This document shows, one piece after another, positions 1-64,000 of a stretch of 64,000 nt of DNA (position 1 is the first letter of the stretch; each line of letters opens with the position of its first letter). The stretch comes from Bacteroidales bacterium Bact_19 (GTDB taxonomy: Bacteria > Bacteroidota > Bacteroidia > Bacteroidales > ML635J-15). The position numbers and the translations under genes were made by a program. The notes below the pieces were generated by a model that made no database searches, was not told the DNA's origin, and saw only the letters and a program-made list of their open reading frames with translations. The stretch lies in contig LUZK01000069.1 in NCBI GenBank assembly GCA_001603595.1, forward strand, positions 1 through 64,000, given 5' to 3'.

Positions 1-49
1 TACCAATTTATTAACATTAAAAATATTGAACTTTGCGTAGAAATTTAAA

Positions 50-2020
50 ATGATAATTATGAAAAAAATAGTTTTTATTATTCCGATTTTATTTAGCTAT
101 TTTTTGTATAGTCAAGAGATTAGTAAAGATACTGTTTTTCTGGATGATGTTTTGATAGAATCATCCAGGCTAAGTTTAAATGAAAAACAAATTTTAAGAC
201 CTTTACAGATTATTGATTTTCAAAATAATACAATTTCAAATTCGGGTTATAATGATTTATTAAAATCTTCAACAGGAATAGATATCAGGCAGAGATCTTT
301 TGCCTTTGTGCAGTCTGATTTAAGCATAAGAGGAGGTAGTTTTGATCAATCATTGGTTTTACTTAATGGAATTAATTTGAGTGATCCTCAAACCGGTCAT
401 CATAGTTTAAATATACCAATAGAGCTCTTAAACCTACAGAAAATAGAAGTAATTTATGGGCCATTTACTCGAACTCTGGGAACAAATGCTATGACAGGAG
501 CTGTAAACTTTATTACAGCGAAACCGGAAAAAAATGAAGTGTTGTTAGATCTTCAATACGGTAGCTTCAATACTTTAAATTCGGGCTTAAAAATCTCAAA
601 TGTAATTAAAAATTTCAGTCAGAGTTTTAGTTTTAGCTATTCAAAATCTGATGGATTTATTGAAAATACTGATTTTAACAGAATGAATTTTTATTATGAA
701 AACTTTTTTCCTTTAAATAAATCTCAAATTAAAACAATACTTGGATACACAGATAAAAATTTTGGAGCTTATAGTTTTTATTCCCCAAAATTTAAATATC
801 AGTACGAAAAAATAAAAACCGGGATAGCTGCTGTAAAACTTATGAATTCCAGAGAAAATTTAAAATGGGATTATAAAATTTATTACAGATTTTTAACGGA
901 TGAGTTTCAATTATTCAGAGAAGGAGAAAATTTTTACCTTTTGGAAGATGGCAAATGGATTAATAAATTAATAGGTGATACAGTTACCTGGTATCATAGA
1001 CATAATCGCCATTTTAGTTCTGTTGCCGGCAGCGGATTTAATGTTGAAAAAGATTCCAGATTTGGAAAGACTTCTTTCGGTGCAGAATTCAGACATGAGA
1101 GTATATATTCCAATGTTTTAGGTCTTGACCTTCAGGAAATTAAATTCGGAGTTTTTGATAAATTCGATTATAGAAATAATTTTAGTGTATTTGCAGAACA
1201 TGGTTATTATACCAAAAAAACATTGGTAAATCTTGGAATAATGAGCTTATATAATCAGAAGTACGGAATCAATAATTATTACGGTATTGATGCAGGTTAC
1301 TATGTTACAGAAAAATTTTTAATAAAAGCCGGATTTAATAAATCTATGAGAGTACCTACATACACAGAATTATATTATTCCGACCCTGCAAATCAAGGAA
1401 ATCCCGATTTATTACCCGAATTTGCTTTTAACTTTGAAGGCGGAATAAAATATTTTCTTTACAAAAAATCTTATTTGAATATCAATTTATACCAAAGATA
1501 TGGAAATAACATTATTTCATGGGTAAGAGAAAATCCCGAACAAAAATGGATAGCTCAAAATCTTACAAAAGTTAATACATCAGGCGTAGAAGTATTTTTA
1601 TCTTTAAATGATTTTAAAGACTTTTTTTTTATCAATAAAGTTAATATTATTTATTCTTATATTTATCAAACAAAGCTACAAAGCAGTTTTGAATCAAAAT
1701 ATGCAATAGACCATCTTAAGCATAAGTTTGTACTAAATGTAAATCACGATTTATTTAAATTTGTTTCAGGTTCTTTGGATTTTAACATTTATAAAAGAAA
1801 CGGAGAATATCTACCTTTTAATTTTGAACAAAATGTTTATTTACCTAATGCTGTTGAATTTGATTTTGTATATCTTCTGAATTACAGAATAACAGCTCAA
1901 TTTAAAAATATTTCTATATTTTTAAGTGTTGAAAACATTTTAAATAAAAAATTCTACGATATTCCAAATGTTCCGGTTCCGGGTGTAACGTTTATGAGTG
2001 GAATTAAATTTAAAATATAA
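50..2020 (+). CDS. TonB-dependent outer-membrane receptor (BtuB-like size, not SusC-like)
   Basis: Signal peptide; plug-like segment 'DLLKSSTGIDIRQRSF...LSIRGGSFDQSLVLLNGINLSDPQTGHH...IEVIYGP' followed by a long beta-barrel-like region ending in an aromatic-rich C-terminus. Confidence 0.9.
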   Translation: MIIMKKIVFIIPILFSYFLYSQEISKDTVFLDDVLIESSRLSLNEKQILRPLQIIDFQNNTISNSGYNDLLKSSTGIDIRQRSFAFVQSDLSIRGGSFDQSLVLLNGINLSDPQTGHHSLNIPIELLNLQKIEVIYGPFTRTLGTNAMTGAVNFITAKPEKNEVLLDLQYGSFNTLNSGLKISNVIKNFSQSFSFSYSKSDGFIENTDFNRMNFYYENFFPLNKSQIKTILGYTDKNFGAYSFYSPKFKYQYEKIKTGIAAVKLMNSRENLKWDYKIYYRFLTDEFQLFREGENFYLLEDGKWINKLIGDTVTWYHRHNRHFSSVAGSGFNVEKDSRFGKTSFGAEFRHESIYSNVLGLDLQEIKFGVFDKFDYRNNFSVFAEHGYYTKKTLVNLGIMSLYNQKYGINNYYGIDAGYYVTEKFLIKAGFNKSMRVPTYTELYYSDPANQGNPDLLPEFAFNFEGGIKYFLYKKSYLNINLYQRYGNNIISWVRENPEQKWIAQNLTKVNTSGVEVFLSLNDFKDFFFINKVNIIYSYIYQTKLQSSFESKYAIDHLKHKFVLNVNHDLFKFVSGSLDFNIYKRNGEYLPFNFEQNVYLPNAVEFDFVYLLNYRITAQFKNISIFLSVENILNKKFYDIPNVPVPGVTFMSGIKFKI

Positions 2021-2056
2021 CTTTTTTATGTTCTGAATATTATTTAAATTTGTAGA

Positions 2057-3325
2057 ATGAAAAAAATTCTTGATTCCATAGAGCTTTTCATGCTGTGTTT
2101 TACGGTATTCGTCATCCCTATACATATAAAACTCAGTTCAATATCCATAGGATTTTTGGTTTTAATAGCTTTATTAAAAAAAGAGAATTATTCGTTATTT
2201 CTATCAAATTTTAAAAATTACAAATTCTGGATTTTAGTTTTTCCTTACATTTTGTATTGGATAGGTATGATCTATACCCCGGCCAAACATATAAAAGCTG
2301 GATTCCAACAAATTGAAATAGTATCATCTTTGTTAGTTTTCCCTTTCATATTTATATCTTACAGTACAAATTCAATAAAAAATAAAATTGAGTTAATTAA
2401 CACAGCTTTAATTTTGGGTGTTTTATTCTCCTATTTTATATGTCTAAGTATAGCAATACCTAAATATATTAGTACCAAAGATTTTGGAATACTTTATTAT
2501 TCGAGATTCAGCGAAGTTATTAAAGGTCCGCATCATCTTTCATACCACGTAATAATTGCGATAATGATAATTGTATTGGCACTTTTTGAGAAAACACCTC
2601 TCTTACTTACAAAAAGAAAATATAACGGTGTAAAAGTTATTCTTTTTGTTGTTTGTTCTGTATTCTTGTTTCAACTATCAAGCAAAGCAACCATACTTCT
2701 GTATTTTTTATGTATGGCACTGATTTTTGGTTATACGGTTATAAAAAGGATAATACCTTTGCGAATAGCGCTTCCTATAATATTTACTGTAATTTTATTG
2801 TCAGCATTTCTTTATAGTTTACCAAATGTTAAAATGAGATTCAATAAAATGTTTTTTACATTATCTCATAAAGATGAAATAAATAAAAGTCAGGAATCAA
2901 CAGCCTTACGCTTAGCAGCTTTTGAGGCCGGAAAATCCATCATAAAGGAAAATTTCTGGATTGGAGTAGGAACCGGAGAACTTGGTTATGCACTTTCACG
3001 ATATTATAAACATCATGACTTTCAGGGAGCCTATATAAAATATATAAGTCCTCATAATCAATTTGTAAGGTCTTTTGCTATGCATGGACTTCCAGGATTT
3101 TTATCTTTGGTGGCAATTTTTGTTTTATTATTCTTTTTAGCGTTAAAACACAGTAATCCGCTAATGTTTTTATGGGCTTTAATAATGCTGGTGTTGTTTA
3201 ATGTCGAGGATATGTTCGGAATTCAGGATGGAATAGTTTTCTTCTGTTTCTACACTGCTTATTTTGTTTTTAATCCAAAAGACTGTAATGTAACATTATC
3301 TCAGAAATCTGGCATATATTCCTAA
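2057..3325 (+). CDS. O-antigen ligase / Wzy_C-type polytopic membrane protein
   Basis: Multiple TM segments; 'GVGTGELGYALSRYYKHHDFQGAYIKYISPHNQFVRSFAMHGLPG' typical of the O-antigen ligase periplasmic loop. Confidence 0.75.
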   Translation: MKKILDSIELFMLCFTVFVIPIHIKLSSISIGFLVLIALLKKENYSLFLSNFKNYKFWILVFPYILYWIGMIYTPAKHIKAGFQQIEIVSSLLVFPFIFISYSTNSIKNKIELINTALILGVLFSYFICLSIAIPKYISTKDFGILYYSRFSEVIKGPHHLSYHVIIAIMIIVLALFEKTPLLLTKRKYNGVKVILFVVCSVFLFQLSSKATILLYFLCMALIFGYTVIKRIIPLRIALPIIFTVILLSAFLYSLPNVKMRFNKMFFTLSHKDEINKSQESTALRLAAFEAGKSIIKENFWIGVGTGELGYALSRYYKHHDFQGAYIKYISPHNQFVRSFAMHGLPGFLSLVAIFVLLFFLALKHSNPLMFLWALIMLVLFNVEDMFGIQDGIVFFCFYTAYFVFNPKDCNVTLSQKSGIYS

Positions 3326-4195
3326 AGGCAATTTTTTATCGAATGAATCATTTATTATCAATTCTCCAAATTCCAATTCGTTGAAGTCGAAATTTTGTTT
3401 AATCAAATTTTCAGCTAATATTGGTGACCATCCGAGGGAATATAAATTTAAGATTAAAAATGACTTTTCCTCTTTTAATATTTTACTGCAATCTTTAATT
3501 ATTCCGTTCAAGTGTTTCTCAAGAATCCATTTTTCTCCATTTGGTCCTCTACCAAAAGCCGGGGGGTCGAGGATAATTCCATTGTACTTCATGCCTTTAC
3601 TAACCTGCCTTTTTACAAACTTCATGGCATCTTCAACAATCCAATGTATCTTACTTAATTTGGAAAGTTCTGCATTTTCATTTGCATGATTAATAACTTG
3701 TTTTACGGAATCAACATGATATACCCGAGCTCCGGCACTTGAGGCAGCAAGCGAAGCTCCTCCGGTGTATGCAAATAAGTTTAAAATCAAAGTTTCTTCG
3801 GTATTTAGTGATTTTATGGAGTCAAAAATGAAATTCCAATTTGACCATTGTTCCGGAAAAATACCAATATGTTTAAATGTATTGAATTTTAAAACAAATC
3901 TTAGATTCATGCTTTTGTAACAATATTGAATGCTCCAGTTATTCGGAGTTTTCTTAAAGTTTTTCCAGATTCCTTTTTCTCCATTTGAATTTTGAATATC
4001 AAGTAAAAATCTGGAATGTAATCTGTCTGTCCATTGTTTTTCGCCTAAAGATTTATCCCAAATTGCTTGTGGTTCCGGACGCGCAAGAATAATTTCTCCA
4101 AATCTTTCTAACTTCTCGAAATTTCCACAATCAATTAGTTCATAATCTTGCCAGCTTTCCGGACTTAAAATTTTATTGGTAAGTTTACTTTTCAT
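3296..4195 (-). CDS. Class I SAM-dependent methyltransferase (RlmI/RlmL-like rRNA methyltransferase)
   Basis: 'LNLFAYTGGASLAASSAGARVYHVDSVKQVI' SAM-binding motif and 'IILDPPAFGRGPNGEKW' DPPxF motif. Confidence 0.85.
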   Translation of the reverse strand: MKSKLTNKILSPESWQDYELIDCGNFEKLERFGEIILARPEPQAIWDKSLGEKQWTDRLHSRFLLDIQNSNGEKGIWKNFKKTPNNWSIQYCYKSMNLRFVLKFNTFKHIGIFPEQWSNWNFIFDSIKSLNTEETLILNLFAYTGGASLAASSAGARVYHVDSVKQVINHANENAELSKLSKIHWIVEDAMKFVKRQVSKGMKYNGIILDPPAFGRGPNGEKWILEKHLNGIIKDCSKILKEEKSFLILNLYSLGWSPILAENLIKQNFDFNELEFGELIINDSFDKKLPLGIYARFLR

Positions 4196-4230
4196 CTTTT
4201 ATTTATATTTTTACAAAAATAATAATTGCT

Positions 4231-5034
4231 ATGATAATATCTTTAACAAGTCCCAAAAACGATAATATTAAGCAGGTTGTTCAATTACTTGAAAAATCCA
4301 AAATCAGGAAAGCTACCGGAATGGCTGTAGTTGAAGGTATTCACGAAATTAGAAATTCCCTGAAAGCGGGACTTAGTATTGAAAAAATATTTTATTCGGC
4401 TGAGATTACTAATTTTGAAAATGTTAAAAAAGAAATAAATCAAGATTTGGATAAAATTCAGGTTTATGAATGTACTCCCGAAGTTTTTAAAAAAATATCT
4501 TATCGCGAAAATAGTGGCGGAATAGTTCTAGTTATAAAAAACCCTGAACGAAATTTTCAATCTTTAAAATTCGCTGATAATGAACTATTAATAGTTCTCG
4601 AATCAGTTGAGAAACCCGGAAATCTGGGTGCTATTTGTCGTATTGCTGATGGAGCAGGACTAAGAAATATAATTGTATGTGACCCAAAATCTGATATCTA
4701 TAATCCAAACTCTATTCGAAGTAGCATAGGTACTGTTTTTAACATGAATATAATTTCAACTGATTCGAATACAGCTTATGAATGGCTTAAATTAAATAAT
4801 TTTAAAATATTTGCTGCCGAATTGCAAAATTCAAATTATCATTTTAATGTTGATTATCATGGAAGAACTGCTTTGGTATTCGGGACTGAAGCTAATGGTC
4901 TTACTGATTTCTGGATTAAAAATTCCAATGAAAGGATTAAAATTCCGATGCTTGGCATAAATGATTCCCTGAATGTTTCAGTTTCGGTGGGTGTAATTAT
5001 TTATGAGGCTCTACGTCAACGACTTTTGGTTTAA
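4231..5034 (+). CDS. TrmH/SpoU family RNA methyltransferase
   Basis: 'VLESVEKPGNLGAICRIADGAGL', 'LVFGTEANGL' and 'IPMLGINDSLNVSVSVGVIIYEALRQR' SpoU motifs. Confidence 0.92.
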   Translation: MIISLTSPKNDNIKQVVQLLEKSKIRKATGMAVVEGIHEIRNSLKAGLSIEKIFYSAEITNFENVKKEINQDLDKIQVYECTPEVFKKISYRENSGGIVLVIKNPERNFQSLKFADNELLIVLESVEKPGNLGAICRIADGAGLRNIIVCDPKSDIYNPNSIRSSIGTVFNMNIISTDSNTAYEWLKLNNFKIFAAELQNSNYHFNVDYHGRTALVFGTEANGLTDFWIKNSNERIKIPMLGINDSLNVSVSVGVIIYEALRQRLLV

Positions 5035-5065
5035 TTTTTGTTTATATTTGTGAAAAATTTCAAAT

Positions 5066-5509
5066 ATGAAAAATTTTCAATTAACTGCTTTAGTATTGTT
5101 TTTGTTAATTATTACTTCCAATGCTGCATTGTCTCAAACAGCTTCTTTTAAAGAATTAACACAAAAAACATTACAATCCTATAGCGACAGAGGATACTCA
5201 CTTGTAAATCATACACAGGGAAAAATTTCGCTTGCTGAGCCATTAGTAGGCCAAGAAGTAAATTTAGACTATAAAACATATTATATTGTTTTGGTTCAAC
5301 TCGACGGATGTTTGTATTGCAGCTATCAATTGTATTATGTTGATAAAGACAACAACCTTATTCCGGTAAATTACGAAGTATTTGTTGATAACAATTTAAA
5401 GCAATTGATTTATAAATTCACGTCAGATAAAAATACAGAAGGGAAATTCGTGGTTTTACTAGATTCCGACCTTAACTATTTTGGAAATTTGTTCGTTTTT
5501 AAAAAATAA
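5066..5509 (+). CDS. Hypothetical secreted protein
   Basis: ORF with N-terminal signal peptide (MKNFQLTALVLFLLIITSNAALSQ); no family recognised. Confidence 0.65.
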   Translation: MKNFQLTALVLFLLIITSNAALSQTASFKELTQKTLQSYSDRGYSLVNHTQGKISLAEPLVGQEVNLDYKTYYIVLVQLDGCLYCSYQLYYVDKDNNLIPVNYEVFVDNNLKQLIYKFTSDKNTEGKFVVLLDSDLNYFGNLFVFKK

Positions 5510-5745
5510 GGATAAGATTTTTGTTTTTTTAAGTTTTTATTTCAAACACGAAGAGTATTTTTATGTCAATTTTATATGAAAACGCCATCTACATCGATAT
5601 AAATAAGTAAATTTAATATTTGTATATTTTTGACATAAATTAATTTTTTTTAAAATTAGATATTTGTCATTTTCTCATATATCAATTGTTTGTATTCGAG
5701 TTAACTTTATGCTTAACTTAGATTAAGTAAATAAAAACAAAAGTT

Positions 5746-6180
5746 ATGAAAACGATAAGTTTAATTTTTTTCATTATATCTTTTTCGATAAGAATTGGAT
5801 TTGCTCAGGAAAATAAATTATACGCAAGTGTTGTAAATACTTCTGAATTTTCAATAAGTTCAGAATCAGAAGTAGGAAATTTTACTTACGGTTCAAATTT
5901 AATAGAAATCCTTGAAATTACAAATATAACATACACCAATCTTAGATTTACTATTGGTATAGACAGAAAAAGTCCTTGTGTTGTTACTTTAGCTGCCAAT
6001 ACAGAATTTTTTACTCCGGTGAATTATTCTATTTTTAATTCAAATGGAAATGAAATTTCAAATGGTGAAATAATAAATGAAATTCAGAAGATATGTTTTA
6101 AAAATCTTGAAAAAGGAACTTATATATTTCATATTTACATAGATTCAAATAATTTTCAAGTATTCAGAATAAAAATTTGA
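5746..6180 (+). CDS. Hypothetical secreted protein
   Basis: ORF with signal peptide (MKTISLIFFIISFSIRIGFAQ), followed by a terminator-like hairpin. Confidence 0.65.
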   Translation: MKTISLIFFIISFSIRIGFAQENKLYASVVNTSEFSISSESEVGNFTYGSNLIEILEITNITYTNLRFTIGIDRKSPCVVTLAANTEFFTPVNYSIFNSNGNEISNGEIINEIQKICFKNLEKGTYIFHIYIDSNNFQVFRIKI

Positions 6181-6230
6181 CCTCATAAATCTAAATACCT
6201 CAGCATTTAACCTCCAATGTGTTTTTTTTA

Positions 6231-6263
6231 AAAAGCTGAAATGTCGCCCGGCATTCAGCTTTT
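6231..6263. terminator. Convergent intrinsic terminator
   Basis: AAAAGCTGAA-(13 nt loop)-TTCAGCTTTT inverted repeat with flanking A/T runs, between convergent ORFs ending at 6180 (+) and 6268 (-). Confidence 0.75.
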
Positions 6264-6267
6264 TTGT

Positions 6268-8934
6268 TTAGAGATTATCAAACCAGCTTCTGCGTTTTGC
6301 CAGTTTTAAATCTTTTAGCATTTGAGCTTTAACGTTTATCTGAAACATGTATGCTTTGTGTTGCCCAAACGGAATCATGTGCAAACTTGCCTCCCAGCAA
6401 TGTAAATCTCTGTAAATGTCAATAGTAGTATAAGTGGCTGTTTTTTTAACAAAATCATATCCCGATGTAAATGATATTTTCCATTTTTTTGTGAGACTAA
6501 AATCGCCGGAAAAATTCAATGTCTGTGTTATGTTTGACTCAAAATATGGTTTTGCATACCTTAAATTATAATTTATTCTAAAATTCCAAGGAATATCAAA
6601 ATCAACATAGTTATCGGGAAATCCGTACAATACTGAATATTGCTCAGTTTGAGTATTTTTTTGTTCTGCCTTGTGAGAATTCAATGAAAAACCTATAGCT
6701 AAATTAGATGTTGTTAATCTGAACAGCTGTCCGGTTTCGGAAACTAAAAACCTATTTATTCTAATCCCGCTTGTTCCGGTTAAATTGGGAACAACCATAT
6801 AGGGGTCGAGAGTAGCGTTAAAGTTAAGATCAAGGAACTTAATCTTTGTTCTACCATTGACATTTACAGGCGACCAATTTAAACTATCGGCAAAAATATT
6901 ATAACTTGTAGAAAAATTTAAACTTTCAAGAATTTTAACTTTTCTGTCGGGATTTATAGTATCATTAGTATTTCTTAATTTCATTTCTAAATTATTTCCA
7001 AGATTAAGATTGATTGATCCTGCTCCCCCTCTGGCAGGAACTCCATAAGGTAAACCTTCAAATCTTGCATAAATATAGCTTAGTGTATCGTATTGTCCCG
7101 TGTTGGCATTATAAACAATTCTGGAGAAAGAATCATAATAATTATATTTTTCTTTTCCGAAATCCGGTAAATAGCTGTAACTTATTGAAGGATTTACAAT
7201 ATGACGAATAGCTTTTATTCTACCTTTTTTATAATTAAAAGTACCAAATAATTGAGTTGACCAATTCACCGAGAAATTATAATCATAGACTCTTGAAAAC
7301 TTAGTATAATAATCATAAATAATATCGTTTTGGTCGTAGTCCCAGAATTTATTGAGAGCTTTAAAATACCATCTTTCTGTGTAAGTGAAACTTGGAGCAA
7401 TTGTGGTATATTTGAGGAATTTTAAAGATGTTGTTACCGGAATTCTATGATTAAATCCATTTGTGAAATTTTGAAATCCGAGAGCAAAGAATGCTGTGTC
7501 TGTGGTTGAGATTCTGTTGGTTGCATTCATTGTATATGAGACTCCGATCTTTTCGTAAAATTTTGATTGTCCAACTTGCACTCTACGTTTTAGAGGATAA
7601 ATTCTGTTCATATTTAGGTTAAAATCAGGCAGTGTTAAATCAATTTTATGAGTAGCATTATTTTGAGTTTGACGTAAGGCTAAAGTCATGTTAAAAGGTG
7701 AGTTCGGAAATGATTTTGTAAATGATATACTTGATTGTTTGTTAGTTGACATGTAATTATTTGCACTATATGAATTATATCTGTCGAATTTAGCACTGGA
7801 AATATTTACGTCAGCGGTAAAATTTGCATTCGGCCAAGCTTTTGGGTCCTGATTAAATTTCCATCTGAAAGCATACATGTCATCTTTTGTTTGATTTATA
7901 TCGCGAACTCCAAAAACATTTTTGTTATATTTAAAATCTAACCTCCCCGAATATTTATACCTTACTTTGTAATTCGACATAAAACCTAGTCCCCAACTAC
8001 CTTTAGAATAAATATCTCCAAGTATTGTTAAATCGGCTTTTTCGCTTATAGCCCAATAATAACCTCCGTTTCTGAGGAAAAATCCTCTATTGTCTTCGTC
8101 TCCGAATTCGGGGATAATGACTCCGGAAGTGCCGCCTTTTTTGTTTGGGAAAAATCCGAAAGGAATTCCAAGTGGAGTTGGAATGTCTTCAATAACTAAA
8201 TACGCCGGACCACTTACAATTTTATCGTCGGGAATAACTATTGCTTTTGATATTTTAAAGTAATAGTGAGGATGTTCTAAATCACATGTAGTGAATTTTC
8301 CGTCTATAATATGAACATGCTTATTTGGTTGAAGTTTTGTTTTGTCTCCATGTAAAAAACTTCCTTCAAATTCAGTGATAACATTTTTAATTATTCCTTT
8401 TTCTGACTTAAAATTATATCTGATTGTGTCTGCAACAAAAGTTTCATCACCGTCTTTAAATTCCGGTTTTCCAATTATTTTTCCGTCAGCTCCAGTAATT
8501 CCGTGAGCATAAACTTCATTGTTGTTGAAGTCAAGGCTCATAAATTCTGAAGTTAAATTAACACTTTCATATATTAATACAGCTTTGCCATACAAATATG
8601 CTTTTTGATTTGCAAAATCAATAATTATTGAATCCGTTGCATTGTAATAAACCGGATAATCCAAATTCATCTTTTGAGTGTTGTTATCCTTGTTCTTTCC
8701 CGTTGGTAAAGGTAAAGTGTCGGCAATATTTATTTTTATTGTATCGGAATTGGAACTATTTTTTATAGTGTCATCTAATGGGAAAATACAATTTTTAAAT
8801 TCACATAAATCATGATAATATGTGGTACGAATATTGCAAACGGCTTTGCTTGGAAAATAAAATACACAAAACCATGTTAATAACACGGGAAATTTTAATA
8901 AAAAATAATATTTAAAATTTCTAAATTTGTTCAA
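6268..8934 (-). CDS. LptD-like LPS-assembly outer-membrane protein
   Basis: OstA-like N-terminal region ('ADTIRYNFKSEKGIIKNVITEFEGSFLHGDKTKLQPNKHVHIIDGKFTTCDLEHPHYYFKISKAIVIPDDKIVSGPAYLVIEDIPTPLGIPFGFFPNKK') then a long beta-barrel domain. Confidence 0.88.
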   Translation of the reverse strand: MNKFRNFKYYFLLKFPVLLTWFCVFYFPSKAVCNIRTTYYHDLCEFKNCIFPLDDTIKNSSNSDTIKINIADTLPLPTGKNKDNNTQKMNLDYPVYYNATDSIIIDFANQKAYLYGKAVLIYESVNLTSEFMSLDFNNNEVYAHGITGADGKIIGKPEFKDGDETFVADTIRYNFKSEKGIIKNVITEFEGSFLHGDKTKLQPNKHVHIIDGKFTTCDLEHPHYYFKISKAIVIPDDKIVSGPAYLVIEDIPTPLGIPFGFFPNKKGGTSGVIIPEFGDEDNRGFFLRNGGYYWAISEKADLTILGDIYSKGSWGLGFMSNYKVRYKYSGRLDFKYNKNVFGVRDINQTKDDMYAFRWKFNQDPKAWPNANFTADVNISSAKFDRYNSYSANNYMSTNKQSSISFTKSFPNSPFNMTLALRQTQNNATHKIDLTLPDFNLNMNRIYPLKRRVQVGQSKFYEKIGVSYTMNATNRISTTDTAFFALGFQNFTNGFNHRIPVTTSLKFLKYTTIAPSFTYTERWYFKALNKFWDYDQNDIIYDYYTKFSRVYDYNFSVNWSTQLFGTFNYKKGRIKAIRHIVNPSISYSYLPDFGKEKYNYYDSFSRIVYNANTGQYDTLSYIYARFEGLPYGVPARGGAGSINLNLGNNLEMKLRNTNDTINPDRKVKILESLNFSTSYNIFADSLNWSPVNVNGRTKIKFLDLNFNATLDPYMVVPNLTGTSGIRINRFLVSETGQLFRLTTSNLAIGFSLNSHKAEQKNTQTEQYSVLYGFPDNYVDFDIPWNFRINYNLRYAKPYFESNITQTLNFSGDFSLTKKWKISFTSGYDFVKKTATYTTIDIYRDLHCWEASLHMIPFGQHKAYMFQINVKAQMLKDLKLAKRRSWFDNL

Positions 8935-8987
8935 TGAAAAATTTTTGTCAAAAGTAAAAAAAAAGGTTCACATAAAAATAATGCGAT

Positions 8988-10280
8988 ATGATTAAAGCTA
9001 AAAAAATATATGTTTTCATACTTCTAATGACACTAACTAATTACATTTCTACTCTAGTATTTTCCCAAGGCGATGGAAAGATGAAAATTCGGACTGTGGT
9101 AATTGACCCCGGGCACGGCGGTTCTGACCCTGGTGCAGTTGGTAAATTTTCAAAAGAAAAAGATATAACTTTAGCAGTGTCTTTAAAATTTGGAGAACTA
9201 ATCGAAAGAAATTATCCTAATATTAAAGTTATTTACACTCGAAAGGACGACAGATTTTTAGAATTATATAAAAGAGCTGACATAGCAAATAAAAATAATG
9301 CAGACCTTTTCGTATGTGTGCATGTTAATGCTTCAACCAGCAGCCAACCCTTCGGAGCTGAAACTTTTGTTATGGGGCCTGATAAATCAGGTGCTAACAT
9401 GCAGGTTGCAAAACTCGAAAATTCAGTTATCTTGAAAGAAGATAATTACCTCGAAAAATATGAAGGTTATGATCCGAATGATCCGGAAACTCATATTATC
9501 TTCAGTTTATATCAAAATGCAAATTTAAGTCAATCATTGCTTTTTGCACAGAGTTTACAGGATAAATTCACAAAATCTTTAAAACGATTTGACAGAGGGG
9601 TTAAACAAGCTGGCTTTCTGGTGTTGTGGCGTACAACAATGCCGGCAGTGCTGGTAGAGCTTGGATTTATCTCAAATCCCGAAGAAGAAAAATATCTAAA
9701 TTCTGCCGAAGGTCAGGAAGAATTAGCAATAGCAATGTTCGAAGCTTTTGTTAATTATAAAAATAAATACGAAGATAATGGCATTACCGAAGATTTTAAA
9801 TATAATAAAAATAAGAAGCATGTGGATAAACAGGATAATACATCCAAAAACAATCAATCCGAACAATCAAAAACTTATGAAGCACACAAAAATCAACCTA
9901 ATTTGGCAAATAATGACTCATCAAAAGGAAATAACAATGATAAACAGTTGAATATTTCTACAGACAAAACTTCTGAGGAAAATTTAACGAAGAATTCAGA
10001 TGAGATAGTTTTCAAAATTCAAATTAAAACTTCTTCAAAAAAAATTGAATTAATTCCGCAAAATTTTAAATCATATCAAAATGTTGATGTATATTTGCAT
10101 GATGGAATATATAAATATACTGTAGGAAATGAAACGGATTATGACAAAATTGTTGCGTTGCATAAAAAAGTCAAAGCCGACTTTCCCGATAGTTTTATTA
10201 TTGCATTTAAAAATGGAAAAAGAATAAGTTTAGACGTAGCAAGAAAAGAAATAAAAAATAAAAATGGCGTTAACAAGTAA
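8988..10280 (+). CDS. N-acetylmuramoyl-L-alanine amidase (Amidase_3) with C-terminal SPOR-like domain
   Basis: 'VVIDPGHGGSDPGAVG', 'VCVHVNASTSSQPFGAETFVMG' and 'PAVLVELGFISNPEEEKYL' amidase motifs; low-complexity linker and a conserved ~85-aa C-terminal module. Confidence 0.93.
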   Translation: MIKAKKIYVFILLMTLTNYISTLVFSQGDGKMKIRTVVIDPGHGGSDPGAVGKFSKEKDITLAVSLKFGELIERNYPNIKVIYTRKDDRFLELYKRADIANKNNADLFVCVHVNASTSSQPFGAETFVMGPDKSGANMQVAKLENSVILKEDNYLEKYEGYDPNDPETHIIFSLYQNANLSQSLLFAQSLQDKFTKSLKRFDRGVKQAGFLVLWRTTMPAVLVELGFISNPEEEKYLNSAEGQEELAIAMFEAFVNYKNKYEDNGITEDFKYNKNKKHVDKQDNTSKNNQSEQSKTYEAHKNQPNLANNDSSKGNNNDKQLNISTDKTSEENLTKNSDEIVFKIQIKTSSKKIELIPQNFKSYQNVDVYLHDGIYKYTVGNETDYDKIVALHKKVKADFPDSFIIAFKNGKRISLDVARKEIKNKNGVNK

Positions 10281-11658
10281 GAAATATGTTTTTTACGGCT
10301 TTATTGGATTGGCAATAGTAGCTGTAACATATTTCGGTTTTTATTTTCTTAAAGGCTCGAACCTGCTAAAAAAAACAAATTCATATTTTATTTACTACGA
10401 TAGAATTGAGGGCTTAAATGAATCAAGTGTTGTTACCGTTAATGGATATAAAGTAGGTCAAGTTACGGAAATATCTTTCTTACCCGAAAAAAACTATCAA
10501 TTGCTTGTGAAAATTGATATTTCGAATGATTTTTTACTTCCTGATTCCACAATTGCTCGTATTTATAGTATGGATTTAATGGGAACCAAAGGAATTGAAT
10601 TAATTTTCAGCAAAAGGAAAACCTATCATAATCCGGGAGACATTTTAATTGGAGAAGTTGAACAAAGCCTTAAAGATCAGGTAAGCTATCAAATGTTGCC
10701 TATAAAAAGACAAGCAGAAGAGTTAATGGAAGAACTAACTCGTGCGATTACTGTTATAAGATATATTTTCAACGAAAATACCAGAGCCAATCTCGAAAAA
10801 AGTTTTGCAAGCATAAAATCAACGCTTTTTTATATCGAAAGTTCCGCTAGCACTGTTGACGGCTGGTTAAGTTCGCAATCAGGTAGCCTTGCGAAAATCA
10901 TATCAAATGTTGAATATCTTACACGCACTCTTAGTGATAATGCCGAACATCTTAACAATATTTTCGATAATCTTTCAAGTTTCTCTGATACTTTGGCAGC
11001 TCTCGAAATTTCAAAAACTGTTATTGAAGCTAATGCAGCACTTACGAATTTCAATGCACTAATGGATAAAATAAATGCCGGCGAAGGATCAATTGGTCAA
11101 TTAGTTCAGAATGATAAACTTGCAAACGAACTTGAACAATCCGCTGAGAACTTAAGAAAATTACTCTTCGACATCCAATATAATCCTAAAAAGTATGTCA
11201 ATTTTTCATTGTTAAATATTGGTCGTACTGTAAATATCACTGACGAAAACCAGTTAAGACCTTCAGACCGGAGAGCCATTGAAAGACAGGAACGAAAAAA
11301 TGAACGTAAAACTCAAAAAAATATAGAAAAAGAACAAAAAGATAAAAAAAATTCTGAAAACAGTAATAAACAAAGTTACATACAGGATGGTCAGATTAAA
11401 TTTTATATTCAAATTCGTTCTGCAATAAAACCAATACAAGATCGTAGCTTTGAACTTAAAAATTATACTGATGCTATTGAATATTTTGATGGTAAATATT
11501 ATAAATATTTAATTTTTCCTCATGACGATCCCACTCATACAAATTATTTTCTGCGGTTGGCAGTAGAAGATTTTCCGGATGCTTTTCCGGTTGCTTTAAG
11601 TCAAGAAAAATTGATTTCTTATTCTTCAGTATTAGATATTGCTTCTTCGAAAAACTAA
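10264..11658 (+). CDS. MCE/MlaD family lipid-transport protein with C-terminal SPOR-like domain
   Basis: N-terminal TM helix, then 'YYDRIEGLNESSVVTVNGYKVGQVTEISFLPEKNYQLLVKIDISNDFLLPDSTIARIYSMDLMGTKGIEL' MCE domain; C-terminal module resembles that of the upstream amidase. Overlaps the amidase by 17 nt. Confidence 0.9.
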   Translation: MALTSKKYVFYGFIGLAIVAVTYFGFYFLKGSNLLKKTNSYFIYYDRIEGLNESSVVTVNGYKVGQVTEISFLPEKNYQLLVKIDISNDFLLPDSTIARIYSMDLMGTKGIELIFSKRKTYHNPGDILIGEVEQSLKDQVSYQMLPIKRQAEELMEELTRAITVIRYIFNENTRANLEKSFASIKSTLFYIESSASTVDGWLSSQSGSLAKIISNVEYLTRTLSDNAEHLNNIFDNLSSFSDTLAALEISKTVIEANAALTNFNALMDKINAGEGSIGQLVQNDKLANELEQSAENLRKLLFDIQYNPKKYVNFSLLNIGRTVNITDENQLRPSDRRAIERQERKNERKTQKNIEKEQKDKKNSENSNKQSYIQDGQIKFYIQIRSAIKPIQDRSFELKNYTDAIEYFDGKYYKYLIFPHDDPTHTNYFLRLAVEDFPDAFPVALSQEKLISYSSVLDIASSKN

Positions 11659-11730
11659 ATTCTTTTTTAAATTTTATTCCAATTTATTCAAAAAAATTGT
11701 ATTATTGTAAAATAAAAAAATTGGTGTATT

Positions 11731-14700
11731 ATGAAGAAATTTTATTTAATTGCTATCATCGTATTTGTTACAGCAAATTTTTCTGTTATCAATGCTCAGT
11801 ATTTAAGAGGGTGTTTTAACACATGGGGTTTATCAAATCAAATGATTCAATCCTACGGTTATTATCAAACGCAGTTTAATACTACAATTGAATTAACTGA
11901 TTGCGGTTTTAAATTAGACCAATTTGGAGATTGGTCTTTGCAATGGGGATACGGCACAGAATCGTTCCAACCTATAGTTAACAGTAATTTTGGTCAAATG
12001 CGAGGAAGCAATTCAGGAGATTCGCCTTCGGATTTTGTACAAACTTTTGAAGCAAATAAATATTATACTTTCAGAATAGAAGGAGAATCTCACTGGTGGA
12101 ACCGTAAGTTTATAATAATGGAAACAGATAATGCTCCGGTTGAAATTTTAACCGTTTCTGATAATCATTCCACAGCGGGAACAAATCCCGTTGAAGTTAG
12201 TGTTACTACATCATCATCATTATCTCCTCAGGAATTTATCTATGTGAGATATACCATAAACTCATGGACCTCATCAGAAATTGTTTTATGTTCGGGAAGC
12301 GGCACAAATTATACTGCAAACATACCGGCATTTCCTGCAGGAACAAACGTTGAGTATTATGTGCTTTCAACTACAATGCCATTAAGTTTTGTATCTCAAT
12401 ATCCCGATTTTGCTACACTAAGAGGTAATAATAACTCGGGGGCAAATTATTCTTATCTGGTACAAACTTTATCGCCATATATAGTGGCTACCCCACAGGA
12501 ACCTCTTCAAGAGCAAAACCTTAATAATGCTGTTATTGATATTCATCTTTTTAATGATACATGGTTTGATAATACATTCGAAATTTCTAATTTTATTTTA
12601 AATAATGTCCCGCAAGGATTAAGCATCTCAACAATAAATTATATATCATCAACTCAACTGAGTATTATTCTAAGTTTTGATGGGACAAATTTTACCGAAG
12701 ACATAAATAACTTTTCTATAACCATTTTAGCAGAAGAATTTACAAATTCAACGAGTCCTCTCACAAGTAATCAAATGACAATACTTGCTCATAATCCTAA
12801 AGAAGATTTTTATCTTGCAAAAATTGCAATGTGGGAGGGAGGAGCTTCTGATGTTTGGTATAATGATTTTGATTTTAACGAATACAATTTTGGAGTTTTA
12901 AATCAAAACAGCAGTTTATATTTGAAATCCGGACAGGCTTTTGTATGGAAAGTTCCTGGGGGTGATATTACTACAGCTAGAATGTTATACAGAATTTATA
13001 AGCAAGGTGCGTCGGTTCCGGACTTTGTGGTTCAGAATTTACCTTGGCATAGCGAGTATTCATCAAACGATACTATCTATCAACTTTGGTGGAATGATAC
13101 TCCAGATGAAACAGACTTAAATTTATTACAAAATCTGACAGAAAGTGGAGTTTATTTTATTGAAATAACTTTTGAAGCTGAAAATGGAAGCTCAGAAGTT
13201 TTATATAGAAATAATAATGGAAGTCCTTTTATAGCAACATTTACTTACCAATTGCAATCCACTCTTACGGCTAGTCCTGCCGCAACTCTTAACTCAGGAA
13301 GCCTCAACGGAATGCAAATCAACCTTACTCTAACATATGAAACTTTTGCTGATAACGAACTTGAGTTATCGAATTTTATTTTGAATAATGCACCTCAAAA
13401 TTTGACAATACAATCTGTGAATTATGTAAGTTCAACACAAGCCAATATTATATTGAGCTATCCAGGAAACCCGATTCCTACAAATATTGAGAATTTCTCA
13501 GTTACAATTCTCGGAGCAGAACTAAGTGGAGGTAATCCTATGCAATCCAATAATATGACAATATTTGCCGATGTTGTTCATGATGGTATTTATCTTGCAA
13601 AAGTTTCCATGTGGGAAGGTGGGCAAAATGATACCTGGTACGACGAGATTAATTATGATGGACATGATTTTGGTATTTTCAATGGTTCTATGTCATTGTA
13701 TTTGAAATCAGGTCAGGTATTTACATGGAAAGACTCCGAAGGAGATATTCTATGGGCAAAGATGAATTATAGAATTTACAAAGACGGAGAAACCCCCGGT
13801 AATTTCACTCAAGTAGATTTACCATTCTTTTCGGAATGGACATCTCCTTACGGAAATACAGATCAACTCTGGTGGAATGTTACTCCAAATGATATAAATT
13901 TGAATCTTCTCGAAAATGTTGAAGAAGGCACCTATTTTATAGAGGTGTATTTCGAAGCAATGAACGGGGATTCTGTTATTCACTACAGAAATAATAATGG
14001 GAATAATTATATAGCTAAATTTACCTATACATTAAATCCTATTCTTATAGCTACACCGGGGGAACAACTTACAGAAGAAAATCTTAATGGAGCAGTTATT
14101 ACCCTCACTTTAATTGATGATTTCTTTGCAGATAACAACCTTGAAATTTCGAATTTTACACTTAATAATGCACCCATCGGTTTATCAATAGCCCAAATAA
14201 ATTATGTTACACCTACTTCTGCCATTATTACTTTATCATTCGATGGAACTAATTTTGATGAAAATATCAATAACTTTAGTATTACAATTGATGGCGTGGA
14301 GATAAATTCCGGAATTTCTCTTACAAGTAATAACATAACGATTATTGCTATAGATGAAAGCATAACTATCTGGACAAATTTATTAACAAATGAACACTTT
14401 GTTCAACATTTGGGCGACAATATACATTATTGGATTAATATGGAGATTGGTCAACCGGAATGGAACCTTGCTCAGATTGGTTATGGTCCTGCAGCAGAAG
14501 GCCCTGAAACATGGACATGGACAACCGCCGAATGGTACGAAGATGGGGAAGGGCAAAACAAAAAAGTACATGCTCAAATATCCGTTCCGCAGGTTGTTGG
14601 AACGTATTATTATGCAGGTAGAGTAAGAAATACTCAATTCGGGCAATGGTTTTATGCAAATACAGCTAACTGGACAGATTCAAATGTATTAGCTGCTCAA

Positions 14701-16347
14701 AACACAATTCAGGTAAGCCCGCTGCCAACAGTTCAGAATTTTAATGCTAGTATGCTCGATGGTACCAGAATTAGTCTAACATGGCAAGTGGATTTGTTCT
14801 TCCCAAATGTAATGATTATTGCAAAAGCCGGTTCTGAAATTACAGAATCTCCTGTTCAAGGTCAGACTTACGGTGTTGGTACAAATATAGGAGATGCAGT
14901 AGTAATTTACAAAGGTTCTGCAAATTCATTTATTCATACAAATCTTTCGAATAATACTCATTATTATTATAAAATTTTTACGATAAATAACAACTTTTAC
15001 TCTGAATTTGTTGCCGGCGATGCTGAAACCGATGACTCTGAAGGTTGTACATTTAACATAGATTTAGGAGAAGATCAAACAATTTGCGGAGGAAGTTCAA
15101 TACTTCTTAACCCCGGGTTAATTGTAGCTCCTTTTGGTGATACTGTAACTGTTTACTTCAATTCTGCTGAATTTTCGGGCTTTTCTGAGTTAAATAAGGT
15201 TTATATGCATGCAGGTGTTACTTTACAAGGTGGTAGTGCATGGGATTATGTAGTAGGTAATTGGGGGCAGGATGATGGTATTGGTTTAATGACTAAAGTT
15301 TCTGATAATCTATGGAAAATTACTTTCAACCCTCTGTCATATTTTGGATATAATTCAACCGCTGTACTGTTAGGAATAAATTGTGTATTTAGAAATGCTG
15401 ATGGTTCTATGGTTGCTAAACATCCGGTTACTGATGAAGATTTTTATATTGATTTGAGTATAAATCCTCCTTTAACAAGTTATTCAGCTGTAGTTGCTAC
15501 AATGCAATCCAGCCCGATTACAAATATTATCTGGAGTACAGGCTCTCATAGTTCTGTTATTAGTGTTTCTTCTTCCGGATTATATTGGATTAGTGCTACT
15601 GATGTTTACGGATGTACCGGCTATGCAGAAGTAAATATAAGTTTATTTCCGTTGCCTTATGTTGAAATTGGTAACGACAGAACAGAATGTGTCGGAACAG
15701 ACATAGTGCTTGATGCCGGAAACTTTGAAAATTACCTATGGAATAATGGAAGTACTCAACAGATCATAAATGTAAATCAATCCGGCTTATATTCAGTAAC
15801 TGTAACTGACAGTAACGGATGTACAGGATTTGATGTAGTAAATATTGAATTAGTGGAATATCCTGTTGCTGATTTTGGTTATAGTGTTATTACCGAAACC
15901 ACAGTATCATTTGTTGATTTGTCGCAATATGCCGAGGTTTATAAATGGGATTTTGATAATAATGGAGTTGTTGATAGTAATGTTGCAGGGGATGTTGCAT
16001 ATACATATCCTCAGTTCGGACAATATTCAGCAAAGCTCACTGTGTCAAATGCTTGTTCCGAAGTTTCAGTGATAAAAACTATAATGGTAGTTGGCGTTGA
16101 TGAATTATTGAATTCTACAATAAGTATTTATCCTAATCCTGTATCATCGGTGTTGTTTATAAAAGATTTAGACAATAAATTTGATCTTTTGCGAATTTAT
16201 GATATTACCGGAAGAATTATTTTGGAGAAAAATATTAAAAATCTGAATGACCTGACTATTGACTTTAAAGATGTTAAATCCGGAATATATAATCTGGAAT
16301 TAAGAAACAATAAAGAAATTAAATCAAGTCGAATAATTAAAAATTAA
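11731..16347 (+). CDS. Large modular T9SS-secreted protein with repeat modules, a putative alpha-glucan-binding module and a PKD-like domain
   Basis: Signal peptide; about 2.5 copies of a ~260-aa repeat; 'NKVYMHAGV...VVGNWGQDDGIGLMTKVSDNLWKITF...VFRNADGSMVAK' module shared with the two downstream genes; C-terminal 'ISIYPNPVSSVLFIKDL...GIYNLELRNNKEIKSSRIIKN' T9SS sorting domain. Confidence 0.88.
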   Translation: MKKFYLIAIIVFVTANFSVINAQYLRGCFNTWGLSNQMIQSYGYYQTQFNTTIELTDCGFKLDQFGDWSLQWGYGTESFQPIVNSNFGQMRGSNSGDSPSDFVQTFEANKYYTFRIEGESHWWNRKFIIMETDNAPVEILTVSDNHSTAGTNPVEVSVTTSSSLSPQEFIYVRYTINSWTSSEIVLCSGSGTNYTANIPAFPAGTNVEYYVLSTTMPLSFVSQYPDFATLRGNNNSGANYSYLVQTLSPYIVATPQEPLQEQNLNNAVIDIHLFNDTWFDNTFEISNFILNNVPQGLSISTINYISSTQLSIILSFDGTNFTEDINNFSITILAEEFTNSTSPLTSNQMTILAHNPKEDFYLAKIAMWEGGASDVWYNDFDFNEYNFGVLNQNSSLYLKSGQAFVWKVPGGDITTARMLYRIYKQGASVPDFVVQNLPWHSEYSSNDTIYQLWWNDTPDETDLNLLQNLTESGVYFIEITFEAENGSSEVLYRNNNGSPFIATFTYQLQSTLTASPAATLNSGSLNGMQINLTLTYETFADNELELSNFILNNAPQNLTIQSVNYVSSTQANIILSYPGNPIPTNIENFSVTILGAELSGGNPMQSNNMTIFADVVHDGIYLAKVSMWEGGQNDTWYDEINYDGHDFGIFNGSMSLYLKSGQVFTWKDSEGDILWAKMNYRIYKDGETPGNFTQVDLPFFSEWTSPYGNTDQLWWNVTPNDINLNLLENVEEGTYFIEVYFEAMNGDSVIHYRNNNGNNYIAKFTYTLNPILIATPGEQLTEENLNGAVITLTLIDDFFADNNLEISNFTLNNAPIGLSIAQINYVTPTSAIITLSFDGTNFDENINNFSITIDGVEINSGISLTSNNITIIAIDESITIWTNLLTNEHFVQHLGDNIHYWINMEIGQPEWNLAQIGYGPAAEGPETWTWTTAEWYEDGEGQNKKVHAQISVPQVVGTYYYAGRVRNTQFGQWFYANTANWTDSNVLAAQNTIQVSPLPTVQNFNASMLDGTRISLTWQVDLFFPNVMIIAKAGSEITESPVQGQTYGVGTNIGDAVVIYKGSANSFIHTNLSNNTHYYYKIFTINNNFYSEFVAGDAETDDSEGCTFNIDLGEDQTICGGSSILLNPGLIVAPFGDTVTVYFNSAEFSGFSELNKVYMHAGVTLQGGSAWDYVVGNWGQDDGIGLMTKVSDNLWKITFNPLSYFGYNSTAVLLGINCVFRNADGSMVAKHPVTDEDFYIDLSINPPLTSYSAVVATMQSSPITNIIWSTGSHSSVISVSSSGLYWISATDVYGCTGYAEVNISLFPLPYVEIGNDRTECVGTDIVLDAGNFENYLWNNGSTQQIINVNQSGLYSVTVTDSNGCTGFDVVNIELVEYPVADFGYSVITETTVSFVDLSQYAEVYKWDFDNNGVVDSNVAGDVAYTYPQFGQYSAKLTVSNACSEVSVIKTIMVVGVDELLNSTISIYPNPVSSVLFIKDLDNKFDLLRIYDITGRIILEKNIKNLNDLTIDFKDVKSGIYNLELRNNKEIKSSRIIKN
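12472..14358 (+). repeat. Protein-level tandem repeat: two full modules (12472-13257, 13258-14037) and one half module (14038-14358)
   Basis: Recurring 'ATP.EPL...NLN.A.I...L..D.F.DN..EISNF.LNNAP.GLSI..INY.S.T...I.LSFDGTNF...INNFSITI' followed in two copies by 'YLAK..MWEGG..D.WY......LYLKSGQ.F.WK...GDI..A.M.YRIYK.G'. Confidence 0.85.
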
Positions 16348-16352
16348 TAATT

Positions 16353-17306
16353 ATGAAAAAGATTTTTTTAAGTCTGTTGTTAGTAGCTTTTAGCATTTTT
16401 GCAGTATCACAAGTTCCCGGAACTCCATGGACAGGAAGAACATATTGCAAAATAGTATTGGATACAAAATTGATGGAAGCTCCATCTTGTAGTTTAGGAG
16501 GCGGAGGTGGAATTCCTGCAACCTGGCCTAAAGTTTATGCTCATCTTGGATTATGTACTTGTGCTGTAATTGGAGGAACTCGAAATTGTTCCAATGCAAC
16601 ACAAAATGAAGAATTTTGCTTTTCACAGATTACTCCCTATCAATCTCAGGTTTGGCAACATGTTGTGGGTAATTGGGGAGAAATTGCCCAAGATGATGGA
16701 GTCGGTCTTATGCAAACTCTTGGCAATGGTGTTTATTCAATTGAGTTTATAATTGAGGATTACTTTTCAAGCAATCAGGTAAGTACTGAGCAAACTGCAA
16801 CATCCCCGGTTCCTTCAATGAAGTGGAATGTTAATCAAGGTGGTAAACCATATACCATGGGGATGGTTTTTCGTAATGCCGATGGAACTTCTTCCGGAAG
16901 AGATTTTGGTTGCAACGACTTATTTATGGTCAACATTCTTACCAATCCAGTTATAATTCAAAGTACAGATCCGGAAGGTCCTACTTTTCCTGCCATCACA
17001 GTAGAAGTCAGAGATGCTTCAATAGAAGATATTATGATTTTGAGCGATAATACTAAAATTTATCCTAATCCTGCATCCGGAAATTTTACAATTAAATATA
17101 AAAATGTTGTTGACGAAAATAATGTTGTAATTTCGATTTACGATCTTAACGGAAAAATTGTAAAACAAATTAATCCCGGCAAGCAAAATCCGGGTATATA
17201 TGAATATCAAATCTCAACCGAAGATTTTAATCAGGGACTGTATTTAGTTCATTTAAGTATGAATAATTATGTAGCACATTCCGAAAGAGTTTTAATTATT
17301 AAATAA
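16353..17306 (+). CDS. T9SS-secreted protein with putative alpha-glucan-binding module
   Basis: Signal peptide; 'PKVYAHLGLCT...QHVVGNWGEIAQDDGVGLMQTLGNGVYSIEF...MGMVFRNADGTSSGRDFGCNDLFMVNI'; C-terminal 'TKIYPNPASGNFTIKY...GLYLVHLSMNNYVAHSERVLIIK' sorting domain. Confidence 0.87.
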   Translation: MKKIFLSLLLVAFSIFAVSQVPGTPWTGRTYCKIVLDTKLMEAPSCSLGGGGGIPATWPKVYAHLGLCTCAVIGGTRNCSNATQNEEFCFSQITPYQSQVWQHVVGNWGEIAQDDGVGLMQTLGNGVYSIEFIIEDYFSSNQVSTEQTATSPVPSMKWNVNQGGKPYTMGMVFRNADGTSSGRDFGCNDLFMVNILTNPVIIQSTDPEGPTFPAITVEVRDASIEDIMILSDNTKIYPNPASGNFTIKYKNVVDENNVVISIYDLNGKIVKQINPGKQNPGIYEYQISTEDFNQGLYLVHLSMNNYVAHSERVLIIK

Positions 17307-17316
17307 ACTTGGTAAG

Positions 17317-20226
17317 ATGAAGAAATTATTGTTTTTATTTTTATTTTTAATATTTACAAAATTTACCTTTACTCAAGTGTTTACTTGGGAACCGGAATTT
17401 CCAACAATTTACGATACCGTAACAATTTACTATGATGCCACGCTTGGAAATGGTGCTTTGGCGGGTATTCAGCCTGTTTATGCTCATACAGGGTTATTAA
17501 CAAGTATAAGCTGGAATAACCACGATTGGAAAAATAAAAAATTTTCATGGCCAAAGGGTGATAGCATTCTAGAAATGGAATATCTTGGAAATAATAAACA
17601 TAAATTTAAAATTTATCCCAAGAACTTTTATAATATACACCAATCTCAGGATGTAAGGTATTTATGTTATGTTTTTCGCAATACCGGAGGCACAATTGTT
17701 GGAAAAAATTCAGATGGGTCTGATTTTTATGTTCCTGTTTGGAAATCGAATCAGCAAGCTCGTTTTGTTGCTCCGGTAAACTTCCCGCTAACTCCCAGTC
17801 AGGGCGATCAAATTCCTATTAGAATCAGAGCAAGAAATCAGGGAATGATAAATATTTTTCATGACGGAAATTTAATAAGTCAATCTTTTACGGATGATTT
17901 TAATTATACAATCACTGCCGGAGGATACGGAAAACACTGGATAAAATTTATCCATCAGGCCGGTGGAATTACTACTGCCGACAGTATATTTTATCTCGTT
18001 CAGCCAAATATCGTTGTCGAAGCTCTGCCTCAAGGAATTAAAGACGGAATAAATGTTATTGATGACAATACCGTTGTATTTTGTTTGCATGCTCCATGGA
18101 AGCAAAGAGTTTACCTGATAGGAGATTTTAATGATTGGCAAATTTTACCGGAATTTGAGTTTAAAAGAACTCCTGATGGACAACGTTGGTGGTATAAACT
18201 CGAAAACCTTGACCCATCTATCGAATACAGATATCAATATCTTGTTGATTTTGACATAAATATTGCAGATCCTTATGCTCAAAAACTTTTAGATCCGTTC
18301 AACGATCAACAAATACACCCGGTTATTTATCCGAATTTAATTTCATATCCAACAGGAAAAACCAGCGAAATGGTTGGAGTTTTCAGCACAACCGCTAGAT
18401 ATGAATACGAATGGCAGATAACAGATTTTCAGGTACCAGATCGCAGAGATTTAGTTATTTATGAACTTTTGGTTCGTGATTGGCATATTTGGTCGAGTTA
18501 TAAAACAATAATGGATTCCATATCTTATTTGGCAAATTTAGGAATAAATGCAATTGAACTTATGCCAATAAATGAATATGATGGGAATGATTCCTGGGGA
18601 TATATGCCGGCTTTTTTCTTTGCTCCTGATAAATGTTATGGAACATCTAAAATGTTAAAACAATTTATTGATGTTTGTCATCAAAATGGAATTGCCGTTA
18701 TTCTTGATATTGTTTTGAATCATGCTTCAGGGCAAAATCCAATGGCGAGGTTATATTATAACAAAGAAAAATTCAGACCTACATGGCAAAATCCCTGGTT
18801 CAATGAACTCATACCGCATCCTTACGGCTATCATTGCGATTTTGACCATACAAGTCCATATACTCAGGCTTTTGTTGATTCTGTGTTGTCGTATTGGGTA
18901 ACTGAATATAAAATCGATGGATACAGGTTGGATTTATCAAAAGGCTTTACAAATGATGTTACTGTATCTTATAATGACGAAGGAGACATTATCTGGGCAG
19001 ATGTAGGAGCTTGGGGTAATTACAATCAGTGGAGAATTGATTACCTTAAAGGTATGGCAAATCGTTTTTGGTCGAAGCATCCGGGTAAATATATAATTCT
19101 CGAACATTTAGCTTCGTTTTGGGAAGAAAAAGCTTTGTCTGATCATGGATTTATGTTGTGGTGTGGACAAACAGCCAACGAACAATATGCTCAAGCCGGC
19201 ATGGGGTATTTAGAAAATTCAGACTTTAAATGGGGTGTATCCTACCAACATTATCAGGGGAATAATCTTGGTTTGCATAATTTAGTGGGATACATGGAAA
19301 GTCATGATGAGGAAAGGCTTATGTATAAGGCAATTACATATGGAAATATGCACATCCAGGATGGGGATACTCTTTATAACATCAGAGATAAAGTTACTGC
19401 TTTGCAAAGAATGGGACAGTTAGCATCGTTTTTCTTTACTGTTCCGGGACCAAAAATGTTTTGGCAATTCGGTGAAAGAGGATATGATTATTCAATAAAT
19501 TGGCCGGCATTAGATGAACCCGGAGCAACCCGAACAGATAAAAAGCCTCCAAGGTGGGATTATATGAGCGATCCTAATCGTCAGTATTTATATAAAGTTT
19601 ATGCTGCTCTCATTAATCTCAAGAAAAACTACAAAATTTTCAGAACATCCAATTACGAAATGCACACTGCTTCTTACGACAAGCGAATTCGACTCTGGGA
19701 CGACGGTTATGCAAACGGTGAAATGCAAGTTGTTGTTTTAGGTAATTTTAATGTTGCTTCCCAGAATGTATGGCCGGAGTTTTCTCATAGTGGTTGGTGG
19801 TATGATTACTTTACCGGAGATAGTATTTATATTGAACCACATCAAACAGAAGGTCAAAACTTTACTTTTACTTATGCTCCCGGAGAATATCATATCTACA
19901 CAGATATGAGATTGCCGAAACCCGACCTGTCGGTTAGCAGTCCTCAACCTTTTGTCCCCGGAATTACAGCTGATGTTTATAACACAAGCTTGTATCCTGT
20001 ACCGTTTAGCGATGAGCTAAACATAGAATTACATGCTGTTGAGTCTTCAAACATGCAAATATTAATATATAATATCAATGGTCAGTTAGTTCATTCTGAA
20101 ACTAAATCATTAACAAATGGCAAAAATAAAATCAGCCTTAATCTCAATTATCTGAAGTCCGGAACTTATTTTTATGTTTTACGAAGTGGAAAGACAAATT
20201 TAAGCGGAAAAATTATTAAGAATTAA
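17317..20226 (+). CDS. Secreted GH13 alpha-amylase family enzyme with N-terminal putative binding module, CBM48-like domain and T9SS C-terminal domain
   Basis: 'WGYMPAFFFAPDKCYG', 'GIAVILDIVLNHASGQNP', 'DGYRLDLSKGFTNDV', 'YIILEHLASFWEE' and 'YMESHDEERLMY' GH13 motifs; 'VYLIGDFNDWQ' CBM48-like; C-terminal 'TSLYPVPFSDELNIEL...GTYFYVLRSGKTNLSGKIIKN'. Confidence 0.94.
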   Translation: MKKLLFLFLFLIFTKFTFTQVFTWEPEFPTIYDTVTIYYDATLGNGALAGIQPVYAHTGLLTSISWNNHDWKNKKFSWPKGDSILEMEYLGNNKHKFKIYPKNFYNIHQSQDVRYLCYVFRNTGGTIVGKNSDGSDFYVPVWKSNQQARFVAPVNFPLTPSQGDQIPIRIRARNQGMINIFHDGNLISQSFTDDFNYTITAGGYGKHWIKFIHQAGGITTADSIFYLVQPNIVVEALPQGIKDGINVIDDNTVVFCLHAPWKQRVYLIGDFNDWQILPEFEFKRTPDGQRWWYKLENLDPSIEYRYQYLVDFDINIADPYAQKLLDPFNDQQIHPVIYPNLISYPTGKTSEMVGVFSTTARYEYEWQITDFQVPDRRDLVIYELLVRDWHIWSSYKTIMDSISYLANLGINAIELMPINEYDGNDSWGYMPAFFFAPDKCYGTSKMLKQFIDVCHQNGIAVILDIVLNHASGQNPMARLYYNKEKFRPTWQNPWFNELIPHPYGYHCDFDHTSPYTQAFVDSVLSYWVTEYKIDGYRLDLSKGFTNDVTVSYNDEGDIIWADVGAWGNYNQWRIDYLKGMANRFWSKHPGKYIILEHLASFWEEKALSDHGFMLWCGQTANEQYAQAGMGYLENSDFKWGVSYQHYQGNNLGLHNLVGYMESHDEERLMYKAITYGNMHIQDGDTLYNIRDKVTALQRMGQLASFFFTVPGPKMFWQFGERGYDYSINWPALDEPGATRTDKKPPRWDYMSDPNRQYLYKVYAALINLKKNYKIFRTSNYEMHTASYDKRIRLWDDGYANGEMQVVVLGNFNVASQNVWPEFSHSGWWYDYFTGDSIYIEPHQTEGQNFTFTYAPGEYHIYTDMRLPKPDLSVSSPQPFVPGITADVYNTSLYPVPFSDELNIELHAVESSNMQILIYNINGQLVHSETKSLTNGKNKISLNLNYLKSGTYFYVLRSGKTNLSGKIIKN

Positions 20227-20231
20227 AATTT

Positions 20232-21758
20232 ATGAAAAAGCCACGGTTAAGTTTTTGGCAAATCTGGAACATGAGTTTCGGATTTCTGGGGATACAATTT
20301 GGTTTTGGTTTACAAAATGCTAATGTAAGTCGTATATTTCAAACTCTTGGAGCCGAAATGGATGCAATACCGGTTTTATGGATTGCAGCTCCGATTACTG
20401 GACTAATAATACAACCCATCATTGGCCATTTTAGTGATAAAACCTGGACAAAATTAGGACGCAGACGCCCGTATTTTCTTGTTGGAGCAATTATGGCTTC
20501 AATAGCTTTGATATTTATGCCCAATGCACCGGCTTTGTGGGTTGCTGCCGGAATGCTCTGGATAATGGATGCTTCAATTAATATTTCTATGGAGCCTTTC
20601 CGTGCTTTTGTGGGTGATTTATTACCCGACGAACAGCGTACAGCCGGCTTTGCCATGCAAAGTTTCTTTATTGGCACGGGAGCTGTTGTAGCTTCGGCTC
20701 TACCTTATCTTCTTACAAATATTCTCGGTATTGAAAATACTGCCCCCGAAGGTCAGATCCCGCCTTCGGTAAAATATGCTTTTTATATTGGAGCTGCAGT
20801 ATTCTTTTTAACTGTTCTTTGGACTGTAATTTCTACAAAAGAATATTCTCCCGAAGAAGTTGAACAGTTTGAAACTGCTGCTGCAGAAAAACGTAAACTT
20901 CAGAATTATACCGACGAAATAGTTGATGCTAAAAAATTTTTAAATACTGCAGGTGTTTTTTCTTCTTTAGGAATCGTAATAGCTGCCTTAGTTTATTACT
21001 TAAAATTGGAGAAAGAAATTTATATCCTTGCAGGAATTTTGGTTTTATTTTCTATTTTGATGTTAATAAGCTGGTATTTGCGAAAAAATAAAAATTCCAC
21101 AAGCGGGCTTGTAGAAATCTTTTCTGATTTGTTGAAGATGCCAAAAACAATGAAACAATTGGCCGTAGTTCAATTTTTTACATGGCTCGCTTTGTTTGCC
21201 ATGTGGATTTATACTACTGCTGCAGTTACTGACCATATCTATGGGACTAAAGATCCAACATCCGAACTTTTTAATAAAGGTGCAAACTGGGTCGGTGTAT
21301 TATTTGCAGTGTATAATGGGGCTGCAGCTGTTTTTGCATTTTTGTTGCCTATTTTGGCAAAATATACTTCTCGTAAAATTACTCATACGATATGCTTAAT
21401 AATCGGGGGTATTAGTCTAGCATCATTGTTTTTATTCAAAGATCCGCAATTGCTTATTCTCCCGATGTTAGGAGTAGGATTAGCCTGGGCAAGTATTCTT
21501 TCAATGCCTTACGCTATTCTAACCGGTTCTCTGCCAGAACATAAAATGGGTATCTACATGGGGATTTTTAACTTTTTCATCGTTCTTCCTCAAATTCTTG
21601 CTGCAACAATTTTAGGTGCTATGACCAAGCATTTGTTTAATCAACATGCTATTTATACGCTCATTTTTGGTGGAGCCATGATGATTATCGCAGGAATAAT
21701 GACTTTTTTTGTATCTGATATTAGTGAAAAACTTATCCGACAAAAAAATATCAATTAA
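20232..21758 (+). CDS. MFS / GPH-type (SLC45-like) sugar transporter
   Basis: Polytopic; 'QPIIGHFSDKTWTKLGRRRPYFLVGAI' MFS signature of maltose/sucrose-type importers; 5 nt after the amylase gene. Confidence 0.88.
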   Translation: MKKPRLSFWQIWNMSFGFLGIQFGFGLQNANVSRIFQTLGAEMDAIPVLWIAAPITGLIIQPIIGHFSDKTWTKLGRRRPYFLVGAIMASIALIFMPNAPALWVAAGMLWIMDASINISMEPFRAFVGDLLPDEQRTAGFAMQSFFIGTGAVVASALPYLLTNILGIENTAPEGQIPPSVKYAFYIGAAVFFLTVLWTVISTKEYSPEEVEQFETAAAEKRKLQNYTDEIVDAKKFLNTAGVFSSLGIVIAALVYYLKLEKEIYILAGILVLFSILMLISWYLRKNKNSTSGLVEIFSDLLKMPKTMKQLAVVQFFTWLALFAMWIYTTAAVTDHIYGTKDPTSELFNKGANWVGVLFAVYNGAAAVFAFLLPILAKYTSRKITHTICLIIGGISLASLFLFKDPQLLILPMLGVGLAWASILSMPYAILTGSLPEHKMGIYMGIFNFFIVLPQILAATILGAMTKHLFNQHAIYTLIFGGAMMIIAGIMTFFVSDISEKLIRQKNIN

Positions 21759-21817
21759 CTTGAACATTTCTTTCTTAATACTGTTATTTTTCAGGTTGAA
21801 TTAAAAATTAAATAAAT

Positions 21818-22450
21818 ATGGCAGTATTAGTTGGTAAAAAAGCTCCTTTATTCACTGCTCAGGCAGTAGTAGATGGTGAAAAAATTGTTTCTGAATTTTC
21901 TTTATCTGATTTTATTGGTAAAAAGTATGTAGTTTTATTCTTTTATCCAAAGGATTTTACATTTGTATGTCCTACTGAGTTGCATGCTTTTCAGGAAAAG
22001 ATTGAAGAATTTGAAAAACGTAATGTGCAGGTTATTGCTGTAAGTACAGACACAGAACAATCTCATTGGGGATGGTTACAACTTCCAAAAGAACTTGGCG
22101 GTATTAAAGGTGTGAAATATCCTGTTGTGGCAGATACAAATAAAACTATCTCAACAAATTATGATGTTTTAGCAGGTTATTGGGATTTTAATGAAGATGG
22201 TGAAATGGTTGCCGAAGGAGAACTTGTTGCTTATCGTGGTCTTTTCCTTATTGATAAAAACGGCATTGTTCGTCATCAAACTGTAAATGATATGCCAATT
22301 GGAAGAAATGTTGATGAGGTTTTAAGAATTATTGACGCATGGCAAACTTTCGAAGAATTAGGAGAAGTGTGTCCGGCAAATTGGCACAAAGGTCAGGAAA
22401 CTATGAAAGCAAGTCATGATGGGGTTGCTGAATATTTAACAAAACATTAA
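21818..22450 (+). CDS. Typical 2-Cys peroxiredoxin (AhpC/PrxQ superfamily)
   Basis: 'VVLFFYPKDFTFVCPTELHAFQEK' and 'GEVCPANWHKGQETMK' with peroxidatic and resolving Cys. Confidence 0.96.
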   Translation: MAVLVGKKAPLFTAQAVVDGEKIVSEFSLSDFIGKKYVVLFFYPKDFTFVCPTELHAFQEKIEEFEKRNVQVIAVSTDTEQSHWGWLQLPKELGGIKGVKYPVVADTNKTISTNYDVLAGYWDFNEDGEMVAEGELVAYRGLFLIDKNGIVRHQTVNDMPIGRNVDEVLRIIDAWQTFEELGEVCPANWHKGQETMKASHDGVAEYLTKH

Positions 22451-22454
22451 AAAT

Positions 22455-22484
22455 AAAAAAACTCCTGAATTTCAGGAGTTTTTT
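22455..22484. terminator. Bidirectional intrinsic terminator
   Basis: AAAAAACTCCTGAATTTCAGGAGTTTTTT palindrome between convergent peroxiredoxin (+) and GNAT (-) genes. Confidence 0.88.
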
Positions 22485-22487
22485 GTG

Positions 22488-22982
22488 TTAAAACTTTTGT
22501 ATTTGTTGATAATCGAAATCGCAATTACTCCATTCATTGTCAATCTTTGCTCCCAATTTTTCGTAAAGTTTAATGGCAGCACTGTTCCAATTTAGAACCT
22601 GCCAGCGTAATCTGCCGCAATTTTCTTTTTTTGCCAGTGCGAAAATTTCTTCGAGCAGTTTTGTCCCAATACCTTTACATCTGTATTCGGGCTTTACGTA
22701 GAGGTCATCAAGATATAAAGATTTTCCGACCCAAGTAAAATATGCAAAAAAATATAAAGCCATTCCCATTATTTTATTGTTTTCGTTAACTGCTAGAAAA
22801 CATCCGAATAAGTTTTTTTCTTTATTCATTTTCTCAACCGTGTTTATAACTTTATCAGGGGCTTTTTCAAATTCGGCTAAATCCTTAATCATTTTCAAAA
22901 TCTCGGGAAAATCTTCCGGTTCTGCTTTTTTAATTATTATCTTATTCATTATTGCAAAATATATTTTATAATTCCCATTCAA
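22488..22982 (-). CDS. GNAT family N-acetyltransferase
   Basis: '[57 protein letters not shown]' acetyl-CoA binding motif. True start is probably the internal Met of [13 protein letters not shown]. Confidence 0.93.
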
Positions 22983-24438
22983 AACCTTCTTTTGTGTCTT
23001 TAATTTTGAATCCTAGTTTTGTTAATTCATCTCTTATATAATCTGATGTACCAAAATCCTTTTCCTTTTTTGCTTTAAGTCTCAGATTTAAAACTAAATC
23101 AACAATCGGCTTAAGAACTTCGCTTTCTGTATTGGATTTTTTCTCCGGTTTAATGCCAAGAATATCAAACAGGAAGGTATTGTATGTTTCTTTTAATATT
23201 TGGAGATTGTTTGAATCAATTTTTAAAGTGTTGTTGTCGATGCTGTTAATGGTTTTTAATGCTTCGAATAAATTTGCAATAACTATAGGTGAATTTAAGT
23301 CATCATTCATTGCTTCGTAGCATTTATTTTTGAATTCAACAGCATTAAAATCAGACGAATCTGATGTTTTTAATTTTTCAAGAATCTCTGAACCTTTAAG
23401 CAGTCTTGCAAGACCTTTTTCAGCGGCTTTAAGAGCTTCGTTACTGAAATCAAGAGTACTCCTGTAATGGGCTTGTAAAATAAAAAATCTTATAGTCATT
23501 GGAGAATAAGCTTGTTCTAACAATTTATGATTACCTGTGAAAATTTCTTCGAGTGTAATAAAATTGCCGAGAGATTTTCCCATTTTCTGACCGTTGATAG
23601 TAATCATATTGTTGTGAATCCAGTATTTGATGGAGTTTTCGCCAATAGCAACAGTATTTTGTGCAATTTCGCATTCATGATGAGGAAATAATAAATCCAT
23701 TCCACCTCCATGAATATCAAATTGTTCGCCCAGGTATTTATGTCCCATTACCGAGCATTCGAGATGCCATCCCGGAAATCCTTCGCTCCAAGGTGATGGC
23801 CAACGCATGATATGTTCGGGACTTGCTTTTTTCCAGAGAGCAAAATCAAAACTGTTCTTTTTTTCATGCTGTCCATCAAGTTCTCTAGTATTGGAAAAAA
23901 GCTCTTCGAGTACCCTGCCTGAAAGTTTACCGTAATTGTATTTTTCATTGTATTTTAAGACATCAAAATACACAGAACCATTACTAATATAAGCGTATCC
24001 TGCTTCGAGTATTTTCTTTGTCATTTCGATTTGCTCAATAATATGACCCGAAGCTCTTGGTTCAATACTCGGACGAAGTACGTTTAATTGTTCCATGGCT
24101 TTGTGATAGCGGTCAGTGTAGTAGTCAACAATTTCCATGGGTTCGAGTTGTTCGAGTTTTGCCTTTTTTCCTATTTTATCTTCGCCTTCGTCGGCATCGT
24201 TTTCTAAATGACCAACATCAGTAATATTACGAACATATCTTACTTTATACCCAAGATGCTTAAGATATCTGAACAACAAATCGAAAGTTATAGCAGGACG
24301 AGCATGTCCTAAATGAGGATCCCCATAAACTGTCGGACCACAAACATACATCCCCACAAAAGGATATTTAATCGGAACAAATTCTTCTTTTTTTCTGTTT
24401 AGTGAATTGTAAATATTAAATTTTTTTAAGTAAGACAT
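22966..24438 (-). CDS. cysS: Cysteinyl-tRNA synthetase
   Basis: '[23 protein letters not shown]' (HIGH-like), '[38 protein letters not shown]', '[14 protein letters not shown]' (KMSKS). Confidence 0.97.
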
Positions 24439-24500
24439 AATTAACTTTTAATTAAAGTTTTTAATTTATTTTTGGCAAAATTATAACTTATTTGTTCATA

Positions 24501-25979
24501 ATGAAAATATTTAAACTAAATAAAAATCTTATGAAAAGCAAATTTTTGATTATTAAGTTCAGTAGGATTCTTGGGTTAATTCTTTTATTATCTGTTGTTT
24601 TGGTTTTTTTATCTTGCAATTCCAAAACTACTGAAAACAAACCTAAGTATATTTTTTTATTTATTGGTGATGGCATGGGATTCGGAAATGTCAGCATTGG
24701 AGAAGCTTTTCTATCAGTTCAGGATGGGAAAACAGGTTTTAAAAGACTGAATTTAAGCAGTTTTCCTGTGCATGGAGAATGCACTACCGATTGTGCCGAC
24801 AATTTAATAACCGATTCAGGTGCTGCAGGATCGGCAATTGCTTGCGGAGAAAAAGCAAATTTTGGAACAATTTCTTTTTATCCCGATAAGACAAATCCTC
24901 CATTGTCGATAGCCAAAATTGCAAAACAAAATGGTTTTAAAGTTGGTATTATAACTACTGTTGGTATAAATCATGCAACTCCTGCAGTTTTTTATGCAAA
25001 TAATAATAATAGAAGAGACTATTACAATATAGGCCTTCAACTTTGTGAAAGCGGTTTTGATTTCTTTGGTGGAGGTGGCTTTTTAAAACCTAATGATAAG
25101 AGTAACGACAAAAGAAGTTTGTATGAAATTACTCAAGAAAATGCTTATGTTATTACTAACAGCATTGATAATTGGAAAGATTTGGTGAAAGATAAAAAAG
25201 GATTATATTTTACAAATCCTGTATTACTCGACGAAGCCGATATGCCTTATGCTATTGATCGAAAAGAACTCGGTGGATTTTCACTTGCTGAAATTGTTGA
25301 AAAAGCAATAGATTTTCTGTTTAATCAAAAAGGATTTTTTATTATGGTAGAAGGAGGTAAAATTGACTGGGCTGCTCATGAAAACGATCCTGCAACTCTT
25401 GCTCTCGAAGTGATTGATTTTGACCTTGCCGTAAAAAAGGCTCTAGAATTTTATCATAAATATCCTGAACAAACTTTAATAATCGTAACTGCCGACCATG
25501 ATACCGGCGGTATATCCATTGGAAATTATGAAAAAGAATATCAGACTAATTTATCTCTCTTACTTAATTATAAACATTCTTTGAAATATTTCTCAGGTGT
25601 TTTAGATAATTATAAAGAAAAAAACAAAGATTATTCAATTCAGGAAGTTTTAAAATTAGCTGATGAAAACTTTTATAGCCCCTTGCCGTATTTTTCAAAA
25701 AATGATATGATTGAGTTAAAATCTGCTTTTGATTATTACTTTTTTACCAGAACAAATCTATCAGAAGAAGAGTTACGAATAAAATATGATGAATATAATC
25801 CTGTTGCGGTAGCAATTTCAAAAGTGATAATTCGTAATATAGGATTGAATTTCTCAACTTGGAATCACCTTGCTAATAAAGTTCCGGTTTATACAATTGG
25901 TAAGGGAGCAGAGTATTTTGGCGGTAGTATGGACAATACAGAATTTAAACCAAAAATACTTAATTTAATGCAGTGGTAA
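24501..25979 (+). CDS. Alkaline phosphatase (lipoprotein)
   Basis: 'IFLFIGDGMGFGNVSIGEAFL', 'TDSGAAGSAIACGEKAN', 'MVEGGKIDWAAHENDP', 'IVTADHDTGG'; lipobox-like 'VLVFLSC'. The ORF track start at 24492 is a TTG; ATG at 24501 preferred. Confidence 0.93.
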   Translation: MKIFKLNKNLMKSKFLIIKFSRILGLILLLSVVLVFLSCNSKTTENKPKYIFLFIGDGMGFGNVSIGEAFLSVQDGKTGFKRLNLSSFPVHGECTTDCADNLITDSGAAGSAIACGEKANFGTISFYPDKTNPPLSIAKIAKQNGFKVGIITTVGINHATPAVFYANNNNRRDYYNIGLQLCESGFDFFGGGGFLKPNDKSNDKRSLYEITQENAYVITNSIDNWKDLVKDKKGLYFTNPVLLDEADMPYAIDRKELGGFSLAEIVEKAIDFLFNQKGFFIMVEGGKIDWAAHENDPATLALEVIDFDLAVKKALEFYHKYPEQTLIIVTADHDTGGISIGNYEKEYQTNLSLLLNYKHSLKYFSGVLDNYKEKNKDYSIQEVLKLADENFYSPLPYFSKNDMIELKSAFDYYFFTRTNLSEEELRIKYDEYNPVAVAISKVIIRNIGLNFSTWNHLANKVPVYTIGKGAEYFGGSMDNTEFKPKILNLMQW

Positions 25980-26042
25980 GAATTTTTTAAATTTTCTTTT
26001 GTAAAACATAGTTTTTTATATCGAAAATTTAAAATAGATTTA

Positions 26043-26050
26043 TACTTTTG
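26043..26050 (+). promoter_or_regulatory. Bacteroidota-type -7 box (TActTTTG)
   Basis: Matches TAnnTTTG, 25 nt upstream of the aminotransferase ATG at 26075; no convincing -33 TTG seen. Confidence 0.35.
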
Positions 26051-26074
26051 AGCAACGAATAAAACTTTAGTATT

Positions 26075-27097
26075 ATGATAGATTTAAATTGGTCTCAATT
26101 ACCATTTGGTTACGTAAAAACCAACTATAATGTTCGTTGCGTTTGGAAAGACGGAAAATGGGGTGAAGTTGAAGTCTCAGATTCCGAGTATATAAACATC
26201 CACATTGCTGCTACAGCTTTGCATTATGGTCAGGAAGCATTTGAGGGGATGAAGGCATATCGTGGCAAAGACGGAAAAATTCGCCTTTTTAGATGGCAAG
26301 AAAACGCAGCCAGACTACGTCATTCTGCTCAAGGTATTTTTATGGCTGAAATTGACGACGAGCTCTTTTTCAAAATGGTTAAAAAAGTTGTGGAGCTTAA
26401 TCAGGAATTTGTTCCGCCTTATGGAACAGGAGCATCACTCTATATAAGACCATTGCTTTTTGGTTCTGGTCCAAAAGTTGGTGTTCAACCTGCCGATGAA
26501 TATACTTTCTTAATTTTTGTTACTCCGGTTGGTCCATATTTCAAAGAAGGTTTCAATCCTGTGAAAATAGCAGTTGTCCGTGATTCTGATAGAGCTGCTC
26601 CTTTGGGAACAGGTACTTATAAAGTTGGTGGAAATTATGCTGCAAGTCTTAAAGGAGTTATGAAAGCCCACAAAGAAGGATACAGTTCACCTATGTATCT
26701 TGATGCTAAAGAAAAGAAATATATTGACGAAATCGGAGCTGCAAACTTCTTTGCAATAAAAAACAATACCTATATTACCCCAAAATCAACATCTATTCTT
26801 GGGTCAATAACTAACAAAAGCCTCGAAGAACTAGCTAAATTGTTGGGCATGAAAGTTGAACGTAGGCCTGTGGAATTTGATGAATTGGCAACTTTCGAAG
26901 AAGTTGGTGCTTGCGGTACTGCTGCTATTATTGCTCCTATTGGCGAAATAAAAGACCTAGATACAGGTAAAGTGTTTACATATTGCAAAGACGGCAAAGC
27001 CGGACCGGTTTCTACAAAACTTTACGAAACTTTGGTAGGTATTCAATTTGGAGAAATTGAAGATCCATTTGGATGGGTTACTGTTCTCGATTTTTAG
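26075..27097 (+). CDS. ilvE: Branched-chain amino acid aminotransferase
   Basis: 'ALHYGQEAFEGMKAYRGKDGKIRLFR', 'KVGGNYAASL', 'DEIGAANFFAIKN', 'EEVGACGTAAIIAPIG' class IV aminotransferase motifs. Confidence 0.93.
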   Translation: MIDLNWSQLPFGYVKTNYNVRCVWKDGKWGEVEVSDSEYINIHIAATALHYGQEAFEGMKAYRGKDGKIRLFRWQENAARLRHSAQGIFMAEIDDELFFKMVKKVVELNQEFVPPYGTGASLYIRPLLFGSGPKVGVQPADEYTFLIFVTPVGPYFKEGFNPVKIAVVRDSDRAAPLGTGTYKVGGNYAASLKGVMKAHKEGYSSPMYLDAKEKKYIDEIGAANFFAIKNNTYITPKSTSILGSITNKSLEELAKLLGMKVERRPVEFDELATFEEVGACGTAAIIAPIGEIKDLDTGKVFTYCKDGKAGPVSTKLYETLVGIQFGEIEDPFGWVTVLDF

Positions 27098-27122
27098 TTT
27101 AATAATTATTGAATATTATATC

Positions 27123-27148
27123 AGGCGGTTAAATCAACCGCCTTTTTT
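27123..27148 (+). terminator. Intrinsic terminator after the aminotransferase gene
   Basis: AGGCGGTT-AAATC-AACCGCCTTTTTT hairpin with T-run. Confidence 0.9.
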
Positions 27149-27374
27149 GTTGCAGTAATTTTTAGAATATTTTACTATGCTGTCATTGCGATAAGGATTG
27201 AATCAATCTTATAATTTCGGGTTATAAATTTGGTTTCAAATAAATTTATTACAGTTATTAAAGTTGTTTGTTTAGGAAAATAAGAATTTGATTCTAAATA
27301 TTTGCTTTTCTTTCTTTTTTTCTAATTTTTAACTATAATGTATTCGATTAATTATTATAATTATAAATTTCATT

Positions 27375-28319
27375 TTATAGGTTTAAGAAATTGATTACGT
27401 TATTAAAAATTCTTTCTTCTAAATTTGTGATATCAGTTCTTAAGAACTTTTCGCCTGTGATTTTCTCGTAAAGCTCAATGTATCTTTCAGAAATAGAACT
27501 TACTATTTCATCAGTCATTTCCGGAATGGTTTCTTCGGGTTGTCCTTTGAATCCGTTTGACATTAACCATTCGCGTACAAACTCTTTTGAAAGTTGTCGT
27601 TGAGGTTCTCCTTTATCAAATCTTTCCTGATAAGTATCTAGGTAAAAATAACGTGATGAATCGGGAGTGTGAATTTCGTCAATCAGATATATTTTGCCGT
27701 CTTTTTTACCGAATTCGTATTTTGTGTCCACAAGAATAAGTCCCATTTTGCGAGCAATTTCCTGACCTCTTTCGAAGAGCTTGAGGGAATATTCTTCCAA
27801 TTTAACGTAATCCTCCTCACTAACAAGACCACGGCTGATAATTTCTTCACGTGAAATATTTTCATCATGTAAGCCCATTTCTGCTTTCGTGGTTGGTGTT
27901 AGAATTGGCTTTTCAAAAGCTTGATGTTCACGCATTCCTTCGGGAATTTTTACACCACAAATTTCTCTTGCTCCTTTTTGGTATTCTCTCCACGAACTTC
28001 CAGTAAGATATGCTCTTACAATCATTTCAACCGAAAATGGTTCGCATTTATGACCTACTGTTACCATAGGGTCGGGGGAAGAAATCTTCCAGTTTGGAAC
28101 AATATCAGCGGTAGCATCAAGAAATTTAGAGGCAATCTGATTTAATACCTGTCCTTTGTAAGGAATACCTTTTGGTAACACAACATCAAAGGCCGAAATT
28201 CTGTCGGTAACAATCATTACCAGCATTTCGTCGCCAATATTGTAAACGTCTCGTACTTTACCGTTATAAACAGATTTAAGATTAGGAAATTTAAAATTGG
28301 TTTTAACGAGTGCATTCAT
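27375..28319 (-). CDS. purC: Phosphoribosylaminoimidazole-succinocarboxamide synthase
   Basis: '[46 protein letters not shown]', '[29 protein letters not shown]'. Internal Met at 28319 preferred over the ORF-track start at 28418, which overlaps phoH. Confidence 0.96.
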
Positions 28320-28323
28320 ATAT

Positions 28324-29286
28324 TTATTGTTTATTGTTTTCTTTTTCTGATTTTTCGTATGCTTCCACAATTTTACTGACAACCTTGTGCCTGATAATAT
28401 CAGATTTGTCGAAATCAACGAATGAAATTTCCGGTATATCTTTTAAAATTTCTTTAGAACTTAATAATCCTGAGTCTTTTTTGTTTGGAAGGTCAATTTG
28501 AGTGAGGTCGCCTGTAATAATAAATTTTGAATTTTCGCCCATTCTGGTAATAAACATTTTGAGCTGGGTATAAGTAGCATTTTGAGCTTCATCAAGAATG
28601 GCAAAAGCGTCGCTCAAAGTACGTCCTCTCATAAAGGCAAGCGGGGCAATTTGAATAACTTTTTCTTCGATGTATTTTTCGAGTTTTTTGTATGGTATCA
28701 TATCAAGTAAGGCATCGTACAATGGTTGGAGGTATGGGTCGAGTTTTTCGCGTACATCTCCGGGCAGAAATCCAAGATTTTCGCCGGCTTCTACAGCAGG
28801 CCGACTAAGTATTATTCGTCTGACTCGCATTTCTTTTAAAGCTTTTACTGCCAATGCTATAGATGTATAAGTTTTTCCTGTTCCGGCAGGTCCGATGGCG
28901 AATATCAGGTCATTTTTGTAGAACTCTTCAGTTAGAATTTTTTGATGTTTTGTTCTTGCTTTTATAGGTTTTCCGGAAACCGAATATAGCAGAATGTCTT
29001 TATCTTCGGGTATATTTTCGGTTACAATTTCTTTATCCTGACAAAGAATAATATGGATGTCTTTTGCATCAAGCTTGTTATATTTATTATAAAATTGAAT
29101 TATTTCAGAAAGTTTATTTTCAAAAATTTCAATTTCGGTTTCTTCACCTGCTATTTTTATAATATCCCCACGGGCAACAATTTTTATTTTCGAAAAATGT
29201 TTTTGAAGTAAAACAAAATTACAATCTCTTATTCCGTAAAATTTATTAAGGTCATCAACTTCAATTAAAATACTTTTTTCAATCAT
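28324..29286 (-). CDS. PhoH-like ATPase
   Basis: '[22 protein letters not shown]', '[37 protein letters not shown]', '[39 protein letters not shown]'. Confidence 0.96.
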
Positions 29287-29378
29287 TTAAAAATATCATT
29301 TTTTATGTTACAAAATAAAGTGAAAAATTTAATTTTTAATTTTAATTTTGACAAAATAAATTAAAAACTTTTTAACAA

Positions 29379-30158
29379 TTGAAAAAGATTGTAACATTCA
29401 CAACAGATTGGCATGATAGCGACTATTACGCGGGAGCTGTAAAAGCTGCTGTTATTTCGCAGGCAGGCGAAGCTAATTTTGTGGATGTAACTCATAATAT
29501 AGAGCATTATAATATTTTTCAAGCGGCATTTATACTAAAGAGAGTTATCAAAAACTTTCCGTCCGGAACAATTCATATAATTGGTGTTGACAGTGAGCCT
29601 GATTCTGATGGCAAAGTGCTTGTTGCAAAATATTTGTCTCAATACTTTATTTCGCGTAAAAACTTTTGTCAGGGAATTATTTTTGAATCAAAACCGGAAA
29701 TAGTTATTGAAATTGATGTTGGTTATGGTCTCGAGGGATATACATTTCCGGAATTGAGTATTTTTTCGATAATTTCGGCTTTTATTTTAAAGGGTGGCGA
29801 TTTAAAAGAATTAGGAGAACAAATTGATGACGTTCCTCGTTCTGCTGAACTAAAACCGGAAATTGGTAAAGGCTTCATTAACGGATATGTTATTTTTAAT
29901 GATTCTTACGGAAATGCCATTACAAATATAAGTTATGAAGATTTTGCGAATTATGTTGGAGAAAAAAAATTTGAAATTAGTTTCAGTTCTATAAAACATA
30001 AAATTAATGTAATTTCAACTTCGTATCGTGAGGAAGAACGTGGAAGTGCGTTATGCTTATTTAATTCTATGGGACTTCTCGAAATTGCGGTGCGTGAAGG
30101 GAAAGCCTCTTTATTGTTGGGGCTTAAGAAAAAATCTGAAGTGCGAATCAAATTTTGA
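29379..30158 (+). CDS. SAM hydroxide adenosyltransferase / SAM hydrolase family (DUF62)
   Basis: 'TFTTDWHDSDYYAGAVKAAVISQAGEANFVDVTHNIEHYNIFQAAFIL', 'GVDSEP', 'GYVIFNDSYGNAITNI'. Starts with TTG. Confidence 0.87.
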   Translation: MKKIVTFTTDWHDSDYYAGAVKAAVISQAGEANFVDVTHNIEHYNIFQAAFILKRVIKNFPSGTIHIIGVDSEPDSDGKVLVAKYLSQYFISRKNFCQGIIFESKPEIVIEIDVGYGLEGYTFPELSIFSIISAFILKGGDLKELGEQIDDVPRSAELKPEIGKGFINGYVIFNDSYGNAITNISYEDFANYVGEKKFEISFSSIKHKINVISTSYREEERGSALCLFNSMGLLEIAVREGKASLLLGLKKKSEVRIKF

Positions 30159-30159
30159 T

Positions 30160-31290
30160 ATGAGGCTGATATTTAGTGTTATTTTTCTGTTGTTCTCGGT
30201 ACTGTCTTTTGCTCAGGAAAGATTGTTTATTGAGTTAAAACCATTTGCTGGCAGGGTTGCTCCTCACAGGATAGGAATGGAATCTCTGGCAAAAGGTCAT
30301 TCTTTTGGAACTGAATTAAATTTTTTGAGGCAAAATTTTTCGGAAAACGTATTTTCAAAAAAATATAATTTTCCAAAAACAGGATTTGGTTTAAGTTTTC
30401 AAAGTCTCGGGAATCCTGAAGATTTAGGGAATGTCTATGCAGCATATCTGCTCACTGAATATGATATCAATAAAATATTTGGAATAAAAGTTTACAGTGG
30501 GTTAGCTTTTCTTACAAAAAAATATGATAAAATTGAAAATCCTCAAAATATTGCCATAGGTACAAATTTGAATTATTATTTTAATCTTGGCATCTGTTTT
30601 AAACAACATATCGGAAATGATATAATTGCCCTTGCTCCTGGATTGATACACTTTTCTAATGGTTCTATTCGAATGCCTAATCTTGGATTAAATCAAGTAT
30701 ATCTGTCTTTATCGTATCAATTCAATGTGGCAGAACGAAATAAAATTAAGAAAGTATATCTGCCTGAAAATGTATCAAAATCTGAATTTTGGGTTATGGC
30801 TACAGCCATAAATTCCGATGAATACACAATCAGACCGGAAAGCAGGGGAGGTGGATTTTTATGTTCAACTGTTGCCATAGGATACAATTATGCTTATTCA
30901 TTTACCGGCAAGTTCGGCTGCTCTGTTGACGCTTTTTATAACAGCAATTTTCAATATTATTGGGATACAAATTGGGATGTGTTGACTTTGTTTTATCCTG
31001 ATTTTAAAGATGTTGTTCGTTACGGAATGAGTTTTGGACATCAGTTTGTTTATTCGAGGTTCGAAATGCTCACTTATGCAGGATTTTATTTATATAATAA
31101 CCGTATTAAATCCAATGAATTTGCCTATACTCGCGTTGGTGTAAGATATTATTTAACAGATTTTTTGTTTCTTAATTTAACTTTAAAGGCTTTTGGTTTT
31201 AAAGCAGAATATATTGAATCGGGCATAGGATTTTCATACAGAAAAAAACAAAAAGAAAACTCTCGTGATTATTCTTTAAACAGTTTATAG
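30160..31290 (+). CDS. PagL-like lipid A 3-O-deacylase / acyloxyacyl hydrolase family outer-membrane protein
   Basis: Signal peptide from the internal Met at 30160 (MRLIFSVIFLLFSVLSFAQ); 'LIHFSNGSIRMPNLGLNQVYLSLSYQF' His-Ser-Asn PagL-like motif; beta-barrel. Confidence 0.75.
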   Translation: MRLIFSVIFLLFSVLSFAQERLFIELKPFAGRVAPHRIGMESLAKGHSFGTELNFLRQNFSENVFSKKYNFPKTGFGLSFQSLGNPEDLGNVYAAYLLTEYDINKIFGIKVYSGLAFLTKKYDKIENPQNIAIGTNLNYYFNLGICFKQHIGNDIIALAPGLIHFSNGSIRMPNLGLNQVYLSLSYQFNVAERNKIKKVYLPENVSKSEFWVMATAINSDEYTIRPESRGGGFLCSTVAIGYNYAYSFTGKFGCSVDAFYNSNFQYYWDTNWDVLTLFYPDFKDVVRYGMSFGHQFVYSRFEMLTYAGFYLYNNRIKSNEFAYTRVGVRYYLTDFLFLNLTLKAFGFKAEYIESGIGFSYRKKQKENSRDYSLNSL

Positions 31291-33335
31291 TTAAAAGAAT
31301 TACCTTCAAAACTTAAATTAATAAAATATAATCCTGAAGATAAATTATCTATCAGATGTGAGGCATCAAAGTTGATGCCGTTAAATTCAGCAGTTTTAAG
31401 CACTTTCCCTGAAATATCTAATATGCTTAGTTTGTAATTTTCGTAATGCTCAACTTCAACAAAAAGTTCGTTTTTTGTCGGATTGGGATAAATGTTTATA
31501 TTATTAGCAATTGATTGTTCAGCGGAATTTGAGGCGAATTCCTGATAAAAACTAATATCATCAATGTAAATTGTGTTCCCGTTTCCGCTTTCAGATTCTA
31601 TTACTAATCTCAAGTTTTGACCTTTTAAAGCAATGGGATTAATTTTAAAACTATGAGTTTTCCAATCTTCCGGATTAGGAATGTAATTTATGTTTTCATC
31701 TACGTATGTAGAAGTCAAAGCACTCCCCGAAACTAACCAAACTATTCTTAAAGAATCTCCACAACTAGATGAGGCGTAGAATTTTAATTTGTCACTTTTT
31801 GTTGTTGAATATCTTGCATAAGCAGCTTTAAATGTTACAGTTACAGGAGTAGTATCATTATCAATAATAAGATTAGGTAAAAATATTCTGTTTTTAGTGC
31901 CGTAGTCATTGAATTTGTTTTGAATCCTAATGGCTTTCCCGGAAACACTGTATGATGTTTGTTCCCAAGTTTTGTTGCCAGAAGGAATGATTATAAAATC
32001 GTTGCCGGGATTATTTGTTATTAAAGGAAAATCTTGTGTTTCAAAACTTTCGGTGTATGGCAAAAGATAACCGTCGTTTTTATCGTAAACCTGAATGTAA
32101 TTATCAATATATTTTATATCAGAATCAGTAGGATTTTCAACAAAAAGTTGAGCACTGTACTTCCCTTTTTGAACATAAGTAACTAACGGATTAGCTTCGG
32201 AATAATGTGTAAATTCTGTGCCTGGAAGTGTCCAGTTGTAATTTTCGATATAATCGGTGTTGTGAGTGAGGTCGTTATATTGAACCTGAAAACCTGTGCA
32301 GCCGATATTTTTATTAGCTTTAAAGTCGGCAATAGGAGCACAAATTTGAGGAGTATAGCCATCATTAGTTCCGGTGGCAATTCTGTTAGAAGCCGACCAA
32401 AGATTATTTCTACCCGAAATGGGTGTATTAAGTATAGCTCTCATAACATTTGCCTGCCCTTGGGTAAACATTTTGCCGCAGTAACTGTATTCCATAAAAT
32501 TTTGGACATTGTCCAATGAGCCGCAAGTAATTGCCCAAACAGAACAGGTTGTGTGACCAATTGTGTTTGGAGTATCTTCTATACCATCATCAATGTCGCA
32601 GTTTGATTGTAGTCCGGGTTCGTTAGTGCTTCCCCAAGGATGAGGCAGGTTTAGGTAGTGGCCGGCTTCATGAGTTAAGGTACTTGCTTTGTATGTTGAG
32701 CCCGTTCCTGTTGGCCCTACATAATCGTGAAGGAGGATTATACCGTCAGCACCTTGAGGAGCCGTGCCCGGATAATAAGACCAACCTGCAGCTCCGCCAC
32801 CTAATGATTTTACTACCCAAATATTAAGATATTTATTTGTTGGCCAGGCAGGTGCAGCATATTTTGCCTCTTCTCCTCCGCCATTGGTGGTTTCACTTAC
32901 AGTTCTTGTAACTCCTATTGTGCAATTTCCGTTGGGGTCTTTTCGGGCAAGTCTGAATTCTATTTTTGCATCAGCAGCTATTGGCTTGAAATCTGCTATT
33001 ATTTGAGATGTGTCGCTGCGACGAAGTGCAAAATCTCTATTCATAAAATCTACAGCATCAACAATTTGTTGATAACTTATGTTTTCGTCTCCGTACATGT
33101 GCACTACATGAAAAACTACAGGGATCACATACACTTGGTCGTCTTTAGGATTGTTTTTGATATAATCTTTAACAAATTCATCAATTTCCTGACGTAGTTT
33201 TAAAATTTCAGGGTTATTTCTGATTAATTCATTGTAAATCTGGTCGGTCATACAATGCCAAGTTTCGTTCTCATCCTGAGCTGAAAGGTTCAAAAACAAT
33301 AAACTTGCAATTGCTAAAAAGAATAATTTTTTCAT
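31269..33335 (-). CDS. Secreted M43 (pappalysin-like) metalloprotease with PKD-like region and T9SS C-terminal domain
   Basis: 'STLTHEAGHYLNLPHPWG' zinc motif HExxHxxxxxH; 'NFMEYSYCGKMFTQGQANVM' Met-turn region; C-terminal 'INIYPNPTKNELFVEV...LSSGLYFINLSFEGNSFNYKLFKE'. Confidence 0.93.
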   Translation of the reverse strand: MKKLFFLAIASLLFLNLSAQDENETWHCMTDQIYNELIRNNPEILKLRQEIDEFVKDYIKNNPKDDQVYVIPVVFHVVHMYGDENISYQQIVDAVDFMNRDFALRRSDTSQIIADFKPIAADAKIEFRLARKDPNGNCTIGVTRTVSETTNGGGEEAKYAAPAWPTNKYLNIWVVKSLGGGAAGWSYYPGTAPQGADGIILLHDYVGPTGTGSTYKASTLTHEAGHYLNLPHPWGSTNEPGLQSNCDIDDGIEDTPNTIGHTTCSVWAITCGSLDNVQNFMEYSYCGKMFTQGQANVMRAILNTPISGRNNLWSASNRIATGTNDGYTPQICAPIADFKANKNIGCTGFQVQYNDLTHNTDYIENYNWTLPGTEFTHYSEANPLVTYVQKGKYSAQLFVENPTDSDIKYIDNYIQVYDKNDGYLLPYTESFETQDFPLITNNPGNDFIIIPSGNKTWEQTSYSVSGKAIRIQNKFNDYGTKNRIFLPNLIIDNDTTPVTVTFKAAYARYSTTKSDKLKFYASSSCGDSLRIVWLVSGSALTSTYVDENINYIPNPEDWKTHSFKINPIALKGQNLRLVIESESGNGNTIYIDDISFYQEFASNSAEQSIANNINIYPNPTKNELFVEVEHYENYKLSILDISGKVLKTAEFNGINFDASHLIDNLSSGLYFINLSFEGNSFNYKLFKE

Positions 33336-33454
33336 TTAATAATTTTTTACAATTAAATAAAAAAAAAATCAAAATAGTTGCTTCCAATGTCTAAATTATA
33401 CGAGCCACAATATTTATTACACAAACCTGTCTTTGTTAACCTTTTGTAAACTGA

Positions 33455-34576
33455 TTATAGATTAGTTGCAAATTCAATGATTTTCTCTGCAAAAACTTCC
33501 CAGCTGAGTTCTTTTTTTAGTGTTCTTATATTTTCTTTAAGTTTTTCACTATCACAATTTTTAAAATATTTTTGAATTGCATCGGCAATTGCATTGGAAT
33601 TTATTTTTTCGATTATAAAACCGGTTTTATTGTGATGAATTATTTCGGGCAGTCCTCCTGTTGCTGTTGCTATCATTGGCAGCTCGAAGTGATAAGATAT
33701 TCCGGTTATTCCACTTTGAGTAGCACTTTTATACGGTAAAATACAAACATCAGCAGCACAGAAAAATTTATTAACCTCGTCATCGCTTATGTAGCGAACA
33801 AATTTATGAATGTTGTTTTTGTTTTTATTTTTAGAGATAATTTGGTTGTATTTTTCGAAGTTGCCGTAAACTTCGCCGGCAATGAGCAACTGATAGGAGT
33901 CATCTAGTTTGTCGAAGGCTTCAATTAGCAGGTCAAGTCCTTTGTATTCTCGGATGAATCCAAAAAATAAAATTGTCTTTTTATTTTTGTCAATTCCAAG
34001 AATATCTCTGGCTTGTGTTTTATCAATAATTTCTCCAAAGTGATTATACAGGGGATGAGGCAAAACCTGTACTTTAGCTTTGGGTTCTAGTTGCAATAAA
34101 TCATTTTTAACTTTCTCGCTCATGGCTATAAAAGCATGATTTTTACTGAGGAAGTATTTAGTAAGTGATTTGTCAAAAAACTTTTTTTCGTGCGGAATCA
34201 CATTGTCAAGTATTGATATGCTTTTTGTGTGATTTTTTAGTTTCCCTGCAACAAATCCTAATGAGGGAGCAAAATAAGGCATCCAAAATTTCATTATCAT
34301 CAAATCCGGATTGTATTTTTTTATGATTTTTGCGGATTTATACCAGCTGAGCGGATTTGTTGTACTTAGAATTCTTTGAGAATCAATAACTTCGGCAGAA
34401 TCGTTTTCTTTTACAAATTGCGTTTCACCCGGAAATAAAATTGATGGATATTGGGTAGTAAATGTAAAAGCCTTTGTTTGATGTCCCTGTTTTAGAAATT
34501 GATTGTATAGCAATGCATTAAATTGTGCAATTCCTCCTCTGAAAGGATAAAAAGTTGATAAATATGCAATTCGCAT
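33455..34576 (-). CDS. Glycosyltransferase family 4
   Basis: 'YPFRGGIAQFNALLYNQFLKQGHQTKAFTF', 'ILFFGFIREYKGLDLLIEAF', 'ADVCILPYKSATQSGITGISYHFELPMIATATGGLPEII'. Confidence 0.92.
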   Translation of the reverse strand: MRIAYLSTFYPFRGGIAQFNALLYNQFLKQGHQTKAFTFTTQYPSILFPGETQFVKENDSAEVIDSQRILSTTNPLSWYKSAKIIKKYNPDLMIMKFWMPYFAPSLGFVAGKLKNHTKSISILDNVIPHEKKFFDKSLTKYFLSKNHAFIAMSEKVKNDLLQLEPKAKVQVLPHPLYNHFGEIIDKTQARDILGIDKNKKTILFFGFIREYKGLDLLIEAFDKLDDSYQLLIAGEVYGNFEKYNQIISKNKNKNNIHKFVRYISDDEVNKFFCAADVCILPYKSATQSGITGISYHFELPMIATATGGLPEIIHHNKTGFIIEKINSNAIADAIQKYFKNCDSEKLKENIRTLKKELSWEVFAEKIIEFATNL

Positions 34577-34577
34577 T

Positions 34578-35669
34578 TTAAGTTAATTTTTTTATTTCGT
34601 TGAAAACGGTTTCGGCTTTTATGTCGTGCATACAAGTCTTTTCGCGTTTACAAGTATTTCCGTAAAAGCAATCGCAACCTGTTTCGGGTTCAATAATTAC
34701 ACCTTTGCCGTAGAGATAAAATTCGTGTTTGTTAAAAATGTTGTTCATCAAAATCATTTTCTTTTGGAGGGCAACGGCAATGTGCATCATCATCGAAACC
34801 TGTGTAACTACAATTTCGCAAGCATCGGTGATAGCAAAAAATTCTTCGAGTGAGAATATTCCGGGATAATAAGCTACAGTTTTTGATGAGAGAAATTTAT
34901 TTCTTTCATCCTCCTGAGGTCCTCCCAGAACAATTGGAAAATACCCCGAGTGCTGTAGTAAGTTTATGAGTTCAATCCATTTATCTTCGGGCCATAGTCT
35001 TGTTAACCAGCGATTACCGCAGCCGGTATTTAATCCTACAATTGTTTTTCCTTTAGAAATTTCTTTAAATTTATTTTTCCATTCTTCAGCAAGAGTTTTA
35101 TTATAATTCAGAAGGTATGGTTCGTCGTTAAATTCAAGATGACAGATTTCAAAAATTTCCTGAAGATAATGTTTAGTGTTTTTTTGAGATATATGGTCGA
35201 AAAATCCGGTGATTAGTTTATGTTCTGCGGCAGGTGTTGCTGCTGCAATATGATTGTTTTCCCAGATAAAGCCGTATTTTTCTTTCGCTTTTACTTTTTT
35301 CAGTAAAATGCAGGCTTCTTCTTCTTTATCAAGATTTATGGCAATATCGAATTTCTTGTTGCTCAGTGTAAAAATCGAGGTTTCGTTCCATGAATATATG
35401 CTGTCAATATTTTCTTTTGGCAAAACATCGGGGGATAAAGTAATCCATGAGATATGACAATCGGGATAAAGATTTTTGTATTTAACAGCCAAAGGAGTTG
35501 TTCTTATCACATCACCCATGGCTCCTAATTTAATTATTAATATTCTTTTCCCGATTTTGGAATAAAAATCGCAATTGTTACAATCAACATTATGTTCTTT
35601 GTTGGGTTTACATGGAATTCCTGCTCTGAAATATTTGCAATCAAATTTTATTTCTTCTAATTTTATCAT
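34578..35669 (-). CDS. Glycosyltransferase family 9 (heptosyltransferase-like)
   Basis: 'ILIIKLGAMGDVIRTTPLAVKYKNLYPDCHISWIT', 'VGLNTGCGNRWLTRLWPEDKWIELINLL', 'FPIVLGGPQE'. Directly upstream of the GT4 gene. Confidence 0.92.
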   Translation of the reverse strand: MIKLEEIKFDCKYFRAGIPCKPNKEHNVDCNNCDFYSKIGKRILIIKLGAMGDVIRTTPLAVKYKNLYPDCHISWITLSPDVLPKENIDSIYSWNETSIFTLSNKKFDIAINLDKEEEACILLKKVKAKEKYGFIWENNHIAAATPAAEHKLITGFFDHISQKNTKHYLQEIFEICHLEFNDEPYLLNYNKTLAEEWKNKFKEISKGKTIVGLNTGCGNRWLTRLWPEDKWIELINLLQHSGYFPIVLGGPQEDERNKFLSSKTVAYYPGIFSLEEFFAITDACEIVVTQVSMMMHIAVALQKKMILMNNIFNKHEFYLYGKGVIIEPETGCDCFYGNTCKREKTCMHDIKAETVFNEIKKLT

Positions 35670-36216
35670 GCCTTAAAATCAAAATTTGAGCAAAAGTAAA
35701 TATTTTTAATGATTTATTTTTTGATAATATGTTAAAAATTCTATTTTAATTTTTGTTTCTACTCAGGTTATTCTTTTCTTATAGAAATTGGCATTAAATT
35801 TTTCTAATACTTATTAAAGATTTAAATCTAATTTAGATTTTGCTATAAGAGATAAATTAAAGTTAATTTTATTCTCAATTTCAGTATTTTTCAAAATTTA
35901 ATTCTACAAAACTTTTAATCATCCTATTGTACCTTTATTAATTTATTCATTTTAATTTTAGCAATTTTAAATAAGTTAAAAATCATAATATCACTACTCT
36001 AATTTGAAGCGTTATTCCGTGAATTAAATCCTTCTATAATTTATTCAAAATGTATTTTTGGGAGAAAGGCTTAGAAGGAGAAAAAAGTCTAGATTTATTT
36101 TCTTATTTATAAAAAAAATATTCTTTTCTGTATTCAAATTTTAATTGTTAAAATGTTTTGAATAAAAAAGTTTTCAAAAACACTAATTTTAAAACATATT
36201 TGCAAAAAATTTTATT

Positions 36217-37746
36217 ATGACTGAAAAAATATTGATTTTGGATTTCGGTTCACAATACACTCAATTAATTGCCAGAAGAATTCGTGAGCTAAATGTATAT
36301 TGCGAGATTATTCCTTACGACAAAATTCCCAAACTTGACCATAGTATAAAAGGTGTAATACTAAGTGGCAGTCCGTATTCGGTTAGGGATGAAAATGCTC
36401 TTATCCCGGATTTGTCAAAGATAAAATCACGTTTTCCTTTGTTGGGAATATGTTATGGGGCTCAATATCTATCGCATTTCTACGGAGGTGAGGTTGCTCC
36501 GTCAAAAACAAGGGAATATGGTCGTGCTAATTTAAGCTTTATTGATAATACCGATATTTTATTTGAAAATATCTCCCAAAACTCACAAGTATGGATGTCG
36601 CATGGTGATACCATTGTAAAATTGCCACAAAATTATAAAGTAATTGCCTCAACTCAGGATATAAAGAATGCGGCATTTAAAATTCAGAATGAAGATACTT
36701 GGGGTATTCAGTTTCATCCGGAGGTATATCACAGTAAGGAAGGTAAGCAGCTAATAAAGAATTTTGTTGTTGGTATTTGTGGGTGTAATCAAACTTGGAC
36801 GCCTGAATCTTTTATTGAATCCACAATCATAGAACTTAAACAAATTCTTGGAAATGACAGGGTTGTATTGGGATTATCCGGCGGAGTTGACAGCAGTGTA
36901 GCGGCAATATTACTCCACAAAGCCATTGGAAACAACTTACATTGTATTTTCGTTGATAATGGGTTGCTTCGCAAAAAAGAGTTTGAAACTGTATTGGAAT
37001 CATATAAAGGAATGGGACTTAATGTAAGAGGGGTGGATGCCAAAAACAGATTTTACGATGCTCTCAAAGGAATAAGCGAACCTGAACAAAAACGCAAAAC
37101 CATAGGAAGAGTTTTTATTGAAGTTTTTGATGAGGAAGCACATAAAATTAAAGATGTTAAGTGGCTTGCACAAGGAACAATTTATCCGGATGTAATAGAA
37201 TCTGTTTCGGTAAAAGGACCTTCAGCCACAATAAAATCTCATCATAATGTTGGCGGTTTGCCGGATTTTATGAAGTTAAAAATTGTAGAGCCCTTAAAAT
37301 TATTGTTTAAGGATGAAGTTAGGGAAGTCGGCAAAAAACTTGGTATTCCACAAAACATTCTTGAACGACATCCTTTTCCCGGGCCCGGCTTAGGAATCAG
37401 AATTCTGAGTGACATTACCCCCGAAAAAGTCAGGATACTTCAGGAAGTAGATTTTATTTTTATTGAAGGTTTAAAGGAATGGAATTTATATAATGAAGTG
37501 TGGCAGGCTGCAGCAATTCTTCTACCTGTTCAGTCGGTTGGTGTTATGGGAGATGAACGAACATACGAAAATGTTGTTGCTTTGCGAGCTGTTCAATCCA
37601 CCGATGGTATGACAGCAGATTGGGTACATTTACCCTTTGAATTCCTTGCGAAGATTTCAAATAAAATTATTAATCAGGTAAAGGGTGTTAATCGGGTAGT
37701 TTATGATATTTCTTCAAAACCGCCTGCTACTATTGAATGGGAATAA
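36217..37746 (+). CDS. guaA: GMP synthase (glutamine-hydrolysing)
   Basis: '[28 protein letters not shown]', '[17 protein letters not shown]', '[22 protein letters not shown]', '[16 protein letters not shown]', 'KPPATIEWE' C-terminus. Confidence 0.98.
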
Positions 37747-37893
37747 TCTGTCATTGCTGAGTCAGTTTGCAGTATGATGTTAAACCTTATTAAGTCTGCA
37801 AATGTTATTGTTGCATTTACTGAATTTTTCATTCTTCAAAATGTAATTTCTGAAAATTTCATATAATTTTGCTCGAAATTTTATAACTTTTTT

Positions 37894-39201
37894 GTGTCAA
37901 TAAATCTTAAACTAAAAAATAATTTCTATTCCAATCTAAATTATAGGGAGAAAATAACCTATAAAATTTATTTATTTTTTACAATTCTTGAAGGCATAGT
38001 GTTCGGAATAACTTTGATGAACGAATTTGTATTTATAAGAAGTTTAAAAGGTTCCGAAAGTCTTGTGGGAGTTTTGTTCCTACTTAGTATAACAGTTTAT
38101 TTTATACTTTTCATAAGCAATGAAATTACGCGGCGTATTCGAAACAAACGAAAATTAATAACAATTACTGCAATTTTTTCGAGGGCACCTTTGATTGGTT
38201 TTTTGTTTTTCCCTGATTCTGTTAATGAATCAAATTCTGCCGGTTTACATTTCTTTTTTCTTATCTTAATGTTTTTATATTATCTCGGAACGGCTATCAC
38301 ATTGCCAACTATAAATCAATTATTAAAACATAATTTTCGCAACAATAATTTCGGTAAACTCTACGGATACGCCACTACAGCCAATAAAATAGCTGCGATG
38401 CTTTCTACCTTGTTGTTTGGAATTTTACTTGACAAAAACTATTTTATTTTCCGATATGTTTATCCTGCAATGGGGATTTTAGGGATTTGCGGCTACATTA
38501 TGCTTTCTCGAATACCTTATAATTCACGCGTTGTTTATGTTCGTGAAAAACTCTCTAATTCGTTGTTAAATTCCGTTAGGAGAATGTTCAAAATTCTTAA
38601 AAATGATAAGGCTTTTAGAGATTTTGAGATAGCTTATTTTTCATATGGAACAGCTTTTATGTTTTCAACAACAGTTGTAACTTTTTTCCTGGAATCACAC
38701 CTAAATCTTTCGTATTCGGTAATCTCCGGATATAAAACATTGTCCGGAGCTGTAACCTTTTTGTCGCTGCCTCTATTCGGAATTCTTATGGACAAGGTTG
38801 ACCAACGCAGGTTCAGCTCCTTTATGTTTAGCTTTATGCTAATGTATCTGATTTTTATAGTACTTACATATTTTTATCCGTTTGGATGTGCTCTGTTTGG
38901 ACTAAACGTTATTTTGTTTTTGTTTCTCGCCTTTATAATGTATGGATTGTTTTCTTCATCGGGAACATTATCATGGAATGTTGGCACAGCCTTTTTTACT
39001 AAAGATTCACAAGCTGTGGGAGATTATCATGCCATCCATATTACCTTGACAGGGTTAAGAGGGTTTTTAGCTCTCCTAGGAGTTATTATTTATCAAACCT
39101 GGGGATATGTTGCTACTTTTAGTATTTCAGCATTATTTGTGTTTTTGGCTCTTTTGATAATAGAAATTTCACTCAAAAAAAATCCATTAATTCTGAAATA
39201 A
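37894..39201 (+). CDS. MFS transporter
   Basis: ~12 TM pattern; 'NNNFGKLYGYATTANKIAAMLSTLLFGILLDK', 'SLPLFGILMDKVDQRRF'. GTG start. Confidence 0.75.
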   Translation: MSINLKLKNNFYSNLNYREKITYKIYLFFTILEGIVFGITLMNEFVFIRSLKGSESLVGVLFLLSITVYFILFISNEITRRIRNKRKLITITAIFSRAPLIGFLFFPDSVNESNSAGLHFFFLILMFLYYLGTAITLPTINQLLKHNFRNNNFGKLYGYATTANKIAAMLSTLLFGILLDKNYFIFRYVYPAMGILGICGYIMLSRIPYNSRVVYVREKLSNSLLNSVRRMFKILKNDKAFRDFEIAYFSYGTAFMFSTTVVTFFLESHLNLSYSVISGYKTLSGAVTFLSLPLFGILMDKVDQRRFSSFMFSFMLMYLIFIVLTYFYPFGCALFGLNVILFLFLAFIMYGLFSSSGTLSWNVGTAFFTKDSQAVGDYHAIHITLTGLRGFLALLGVIIYQTWGYVATFSISALFVFLALLIIEISLKKNPLILK

Positions 39202-39235
39202 ATATATTATCTTAGCATTGTAAATTCAAACGCTT

Positions 39236-39442
39236 ATGGAACAAAAAGAATTTTCATACAAACAAGCCATGGAAGAACTTGAACAAATTCTTTCCGAAAT
39301 CGAATCCGACGAACCCGATATTGATACATTAAGCATTAAAGTTAAAAGAGCTACTTTTCTTATAAAAGAATGCAAAAAACGATTAAGGCAAACTGCTGAA
39401 GAAATTGACGGTATATTAAACAATTGGGAAGACGAGGAATAA
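39236..39442 (+). CDS. xseB: Exodeoxyribonuclease VII small subunit
   Basis: 'FSYKQAMEELEQILSEIESDEPDIDTLSIKVKRATFLIKECKKRLRQTAEEIDGIL' is characteristic of XseB. Confidence 0.92.
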   Translation: MEQKEFSYKQAMEELEQILSEIESDEPDIDTLSIKVKRATFLIKECKKRLRQTAEEIDGILNNWEDEE

Positions 39443-40911
39443 AAGTTTCAAGAGTTTTGATAAATAAAATTTATGATATATTACCCGAATTTTTACAAAC
39501 CATCCTTATAAATACTGTTAAAAGTATTAAGAAATTTTTTTACAAATTGTCGAAATTGTTCAGGCGTTTTCAAAATTCAAAACCTGAGATAATACATGAA
39601 TTTAACTTCAATCGTAAATATGGCCCATTGCCACGAGTTTGTTATGCTCCATACACCTCATTGTTTTTATCGAGATTAGGTTATATTTCTCCGTGTTATG
39701 CTTCGTATAATTCGGATTCTTCTCATATAAGCAAAGAATCTCTTAAAACAGCCTGGTTCGACGGTTCAATAGAAAGAATACGTAAAAAGCACCTTAATTA
39801 TGATTTTTCCGAATGTTCTTTATGTAAATCCTTATTAGAACAAAAAGCATTCGGGAGTTTGCTTATTAACAAGTATGACCATTATTCCTTTTCCAGATCA
39901 TCCTATCCTAGGATTATTGAGTTTGAGTTATCGAACAAATGCAATCTTTCCTGCATAATGTGCGATTCTAATCTTTCGTCAAGAATTGAGAAAACAGAGT
40001 GTAACAATATAAGTGGAAATCAGTTTTATGGCGAAAAGTTTTTTGAGGATTTGGAAGAATTTATACCACATCTCCATTTGGCAGAATTTACCGGTGGCGA
40101 TCCACTTATTATAGATGAATATTACAGAATTTTACAATTAATTAAAAAACTTAATCCCTCTTGTTCCATACTAATAACTACTAATGCAAATACCTATAAC
40201 GAAAAAGTTGAGTGGATTCTAAATAATTTTAAAAAAATAAATTTTAATGTCAGCATAGATTCTTTAGATGCAGAAAATTATTCAAAAATTCGCCGGAACG
40301 GAGACTTTAATAAGGCAATTAAAAATCTTGAATTATTCATTGAATATTCTAGAAAAAATAAAACCTATTTAAATATTCTTGTATGCCCAATGACGGTGAA
40401 TTTTCATGAAATGGCCGATTTTGTCAATTTCGCAAACGAAAAAGATATATGTGTGTTTTTTCATACTGTGGTGAAACCAAAGCACTTATCTTTAAAATAC
40501 AATAGAAGCGATTCAATTCAGGAGAATATTGAAAACTTTAAGTCTTTGAAATTTCCTGACAAAACAAAAAATCAAAAAACTAACAAAAAGAATTTTGAAG
40601 ATCTTGTTAATCTTGTAGAGATCTGGCAATCAGAGCTAGAACTTCAAATGCGAAAAAATCAAAATCAGTTCAGAGAACTTTCAATTAGCGAGATGGAGGA
40701 GTCATTATTTAAAAAAATACGTGGAGAGGAAAAATTTGTGAATTATAAAATGCAAACAATCCTCGAAAAATATAAAAATAATGATAATTATAAAGTGTTG
40801 TTGAGTAAACTTGTGGCAGTTGAAAACCAGAAATTTATCAGATATTTGCGTGAAAAAGAAACAGATGAATTGTTGCTTATAACCGAAGATTTAATAAAAA
40901 GTACAAAATAA
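39424..40911 (+). CDS. Radical SAM protein with N-terminal Cys-rich (twitch-like) domain
   Basis: 'FELSNKCNLSCIMCDSNL' CxxxCxxC, 'LAEFTGGDPLIIDEYYRIL', 'ITTNANTYN', 'NFNVSIDSLDAENYSKIRRNGDF'; N-terminal 'VCYAPYTSLFLSRLGYISPCYASYNS...CSLCKSLLE'. Start codon uncertain (TTG at 39424 or 39457). Confidence 0.87.
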   Translation: MGRRGIKVSRVLINKIYDILPEFLQTILINTVKSIKKFFYKLSKLFRRFQNSKPEIIHEFNFNRKYGPLPRVCYAPYTSLFLSRLGYISPCYASYNSDSSHISKESLKTAWFDGSIERIRKKHLNYDFSECSLCKSLLEQKAFGSLLINKYDHYSFSRSSYPRIIEFELSNKCNLSCIMCDSNLSSRIEKTECNNISGNQFYGEKFFEDLEEFIPHLHLAEFTGGDPLIIDEYYRILQLIKKLNPSCSILITTNANTYNEKVEWILNNFKKINFNVSIDSLDAENYSKIRRNGDFNKAIKNLELFIEYSRKNKTYLNILVCPMTVNFHEMADFVNFANEKDICVFFHTVVKPKHLSLKYNRSDSIQENIENFKSLKFPDKTKNQKTNKKNFEDLVNLVEIWQSELELQMRKNQNQFRELSISEMEESLFKKIRGEEKFVNYKMQTILEKYKNNDNYKVLLSKLVAVENQKFIRYLREKETDELLLITEDLIKSTK

Positions 40912-40912
40912 A

Positions 40913-42361
40913 TTGAAAGCGAAGAAAATAGCAGATACAATAGAGTTTTTGAAGCGAAAACTTATTCGTTATCGCAATCTTATTATTTACAAAAATATTA
41001 ATCAATATATTCCTAAAGAATATGGTGATAAAACAAAGCTTTTAGAATATCAAAAATCACGTGTAACCGGTCCTGAACCATGCGTGTGTCATGCTCCTTC
41101 GCGAAGTTTGTATATTGACATGCAAGGAAAATTTACGGCATGTTGTTTTAATCGGGTTTATGTTTTTGGAAGATATCCGGAAAATAATTTGCAAGATATT
41201 ATTTCGGGCGAAAAACGAAAATTCCTTCAAAAAGAGCTTTGTCGCAGCAATTTTATGTATGGTTGTCAGCATTGTCATCGTTTAATTGAATCAGGCAATT
41301 TTGAAGGCACAGAAGCTCGATTATACGATACCTTACAAAAACAGGATATTTTTCCGTCAGAAATAATTTTTGAACTTGATAACACTTGTAATTTGAGTTG
41401 TTTGATGTGTCATGAAGGATTTTCGTCCTCAATTGCCCGAAAAAAGGGTGTAGAAATTATTAAAACGAATTATGATGATAATTTCTTTGAACAGCTCAAA
41501 AAACTGATACCATACTTAAAAGTTGCCAAGTTTTTGGGCGGAGAACCTTTTTTGATACAGGTTTATTACAGGATTTGGGATTTGATAATTGAAATAAACC
41601 CAAAATGTAAAATAATACTTCAAACTAATGGAACAATTTTTAATGAAAAAATTCGAAATTATCTTTTGAAAGGAAATTTCTATATTGGAGTCAGTATTGA
41701 TTCCTTGAATAAAGAAAAATTTGAAACAATAAGGGTAGGAGCAGACTTTGAAATTGTTTTGAAAAATCTTGAGGAATTTAAGAAAATAAGCCGGAAGAAA
41801 AACAATTATATGAATATTTCGGTATGTCCCATGCTGCAAAATATTTATGAAATTCCTAAAATAATCGAGTTTTGTAATAAAAACGGATTTTTCGTTTATT
41901 TTAATACAGTTTATACAAAAGGTTTTGCAATAAATGATGCTGAAGAAGAACATTTAAGCAATATTATTAAATTTTTGAAATCAACAAAAATTACCGGCAA
42001 GTCATATATTGCAAAGAGAAATTTAAAATTTTATTATGATTTAATTCGGAACATCGAAAATATTTATAAGCAAAAGGAGAACTTAAGCCGACCCTACAAA
42101 CGGAATTTAAGGATTTGTAAAAAGGAATTTTATCAAATATTGTCCTTAAAAGCAAAAGAGATACAAAATATTGAACTTGATTATGATTTGTTTGCAGATC
42201 TACCGGATGAATTTTACATTTCGGAAAAGGATAAAGAAAGGCTATTTGCACTGAATCCGCGAGATCTTGCAGATGTTCTTTCAAAAGAATCAAAGTATGA
42301 AATTAGAAGCAGACTTATGAACTTTATTGAAAAGGGTGATTTTTCAAAGAATGAAATTTAA
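40913..42361 (+). CDS. Radical SAM protein with N-terminal Cys-rich (twitch-like) domain, paralogue of the upstream gene
   Basis: 'FELDNTCNLSCLMCHEGF', 'VAKFLGGEPFLIQVYYRIW', 'LQTNGTIFN', 'IGVSIDSLNKEKFETIRVGADF'; N-terminal 'CVCHAPSRSLYIDMQGKFTACCFNRVYVFG...CQHCHRLIESG'. TTG start. Confidence 0.88.
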   Translation: MKAKKIADTIEFLKRKLIRYRNLIIYKNINQYIPKEYGDKTKLLEYQKSRVTGPEPCVCHAPSRSLYIDMQGKFTACCFNRVYVFGRYPENNLQDIISGEKRKFLQKELCRSNFMYGCQHCHRLIESGNFEGTEARLYDTLQKQDIFPSEIIFELDNTCNLSCLMCHEGFSSSIARKKGVEIIKTNYDDNFFEQLKKLIPYLKVAKFLGGEPFLIQVYYRIWDLIIEINPKCKIILQTNGTIFNEKIRNYLLKGNFYIGVSIDSLNKEKFETIRVGADFEIVLKNLEEFKKISRKKNNYMNISVCPMLQNIYEIPKIIEFCNKNGFFVYFNTVYTKGFAINDAEEEHLSNIIKFLKSTKITGKSYIAKRNLKFYYDLIRNIENIYKQKENLSRPYKRNLRICKKEFYQILSLKAKEIQNIELDYDLFADLPDEFYISEKDKERLFALNPRDLADVLSKESKYEIRSRLMNFIEKGDFSKNEI

Positions 42362-43184
42362 TAATGTTTCTTAATGGGTCTTGAATAACCCGAATATCTT
42401 TTATGTCAAATTCTTTAGCAACTTCCAGAATAATGTCGGAGAAATATGTTGCAATACTTCCAACAAGGCCGATTTTTGATTTATGAGGTTCCGAAAAAAT
42501 AAATATGAAAGTATTAAAGAATTTTCTAAAAGAATATCTCAGGAGGCTATCCAATTGCGGATGCGAGATATTATTTTTAATAAACGGACAAAAGCTTGCA
42601 AGATATTTGTTTGGATTTTGTCCTCTATATAATGAAGTGAGTACATTTGTTAAATTTGCTCCCGTTTCATTATATATTTTTTGGGTTAGTTCTCTGTCGA
42701 ATTTAAATTCGAGATATTGTTTGAGAAAAATTTTACCTATGTAAGCTCCGCTGCCTTCGTCACCGAGAATATATCCAAGCGAAACTGCCCCTTTTTCTAT
42801 GTAATCCCCGTTGTATAAACAGGAATTTGTTCCGGTTCCTATAATTGCAGCTATACCGGGTTCTGTTAATAAAACTCCTCTGGCAGCTCCGAGCATATCT
42901 GAATAAACATCAACTTTAGAATTATATAGATATTCTTCGAGCGCATTTTTTAAATGTTCGAAATTGTCATTATTGCTACAACCGGCACCGTAAAAAGCTG
43001 TATATTTTATCTGTAAAGGTTCGTAATCAGGCGGAAAATTTTCGACCAATGACCTGATAATCATTTCTTTGGTTGTAAAATATGGATTCAAACCGATTGT
43101 GGAAAAAGATTTTAATTCTTGGTAATCGCTGTCTGTAATAATCCAGTTAGTTTTGGTAGAACCACTGTCTGCAAAAAGAAACAT
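42324..43184 (-). CDS. BadF/BadG/N-acetylglucosamine kinase-like ATPase
   Basis: 'LFADSGSTKTNWIITDS', 'GIAAIIGTGTNSCLYNGD', 'GYILGDEGSGAYIGKIFLKQYLE'. Confidence 0.9.
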   Translation of the reverse strand: MFLFADSGSTKTNWIITDSDYQELKSFSTIGLNPYFTTKEMIIRSLVENFPPDYEPLQIKYTAFYGAGCSNNDNFEHLKNALEEYLYNSKVDVYSDMLGAARGVLLTEPGIAAIIGTGTNSCLYNGDYIEKGAVSLGYILGDEGSGAYIGKIFLKQYLEFKFDRELTQKIYNETGANLTNVLTSLYRGQNPNKYLASFCPFIKNNISHPQLDSLLRYSFRKFFNTFIFIFSEPHKSKIGLVGSIATYFSDIILEVAKEFDIKDIRVIQDPLRNIIKFHSLKNHPFQ

Positions 43185-43356
43185 AAACGAAATATTTTAT
43201 TATTACAAACTTAATTAAAATCTAAACAAAATAAAAATTTATATGATTAAAAGTTTGAAAAATGTCTATTAAATATATATTTAAATAAACGAATAAAAAA
43301 TAAATTGTTTTTTGATTAAAAAAATGTTATTTTTACAAAAAAAATCTATTTTAATT

Positions 43357-43944
43357 ATGGCTAATATAAACAGTTGGTGGAGTGCATTAACCTCGGCAGA
43401 ACAGGTATTTTGGCTTATAGCAATCCCTTTTACATTGATTTTTATTATTCAGTTGCTGATGACAATTATTGGAGTAAGCTCCGACCACGGGCTTGATAAT
43501 TTCGGGGATTCTGATATGAATGTTGATTCCGATGCAGGTATAGGTTTTCAATTTATAAGCCTGAAAAATTTCATAGCATTTTTTACAATTTTCGGATGGA
43601 CAGGTTTAGCTTGTCTCGATGGCGGCCTGGGGATAGGATTGAGTGTATTTATTTCAATTATTGCCGGTCTGATAATGATGGTAATAATGGCAAGTTTATT
43701 TTATTTTATGGGAAAACTAACCGAAAGCGGCAATTTTAAAATTAACTCTGCAATCGGACATACCGGCACTGTATATTTAAGAATCCCGGCTGCAAAATCA
43801 GGGGTAGGTAAAATTCAAATAAATGTAAGCGGGCTTAAAACACTTGATGCTGTAACTAACCACACAGAAGATATAAAGTCAGGAAGTTTGATTAAAGTTG
43901 TTGATGTTAACGAAGGTAATATTCTCGTAGTAGAACCATTATAA
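43357..43944 (+). CDS. Membrane protein with NfeD-like OB domain
   Basis: TM segments then 'INSAIGHTGTVYLRIPAAKSGVGKIQINVSGLKTLDAVTNHTEDIKSGSLIKVVDVNEGNILVVEPL'; directly upstream of flotillin. ATG at 43357 preferred over 43312. Confidence 0.78.
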   Translation: MANINSWWSALTSAEQVFWLIAIPFTLIFIIQLLMTIIGVSSDHGLDNFGDSDMNVDSDAGIGFQFISLKNFIAFFTIFGWTGLACLDGGLGIGLSVFISIIAGLIMMVIMASLFYFMGKLTESGNFKINSAIGHTGTVYLRIPAAKSGVGKIQINVSGLKTLDAVTNHTEDIKSGSLIKVVDVNEGNILVVEPL

Positions 43945-43968
43945 ATTGTTTAACTAAAAATTATAACT

Positions 43969-45456
43969 ATGGAAGGCGAATATTTAATTATTTTAGTTGT
44001 TCTAGCGGTATTTTTTGTATTTATCTTAATCATCACTTTTTTAAGAAGATACAGGAGATGTCCGTCAGATAAGATTTTAGTTGTTTATGGGAAAGTCGGT
44101 AAAAAAGGCAATGAAACACGAACAGCAAAATGTATTCATGGTGGAGCTGCATTTATTTGGCCGATAATTCAAGATTACAGCTATCTTGATTTGACACCGT
44201 TTTCGATTGAAATAAATTTAAAATCGGCTCTTTCAAGACAAAATATCCGTGTTGATGTTCCTTCGAGATTTACAGTAGGTATCAGTACCGAGGACGGAGT
44301 TATGCAAAATGCTGCCGAAAGATTGTTAGGTTTATCTCAACAGGAAATAAGTAAACTTGCCGAAGATATCTTGTTTGGTCAATTGCGTCTTGTTGTTGCA
44401 ACAATGGATATCGAAGAAATCAATTCAAACAGAGATAAGTTTTTAGAAGCAGTATCTTCTAATGTAGAGGCAGAGTTGAAGAAGATAGGTTTAAAACTTA
44501 TAAACGTAAACGTTACCGACCTCAACGACGAATCGGGGTATATAATTGCATTAGGAAAAGAAGCTGCTGCAAAAGCTATTAACGATGCAAAAAAATCCGT
44601 TGCCGAAAAGAATAGAGACGGTGAAATTGGTAGGGCAGAGGCTGAAAAAGAACAAAGAATTAAAGTTGCAAGTGCTTTAGCACAGGCAAAAATTGGGGAA
44701 GCCGACGCTCAACGCGAAGAACGCATCAAAACTTCTGAAGCAGATTCTCGAGCTGTTGAAGGTGAAAATACTGCCAAGATTACAATTGCAAAATCAAATG
44801 CTTTAAGAAGAGAACAAGAAGCTGAAGCCGAACGTATTGCAATAACAGCAGAAAAAGTTAAACGTGCCAAAGCACTCGAAGATGCCTATGCAGCTGAAAA
44901 AGTTGCTGAAGAAATACGTGCTCAGAGAGATAAAGCAACTCAGTATGCAAACGTTGTTGTTCCAACTGAAATTGAAAAACAAAAAATCGAGATTGCTGCT
45001 GATGCTATTGCTGAACAAACCAGACGTCTTGCTGCAGGGGAAGCTGATGCTATCTTCATCAAGATGCAAGCCGAAAGTAAGGGGTTGTATGAAATTCTCA
45101 GCAAACAGGCGGAAGGATTTGAAAAAATTGTTAAAGCTGCCGGGGATAATGCTAGAGATGCGGTTATGTTGATGATAGCCGATAAGTTACCCGAAATTGT
45201 TAAATCTCAGGTTGAAGCTATTAAGAACCTTAAGATTGATAAAATTACAGTTTGGGATAATATGAGTGCAGGGAAAAGCGGAGATAAACCATTAACTGCT
45301 AATTTTATTTCCGGACTTCTCGGTTCTATTCCTCCTTTTGATGAATTATTCAAAATGGCAGGTATTGAATTGCCTGGTTATCTTAAAGGGAAAACTCCTC
45401 CGGCAGATGAAAATCCCGAATCAGCACCATCTGAAGAAACACCTAAAACTGAATAA
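43969..45456 (+). CDS. Flotillin family (SPFH/YqiK-like) protein
   Basis: N-terminal TM, 'RRYRRCPSDKILVVYGKVGKKGNETRTAKCIHGGAAFIWPIIQDYSYLDLTPFSIEINLKSALSRQNIRVDVPSRFTVGIS', long Ala/Glu/Lys-rich coiled coil 'AEAEKEQRIKVASALAQAKIGEADAQREERIKTSEADSRAVEGENTAKI'. Confidence 0.95.
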   Translation: MEGEYLIILVVLAVFFVFILIITFLRRYRRCPSDKILVVYGKVGKKGNETRTAKCIHGGAAFIWPIIQDYSYLDLTPFSIEINLKSALSRQNIRVDVPSRFTVGISTEDGVMQNAAERLLGLSQQEISKLAEDILFGQLRLVVATMDIEEINSNRDKFLEAVSSNVEAELKKIGLKLINVNVTDLNDESGYIIALGKEAAAKAINDAKKSVAEKNRDGEIGRAEAEKEQRIKVASALAQAKIGEADAQREERIKTSEADSRAVEGENTAKITIAKSNALRREQEAEAERIAITAEKVKRAKALEDAYAAEKVAEEIRAQRDKATQYANVVVPTEIEKQKIEIAADAIAEQTRRLAAGEADAIFIKMQAESKGLYEILSKQAEGFEKIVKAAGDNARDAVMLMIADKLPEIVKSQVEAIKNLKIDKITVWDNMSAGKSGDKPLTANFISGLLGSIPPFDELFKMAGIELPGYLKGKTPPADENPESAPSEETPKTE

Positions 45457-45466
45457 TTTTGAAAAT

Positions 45467-45488
45467 GCCGCAATTTGCGGCTTTTTTT
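45467..45488 (+). terminator. Intrinsic terminator after the flotillin gene
   Basis: GCCGCAATTTGCGGC hairpin followed by a T-run. Confidence 0.85.
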
Positions 45489-45730
45489 ATCTTAAAATTT
45501 AACAAATTATTTTTTGCTATCAATCTTTTGATGATAAATATTTTTTATAAATTTAGGAATTCGGTAAATTATTTTTGATAATTTAACGCTTGATTTTTTT
45601 TACAGGTTTTTGATTTAGTAATTGTTTGATTGGATTTTTGTTGTTCGGTTTGGAGCGGTTTTATTTTTTTTTAGTAAATTTCTTTTCTTTTTTCTTCTTT
45701 TTACCTTCTATCACTTAACTTCTTTTGAAT

Positions 45731-46654
45731 TTATTTGAAAATCTGTATTTCAACTCTGCGGTTTTGAGACCTTTGGAATTCATTTGTTTCTTCCGGGTAT
45801 AGTTTTTTTGTTGCTGCAAAACCTTTATAACGAAGTCTGTCAGTTGAAATACCGTTTATAACTAAGTAATCGTAAACAGCTTTGGCTCTGTTTAAGCTAA
45901 GATTATAATTCTCGTTAACCATATCCCAACCATCACCGGCTTCAGGGTCTTGACAGCAAATATGTCCTTGTATTTCAATTTTTAATTCCGGATACTTTTT
46001 CATAACGAAAAGTAGTTCTACAAGAGCATCCTTTGATTCAGGGAGGAAATTTGGAGTTCCGCCTACAAAATTAATATTATTTAATTTAATATTTAGTTGT
46101 GAATTGGAATCATCATTCAATGCTTCTATAATTTTTTCTTCAATACCTGTTCTGACGATGGGAATAGTTGATTCTTCCACAATAATTGTGAGATTATTAC
46201 TGTTGTTATCTTCTTCATGACCGGGAGTTATTTCTTTGTTTTTAGCAACATGATTATTATATATAATTTTTATTATTCCTATTCTGTGTTCTGCTATTCC
46301 CCGATCATTATTGTTTTTTCTTAATTCTTCAGTGGTGCCGGGATAATAACCTTTTCCAACAGATGAAATTATCTCTTTTTTATTATTAAAACTATTTATG
46401 TATTCTTCAATAGTTTTGGCTCTATTTTTTGAAAGATTAAAATTATAATCATAAGAACCAAGGAAATCACAGTAGGCTTCTATAGTAATTTTTTCTACTG
46501 ATGTATATTCTTTAATTTTATTTAATTTTTGTTTTTCTGAAGGATTTAACTTGAATTCGTTAATTTCAAAATATACAACAATGCTATCAATTTGTTGAGC
46601 ATAAAAATTGCAACTTAACAAAACTGCAAAAAGGAATAAAAACAAATGTTTCAT
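45731..46654 (-). CDS. OmpA-family protein with two OmpA-like domains
   Basis: Signal peptide from the internal Met (MKHLFLFLFAVLLSCNFYAQQ); N-terminal 'VVYFEINEFKLNPSEKQKL...YNFNLSKNRAKTIEEYI' and C-terminal 'LKIEIQGHICCQDPEAGDGWDMVNENYNLSLNRAKAVYDYLVINGISTDRLRYKGFAATKKLYPEETNEFQRSQNRRVEIQIFK'. Confidence 0.88.
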   Translation of the reverse strand: MKHLFLFLFAVLLSCNFYAQQIDSIVVYFEINEFKLNPSEKQKLNKIKEYTSVEKITIEAYCDFLGSYDYNFNLSKNRAKTIEEYINSFNNKKEIISSVGKGYYPGTTEELRKNNNDRGIAEHRIGIIKIIYNNHVAKNKEITPGHEEDNNSNNLTIIVEESTIPIVRTGIEEKIIEALNDDSNSQLNIKLNNINFVGGTPNFLPESKDALVELLFVMKKYPELKIEIQGHICCQDPEAGDGWDMVNENYNLSLNRAKAVYDYLVINGISTDRLRYKGFAATKKLYPEETNEFQRSQNRRVEIQIFK

Positions 46655-46728
46655 TTTCAATATGTTAAAAATTTTAGATAGTAAAACATACAAAACTAAA
46701 ATAATTTTATTTGATGCAGAAAAAAAAT

Positions 46729-46736
46729 TATTTTTG
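46729..46736 (+). promoter_or_regulatory. Possible Bacteroidota -7 box (TAttTTTG) upstream of tRNA-Arg
   Basis: TAnnTTTG match 12 nt upstream of the tRNA 5' end; TTG at 46711-46713 is a possible -33 element with suboptimal spacing. Confidence 0.35.
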
Positions 46737-46748
46737 CATCATAAAATT

Positions 46749-46820
46749 GGCCCTATAGTTCAATGGATAGAACGGAAGTTTCCTAAACTTTAAATCCAGG
46801 TTCGATTCCTGGTAGGGCTA
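46749..46820 (+). tRNA. tRNA-Arg (anticodon CCU)
   Basis: Cloverleaf by eye: acceptor GGCCCTA/TAGGGCT (terminal G-U), D-arm GTTC/GAAC, anticodon stem GAAGT/ACTTT with loop TTCCTAA (CCT), T-arm CCAGG-TTCGATT-CCTGG, discriminator A, no encoded CCA. Confidence 0.92.
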
Positions 46821-46821
46821 C

Positions 46822-46857
46822 AAAAAATAAAGGGGCAACATGCCCCTTTATTTTTTT
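46822..46857. terminator. Bidirectional terminator between tRNA-Arg and convergent M3 peptidase gene
   Basis: Long inverted repeat AAAAAATAAAGGGGCA-ACA-TGCCCCTTTATTTTTTT. Confidence 0.9.
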
Positions 46858-48991
46858 AGTTAAGACCTCTGTTTTTCAATAGAGCATCTATTTTTGGTTC
46901 ACGACCTCTGAAGTTTAAGTACATTGTCATCGGATCGTCTTTATGTCCGTTTGAGTAGATATATTTTTTCAGTTTGTGAGCAGTTTCTTTGTCAAAAATA
47001 TCTCCTTTTTCAACAAAAGCTTCAAAAGCATCGGAGTCTAAGACTTCGCTCCAGATATAACTGTAATAACCTGCAGAATAACCACCTCCAAAAATATGAC
47101 TAAAATAGGTACTTCTGTGACGTGGTGCAATTTCGGGGATGAGACCAAGCTTTTTCATAATGTTATTTTCTGCTTCTACCGGATTTTTAAAATCAACAGT
47201 TGTGAGGGTGTGGTAGTACATATCCAGCAGTGCAGATGCTAAAAATTCTGTAGTTGCAAAACCTTGATTGAAATGGGAAGCATCTTCAATTTTTTTGATT
47301 AGATCATCAGGTATTGGCTGATTTGTTTGATAGTGTTTAGCATATTTTTTCATAACCTGTGGATGTGTGGCCCAATGTTCCATAAGTTGAGAAGGTAATT
47401 CAACAAAATCTCTAGGAACATTTGTCCCGCTTATTGAAGGATATGTACAATCAGAAAGCATTCCGTGTAAAGCGTGACCAAACTCATGGAACAGAGTTTC
47501 AACTTCATCCAAAGTAAGTAGCGAAGGTAGATTTTGAGTTGGTTTAGTAAAATTACAATTAACAGTAATAATAGGGATTACATTTTTCTTATTATATTTA
47601 TATTGTTCTCTGAAGGTATTCATCCATGCACCTCCTCTTTTACTTTCGCGAGGAAAATAATCCATGTATAAAACAGCAATAACTTCATTGTTTTCATTTA
47701 AAACTTCAAAAGATTCCACATCAGGATGATAAACCGGAATATTATTTACTTTTTTGAAACTTAGTCCGAAAAGTTTATTAGCAACTTCAAAGATCCCGTC
47801 TCTAACATTTTCAATTTTAAAGTAGGGTTTTAATTCTTCTTCGTCGAGGTTGTATTTTTCTTTTCTTATTTTTTCGGTATAATATCTCCAGTCCCAAGCT
47901 TTTAGTTCGTCATTAATCCCTTCTTTTTTCATAATAGCCTTATACATATCTGCTTCTTTTTGAGCAACTTTAATAGCTGGAGTCCATAATTGATTTAGTA
48001 ATTTATATACGTTTTCGGTGTTTTTTGCCATATTATCTTCTAAAACATAATGGGCATGATTTTCATAGCCAAGTAGTTTTGCTCTTTCGATACGTAAATT
48101 TAGAATTTCAATAATAATATCTTTGTTGTCAAATTCATTATTGTTATTGCATCTGTTTACGTAAGCTTGTTGAATTTTTTTTCTAAGATCTCTGTTTGAA
48201 GCATATTGTAAAAACGGCATTACACTCGGGTTGTGAAGAGTGAAGACCCATTTCCCTTCATAGCCTTTTTCTTTTGCAGTAATAGCTGCTGCTTCAATAG
48301 TTGCTGCCGGTAATCCTGAAAGGTCTTTTTCATTATCAATTATAAGCTCAAAATTATTCGTTTCGGCTAACATGTTGTCTCCAAATTTTAATGATAATAT
48401 GGAAAGTCTTTCATTTAATTCCATCAGGCGTTTTTTGCTTTTATCGTCGAGTTTGGCTCCATTGCGAACAAAATTTTTGTAAGTAAGTTCCAATAGTCTT
48501 TCTTGTTCTTTGTTTAAATTTAGATTTGATTTTTTATTATAAAGTTTTTCAATACGTTCAAAAAGTTTTTCATTTAATGTAATTTCATCATAATGTTTTG
48601 AAAGTTTTGGAGAAATTCTTTGTGCAATTGCTTGCAAGGAGTCGTTAGTATTTGATGACAGCATATTGTAAAAAACACCACTTACTTTAGACAGTAGTAA
48701 TCCGCTATATTCGAGAGCTTCAATAGTGTTTTCAAAAGTAGGTTCTTCAGAGTTGTTAATAATATTTTCTATATTCTCTTTCTGCTCCTTCATTGCAAAA
48801 TCAAAAGCAGGTTCATAGTGTTCTTCTTTAATTTCATCGAAAGGAGGAACGCCATAAGGAGTATTCCATTCTTTTAATAGAGGATTGGTCTTTGTGATGT
48901 CCTCTTTTTCTTTTTGCTTACACGAATAAATCATAACTGCAAAACTTAAAACTAAAACAATAACAAAAAATTTTTGTGTTCTCATAATCAT
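46856..48991 (-). CDS. M3 family metallopeptidase (Dcp-like peptidyl-dipeptidase), lipoprotein signal
   Basis: 'LDEVETLFHEFGHALHGMLSDCTYPSISGTNVPRDFVELPSQLMEHW' HExxH; 'HIFGGGYSAGYYSYIWSEVLDSDAFEAF'; lipobox-like 'AVMIYSC'. Confidence 0.96.
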   Translation of the reverse strand: MIMRTQKFFVIVLVLSFAVMIYSCKQKEKEDITKTNPLLKEWNTPYGVPPFDEIKEEHYEPAFDFAMKEQKENIENIINNSEEPTFENTIEALEYSGLLLSKVSGVFYNMLSSNTNDSLQAIAQRISPKLSKHYDEITLNEKLFERIEKLYNKKSNLNLNKEQERLLELTYKNFVRNGAKLDDKSKKRLMELNERLSILSLKFGDNMLAETNNFELIIDNEKDLSGLPAATIEAAAITAKEKGYEGKWVFTLHNPSVMPFLQYASNRDLRKKIQQAYVNRCNNNNEFDNKDIIIEILNLRIERAKLLGYENHAHYVLEDNMAKNTENVYKLLNQLWTPAIKVAQKEADMYKAIMKKEGINDELKAWDWRYYTEKIRKEKYNLDEEELKPYFKIENVRDGIFEVANKLFGLSFKKVNNIPVYHPDVESFEVLNENNEVIAVLYMDYFPRESKRGGAWMNTFREQYKYNKKNVIPIITVNCNFTKPTQNLPSLLTLDEVETLFHEFGHALHGMLSDCTYPSISGTNVPRDFVELPSQLMEHWATHPQVMKKYAKHYQTNQPIPDDLIKKIEDASHFNQGFATTEFLASALLDMYYHTLTTVDFKNPVEAENNIMKKLGLIPEIAPRHRSTYFSHIFGGGYSAGYYSYIWSEVLDSDAFEAFVEKGDIFDKETAHKLKKYIYSNGHKDDPMTMYLNFRGREPKIDALLKNRGLN

Positions 48992-49097
48992 CTTTTTTGA
49001 ATTTTTTCAAAAATAAAATATTGAAGTCTTTCAAAATAATGTATTAACAAAATAATAAGTTTTTTCAAAGGATTCGATATCGTTAAAAGCGGAATAT

Positions 49098-52000
49098 CTA
49101 ATTTTTGACAATTTTAAAAAACATAGAAATTTTTTCACCTCTTAATTCAAGTAGGTATAATCCCTCCTTGAAAGTTGACATTTCTTTCACAACAAAATTA
49201 TTTCCTGAATTTAGAGTTTCGATATCTTCGATTTTGAATAAAGTTTTACCAGTGATATCATAAACAAATAGAGAGTATTTATCAGTAATATTTTCGGTAA
49301 AATAGATTGTAAAAACATCCGTAAAAGGATTTGGATAAATTTGAGAATTTGTAAAGAAATTAGTATTTGTTGAAATGTTTTGATCCACGATTAATTCTAT
49401 AGGAATAATTAAAGTTGTTGATGCGTCACTTATTTTTAAATCAGCATAATATATTCCAGGTTCGAGTCCTTGAGTGTCATAAATTAAATCAATGCTATGT
49501 GAACTTAGGTAAGGTATTGTTCCTGAAGATGGAACTGCTCTAACCCAAAAAGACGATGGATTGGGCAGAATTATGTTAGAGCTTACGATGTGCGGTTCAG
49601 AACCATAAATGTCTCCATAAATGGTATAATTGATAATCGATAAATCCTCTGTGTAATCTGGATCGAAACTTACATTTACTGTTGCAACACCTGTCTCGTT
49701 TTCACGTATTTCTCCCCATTGTCCGAGTGCATTCCATTCAAGAGTTGTTCCGCAACCGGTTGCATTATTGGTTACAAGAGTACCTGATGGACCAACCATA
49801 TTTGTGGATGAATTTACGCAAATTTCTCCGGGAAAATTAATAACAACTCTTTTAATCCATTCTAAATCAGGAGAGACACAATTTGCAAAAAACTGAATAT
49901 CAAGAGTTTGTCCGGGTAAAAATGATTCAATATTTGTAGTCAAAGTAGAACCTGCAATATTCTTTTTTCCGCCTTGTTGAGGAATAACTTCTATTATGAA
50001 GTTAACTTCACCTCCACCAATGTTTTGTATAATAAGCTCATCGGTATCAGTATCATCAGGGGGCATAGTTTTTGAAATATTTTGTGTTTCGCACCATAAT
50101 AAAGGCGGTAAATTGTTATAAGCAGGGAAAACAATTTTATCAATCCATGCTGCGTCTGCTCCGGAACTTATGGAGCCATCTTTTCTGTACCGCCATGTGA
50201 AAGTATGGTTGCCAGCCGTAACCGGTACCGAATGAATAGTCCAGTTTAAATTTCCTGACCAGTTGGCGACAACAACTCCATCAATCAAAAATTCAAGAAA
50301 ATCATAATAAGCCTCAGAATCTACTTTTCTTGCAAAAGATATTTCGCCGTCCGCAACTACATTTAATTCGATTTGCAAAACACTCATTTGGTTATGTGAG
50401 ATTGCTCCAGATTTTAAACAGTAAGCCCCTTCGTAAGGGTTCTGAGAAGAAATTACCCATGGAAGATCACCTCCGTTTATCCATTGGAATGAAGATAAGT
50501 CCCCTGTTTCAAAATTTTCTTCAAGAATTCCAATTATTAAGATAACCGGTATATCTTGTGTATAACCATGATCTGCATTTACATGTAAAATCAGATTAAA
50601 GACATCATTCAAATTACAACTTGAACTTGCTGTTATGTTAAAAGTTAACATAGTATTTACCCCAGCATTTAAAACGGAAATGCTTTGAGGTGCAGTGTTT
50701 ACAGTAATTTTTGGATCATTTGAAACTAATGCTGCAGTAATGTTTGTTGCAGAAATTAAACCTTGATTTTTTATGTTAAAAATTATATCAGCTGTTTCAT
50801 TTGGAAATAAACAATTGTCGTTACCATCATTAATAAACATGCTGATAATCTGCAATTCAGGCATATTGATAGTTAAAGAATTGTTTAATTGAGTTTGAAA
50901 ATCATTATCGGCATTAATATTGAAGCTAATTGTTTCAACAGTAGTATTTGGAACGTTATTCGAAATTGAAATATTAAAAGTTGCATTTTCAGAAGAGTTT
51001 TGGGAAATAGATGTTATGTTAAAGTTGTTTGAAGTAAGACTCAAATATGGGCTATTAGAAGATGCAGTAATTAAAACATTATTAACCGGACAACTTCCTG
51101 AGTTTAGAATTGGAAATGTAATTTGAATGTTTTCTCCCGCAGTTGCAATATTATCATTCCCATCATTAATAGATACCTGTCCTAAAAATAAGTTTGGAGC
51201 ATAAGCTGTAAATGTAAATATATAGTTCCAGCTGCCCAGAGTTGAAGTTACATTAAAATTTAATTGAAAACTATAGTTATTAGGAATATTTGGATCAACA
51301 TGAAGTGAGAAGGCATTATTTAAATTAACATTTCCTCCGGGAGGAATATTTGGAGCAGTATTTGATCCGTCAATGATGTTAATAAAAGGATCACTACAGG
51401 TCATCGTGATATTAATATCGCTACAGGTACTAGACATTGGATTAGTAATACTCATATTAACATAAACGGTTTCGTTGTATTCAATAATAGAATTATTAGA
51501 TGTAGTAATGGTAGGGGATAATATTAAGCCATCAGTAATAAAATAAAAAGTCCTTTTATTATGTAATCCATTATTATCAGTAACTTTTAATGGAATAGGC
51601 AAATTTGTGTATTGAGTTGTTGGTGTCCCGAAAAGAAGACCTGATGTTGTAATGTTAAATTCTTCAGGAAGTGTTTTGGGTGTAAGTGTATATGTAAATC
51701 CATCAGGGATATTAGATATATCATTAAAATGAAAATATTGAAATGTTTTTTCGTCTCCGGCAGAAACTCCGCAAACATAACGGTCTTGAGGAGTGAGGTT
51801 AGCATTTTTATACTGGAATTTAATTCTTCCGTCGTTGTATAAAGTCATTGCAAAATATAACTTATTATTTTCCCAAATTATTGTTTTATAATTTGAGCCT
51901 GATAAAGTTTTAACATTTGAAGATTGTGAATAAATATAGAAAGGGGCAATACAAATATTATGAATAAAAATTATTGGTTCGTTATAATTATTATAAGGTA

Positions 52001-53720
52001 ATGTTTCACTAAAATTAGATTGAAAAGCCACTAGTCCATTATTCTTAACATAAATAGTATTATAGGATTTTCCATAATAATTAAAATCAAAACCCAATGG
52101 TACCGCAGTAAATCCCGCAGCAGAAATTATTGTTCCTCCAGATGGGAAGTTTTCAATACTTTCATTTACCTCAAAATCATGATTAAAACTCCATTCATAT
52201 GGAGGATTTCCTCCACTAGCATTTAGTTGAGTGGAAAAATAACTGTTGATAGGAGACATTAAATAATCGTCTCCATTTATCTGAGGTTTAGAGTGTGATG
52301 GTGTTAAAATTACACTCATCATTGCTATACCGTTATTTGGAATATTTTGTACAGGATCAGTAGAATAAGTTTCAACCGGAGTTCCTGAACTATAGTTTAT
52401 TATGGAAAAATTATTTAAAGTTCCGCTTCCCCATTGTTCGTCATCTTTTTCAGAAACAATTATGAAAAATTTGGCTTGTTGATTTTCCCCAATGAAATTA
52501 AGTAAAGAAGTTAAATCAAGTCCAATTTCAATAGTTTTGTCGGATTCATTAGTTCCACCTGTCATATATCTATCTCCTCCCTGATAATCAAATATTGGAA
52601 AATCTAAAATATATTCAGGAAATGTAGAGGAAGTATTTAATGAAATTCCGGCAACAACTTTTATTCTTTTGCGATTAGTATAGGTTAAAGATGCTTTTGC
52701 AGTTAGCTGAGGTTCGTAATTGGGGATTACTTCCATAACATTCACTAAATAGTTCCAAAATGCACCAACGGAACCATTTCCTGCAATAGCTTTATACATA
52801 ATGTAGCAGTATCCATTATTTGCCCATGAAGGTCCACCACTATATGTATTACACATTTTAATGGCCCCGATTTCCCAATCTCTCATATCAACAATTCCGT
52901 CCCCAGTAATGTCAATATTGTTTGTGTACTGACTATCACCATTATAGTCAAATCTAATTGAATCATTATATCCCATAATTGTCATAGCATGAGAAGTACT
53001 TGCAGTTAGCTCTGTGATAACTAACTTTCCACCTTCTTCAGTTCCTGCAGGAAGGGTAGCATTAGGGTAGGGGACTGTTGAATAAAATACTGCGGCACCA
53101 CCTTTTTCATCACCTCTAGCATGGTCATATAACCATTGTTTTAGTAATTGTAAACCTTCTGGAGTCGATACATTAATTTTATATGCATTTTTAATACGAT
53201 TATGCATTGATGAATAATAAAGATCGTATCCTGTCATCCATCTAAGGTTTCCTCCGTAGTCAATAGTTCCGCCATATTCAGCCTGGTTTGGGGTACCAAC
53301 AGTTCTTAAAACTTCGAAAGTATGGTAATAACTCACTCCATTACTTCCCCAGTCACCCGCAGCCCAGTTGTACACAAAACCTGTAGGATATAAATTGTTA
53401 TTATTGTTTGCCGGTAAATTTCTTGCGACATTAATTTCGTATGTAAAACACATACCGGTGCTGCTTGCTTGTCCGCAACTCATTCCTGATTGTTCAAAAA
53501 CAGGACGCCAGTGAGGCGAAGTAGAATTATCAACCTTGTATGGTAACGGACTTTTATAACCGGATTTTAATTCTAAATCCGGCAAACTCATTAACAATTG
53601 CTGGTCTTTAATTGACAGCTCTTCAGGAGAAGAAAATTTTTTTGTGTTTTGTGAAAAAATTGAAAAACAGTTAAACACTAAAAAAGATGCAAAGACTAAA
53701 AATTTTGCTGAGAGTTTCAT
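49098..53720 (-). CDS. Large T9SS-secreted protein with N-terminal papain-like (C1-type) cysteine peptidase domain
   Basis: Signal peptide; 'HWRPVFEQSGMSCGQASSTGMCFTYEIN', 'STSHAMTIMGYNDSIRFDYNGDS' and a downstream Asn/Trp region; repeated Ig-like segments; C-terminal 'SQIYPNPFTDVFTIYFTENITDKYSLFVYDITGKTLFKI...GLYLLELRGEKISMFFKIVKN'. Confidence 0.83.
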   Translation of the reverse strand: MKLSAKFLVFASFLVFNCFSIFSQNTKKFSSPEELSIKDQQLLMSLPDLELKSGYKSPLPYKVDNSTSPHWRPVFEQSGMSCGQASSTGMCFTYEINVARNLPANNNNNLYPTGFVYNWAAGDWGSNGVSYYHTFEVLRTVGTPNQAEYGGTIDYGGNLRWMTGYDLYYSSMHNRIKNAYKINVSTPEGLQLLKQWLYDHARGDEKGGAAVFYSTVPYPNATLPAGTEEGGKLVITELTASTSHAMTIMGYNDSIRFDYNGDSQYTNNIDITGDGIVDMRDWEIGAIKMCNTYSGGPSWANNGYCYIMYKAIAGNGSVGAFWNYLVNVMEVIPNYEPQLTAKASLTYTNRKRIKVVAGISLNTSSTFPEYILDFPIFDYQGGDRYMTGGTNESDKTIEIGLDLTSLLNFIGENQQAKFFIIVSEKDDEQWGSGTLNNFSIINYSSGTPVETYSTDPVQNIPNNGIAMMSVILTPSHSKPQINGDDYLMSPINSYFSTQLNASGGNPPYEWSFNHDFEVNESIENFPSGGTIISAAGFTAVPLGFDFNYYGKSYNTIYVKNNGLVAFQSNFSETLPYNNYNEPIIFIHNICIAPFYIYSQSSNVKTLSGSNYKTIIWENNKLYFAMTLYNDGRIKFQYKNANLTPQDRYVCGVSAGDEKTFQYFHFNDISNIPDGFTYTLTPKTLPEEFNITTSGLLFGTPTTQYTNLPIPLKVTDNNGLHNKRTFYFITDGLILSPTITTSNNSIIEYNETVYVNMSITNPMSSTCSDINITMTCSDPFINIIDGSNTAPNIPPGGNVNLNNAFSLHVDPNIPNNYSFQLNFNVTSTLGSWNYIFTFTAYAPNLFLGQVSINDGNDNIATAGENIQITFPILNSGSCPVNNVLITASSNSPYLSLTSNNFNITSISQNSSENATFNISISNNVPNTTVETISFNINADNDFQTQLNNSLTINMPELQIISMFINDGNDNCLFPNETADIIFNIKNQGLISATNITAALVSNDPKITVNTAPQSISVLNAGVNTMLTFNITASSSCNLNDVFNLILHVNADHGYTQDIPVILIIGILEENFETGDLSSFQWINGGDLPWVISSQNPYEGAYCLKSGAISHNQMSVLQIELNVVADGEISFARKVDSEAYYDFLEFLIDGVVVANWSGNLNWTIHSVPVTAGNHTFTWRYRKDGSISSGADAAWIDKIVFPAYNNLPPLLWCETQNISKTMPPDDTDTDELIIQNIGGGEVNFIIEVIPQQGGKKNIAGSTLTTNIESFLPGQTLDIQFFANCVSPDLEWIKRVVINFPGEICVNSSTNMVGPSGTLVTNNATGCGTTLEWNALGQWGEIRENETGVATVNVSFDPDYTEDLSIINYTIYGDIYGSEPHIVSSNIILPNPSSFWVRAVPSSGTIPYLSSHSIDLIYDTQGLEPGIYYADLKISDASTTLIIPIELIVDQNISTNTNFFTNSQIYPNPFTDVFTIYFTENITDKYSLFVYDITGKTLFKIEDIETLNSGNNFVVKEMSTFKEGLYLLELRGEKISMFFKIVKN

Positions 53721-53832
53721 ATAAAAGGAATTTTTTGTAAATTTAACTAAAAAATATTTTAAATTTACAAAAAATTTAATTATACAAAATTTTGTGGTTA
53801 TTTTTATTACAAATTTTATTTAATTGCTAGAA

Positions 53833-54828
53833 ATGAAACACTTCAGCAAATCAATTATCGATTTATATCAAAAGGTTTTTCAAGTTAAGAATTGTCCCTG
53901 GTGTGGAAGTGAGCAATTTATTAAACATGCAAAGTATCATTATACTTACCGGTATAAATGTAAAAAATGCAAAAGAACTTTTTTGCCCAGCACAGGAACT
54001 AGTATTCATTACATTCATAAAAAAGATCAGTTTTATGATTATGCAAATGTATTGAAAAATGAGGGATTATTATCTTTATCTACAATGTGTAAAAAATTTA
54101 ATATTGCTCCATTGACTTCATTTGACTGGCGTCATAAAATTTTAATGTCAATTCCGAGAAATGATAAAGTTTTTAGAAATGAAACTTTTTGTTACAATTT
54201 ACAATTTAACTATAGCAGGAAGGGACGGAAGGGAATCCCAAATCCATTGTCGAATATTAAAGCCAAAGGATTACTTAAAGATAATAAATACAAAAGTCAA
54301 GTAATTTCTTTACGTAACACAAAGGTATTAGCATCTAAATTAGTTACAGTTGGGTCAGTGAAACTAAAAGATATTAAAAGGTCTATCGGTAAAAATCTTT
54401 GTCGAACAAAAAGTTTGGTGATTAATCATGAAATTCAAGGACTAGCAGAATTTGCAAAACTAAAAATATTAAATTTAATTGCCATATATAAAAAATCTTC
54501 AGAAGTTCAAAAAAGAATTTTCATGGAGAACTTCAATAGTTTGAATTTAGATTTTAAAGGATGGATAAATAATATTAAGAAAGGTGTTGCTACAAAGTAT
54601 TTGGCGTTGTATTGCAATTATTTCATGGCATTCTATTCAAAGAAATTCTCACCTTTTGCAAAAAACATAATAAATCAAAAATTTGTTTGGCCTTTTTACA
54701 CTTTAACAGAACATTTTTACAAAGAATTCATTCTTAACCACACAGAAATGAATTATCCAAAACCAACAAAACGAAAGTGGAAAACTTCAATCAAATATTC
54801 TTTCAAAAAAGAATTATTCCCTTATTAA
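53833..54828 (+). CDS. IS1595-type transposase homologue, probably catalytically inactive
   Basis: Zinc ribbon 'CPWCGSEQFIKHAKYHYTYRYKCKKCKRTFLPSTGTSIHYIHKK', 'LTSFDWRHKIL', 'QFNYSRKGRKG' and 'GVATKYLALYCNYFMAFY' are IS1595-like; expected catalytic Asp positions appear as Asn. ORF-track start 53824 is TTG; ATG at 53833 preferred. Confidence 0.72.
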   Translation: MKHFSKSIIDLYQKVFQVKNCPWCGSEQFIKHAKYHYTYRYKCKKCKRTFLPSTGTSIHYIHKKDQFYDYANVLKNEGLLSLSTMCKKFNIAPLTSFDWRHKILMSIPRNDKVFRNETFCYNLQFNYSRKGRKGIPNPLSNIKAKGLLKDNKYKSQVISLRNTKVLASKLVTVGSVKLKDIKRSIGKNLCRTKSLVINHEIQGLAEFAKLKILNLIAIYKKSSEVQKRIFMENFNSLNLDFKGWINNIKKGVATKYLALYCNYFMAFYSKKFSPFAKNIINQKFVWPFYTLTEHFYKEFILNHTEMNYPKPTKRKWKTSIKYSFKKELFPY

Positions 54829-54840
54829 AAACAATAATAA

Positions 54841-55347
54841 TTATTTAATTTCAACTTCTAATAGATGATGAAGTTTTTTATCATCAGTAGTTTTTATTGC
54901 GGCCTTAAGTCTAACAATTTTTCCAATACAAGGTTGTTTTTCAGAAGTATTGTAGATTTTTTTTGTTTCTTCATCAATAAACATATAAGGTATGTCAGTA
55001 TTGCATTTCAATAGCTCTAATAAATCATCCCCACCATCGTCAGCATATACTTCAAACTCAACAACAGAATATTTTTTTGAACTTAACGAAATTGATTCAG
55101 CATATTGAGTACTAATACTTTTATTCTCCTCAAAAATTCCAAAAACAAAGACATAAGATTGTTTTCTTTTACCGGTTGGAATTACTTGTAATAATTTTCC
55201 TTCCGTTGTGAAAATTTGTTCTTCAGAAAAATCATTAGTAGTGAGTTCTGCAAATTTTGGCTTCCAGATTTTATTGTAATTTTCATCTTGAGAGAAAATA
55301 AAACTCACTGACAAGCACAAAAAAAAGATAAACATAATTAGTTTCAT
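54841..55347 (-). CDS. Hypothetical secreted protein
   Basis: ORF with signal peptide (MKLIMFIFFLCLSVSFIFSQDENY), in the same direction as the S41 peptidase gene. Confidence 0.65.
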   Translation of the reverse strand: MKLIMFIFFLCLSVSFIFSQDENYNKIWKPKFAELTTNDFSEEQIFTTEGKLLQVIPTGKRKQSYVFVFGIFEENKSISTQYAESISLSSKKYSVVEFEVYADDGGDDLLELLKCNTDIPYMFIDEETKKIYNTSEKQPCIGKIVRLKAAIKTTDDKKLHHLLEVEIK

Positions 55348-55377
55348 AAAATTTAGTTTATTTTATTAGTTCAAAAA

Positions 55378-56394
55378 TTATTCCAGTATTTTTTCTGCAG
55401 CAAATTCAATAACGTTGTCAATTCCATTTTGCCTGTCGGTTTCAGAAAGTATTACAGTGTAATCAGGAGGAACTCCGTTTTCATAGTTTTCGCCGTCAAC
55501 GGCAATGGTTCGGGTTATTGAAAACCTGTATGTCCACCCGTTGGGTAGTTGTCCTCCATTTGGTAATCCTAAACCACCTCCGGTAGTATCTCCAACTAAT
55601 TTTATGTTTTCTATAGCATATGTGCTGACAGAAAAAAATGATGACGCTGAATAAGACCCTCTATCAGTTAAAACAAAAACCTTTTTCAGATATTTTCTGC
55701 CATTTCTTTGGTTAATCTTAACTTCTTCCAAAACTGAAAAATCATCTTTGCCTGGACCTGTTTTTATTTGTGTTTCATAAATTTTTGTTTCGTTTTCAAT
55801 AAAGGCCGATAATAATTTAAAAACATTGCTGACATATCCTCCGCCGTTTTGTCGAATGTCAATAATTAAACCTTTGGTTTCCTTGTAACGATTTATCAAG
55901 TAATCAAGTTCATAATCACTAATAATTGAATTGCTGAAAGAAGAATATAAAATATATCCGATTTGACCGTCTTTAATGAAATTGTGTTTAAAGGAACCTG
56001 TAATTATATAATTTTCTTTGAGGTAATTAATTCTTATAACATCAAAATCTACATTTGAACGACCGACATAAAAATTATCATATCTTGAAATATTAAATGG
56101 AGATTTTAAATTCACATGTCCATCTCGCAATTCGTTTAGCATTGCTGATAAAATATTGAATAAACTGTCATCGCTGATATCTTCATTAACCAGAGGTCTG
56201 TAAACATTATAAACGCTATCCCAATTTATTTTTTTGTAATCCAAAAATGCATATTTTTGATTAATCTCCTTCCAAAGGTATTCAAAATTGGAGATAGGAT
56301 TATTTTCCATCTCTTTCTCAAAAAACAATTTTTCGCAAGAATTAAAAATTAGTGAAGAGACGAATAAAAATATTATGTATTTACTTTTTTTCAT
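55378..56394 (-). CDS. S41 family peptidase, lipoprotein
   Basis: 'LNELRDGHVNLKSPF', 'GLIIDIRQNGGGYVSNVFKLLSAF', 'VFVLTDRGSYSASSFFSVSTYAIENIKLVGDTTGGGLGLPNG'; lipobox-like 'SLIFNSC'. Confidence 0.92.
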   Translation of the reverse strand: MKKSKYIIFLFVSSLIFNSCEKLFFEKEMENNPISNFEYLWKEINQKYAFLDYKKINWDSVYNVYRPLVNEDISDDSLFNILSAMLNELRDGHVNLKSPFNISRYDNFYVGRSNVDFDVIRINYLKENYIITGSFKHNFIKDGQIGYILYSSFSNSIISDYELDYLINRYKETKGLIIDIRQNGGGYVSNVFKLLSAFIENETKIYETQIKTGPGKDDFSVLEEVKINQRNGRKYLKKVFVLTDRGSYSASSFFSVSTYAIENIKLVGDTTGGGLGLPNGGQLPNGWTYRFSITRTIAVDGENYENGVPPDYTVILSETDRQNGIDNVIEFAAEKILE

Positions 56395-56396
56395 GG

Positions 56397-57242
56397 CTAT
56401 TTACTTTTAAAAATTAATGAGAAATACAATGAATGATAAGAAACATCCAATGCCGAAGGCTTTTGTTTTAAATAACTTCCCATCTGCCATCTGTAACCAT
56501 AGCGAAACATGTTACCGTTAGATAGAATTTCGTTTAATGAAAAATCTGTTTGTAATCCGGTAAATAATTCTAAATTCATCTTATATCCGTTAAAAATCAT
56601 CGAATTATTTAAGGTCGAATTTCCCGGATTTGTAAATTCTGGACGATAAATGCTGCTAATAACAGGAATAGAAAGGTCAAAATCCATCATGTATTTACGC
56701 TCTTTGGTTTTATATTTAATTAACCAAAAAAGTTTCTTTTCTTTTGATGGTTTTATAAACAGCAACTTGTATTTAAAATCGAAATTTAAGTTTGAAATGT
56801 TGCTGAAAGTAAAAGCAGCATTTCCAAAAGCTTCGTTCAACCAAATCAATGAATGATTTTGAAAACAGCCTCCGCTATAGTATCTATAACTAACAGATGA
56901 AAATTTTTCCAGTAATCGCGTATAATTAAAATTAATTATTATCTGTTGGGTGGTTGAAACAAAAAAATCATCATTTGTGGAAAGATTATACATTCCGCCA
57001 TAGTAGTTAATCCCGTAATTGTAAATACCTTTTGGTCTTAAGATGGCTTTTGATAAATTTATCCTTGCAGCAGTTAAATTATAGAATAATGGTGTTGTAA
57101 GTCGGTCGCGGATTTTCCCTGTGCTAAATCCTGCAGAAGTCTCAATATATGCAGATTTGTTAGGAAAAGTAAAAATATCCTCTTGAGAACTTATTGTTAG
57201 CCCAAAAGTACAAAATAGTATTATCGAATAGAACTTTTTCAT
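56397..57242 (-). CDS. Hypothetical outer-membrane/secreted protein
   Basis: Signal peptide from the internal Met (MKKFYSIILFCTFGLTISSQ); beta-rich; 2 nt from the S41 peptidase gene. Start at 57242 preferred over 57305. Confidence 0.65.
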   Translation of the reverse strand: MKKFYSIILFCTFGLTISSQEDIFTFPNKSAYIETSAGFSTGKIRDRLTTPLFYNLTAARINLSKAILRPKGIYNYGINYYGGMYNLSTNDDFFVSTTQQIIINFNYTRLLEKFSSVSYRYYSGGCFQNHSLIWLNEAFGNAAFTFSNISNLNFDFKYKLLFIKPSKEKKLFWLIKYKTKERKYMMDFDLSIPVISSIYRPEFTNPGNSTLNNSMIFNGYKMNLELFTGLQTDFSLNEILSNGNMFRYGYRWQMGSYLKQKPSALDVSYHSLYFSLIFKSK

Positions 57243-57315
57243 GTATTTTTTTGACAATTTTAATAATTTTCTGCGATAAAAACTATTTTTGTTAAAAATT
57301 TGCAAGAAGTTAAAG

Positions 57316-58278
57316 ATGAGAAAAATTTATTGTGTCGGCGAAACAGTTTACGATATTATTTTTAAAGATGGAAAACCTGTTGAGGCCAGACCTGGAGGCC
57401 CTGTCCTTAATACGGCCGTCTCGCTTGGAAGGTTGGGAGAAAAAGTTTATGTAGTTGGTGACCAGGCTGATGATGTTATAGGAAATTTAATAGCAGATTT
57501 TTTAGTGGAAAACAATGTTTCTACTAAATATTTAACTTTATATAACGGTGCAAAATCAAGACTGTTATTGGCATTTCTCAATGATTTGAGCGAACCGGAT
57601 TATAGTTTTTATAAAATTAGAGTTAACGGCGAAATTAAAATTATTTTTCCCGAACCTAAAAAAGAAGATATTATAATTTTCGGGGCCTTTACTTCAATAA
57701 AAAAGGAGGTTAGAGATGATTTAGTGAAATTTCTAAAAACAGCTAAAGAAAATAATGCACTTATGATCTATGATCCTAATTTCAGACCTGTCCATAAAAA
57801 AGTTTTGAACGAGGTAAAAGATTACATCGTCGAAAATATTGCTTTTGCTAATATCGTAAAAGGTTCTAATGAGGATTTTAATAATATTTTCGAATCAAAC
57901 TCAGCATTGTCAACATGGAAGTTGCTAAAGGAATTTGATTGTAAAAACTTGATTTATACAGCAAATAAATATGGAGTAAATCTTTTTACAGATTATTTTC
58001 ATAAGGTTTTCGATGTTCCTCGGATTGAACCGGTTTCAACAGTGGGTGCAGGAGATAATTTTACTGCAGGTTTAGTGTATGCATTAATCAGGGAAAATAT
58101 TTTTGCCGAAGATTTAGTTCACCTCGACGCAGATATCTGGAGACGAATAATCCGAGTTGCAATAGATTTTGCCATCAGCGTTTGTCTAAGTTATGATAAT
58201 TATATCGACCAGAATTTTGTTATTGATTATCTTAGAAATAACAGATATAAAGGATGTCAGTGCCGGTGTTATAAATAG
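57316..58278 (+). CDS. PfkB family carbohydrate kinase
   Basis: 'YCVGETVYDIIFKDGKPVEARPGGPVLNTAVSLGRLGEKVYVVGDQADDVIG' and 'EPVSTVGAGDNFTAGLVYAL' PfkB signatures. ATG at 57316 preferred. Confidence 0.95.
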   Translation: MRKIYCVGETVYDIIFKDGKPVEARPGGPVLNTAVSLGRLGEKVYVVGDQADDVIGNLIADFLVENNVSTKYLTLYNGAKSRLLLAFLNDLSEPDYSFYKIRVNGEIKIIFPEPKKEDIIIFGAFTSIKKEVRDDLVKFLKTAKENNALMIYDPNFRPVHKKVLNEVKDYIVENIAFANIVKGSNEDFNNIFESNSALSTWKLLKEFDCKNLIYTANKYGVNLFTDYFHKVFDVPRIEPVSTVGAGDNFTAGLVYALIRENIFAEDLVHLDADIWRRIIRVAIDFAISVCLSYDNYIDQNFVIDYLRNNRYKGCQCRCYK

Positions 58279-58290
58279 AATTTAAAAAGC

Positions 58291-60786
58291 CTACCAGACT
58301 CCGGGAATTTCCTCTCCACATTTCGGACATTTTCCTTTAAAATCCTTCCTGCTTATAGTATTATATCCAATCCTACGAATTATATTCTCTCCACAATTTG
58401 GACAATAAGTATTTATTTCCGAATTCCTAACATTACCAAAGTAAACATATTTAATTCCTTTTGATTTTGCGATTTCAGCAGCTTTTTCAACAGTTTCAAC
58501 CGGAGTTGGAGGAACATCCGACATTTTGTATGCCGGGAAAAAACGGCTGAAATGTAATGGCACATCCTGCAAATTGTTTTCTACCATCCAATCACACATT
58601 TTGGAAATCATTCCCATATCATCTGTGTATCCCGGGATAATAAGATTGGTAATTTCAACCCAAACGTTGTAATTTTTTAACAGTAATATTGTTTCTAAAA
58701 CCGGTTGAAGACTTCCTCCCGTTATTTGACGGTATAATCTATTGTCAAAACATTTTAAATCTATATTTGCTGCATCCAAGTAGGGAATGAGTTCAATTAA
58801 TGGTTCTTTATTTATGTATCCGTTAGAGACCATGATATTTTTTAATCCTGCTGCGTGGGCAAGTTTTGCCGTTTCAAGCATAAATTCATAAAAAATCGTT
58901 GGCTCGGTATAGGTGTAAGATATTGATTTACTATTGTATTTTAAGGCTAATTCAACAATTTTTTGAGGAGTTGCTGAGGTATATTCAATTTCTATCGGAG
59001 AAACTTGTGATATTTGATAGTTCTGACAGTTTTTGCAACTAAAATTACACCCTGCAGTACCTAATGACATAGTGCTGGTGCCCGGCATAAAATGATACAA
59101 AGGCTTTTTTTCTACTGGGTCGTTGTGAAGAGCTACAATTTTACCGTAACTTAAAGATTCAAGTTCTCCATTTATATTTTTTCGTGCATTGCAAATCCCA
59201 ACTTCATCTATCTCTAGTGTACATTTGTGCGGACATAATTCGCACCTTACCTTATTGTCTTCTAATTTTGTGTAGAATTTAGTTTTTTTTTTCGGAAACA
59301 AACCAAAGTCTTTTTCGGAAAAAACTATGGCTTCGTAGATGTAAATATCAGCATCTTTCCAACCATTCCAGCCTAAACCTGCTTTATCACGAGCACAATG
59401 TCCCAGAAATTCTTCGAGTGACCAGCCGGTTTCAGTTGCTACTTGAGGCAAAAATGTTCCTCCTCTGCCGTTTTTCATAATGTAAATACCGTGTTTCCCC
59501 AATTCAATTTCGTCTATTGAACTGATTTTTTTCATTGGCGTGAGAACAGAAATCTCAATATCAATTTCATCTAATTCCTTTTTAGTAACTGAACTAAAAC
59601 GCGGGTCGCGAGTGGCTGCAGAAATGGCCATATCTATAACTACTTCATAAAGAGGAACTTTAGGTTCAAATTGACCTATACATCCTCTTAGAGCTCCATC
59701 CTTGTGAAGTGTAACAAAGGCTCCGCAATGATTTTTTAAATTTTCTGAAATCTTTATCGAGCTTATTTCCGGCCTTTTGTTATTGGTAATTTTTTCTTCA
59801 ACAGTTAGTCGAGCTAGTTTTAATAATTCTATTTTTTCTTCATCAGATAAACTGAAATCGTTATTTTGTTTTTTGATGAGAGATATAGCCCAGTAACCAA
59901 CAACTTTATCTTTGCTACCATAAGGAGAGTCTCCGGAATTTTTGTAGTCAATAGGGAGATATTTATAATTATGGTCGGTTAAATACATTAAAGTCAAAAC
60001 AGCTGACCATCCGCAACAAATAGTAGCTAAATTATTTATCTTACTTTTTTCGTATTTTGTAATCAAATTAACTAAGCTGTCCGGTTTTCCGGTTAGTATT
60101 GCTTCTGCAGTCTCGTTGTCAATCCTTAAAGCCTCTTCATACGACGGATAATGAGAAAAATCGCTGGAGATAACAAAAATGTTGTTTTCATTGAAATAAG
60201 GTTTTAAGGCTTTAGCAATTTTTTTAGCAGTATTTATGGCATCCTGTCCGATGACTATTGGAATTATTTGAAAATCATTTTTTAAATGCACTTGTAAAAA
60301 TGGCAGTTGAACTTCGATACTATGTTCTGTTTTATGTGCTTCCGGCAAAAATTTGAAAAAGTCATTTTCGTTTATCAATTTATTTGCTAAATCTATATTT
60401 ACTTTCACTTCTCCTAAGGGAGTTATATAATTTCCTGCACTGTATATTGAAGCTCCGTCAAAATAAGTAGTATGGCTTGCAGCTATTATGAAAACATTTT
60501 CATATTTTTTATCCGGATTTATCTGATTAATTGCAGAAGCAGCAATTTGTCCACTGAAAACATAGCCTGCATGAGGAGAAATTACGGCAACGGCATCAGA
60601 CTTTCGACTTTTAGCAGTAGAAAAATAATATTTTACATCATTTAATAAATCATTTTTATTGGCAGGGTAAAATCTGCCGGCAACAGCAGCATTGCGATTC
60701 ATAAGCTCTTGTTTTTTAGATTGTTGTGCACATCCGTTAAAAAATAAAAATATAAATATTGAAATAAGGACCATCCTCATAATCAA
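58291..60786 (-). CDS. AmmeMemoRadiSam triple-fusion protein: MEMO1-like (protein B) + AMMECR1 (protein A) + radical SAM enzyme
   Basis: MEMO: 'VISPHAGYVFSGQIAASAI', 'TEHSIEVQLPFLQ', 'VISSDFSHYPSYEEA', 'CCGWSAV'. AMMECR1: 'FVTLHKDGALRGCIGQFEPKVPLYEVVIDMAISAATRDPRFSSVTKKEL'. rSAM: 'CELCPHKCTLEIDEVGICNARKNINGEL', 'GTAGCNFSCKNCQNYQIS', C-terminal zinc ribbon 'CPNCGENIIRRIGYN...CPKCGEEIPGVW'. Confidence 0.95.
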   Translation of the reverse strand: MIMRMVLISIFIFLFFNGCAQQSKKQELMNRNAAVAGRFYPANKNDLLNDVKYYFSTAKSRKSDAVAVISPHAGYVFSGQIAASAINQINPDKKYENVFIIAASHTTYFDGASIYSAGNYITPLGEVKVNIDLANKLINENDFFKFLPEAHKTEHSIEVQLPFLQVHLKNDFQIIPIVIGQDAINTAKKIAKALKPYFNENNIFVISSDFSHYPSYEEALRIDNETAEAILTGKPDSLVNLITKYEKSKINNLATICCGWSAVLTLMYLTDHNYKYLPIDYKNSGDSPYGSKDKVVGYWAISLIKKQNNDFSLSDEEKIELLKLARLTVEEKITNNKRPEISSIKISENLKNHCGAFVTLHKDGALRGCIGQFEPKVPLYEVVIDMAISAATRDPRFSSVTKKELDEIDIEISVLTPMKKISSIDEIELGKHGIYIMKNGRGGTFLPQVATETGWSLEEFLGHCARDKAGLGWNGWKDADIYIYEAIVFSEKDFGLFPKKKTKFYTKLEDNKVRCELCPHKCTLEIDEVGICNARKNINGELESLSYGKIVALHNDPVEKKPLYHFMPGTSTMSLGTAGCNFSCKNCQNYQISQVSPIEIEYTSATPQKIVELALKYNSKSISYTYTEPTIFYEFMLETAKLAHAAGLKNIMVSNGYINKEPLIELIPYLDAANIDLKCFDNRLYRQITGGSLQPVLETILLLKNYNVWVEITNLIIPGYTDDMGMISKMCDWMVENNLQDVPLHFSRFFPAYKMSDVPPTPVETVEKAAEIAKSKGIKYVYFGNVRNSEINTYCPNCGENIIRRIGYNTISRKDFKGKCPKCGEEIPGVW

Positions 60787-60849
60787 CCAAAATGTAGATT
60801 ATCTTTACAAATATAACAAAATTTTTCGAGAAATCAAATTAACATTTAG

Positions 60850-61236
60850 TTAAATTGTATTACGATGTTCTACGAGATTATATATTTTATTTAATAAAAT
60901 CTCTTCTTTTATGGGTTTTGTTATATAATCGTTACATCCGGCATTTAAAGCTCTTGCAATATCCTCGTGAAGAGCATAAGCTGTTTGGGCTATTATTGGA
61001 ATTTTAGTGTCAATTTTTCTGATTTGTTTTACAGTTGTAAATCCATCAAGCTCCGGCATCTTCATGTCCATTAAAATACAATCAATCTCTCCGGAATATT
61101 TATTAAATTTTTCGAGAGCTTCTATACCTGATTCTGCAATAATTATTTCGAATTTGTTATCGGGCAAAATCTCTCGATAAAACATGTGATTTATTTCTTC
61201 ATCGTCAGCAATAAGTATTATAATTTTATCATTCAT
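60850..61236 (-). CDS. Stand-alone response regulator receiver domain protein
   Basis: 'IIILIADDEEINHMFYREIL', 'IDCILMDMKMPELDGFTTVKQIR', 'PIIAQTAYAL', 'GCNDYITKPI' CheY-like motifs; no output domain. Confidence 0.94.
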   Translation of the reverse strand: MNDKIIILIADDEEINHMFYREILPDNKFEIIIAESGIEALEKFNKYSGEIDCILMDMKMPELDGFTTVKQIRKIDTKIPIIAQTAYALHEDIARALNAGCNDYITKPIKEEILLNKIYNLVEHRNTI

Positions 61237-61346
61237 TTTTAACCCCCCAAAAAAAATATCTGTAAATATATAAATATTTTATGGATTTGTGCAAGGAAAA
61301 ATGCATTTTATTTATCAAAAAATGTAATATGCTGATATTTAGACAA

Positions 61347-62630
61347 TTATAAGATGCCCTTTTTATAAGTTTCTAATGCTCTTAATCGAGCAAAATTATG
61401 GTCAATGATTTTGTTAAGATAATTGTTGGGATTAAAGTTAATGATGTACTTTTTGCAGTATTCGAAATCTTTGTCAAATTTAATTTGCTGAGAAATTGGA
61501 TTAAAAATTCTGAAATATGGCGCTGCATCACATCCTGTTCCTGCTGCCCATTGCCAATTACCTACGTTACTTGATTGTTCGTAGTCGAGTAGTTTTGAAG
61601 CAAAATAAGCTTCTCCCCATTGCCATTCTACTAATAAATGTTTAACAAGAAAAGAAGCAACTATCATTCTTACTCTGTTATGCATGTATCCAGTTGAGTT
61701 TAGTTCACGCATGCCGGCGTCAACTATTGGATAACCTGTTTCACCATTACACCATTTTTCAAAATCTTTTTCATTGTTTATCCATTTAATGTTGTCGTAT
61801 TTTGAATTAAAATTCTTAGTTGCAGAATGTGGAAAATGATATAGTATTTGCATAAAAAACTCCCGCCATATTAATTCCGAAAGAAAAACATTATTTCGGA
61901 TTCCGTAATTTAAAATTAATTCACGTAGGCTTATTGTTCCAAATCGTAAATGTGGACCTAAATACGTACCGTAGTCAATTGCTGGAAAATCCCTGTAAAA
62001 ATGATATTTTTCAATGTTTTGAATATTGTAACTTTTAACTTTCTGCAATGACTTTTTGAAACCAAATTCTTCAAATTTGGGAAATTTCACCGGGATTTCT
62101 GCAAAATTGTGAAAGTATTTCTCTGTTTTATATATTGATATTTGAGTAGAATTAAATTTTTTTAACCATGCATTTTTATATGGTGTAAAAATAGTATAAG
62201 GTTTCCCGTCTGATTTAAGTATTTCGTCTTTTGCAAATATCACTTGATTTTTTAAAGCATAAAAATTTACTCCAATTGAATTTAAAAAATTCCTTAATTC
62301 ATTATCTCTTTTTATGGCATAAGGTTCGTAATCTTCATTACAGTAAACAGAATCTATATCATAATTTTTAATAATTTCTTCAAAACAACCTTTAACTTTT
62401 CCTTTCTTTATAATAATTTGTGAATTAAATTCCGAGATTTTATTTTGTATTTCTAAAAGTTTTTCATAAATAAAACTAACTCTTGGATCATCAACAGGTA
62501 GTTCATCAAGAATTTCGTCATCGAATATAAAAACAGGTATAATTTTGAGACCGGACTTTAACGCCTGATATAGACCGTTATTGTCGTAAATGTTTAGGTC
62601 TCTTCTAAACCAGAAAATATTATATTTCAT
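61347..62630 (-). CDS. Deoxyribodipyrimidine photolyase
   Basis: 'YNIFWFRRDLNIYDNNGLYQAL', 'ELIWREFFMQILYHFP', 'CNGETGYPIVDAGMRELNSTGYMHNRVRMIVASFLVKHLLVEWQWGEAYFASKLLDYEQSSNVGNWQWAAGTGCDAAPYFRIFNP'. Confidence 0.97.
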   Translation of the reverse strand: MKYNIFWFRRDLNIYDNNGLYQALKSGLKIIPVFIFDDEILDELPVDDPRVSFIYEKLLEIQNKISEFNSQIIIKKGKVKGCFEEIIKNYDIDSVYCNEDYEPYAIKRDNELRNFLNSIGVNFYALKNQVIFAKDEILKSDGKPYTIFTPYKNAWLKKFNSTQISIYKTEKYFHNFAEIPVKFPKFEEFGFKKSLQKVKSYNIQNIEKYHFYRDFPAIDYGTYLGPHLRFGTISLRELILNYGIRNNVFLSELIWREFFMQILYHFPHSATKNFNSKYDNIKWINNEKDFEKWCNGETGYPIVDAGMRELNSTGYMHNRVRMIVASFLVKHLLVEWQWGEAYFASKLLDYEQSSNVGNWQWAAGTGCDAAPYFRIFNPISQQIKFDKDFEYCKKYIINFNPNNYLNKIIDHNFARLRALETYKKGIL

Positions 62631-62858
62631 TTTTACAGGTTTTTACAAAAATAAGATTTTTAAATTTTACTCTTAAAGTTCTAAATTATAAAATCTTTTA
62701 TTTAAAATTTAGTATGATAAGCGTTTTTTTATGTTTTGTAAATTATAATTATTTCTGAATGTATATTTTTTTATTTTACTTGTTAAAAATTTGAATAATA
62801 TGTACGAAAATTAAAAATAATTTTATATTTTTGAAAAGTAAACTTAAATTGAAAAATT

Positions 62859-63758
62859 ATGAGACAATTACTTTCAGTTTTATTTAATATTACTTGTTTA
62901 TACTCTTTTTCACAAAATTATCCAATAGGACATAAGCAGTATAATTTTTATGATGCTTCAAGAAACAGAACAATTCAAACTGAAATATATTATCCTGCAG
63001 TAACAGCGGGTGATAATCAACCATTTGCAGCAGGGGAGTTTCCTTTGTTGGTGTTTGGTCATGGTTTTGTTATGTCCTGGGATGCTTATGCAAATTTTTG
63101 GAATTTGCTTGTTCCTAAAGGATATATTATAGCTTTTCCTCGAACTGAAGGAAGTATTTCTCCAAATCATGGAGCATTTGGAGAAGATTTACGCTTTTTA
63201 AATGATTATATATTAAATCTAAATACAGATTATGGTTCAGAATTTTATCAGAAATTATCAGGTACAAGTGCAATAATGGGACATTCTATGGGAGGAGGAA
63301 GCTCATTTTTGGCTGCTTCAAATAATAACAATCTTACAGCATTGGTTAATTTTGCTGCAGCCGAAACTAATCCGAGTGCCATTGCTGCAGCTGCAAACGT
63401 AAATGTACCTTCTTTAATTTTTTATGGAGTTAATGATGGGGTTGCTCCGCCAGCAAACCATCAAATACCTATTTATGAGAATTTAGCCAGCAGTTGTAAA
63501 AATTTAGTCGGTATCGTTGGCGGTGGGCATTGTTACTTTGCAAATTATAATTTTAATTGTAGTTTTGGGGAATCAACACAGAACCCAAGCCCTACAATTA
63601 CTCGTGAACAACAACAAGAAATAGTGGCTCAAATTCTTGTTCCATATCTCGATTTTGTTTTGAAAGGCGACACGCAAGCAGAACAGCTATATTATTACAG
63701 ACTAAATACCATGAACGAAATAGTTTTTGACCGTTCTTGTACAATGCAGCATGACTAA
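62859..63758 (+). CDS. Secreted alpha/beta hydrolase; reading frame continues past an in-frame TAA
   Basis: Signal peptide; 'PLLVFGHGFVMSWDAYANFW', 'AIMGHSMGGGSSFLAASNN' nucleophile elbow, 'SLIFYGVNDGVAPP', 'GGGHCYF'. The TAA at 63756-63758 is followed in frame by an open coding-like frame to the window end. Confidence 0.85.
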   Translation: MRQLLSVLFNITCLYSFSQNYPIGHKQYNFYDASRNRTIQTEIYYPAVTAGDNQPFAAGEFPLLVFGHGFVMSWDAYANFWNLLVPKGYIIAFPRTEGSISPNHGAFGEDLRFLNDYILNLNTDYGSEFYQKLSGTSAIMGHSMGGGSSFLAASNNNNLTALVNFAAAETNPSAIAAAANVNVPSLIFYGVNDGVAPPANHQIPIYENLASSCKNLVGIVGGGHCYFANYNFNCSFGESTQNPSPTITREQQQEIVAQILVPYLDFVLKGDTQAEQLYYYRLNTMNEIVFDRSCTMQHD

Positions 63759-64000
63759 AGCATAACTGAATTGCTCAGTCCGTTATATGGATGTGGATTA
63801 ACAGCTAATCAAATTATCAGAGTTCGAATTAAAAATAACGGAGCTAATGTAGAAGAGAATATACCTATAAAATTTATTTTTAATCAGCAATCTACTGTAA
63901 CAGAAATTTTCAATGGTCCTATTCAACCAGGCGAAACGGCGATATTTGAGTTCTCAACAACTGTAAATGCAAATGTCCCAGGTCAGACATATAATTTTAT
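63759..64000 (+). pseudogene. In-frame continuation of the hydrolase gene after the TAA: CARDB/Ig-like domain fragment, runs off the window
   Basis: Same-frame translation SITELLSPLYGCGLTANQIIRVRIKNNGANVEENIPIKFIFNQQSTVTEIFNGPIQPGETAIFEFSTTVNANVPGQTYNF is open and resembles Bacteroidota CARDB-like domains. Confidence 0.65.

Follow-up and report, generated by a model that had tools for sequence, protein, structure and literature searches.

A single gene of the window (the whole stretch of 64,000 nucleotides analysed here, from contig LUZK01000069.1 of Bacteroidales bacterium Bact_19) joins the three components of AmmeMemoRadiSam, namely MEMO, AMMECR1 and a radical SAM protein (rSAM), in one chain. 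We consider it somewhat probable that this fusion is a complete exported AmmeMemoRadiSam set, re-targeted to the Sec pathway by the fusion in a lineage devoid of Tat. We are evenly divided on a wider reading, in which a widespread branch of AmmeMemoRadiSam rSAM proteins of bacteria and archaea would work outside the cytoplasm, with Tat as the normal export route and in many cases a dedicated membrane protein as companion; the fusion of the window would be its Tat-independent version with a single Sec signal. MEMO1 and AMMECR1 are also human proteins, and to our knowledge the function of AmmeMemoRadiSam is unsolved.

The triple-fusion protein and its distribution

The fusion is encoded by an unbroken ORF on the minus strand, which yields 831 aa from a TTG at 60786, as the initial annotation had read it, and 829 aa from an ATG at 60780, the likelier of the two starts. 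The order of MEMO, AMMECR1 and radical SAM domains in the chain, also proposed there, is borne out by Pfam (Memo, residues 33-300, E 2.9e-57; AMMECR1, 322-489, 8.3e-54; Radical_SAM, 577-724, 1.5e-19) and by the NCBIfam models AmmeMemoSam_B (TIGR04336), AmmeMemoSam_A (TIGR04335) and AmmeMemoSam_rS (TIGR04337), for which the protein scores 238, 172 and 378 bits against curated cut-offs of 26, 99 and 220, respectively. The CxxxCxxC motif that had been placed at about 59026-59049 lies exactly there, and the announced C-terminal zinc ribbon is present as CxxC...CxxC. The features of the gene and its upstream region are the following:

58291..60780, minus strand: triple-fusion CDS, MEMO-AMMECR1-radical SAM, 829 aa plus stop
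59881..60696, minus strand: MEMO domain (AmmeMemoSam_B), by Pfam and NCBIfam; closest solved structure human MEMO1, 7kq8
59320..59823, minus strand: AMMECR1 domain (AmmeMemoSam_A), by Pfam and NCBIfam; structure matches 1zq7 and 1vaj
58294..59283, minus strand: radical SAM domain (AmmeMemoSam_rS), by NCBIfam (378 bits); model pLDDT 94.9
60571..60573, minus strand: His70, counterpart of human MEMO1 metal ligand H49 (PMC11081632), invariant in the alignment
60472..60474, minus strand: His103, counterpart of MEMO1 H81 (PMC11081632), invariant in the alignment
60013..60015, minus strand: Cys256, counterpart of MEMO1 C244 (PMC11081632), invariant in the alignment
59674..59691, minus strand: LRGCIG motif, residues 364-369; L364, R365, C367 and G369 invariant
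59191..59244, minus strand: N-terminal Cys cluster CxLCPxxC...C, residues 513-530, in 13/13 fusions and all relatives
59026..59049, minus strand: radical SAM CxxxCxxC, Cys578/582/585, intact in all classes and in 13/13 fusions
58318..58404, minus strand: C-terminal zinc ribbon CxxC...CxxC, Cys793/796/818/821, in 13/13 fusions
60733..60780, minus strand: signal-peptide-like segment MRMVLISIFIFLFFNG, residues 1-16 before Cys17, with lipobox-like FFNGC, read from the sequence; same character in 13/13 fusions
60700..60702, minus strand: internal Met (MNRN...), the start position of split signal-less relatives by comparison of N-termini; possible alternative start
60808..60815, minus strand: Bacteroidota-type -7 box TATATTTG (TAnnTTTG motif), 27 nt before the ATG
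60835-60837, minus strand: TTG of a -33-like element, upstream of the -7 box

With all three components above cut-off and their motifs intact, the protein matches AmmeMemoRadiSam (amrA/amrB/amrS), which is usually found as separate genes or as a MEMO-AMMECR1 fusion plus an rSAM, whereas the window holds one chain with a predicted export signal. Its MEMO domain has the fold of human MEMO1 (Foldseek E 2e-25) and the same His/His/Cys set as the metal ligands H49, H81 and C244 of that protein (PMC11081632), although human MEMO1 is stand-alone and cytosolic, with neither AMMECR1 nor rSAM in its chain. The fold is also shared with LigB-type extradiol dioxygenases (2pw6, 8in2, 7txy), in which, however, the third metal ligand is a Glu in place of Cys256 (PMC11081632).

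The structure was predicted as two halves, MEMO-AMMECR1 and rSAM. The model of the former has high local confidence and a pTM of 0.65, and does not fix the arrangement of the domains, so that the shared substrate path proposed in the initial annotation stays a conjecture. The closest solved fold to the latter is that of the pyruvate formate-lyase activating enzyme (3cb8, TM-score 0.82 by target), a structure with a bound peptide. Nevertheless, all curated models of glycyl-radical activases stay far below their cut-offs for the fusion (TIGR02493, 54.6 versus 231.75 bits), whose rSAM part, unlike these enzymes, also carries a Cys cluster towards its N-terminus and a zinc ribbon.

The same fusion, 829-843 aa long, is encoded in 13 genomes from three genera of one Bacteroidales-type family. 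Since the 12 other proteins (56-93% identical to that of the window) have the same length and intact motifs, an assembly artefact, a chimera or chance can be ruled out. Outside this family, the usual layout is a MEMO-AMMECR1 fusion beside a separate radical SAM gene. No other triple fusion was found in a sample of the phylum (396 genomes, 87 with rSAM), among the matches listed for a sample of the order (393 genomes, at least 185 with rSAM), or in the best 80 named loci (genome_contigs). The family search suggested in the initial annotation thus answers how widespread such fusions are: in some 790 genomes of the broader samples, among the matches listed, and in the 80 loci, a widespread triple fusion is discarded, and within the samples examined the arrangement is rare and confined to one family.

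In the window's family, a further three genomes encode MEMO-AMMECR1 and rSAM as two separate genes. Because one split gene (L047) is placed among the fusions in the tree, a secondary split of the fusion is possible in this case. The linker between the AMMECR1 and rSAM parts has only about 7-10 residues and falls near the position of the first gene's stop codon in split relatives, which makes a close coupling of both parts plausible. A readthrough fusion in Prevotellaceae was also considered and set aside, as the two frames are in phase in L054 and L053 and out of phase in other loci. Two further arrangements were observed. In G030, a family member whose genes are split, a second rSAM copy, membrane-anchored, lies beside a fragment of AMMECR1 (L051:1498-2727, minus strand), and in a KSB1 genome a MEMO-AMMECR1 fusion is immediately followed by an additional AMMECR1 gene that stands alone (L109:8518-9084, plus strand).

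Predicted export and the presence of TatC

Residues 1-26 of the fusion resemble a signal peptide, a feature that the initial annotation had missed. According to rule-based assignments read from the N-termini, all 13 fusions show a basic n-region followed by a hydrophobic core of Sec type or lipoprotein-like, after which come Bacteroidota-type SQ/AQ sites in most of them, and NGC in the window protein and in L034; the fusion may be lipid-anchored in the window genome and its nearest relative. A twin-arginine-like motif is absent from all fusions, and no N-terminal signal is seen in the three relatives of the family whose genes are split. When nucleotides of the same composition were shuffled, an open frame with an equally hydrophobic core appeared in at most 0.8% of the cases for each fusion, and the predicted model presents a helix at residues 2-16, then a stretch of low confidence, and then the folded MEMO domain. 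Moreover, the motif TAnnTTTG, which we take to be the Bacteroidota -7 element, is located 17-28 nt upstream of the long ATG in 11 of the 13 fusions, and none of them has it within the initial 130 nt of the ORF. The signal-like N-termini, the shuffles, the model helix and the upstream box support the long start, export itself being predicted.

The rSAM N-termini of relatives are of two kinds, one short and cytosolic, and another with either a twin-arginine-like motif plus a hydrophobic stretch or a membrane anchor. Predicted exported forms, with a Tat signal on the rSAM and a Sec signal on MEMO-AMMECR1, occur across bacteria and archaea, where cytosolic forms also exist. Tat-type rSAM proteins are mostly paired with a signal-bearing MEMO-AMMECR1, and cytosolic ones with a signal-less partner, according to automatic labels of which a few are misread when inspected by eye (L002, L065, L082, L096). 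Both copies were read in 20 two-copy Bacteroidales genomes, where one is short and cytosolic and the other is Tat-like, with a motif that in most cases reads KR rather than RR. In the tree, one clade gathers 17 of these 20 cytosolic paralogues, and the rSAM parts of the fusions are nested in the other, exported-rich clade, inside a group of 109 rows with 95% SH-aLRT (a quick tree, with no bootstrap). A different combination is found in Prevotellaceae-type loci (L053, L054, L065, L069, L002), in which MEMO-AMMECR1 is signal-bearing or lipoprotein-like and the rSAM has no signal. TatC is present in the four genomes of this type that were searched (those of L053, L054, L065 and L069), and therefore MEMO-AMMECR1 and rSAM need not share a compartment.

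TatC was found in none of the 13 fusion genomes. It is absent from 29 of the 31 genomes of the window's family and present in 28 of the 30 other sampled families of the order. Among genomes with a Tat-type rSAM, 46 of 48 have TatC, and the two without it are incomplete (78% and 89%); among fusion or anchored cases, it is present in 3 of 21. One genome of this survey, G011, has TatC, and of its rSAM only an end is seen, at the edge of a contig. As these genomes are related, the Fisher values for such comparisons overstate independence, and as TatC is missing in most of the family, with or without the fusion, the link is lineage-wide and does not constitute a test of cause.

Other explanations for the N-terminus have to be weighed against Sec export, starting with translation mainly from the internal Met (MNRN...), which would give an ordinary cytosolic triple fusion and leave the upstream stretch as a minor or regulatory start. 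Most fusions retain this Met, which immediately precedes the MEMO domain, so that a cytosolic form could be made; split relatives start there, and radical SAM chemistry known from elsewhere takes place in the cytosol. We nonetheless regard this explanation as unlikely in view of the 13 diverged yet open signal-like extensions with their basic n-regions, the promoter box that precedes the long start with none internal to the ORF, and the nesting of the fusions in the exported-rich clade.

Even if the chain is exported, its rSAM might act before export and modify MEMO-AMMECR1 while this part is still in the cytosol, much as exported sulfatases are modified by anaerobic sulfatase-maturing enzymes; the mature protein would then work outside. 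The Prevotellaceae-type loci, with their signal-bearing MEMO-AMMECR1 and signal-less rSAM, fit this scheme, as does the closest fold, that of the pyruvate formate-lyase activating enzyme, whose target is a loop of a protein. We judge it distinctly improbable, however, given that in many phyla the rSAM itself bears a Tat signal and is accompanied by TatC, and that in the fusion the rSAM is translated last, behind the export signal. The N-terminus could also stay uncleaved and tether the enzyme to the cytoplasmic side of the inner membrane, consistent with the hydrophobic helix predicted at 2-16 and with the advantage of solving the problem of SAM and Fe-S supply. This proposal appears very improbable to us, because the basic residues before the hydrophobic core predict, by the positive-inside rule, that the C-terminal part is outside, and because cleavage-like sites (SQ/AQ or NGC) come after that core. 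Export by Sec, the reading we prefer, has to face the fact that Sec normally exports unfolded proteins, and that periplasmic Fe-S proteins normally take Tat.

Neighbouring genes and candidate partners

A membrane protein with several TM segments (12-16 in most cases), which includes a spermidine-synthase-like domain, is encoded near the rSAM gene in 21 of 36 loci of the exported kind, versus 1 of 40 cytosolic ones (examples are L056, L057, L059, L060, L085, L091, L105, L107 and L120, among others). No homologue of this membrane partner was detected in the 31 genomes of the fusion family, which counts against the exported reading there, although 15 of the 36 exported loci lack it too. In a Lentisphaeria genome, the rSAM domain is preceded in the same chain by a DsbD_2 transmembrane domain (L097:5164-6987, plus strand); in L079 a protein with DsbD_2, FMN_bind and Fer4_5 adjoins the rSAM, and DsbD_2 is also found near it in L080. 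It is plausible that the DsbD_2 proteins of these three loci provide an electron route across the membrane.

Within the fusion family (G000-G030), a strong match to a small DsbD_2 gene occurs in 13 of 16 genomes with AmmeMemoRadiSam versus 1 of 15 without it. As an electron partner of the family it was set aside, because this gene clusters with thioredoxin-like proteins, together with an ArsR-type regulator in two of the three loci read, so that the association is probably ecological. FMN_bind is uninformative as a companion, being present in 31/31 genomes of the family.

No conserved operon partner of the fusion was found among 12 loci. A pfkB-family kinase (57289-58278, plus strand), convergent with the fusion gene, is kept beside it in 7 of the 12. 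The window also contains an ORF (53824-54828, plus strand) whose N-terminus resembles a zinc ribbon and which looks like a transposase by eye; it occupies the same place in the relative L141. A large secreted protein (49098-53720, minus strand) bears a sorting domain for type IX secretion at its C-terminus, which is ordinary for the phylum.

Proposed mechanism and its meaning

According to the model that we favour, the fusion would descend from the exported, Tat-dependent branch of AmmeMemoRadiSam, and in a family without Tat the rSAM would have been joined onto the C-terminus of a Sec-targeted MEMO-AMMECR1, so that the single-chain set would cross the inner membrane via the Sec pathway. There, MEMO may bind Fe or Cu as a redox metal through His70, His103 and Cys256, and the rSAM part may generate a 5'-deoxyadenosyl radical and attack a substrate, or a loop of a protein, that AMMECR1 would present at its LRGCIG, with MEMO performing a coupled redox step. 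A protein or peptide loop is favoured as substrate because the rSAM fold is closest to that of glycyl-radical activating enzymes, which act on peptide loops, and this loop may be the LRGCIG of AMMECR1. This chemistry as a whole, together with the redox step that the metal of MEMO would provide, is a rather improbable proposal.

In the portions of the literature consulted, AmmeMemoRadiSam was met merely as a table annotation, and one article mentions Memo-Ammecr1 systems as recently described (PMC7159879). The search found no article on an exported rSAM of AmmeMemoRadiSam; a survey of the PCAD-Memo superfamily (JBC 2019), outside that search, may describe such forms or triple fusions.

The single-chain version offers one gene to delete, tag or express, although cytosolic expression would require a construct without the signal. 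The larger interest of the fusion lies in its belonging to a predicted exported branch of AmmeMemoRadiSam. If part of this system works outside the cytoplasm, the supply of SAM, the [4Fe-4S] cluster and low-potential electrons in that location becomes a question, and its substrate would be there as well, among envelope proteins, peptidoglycan, lipids or metals.
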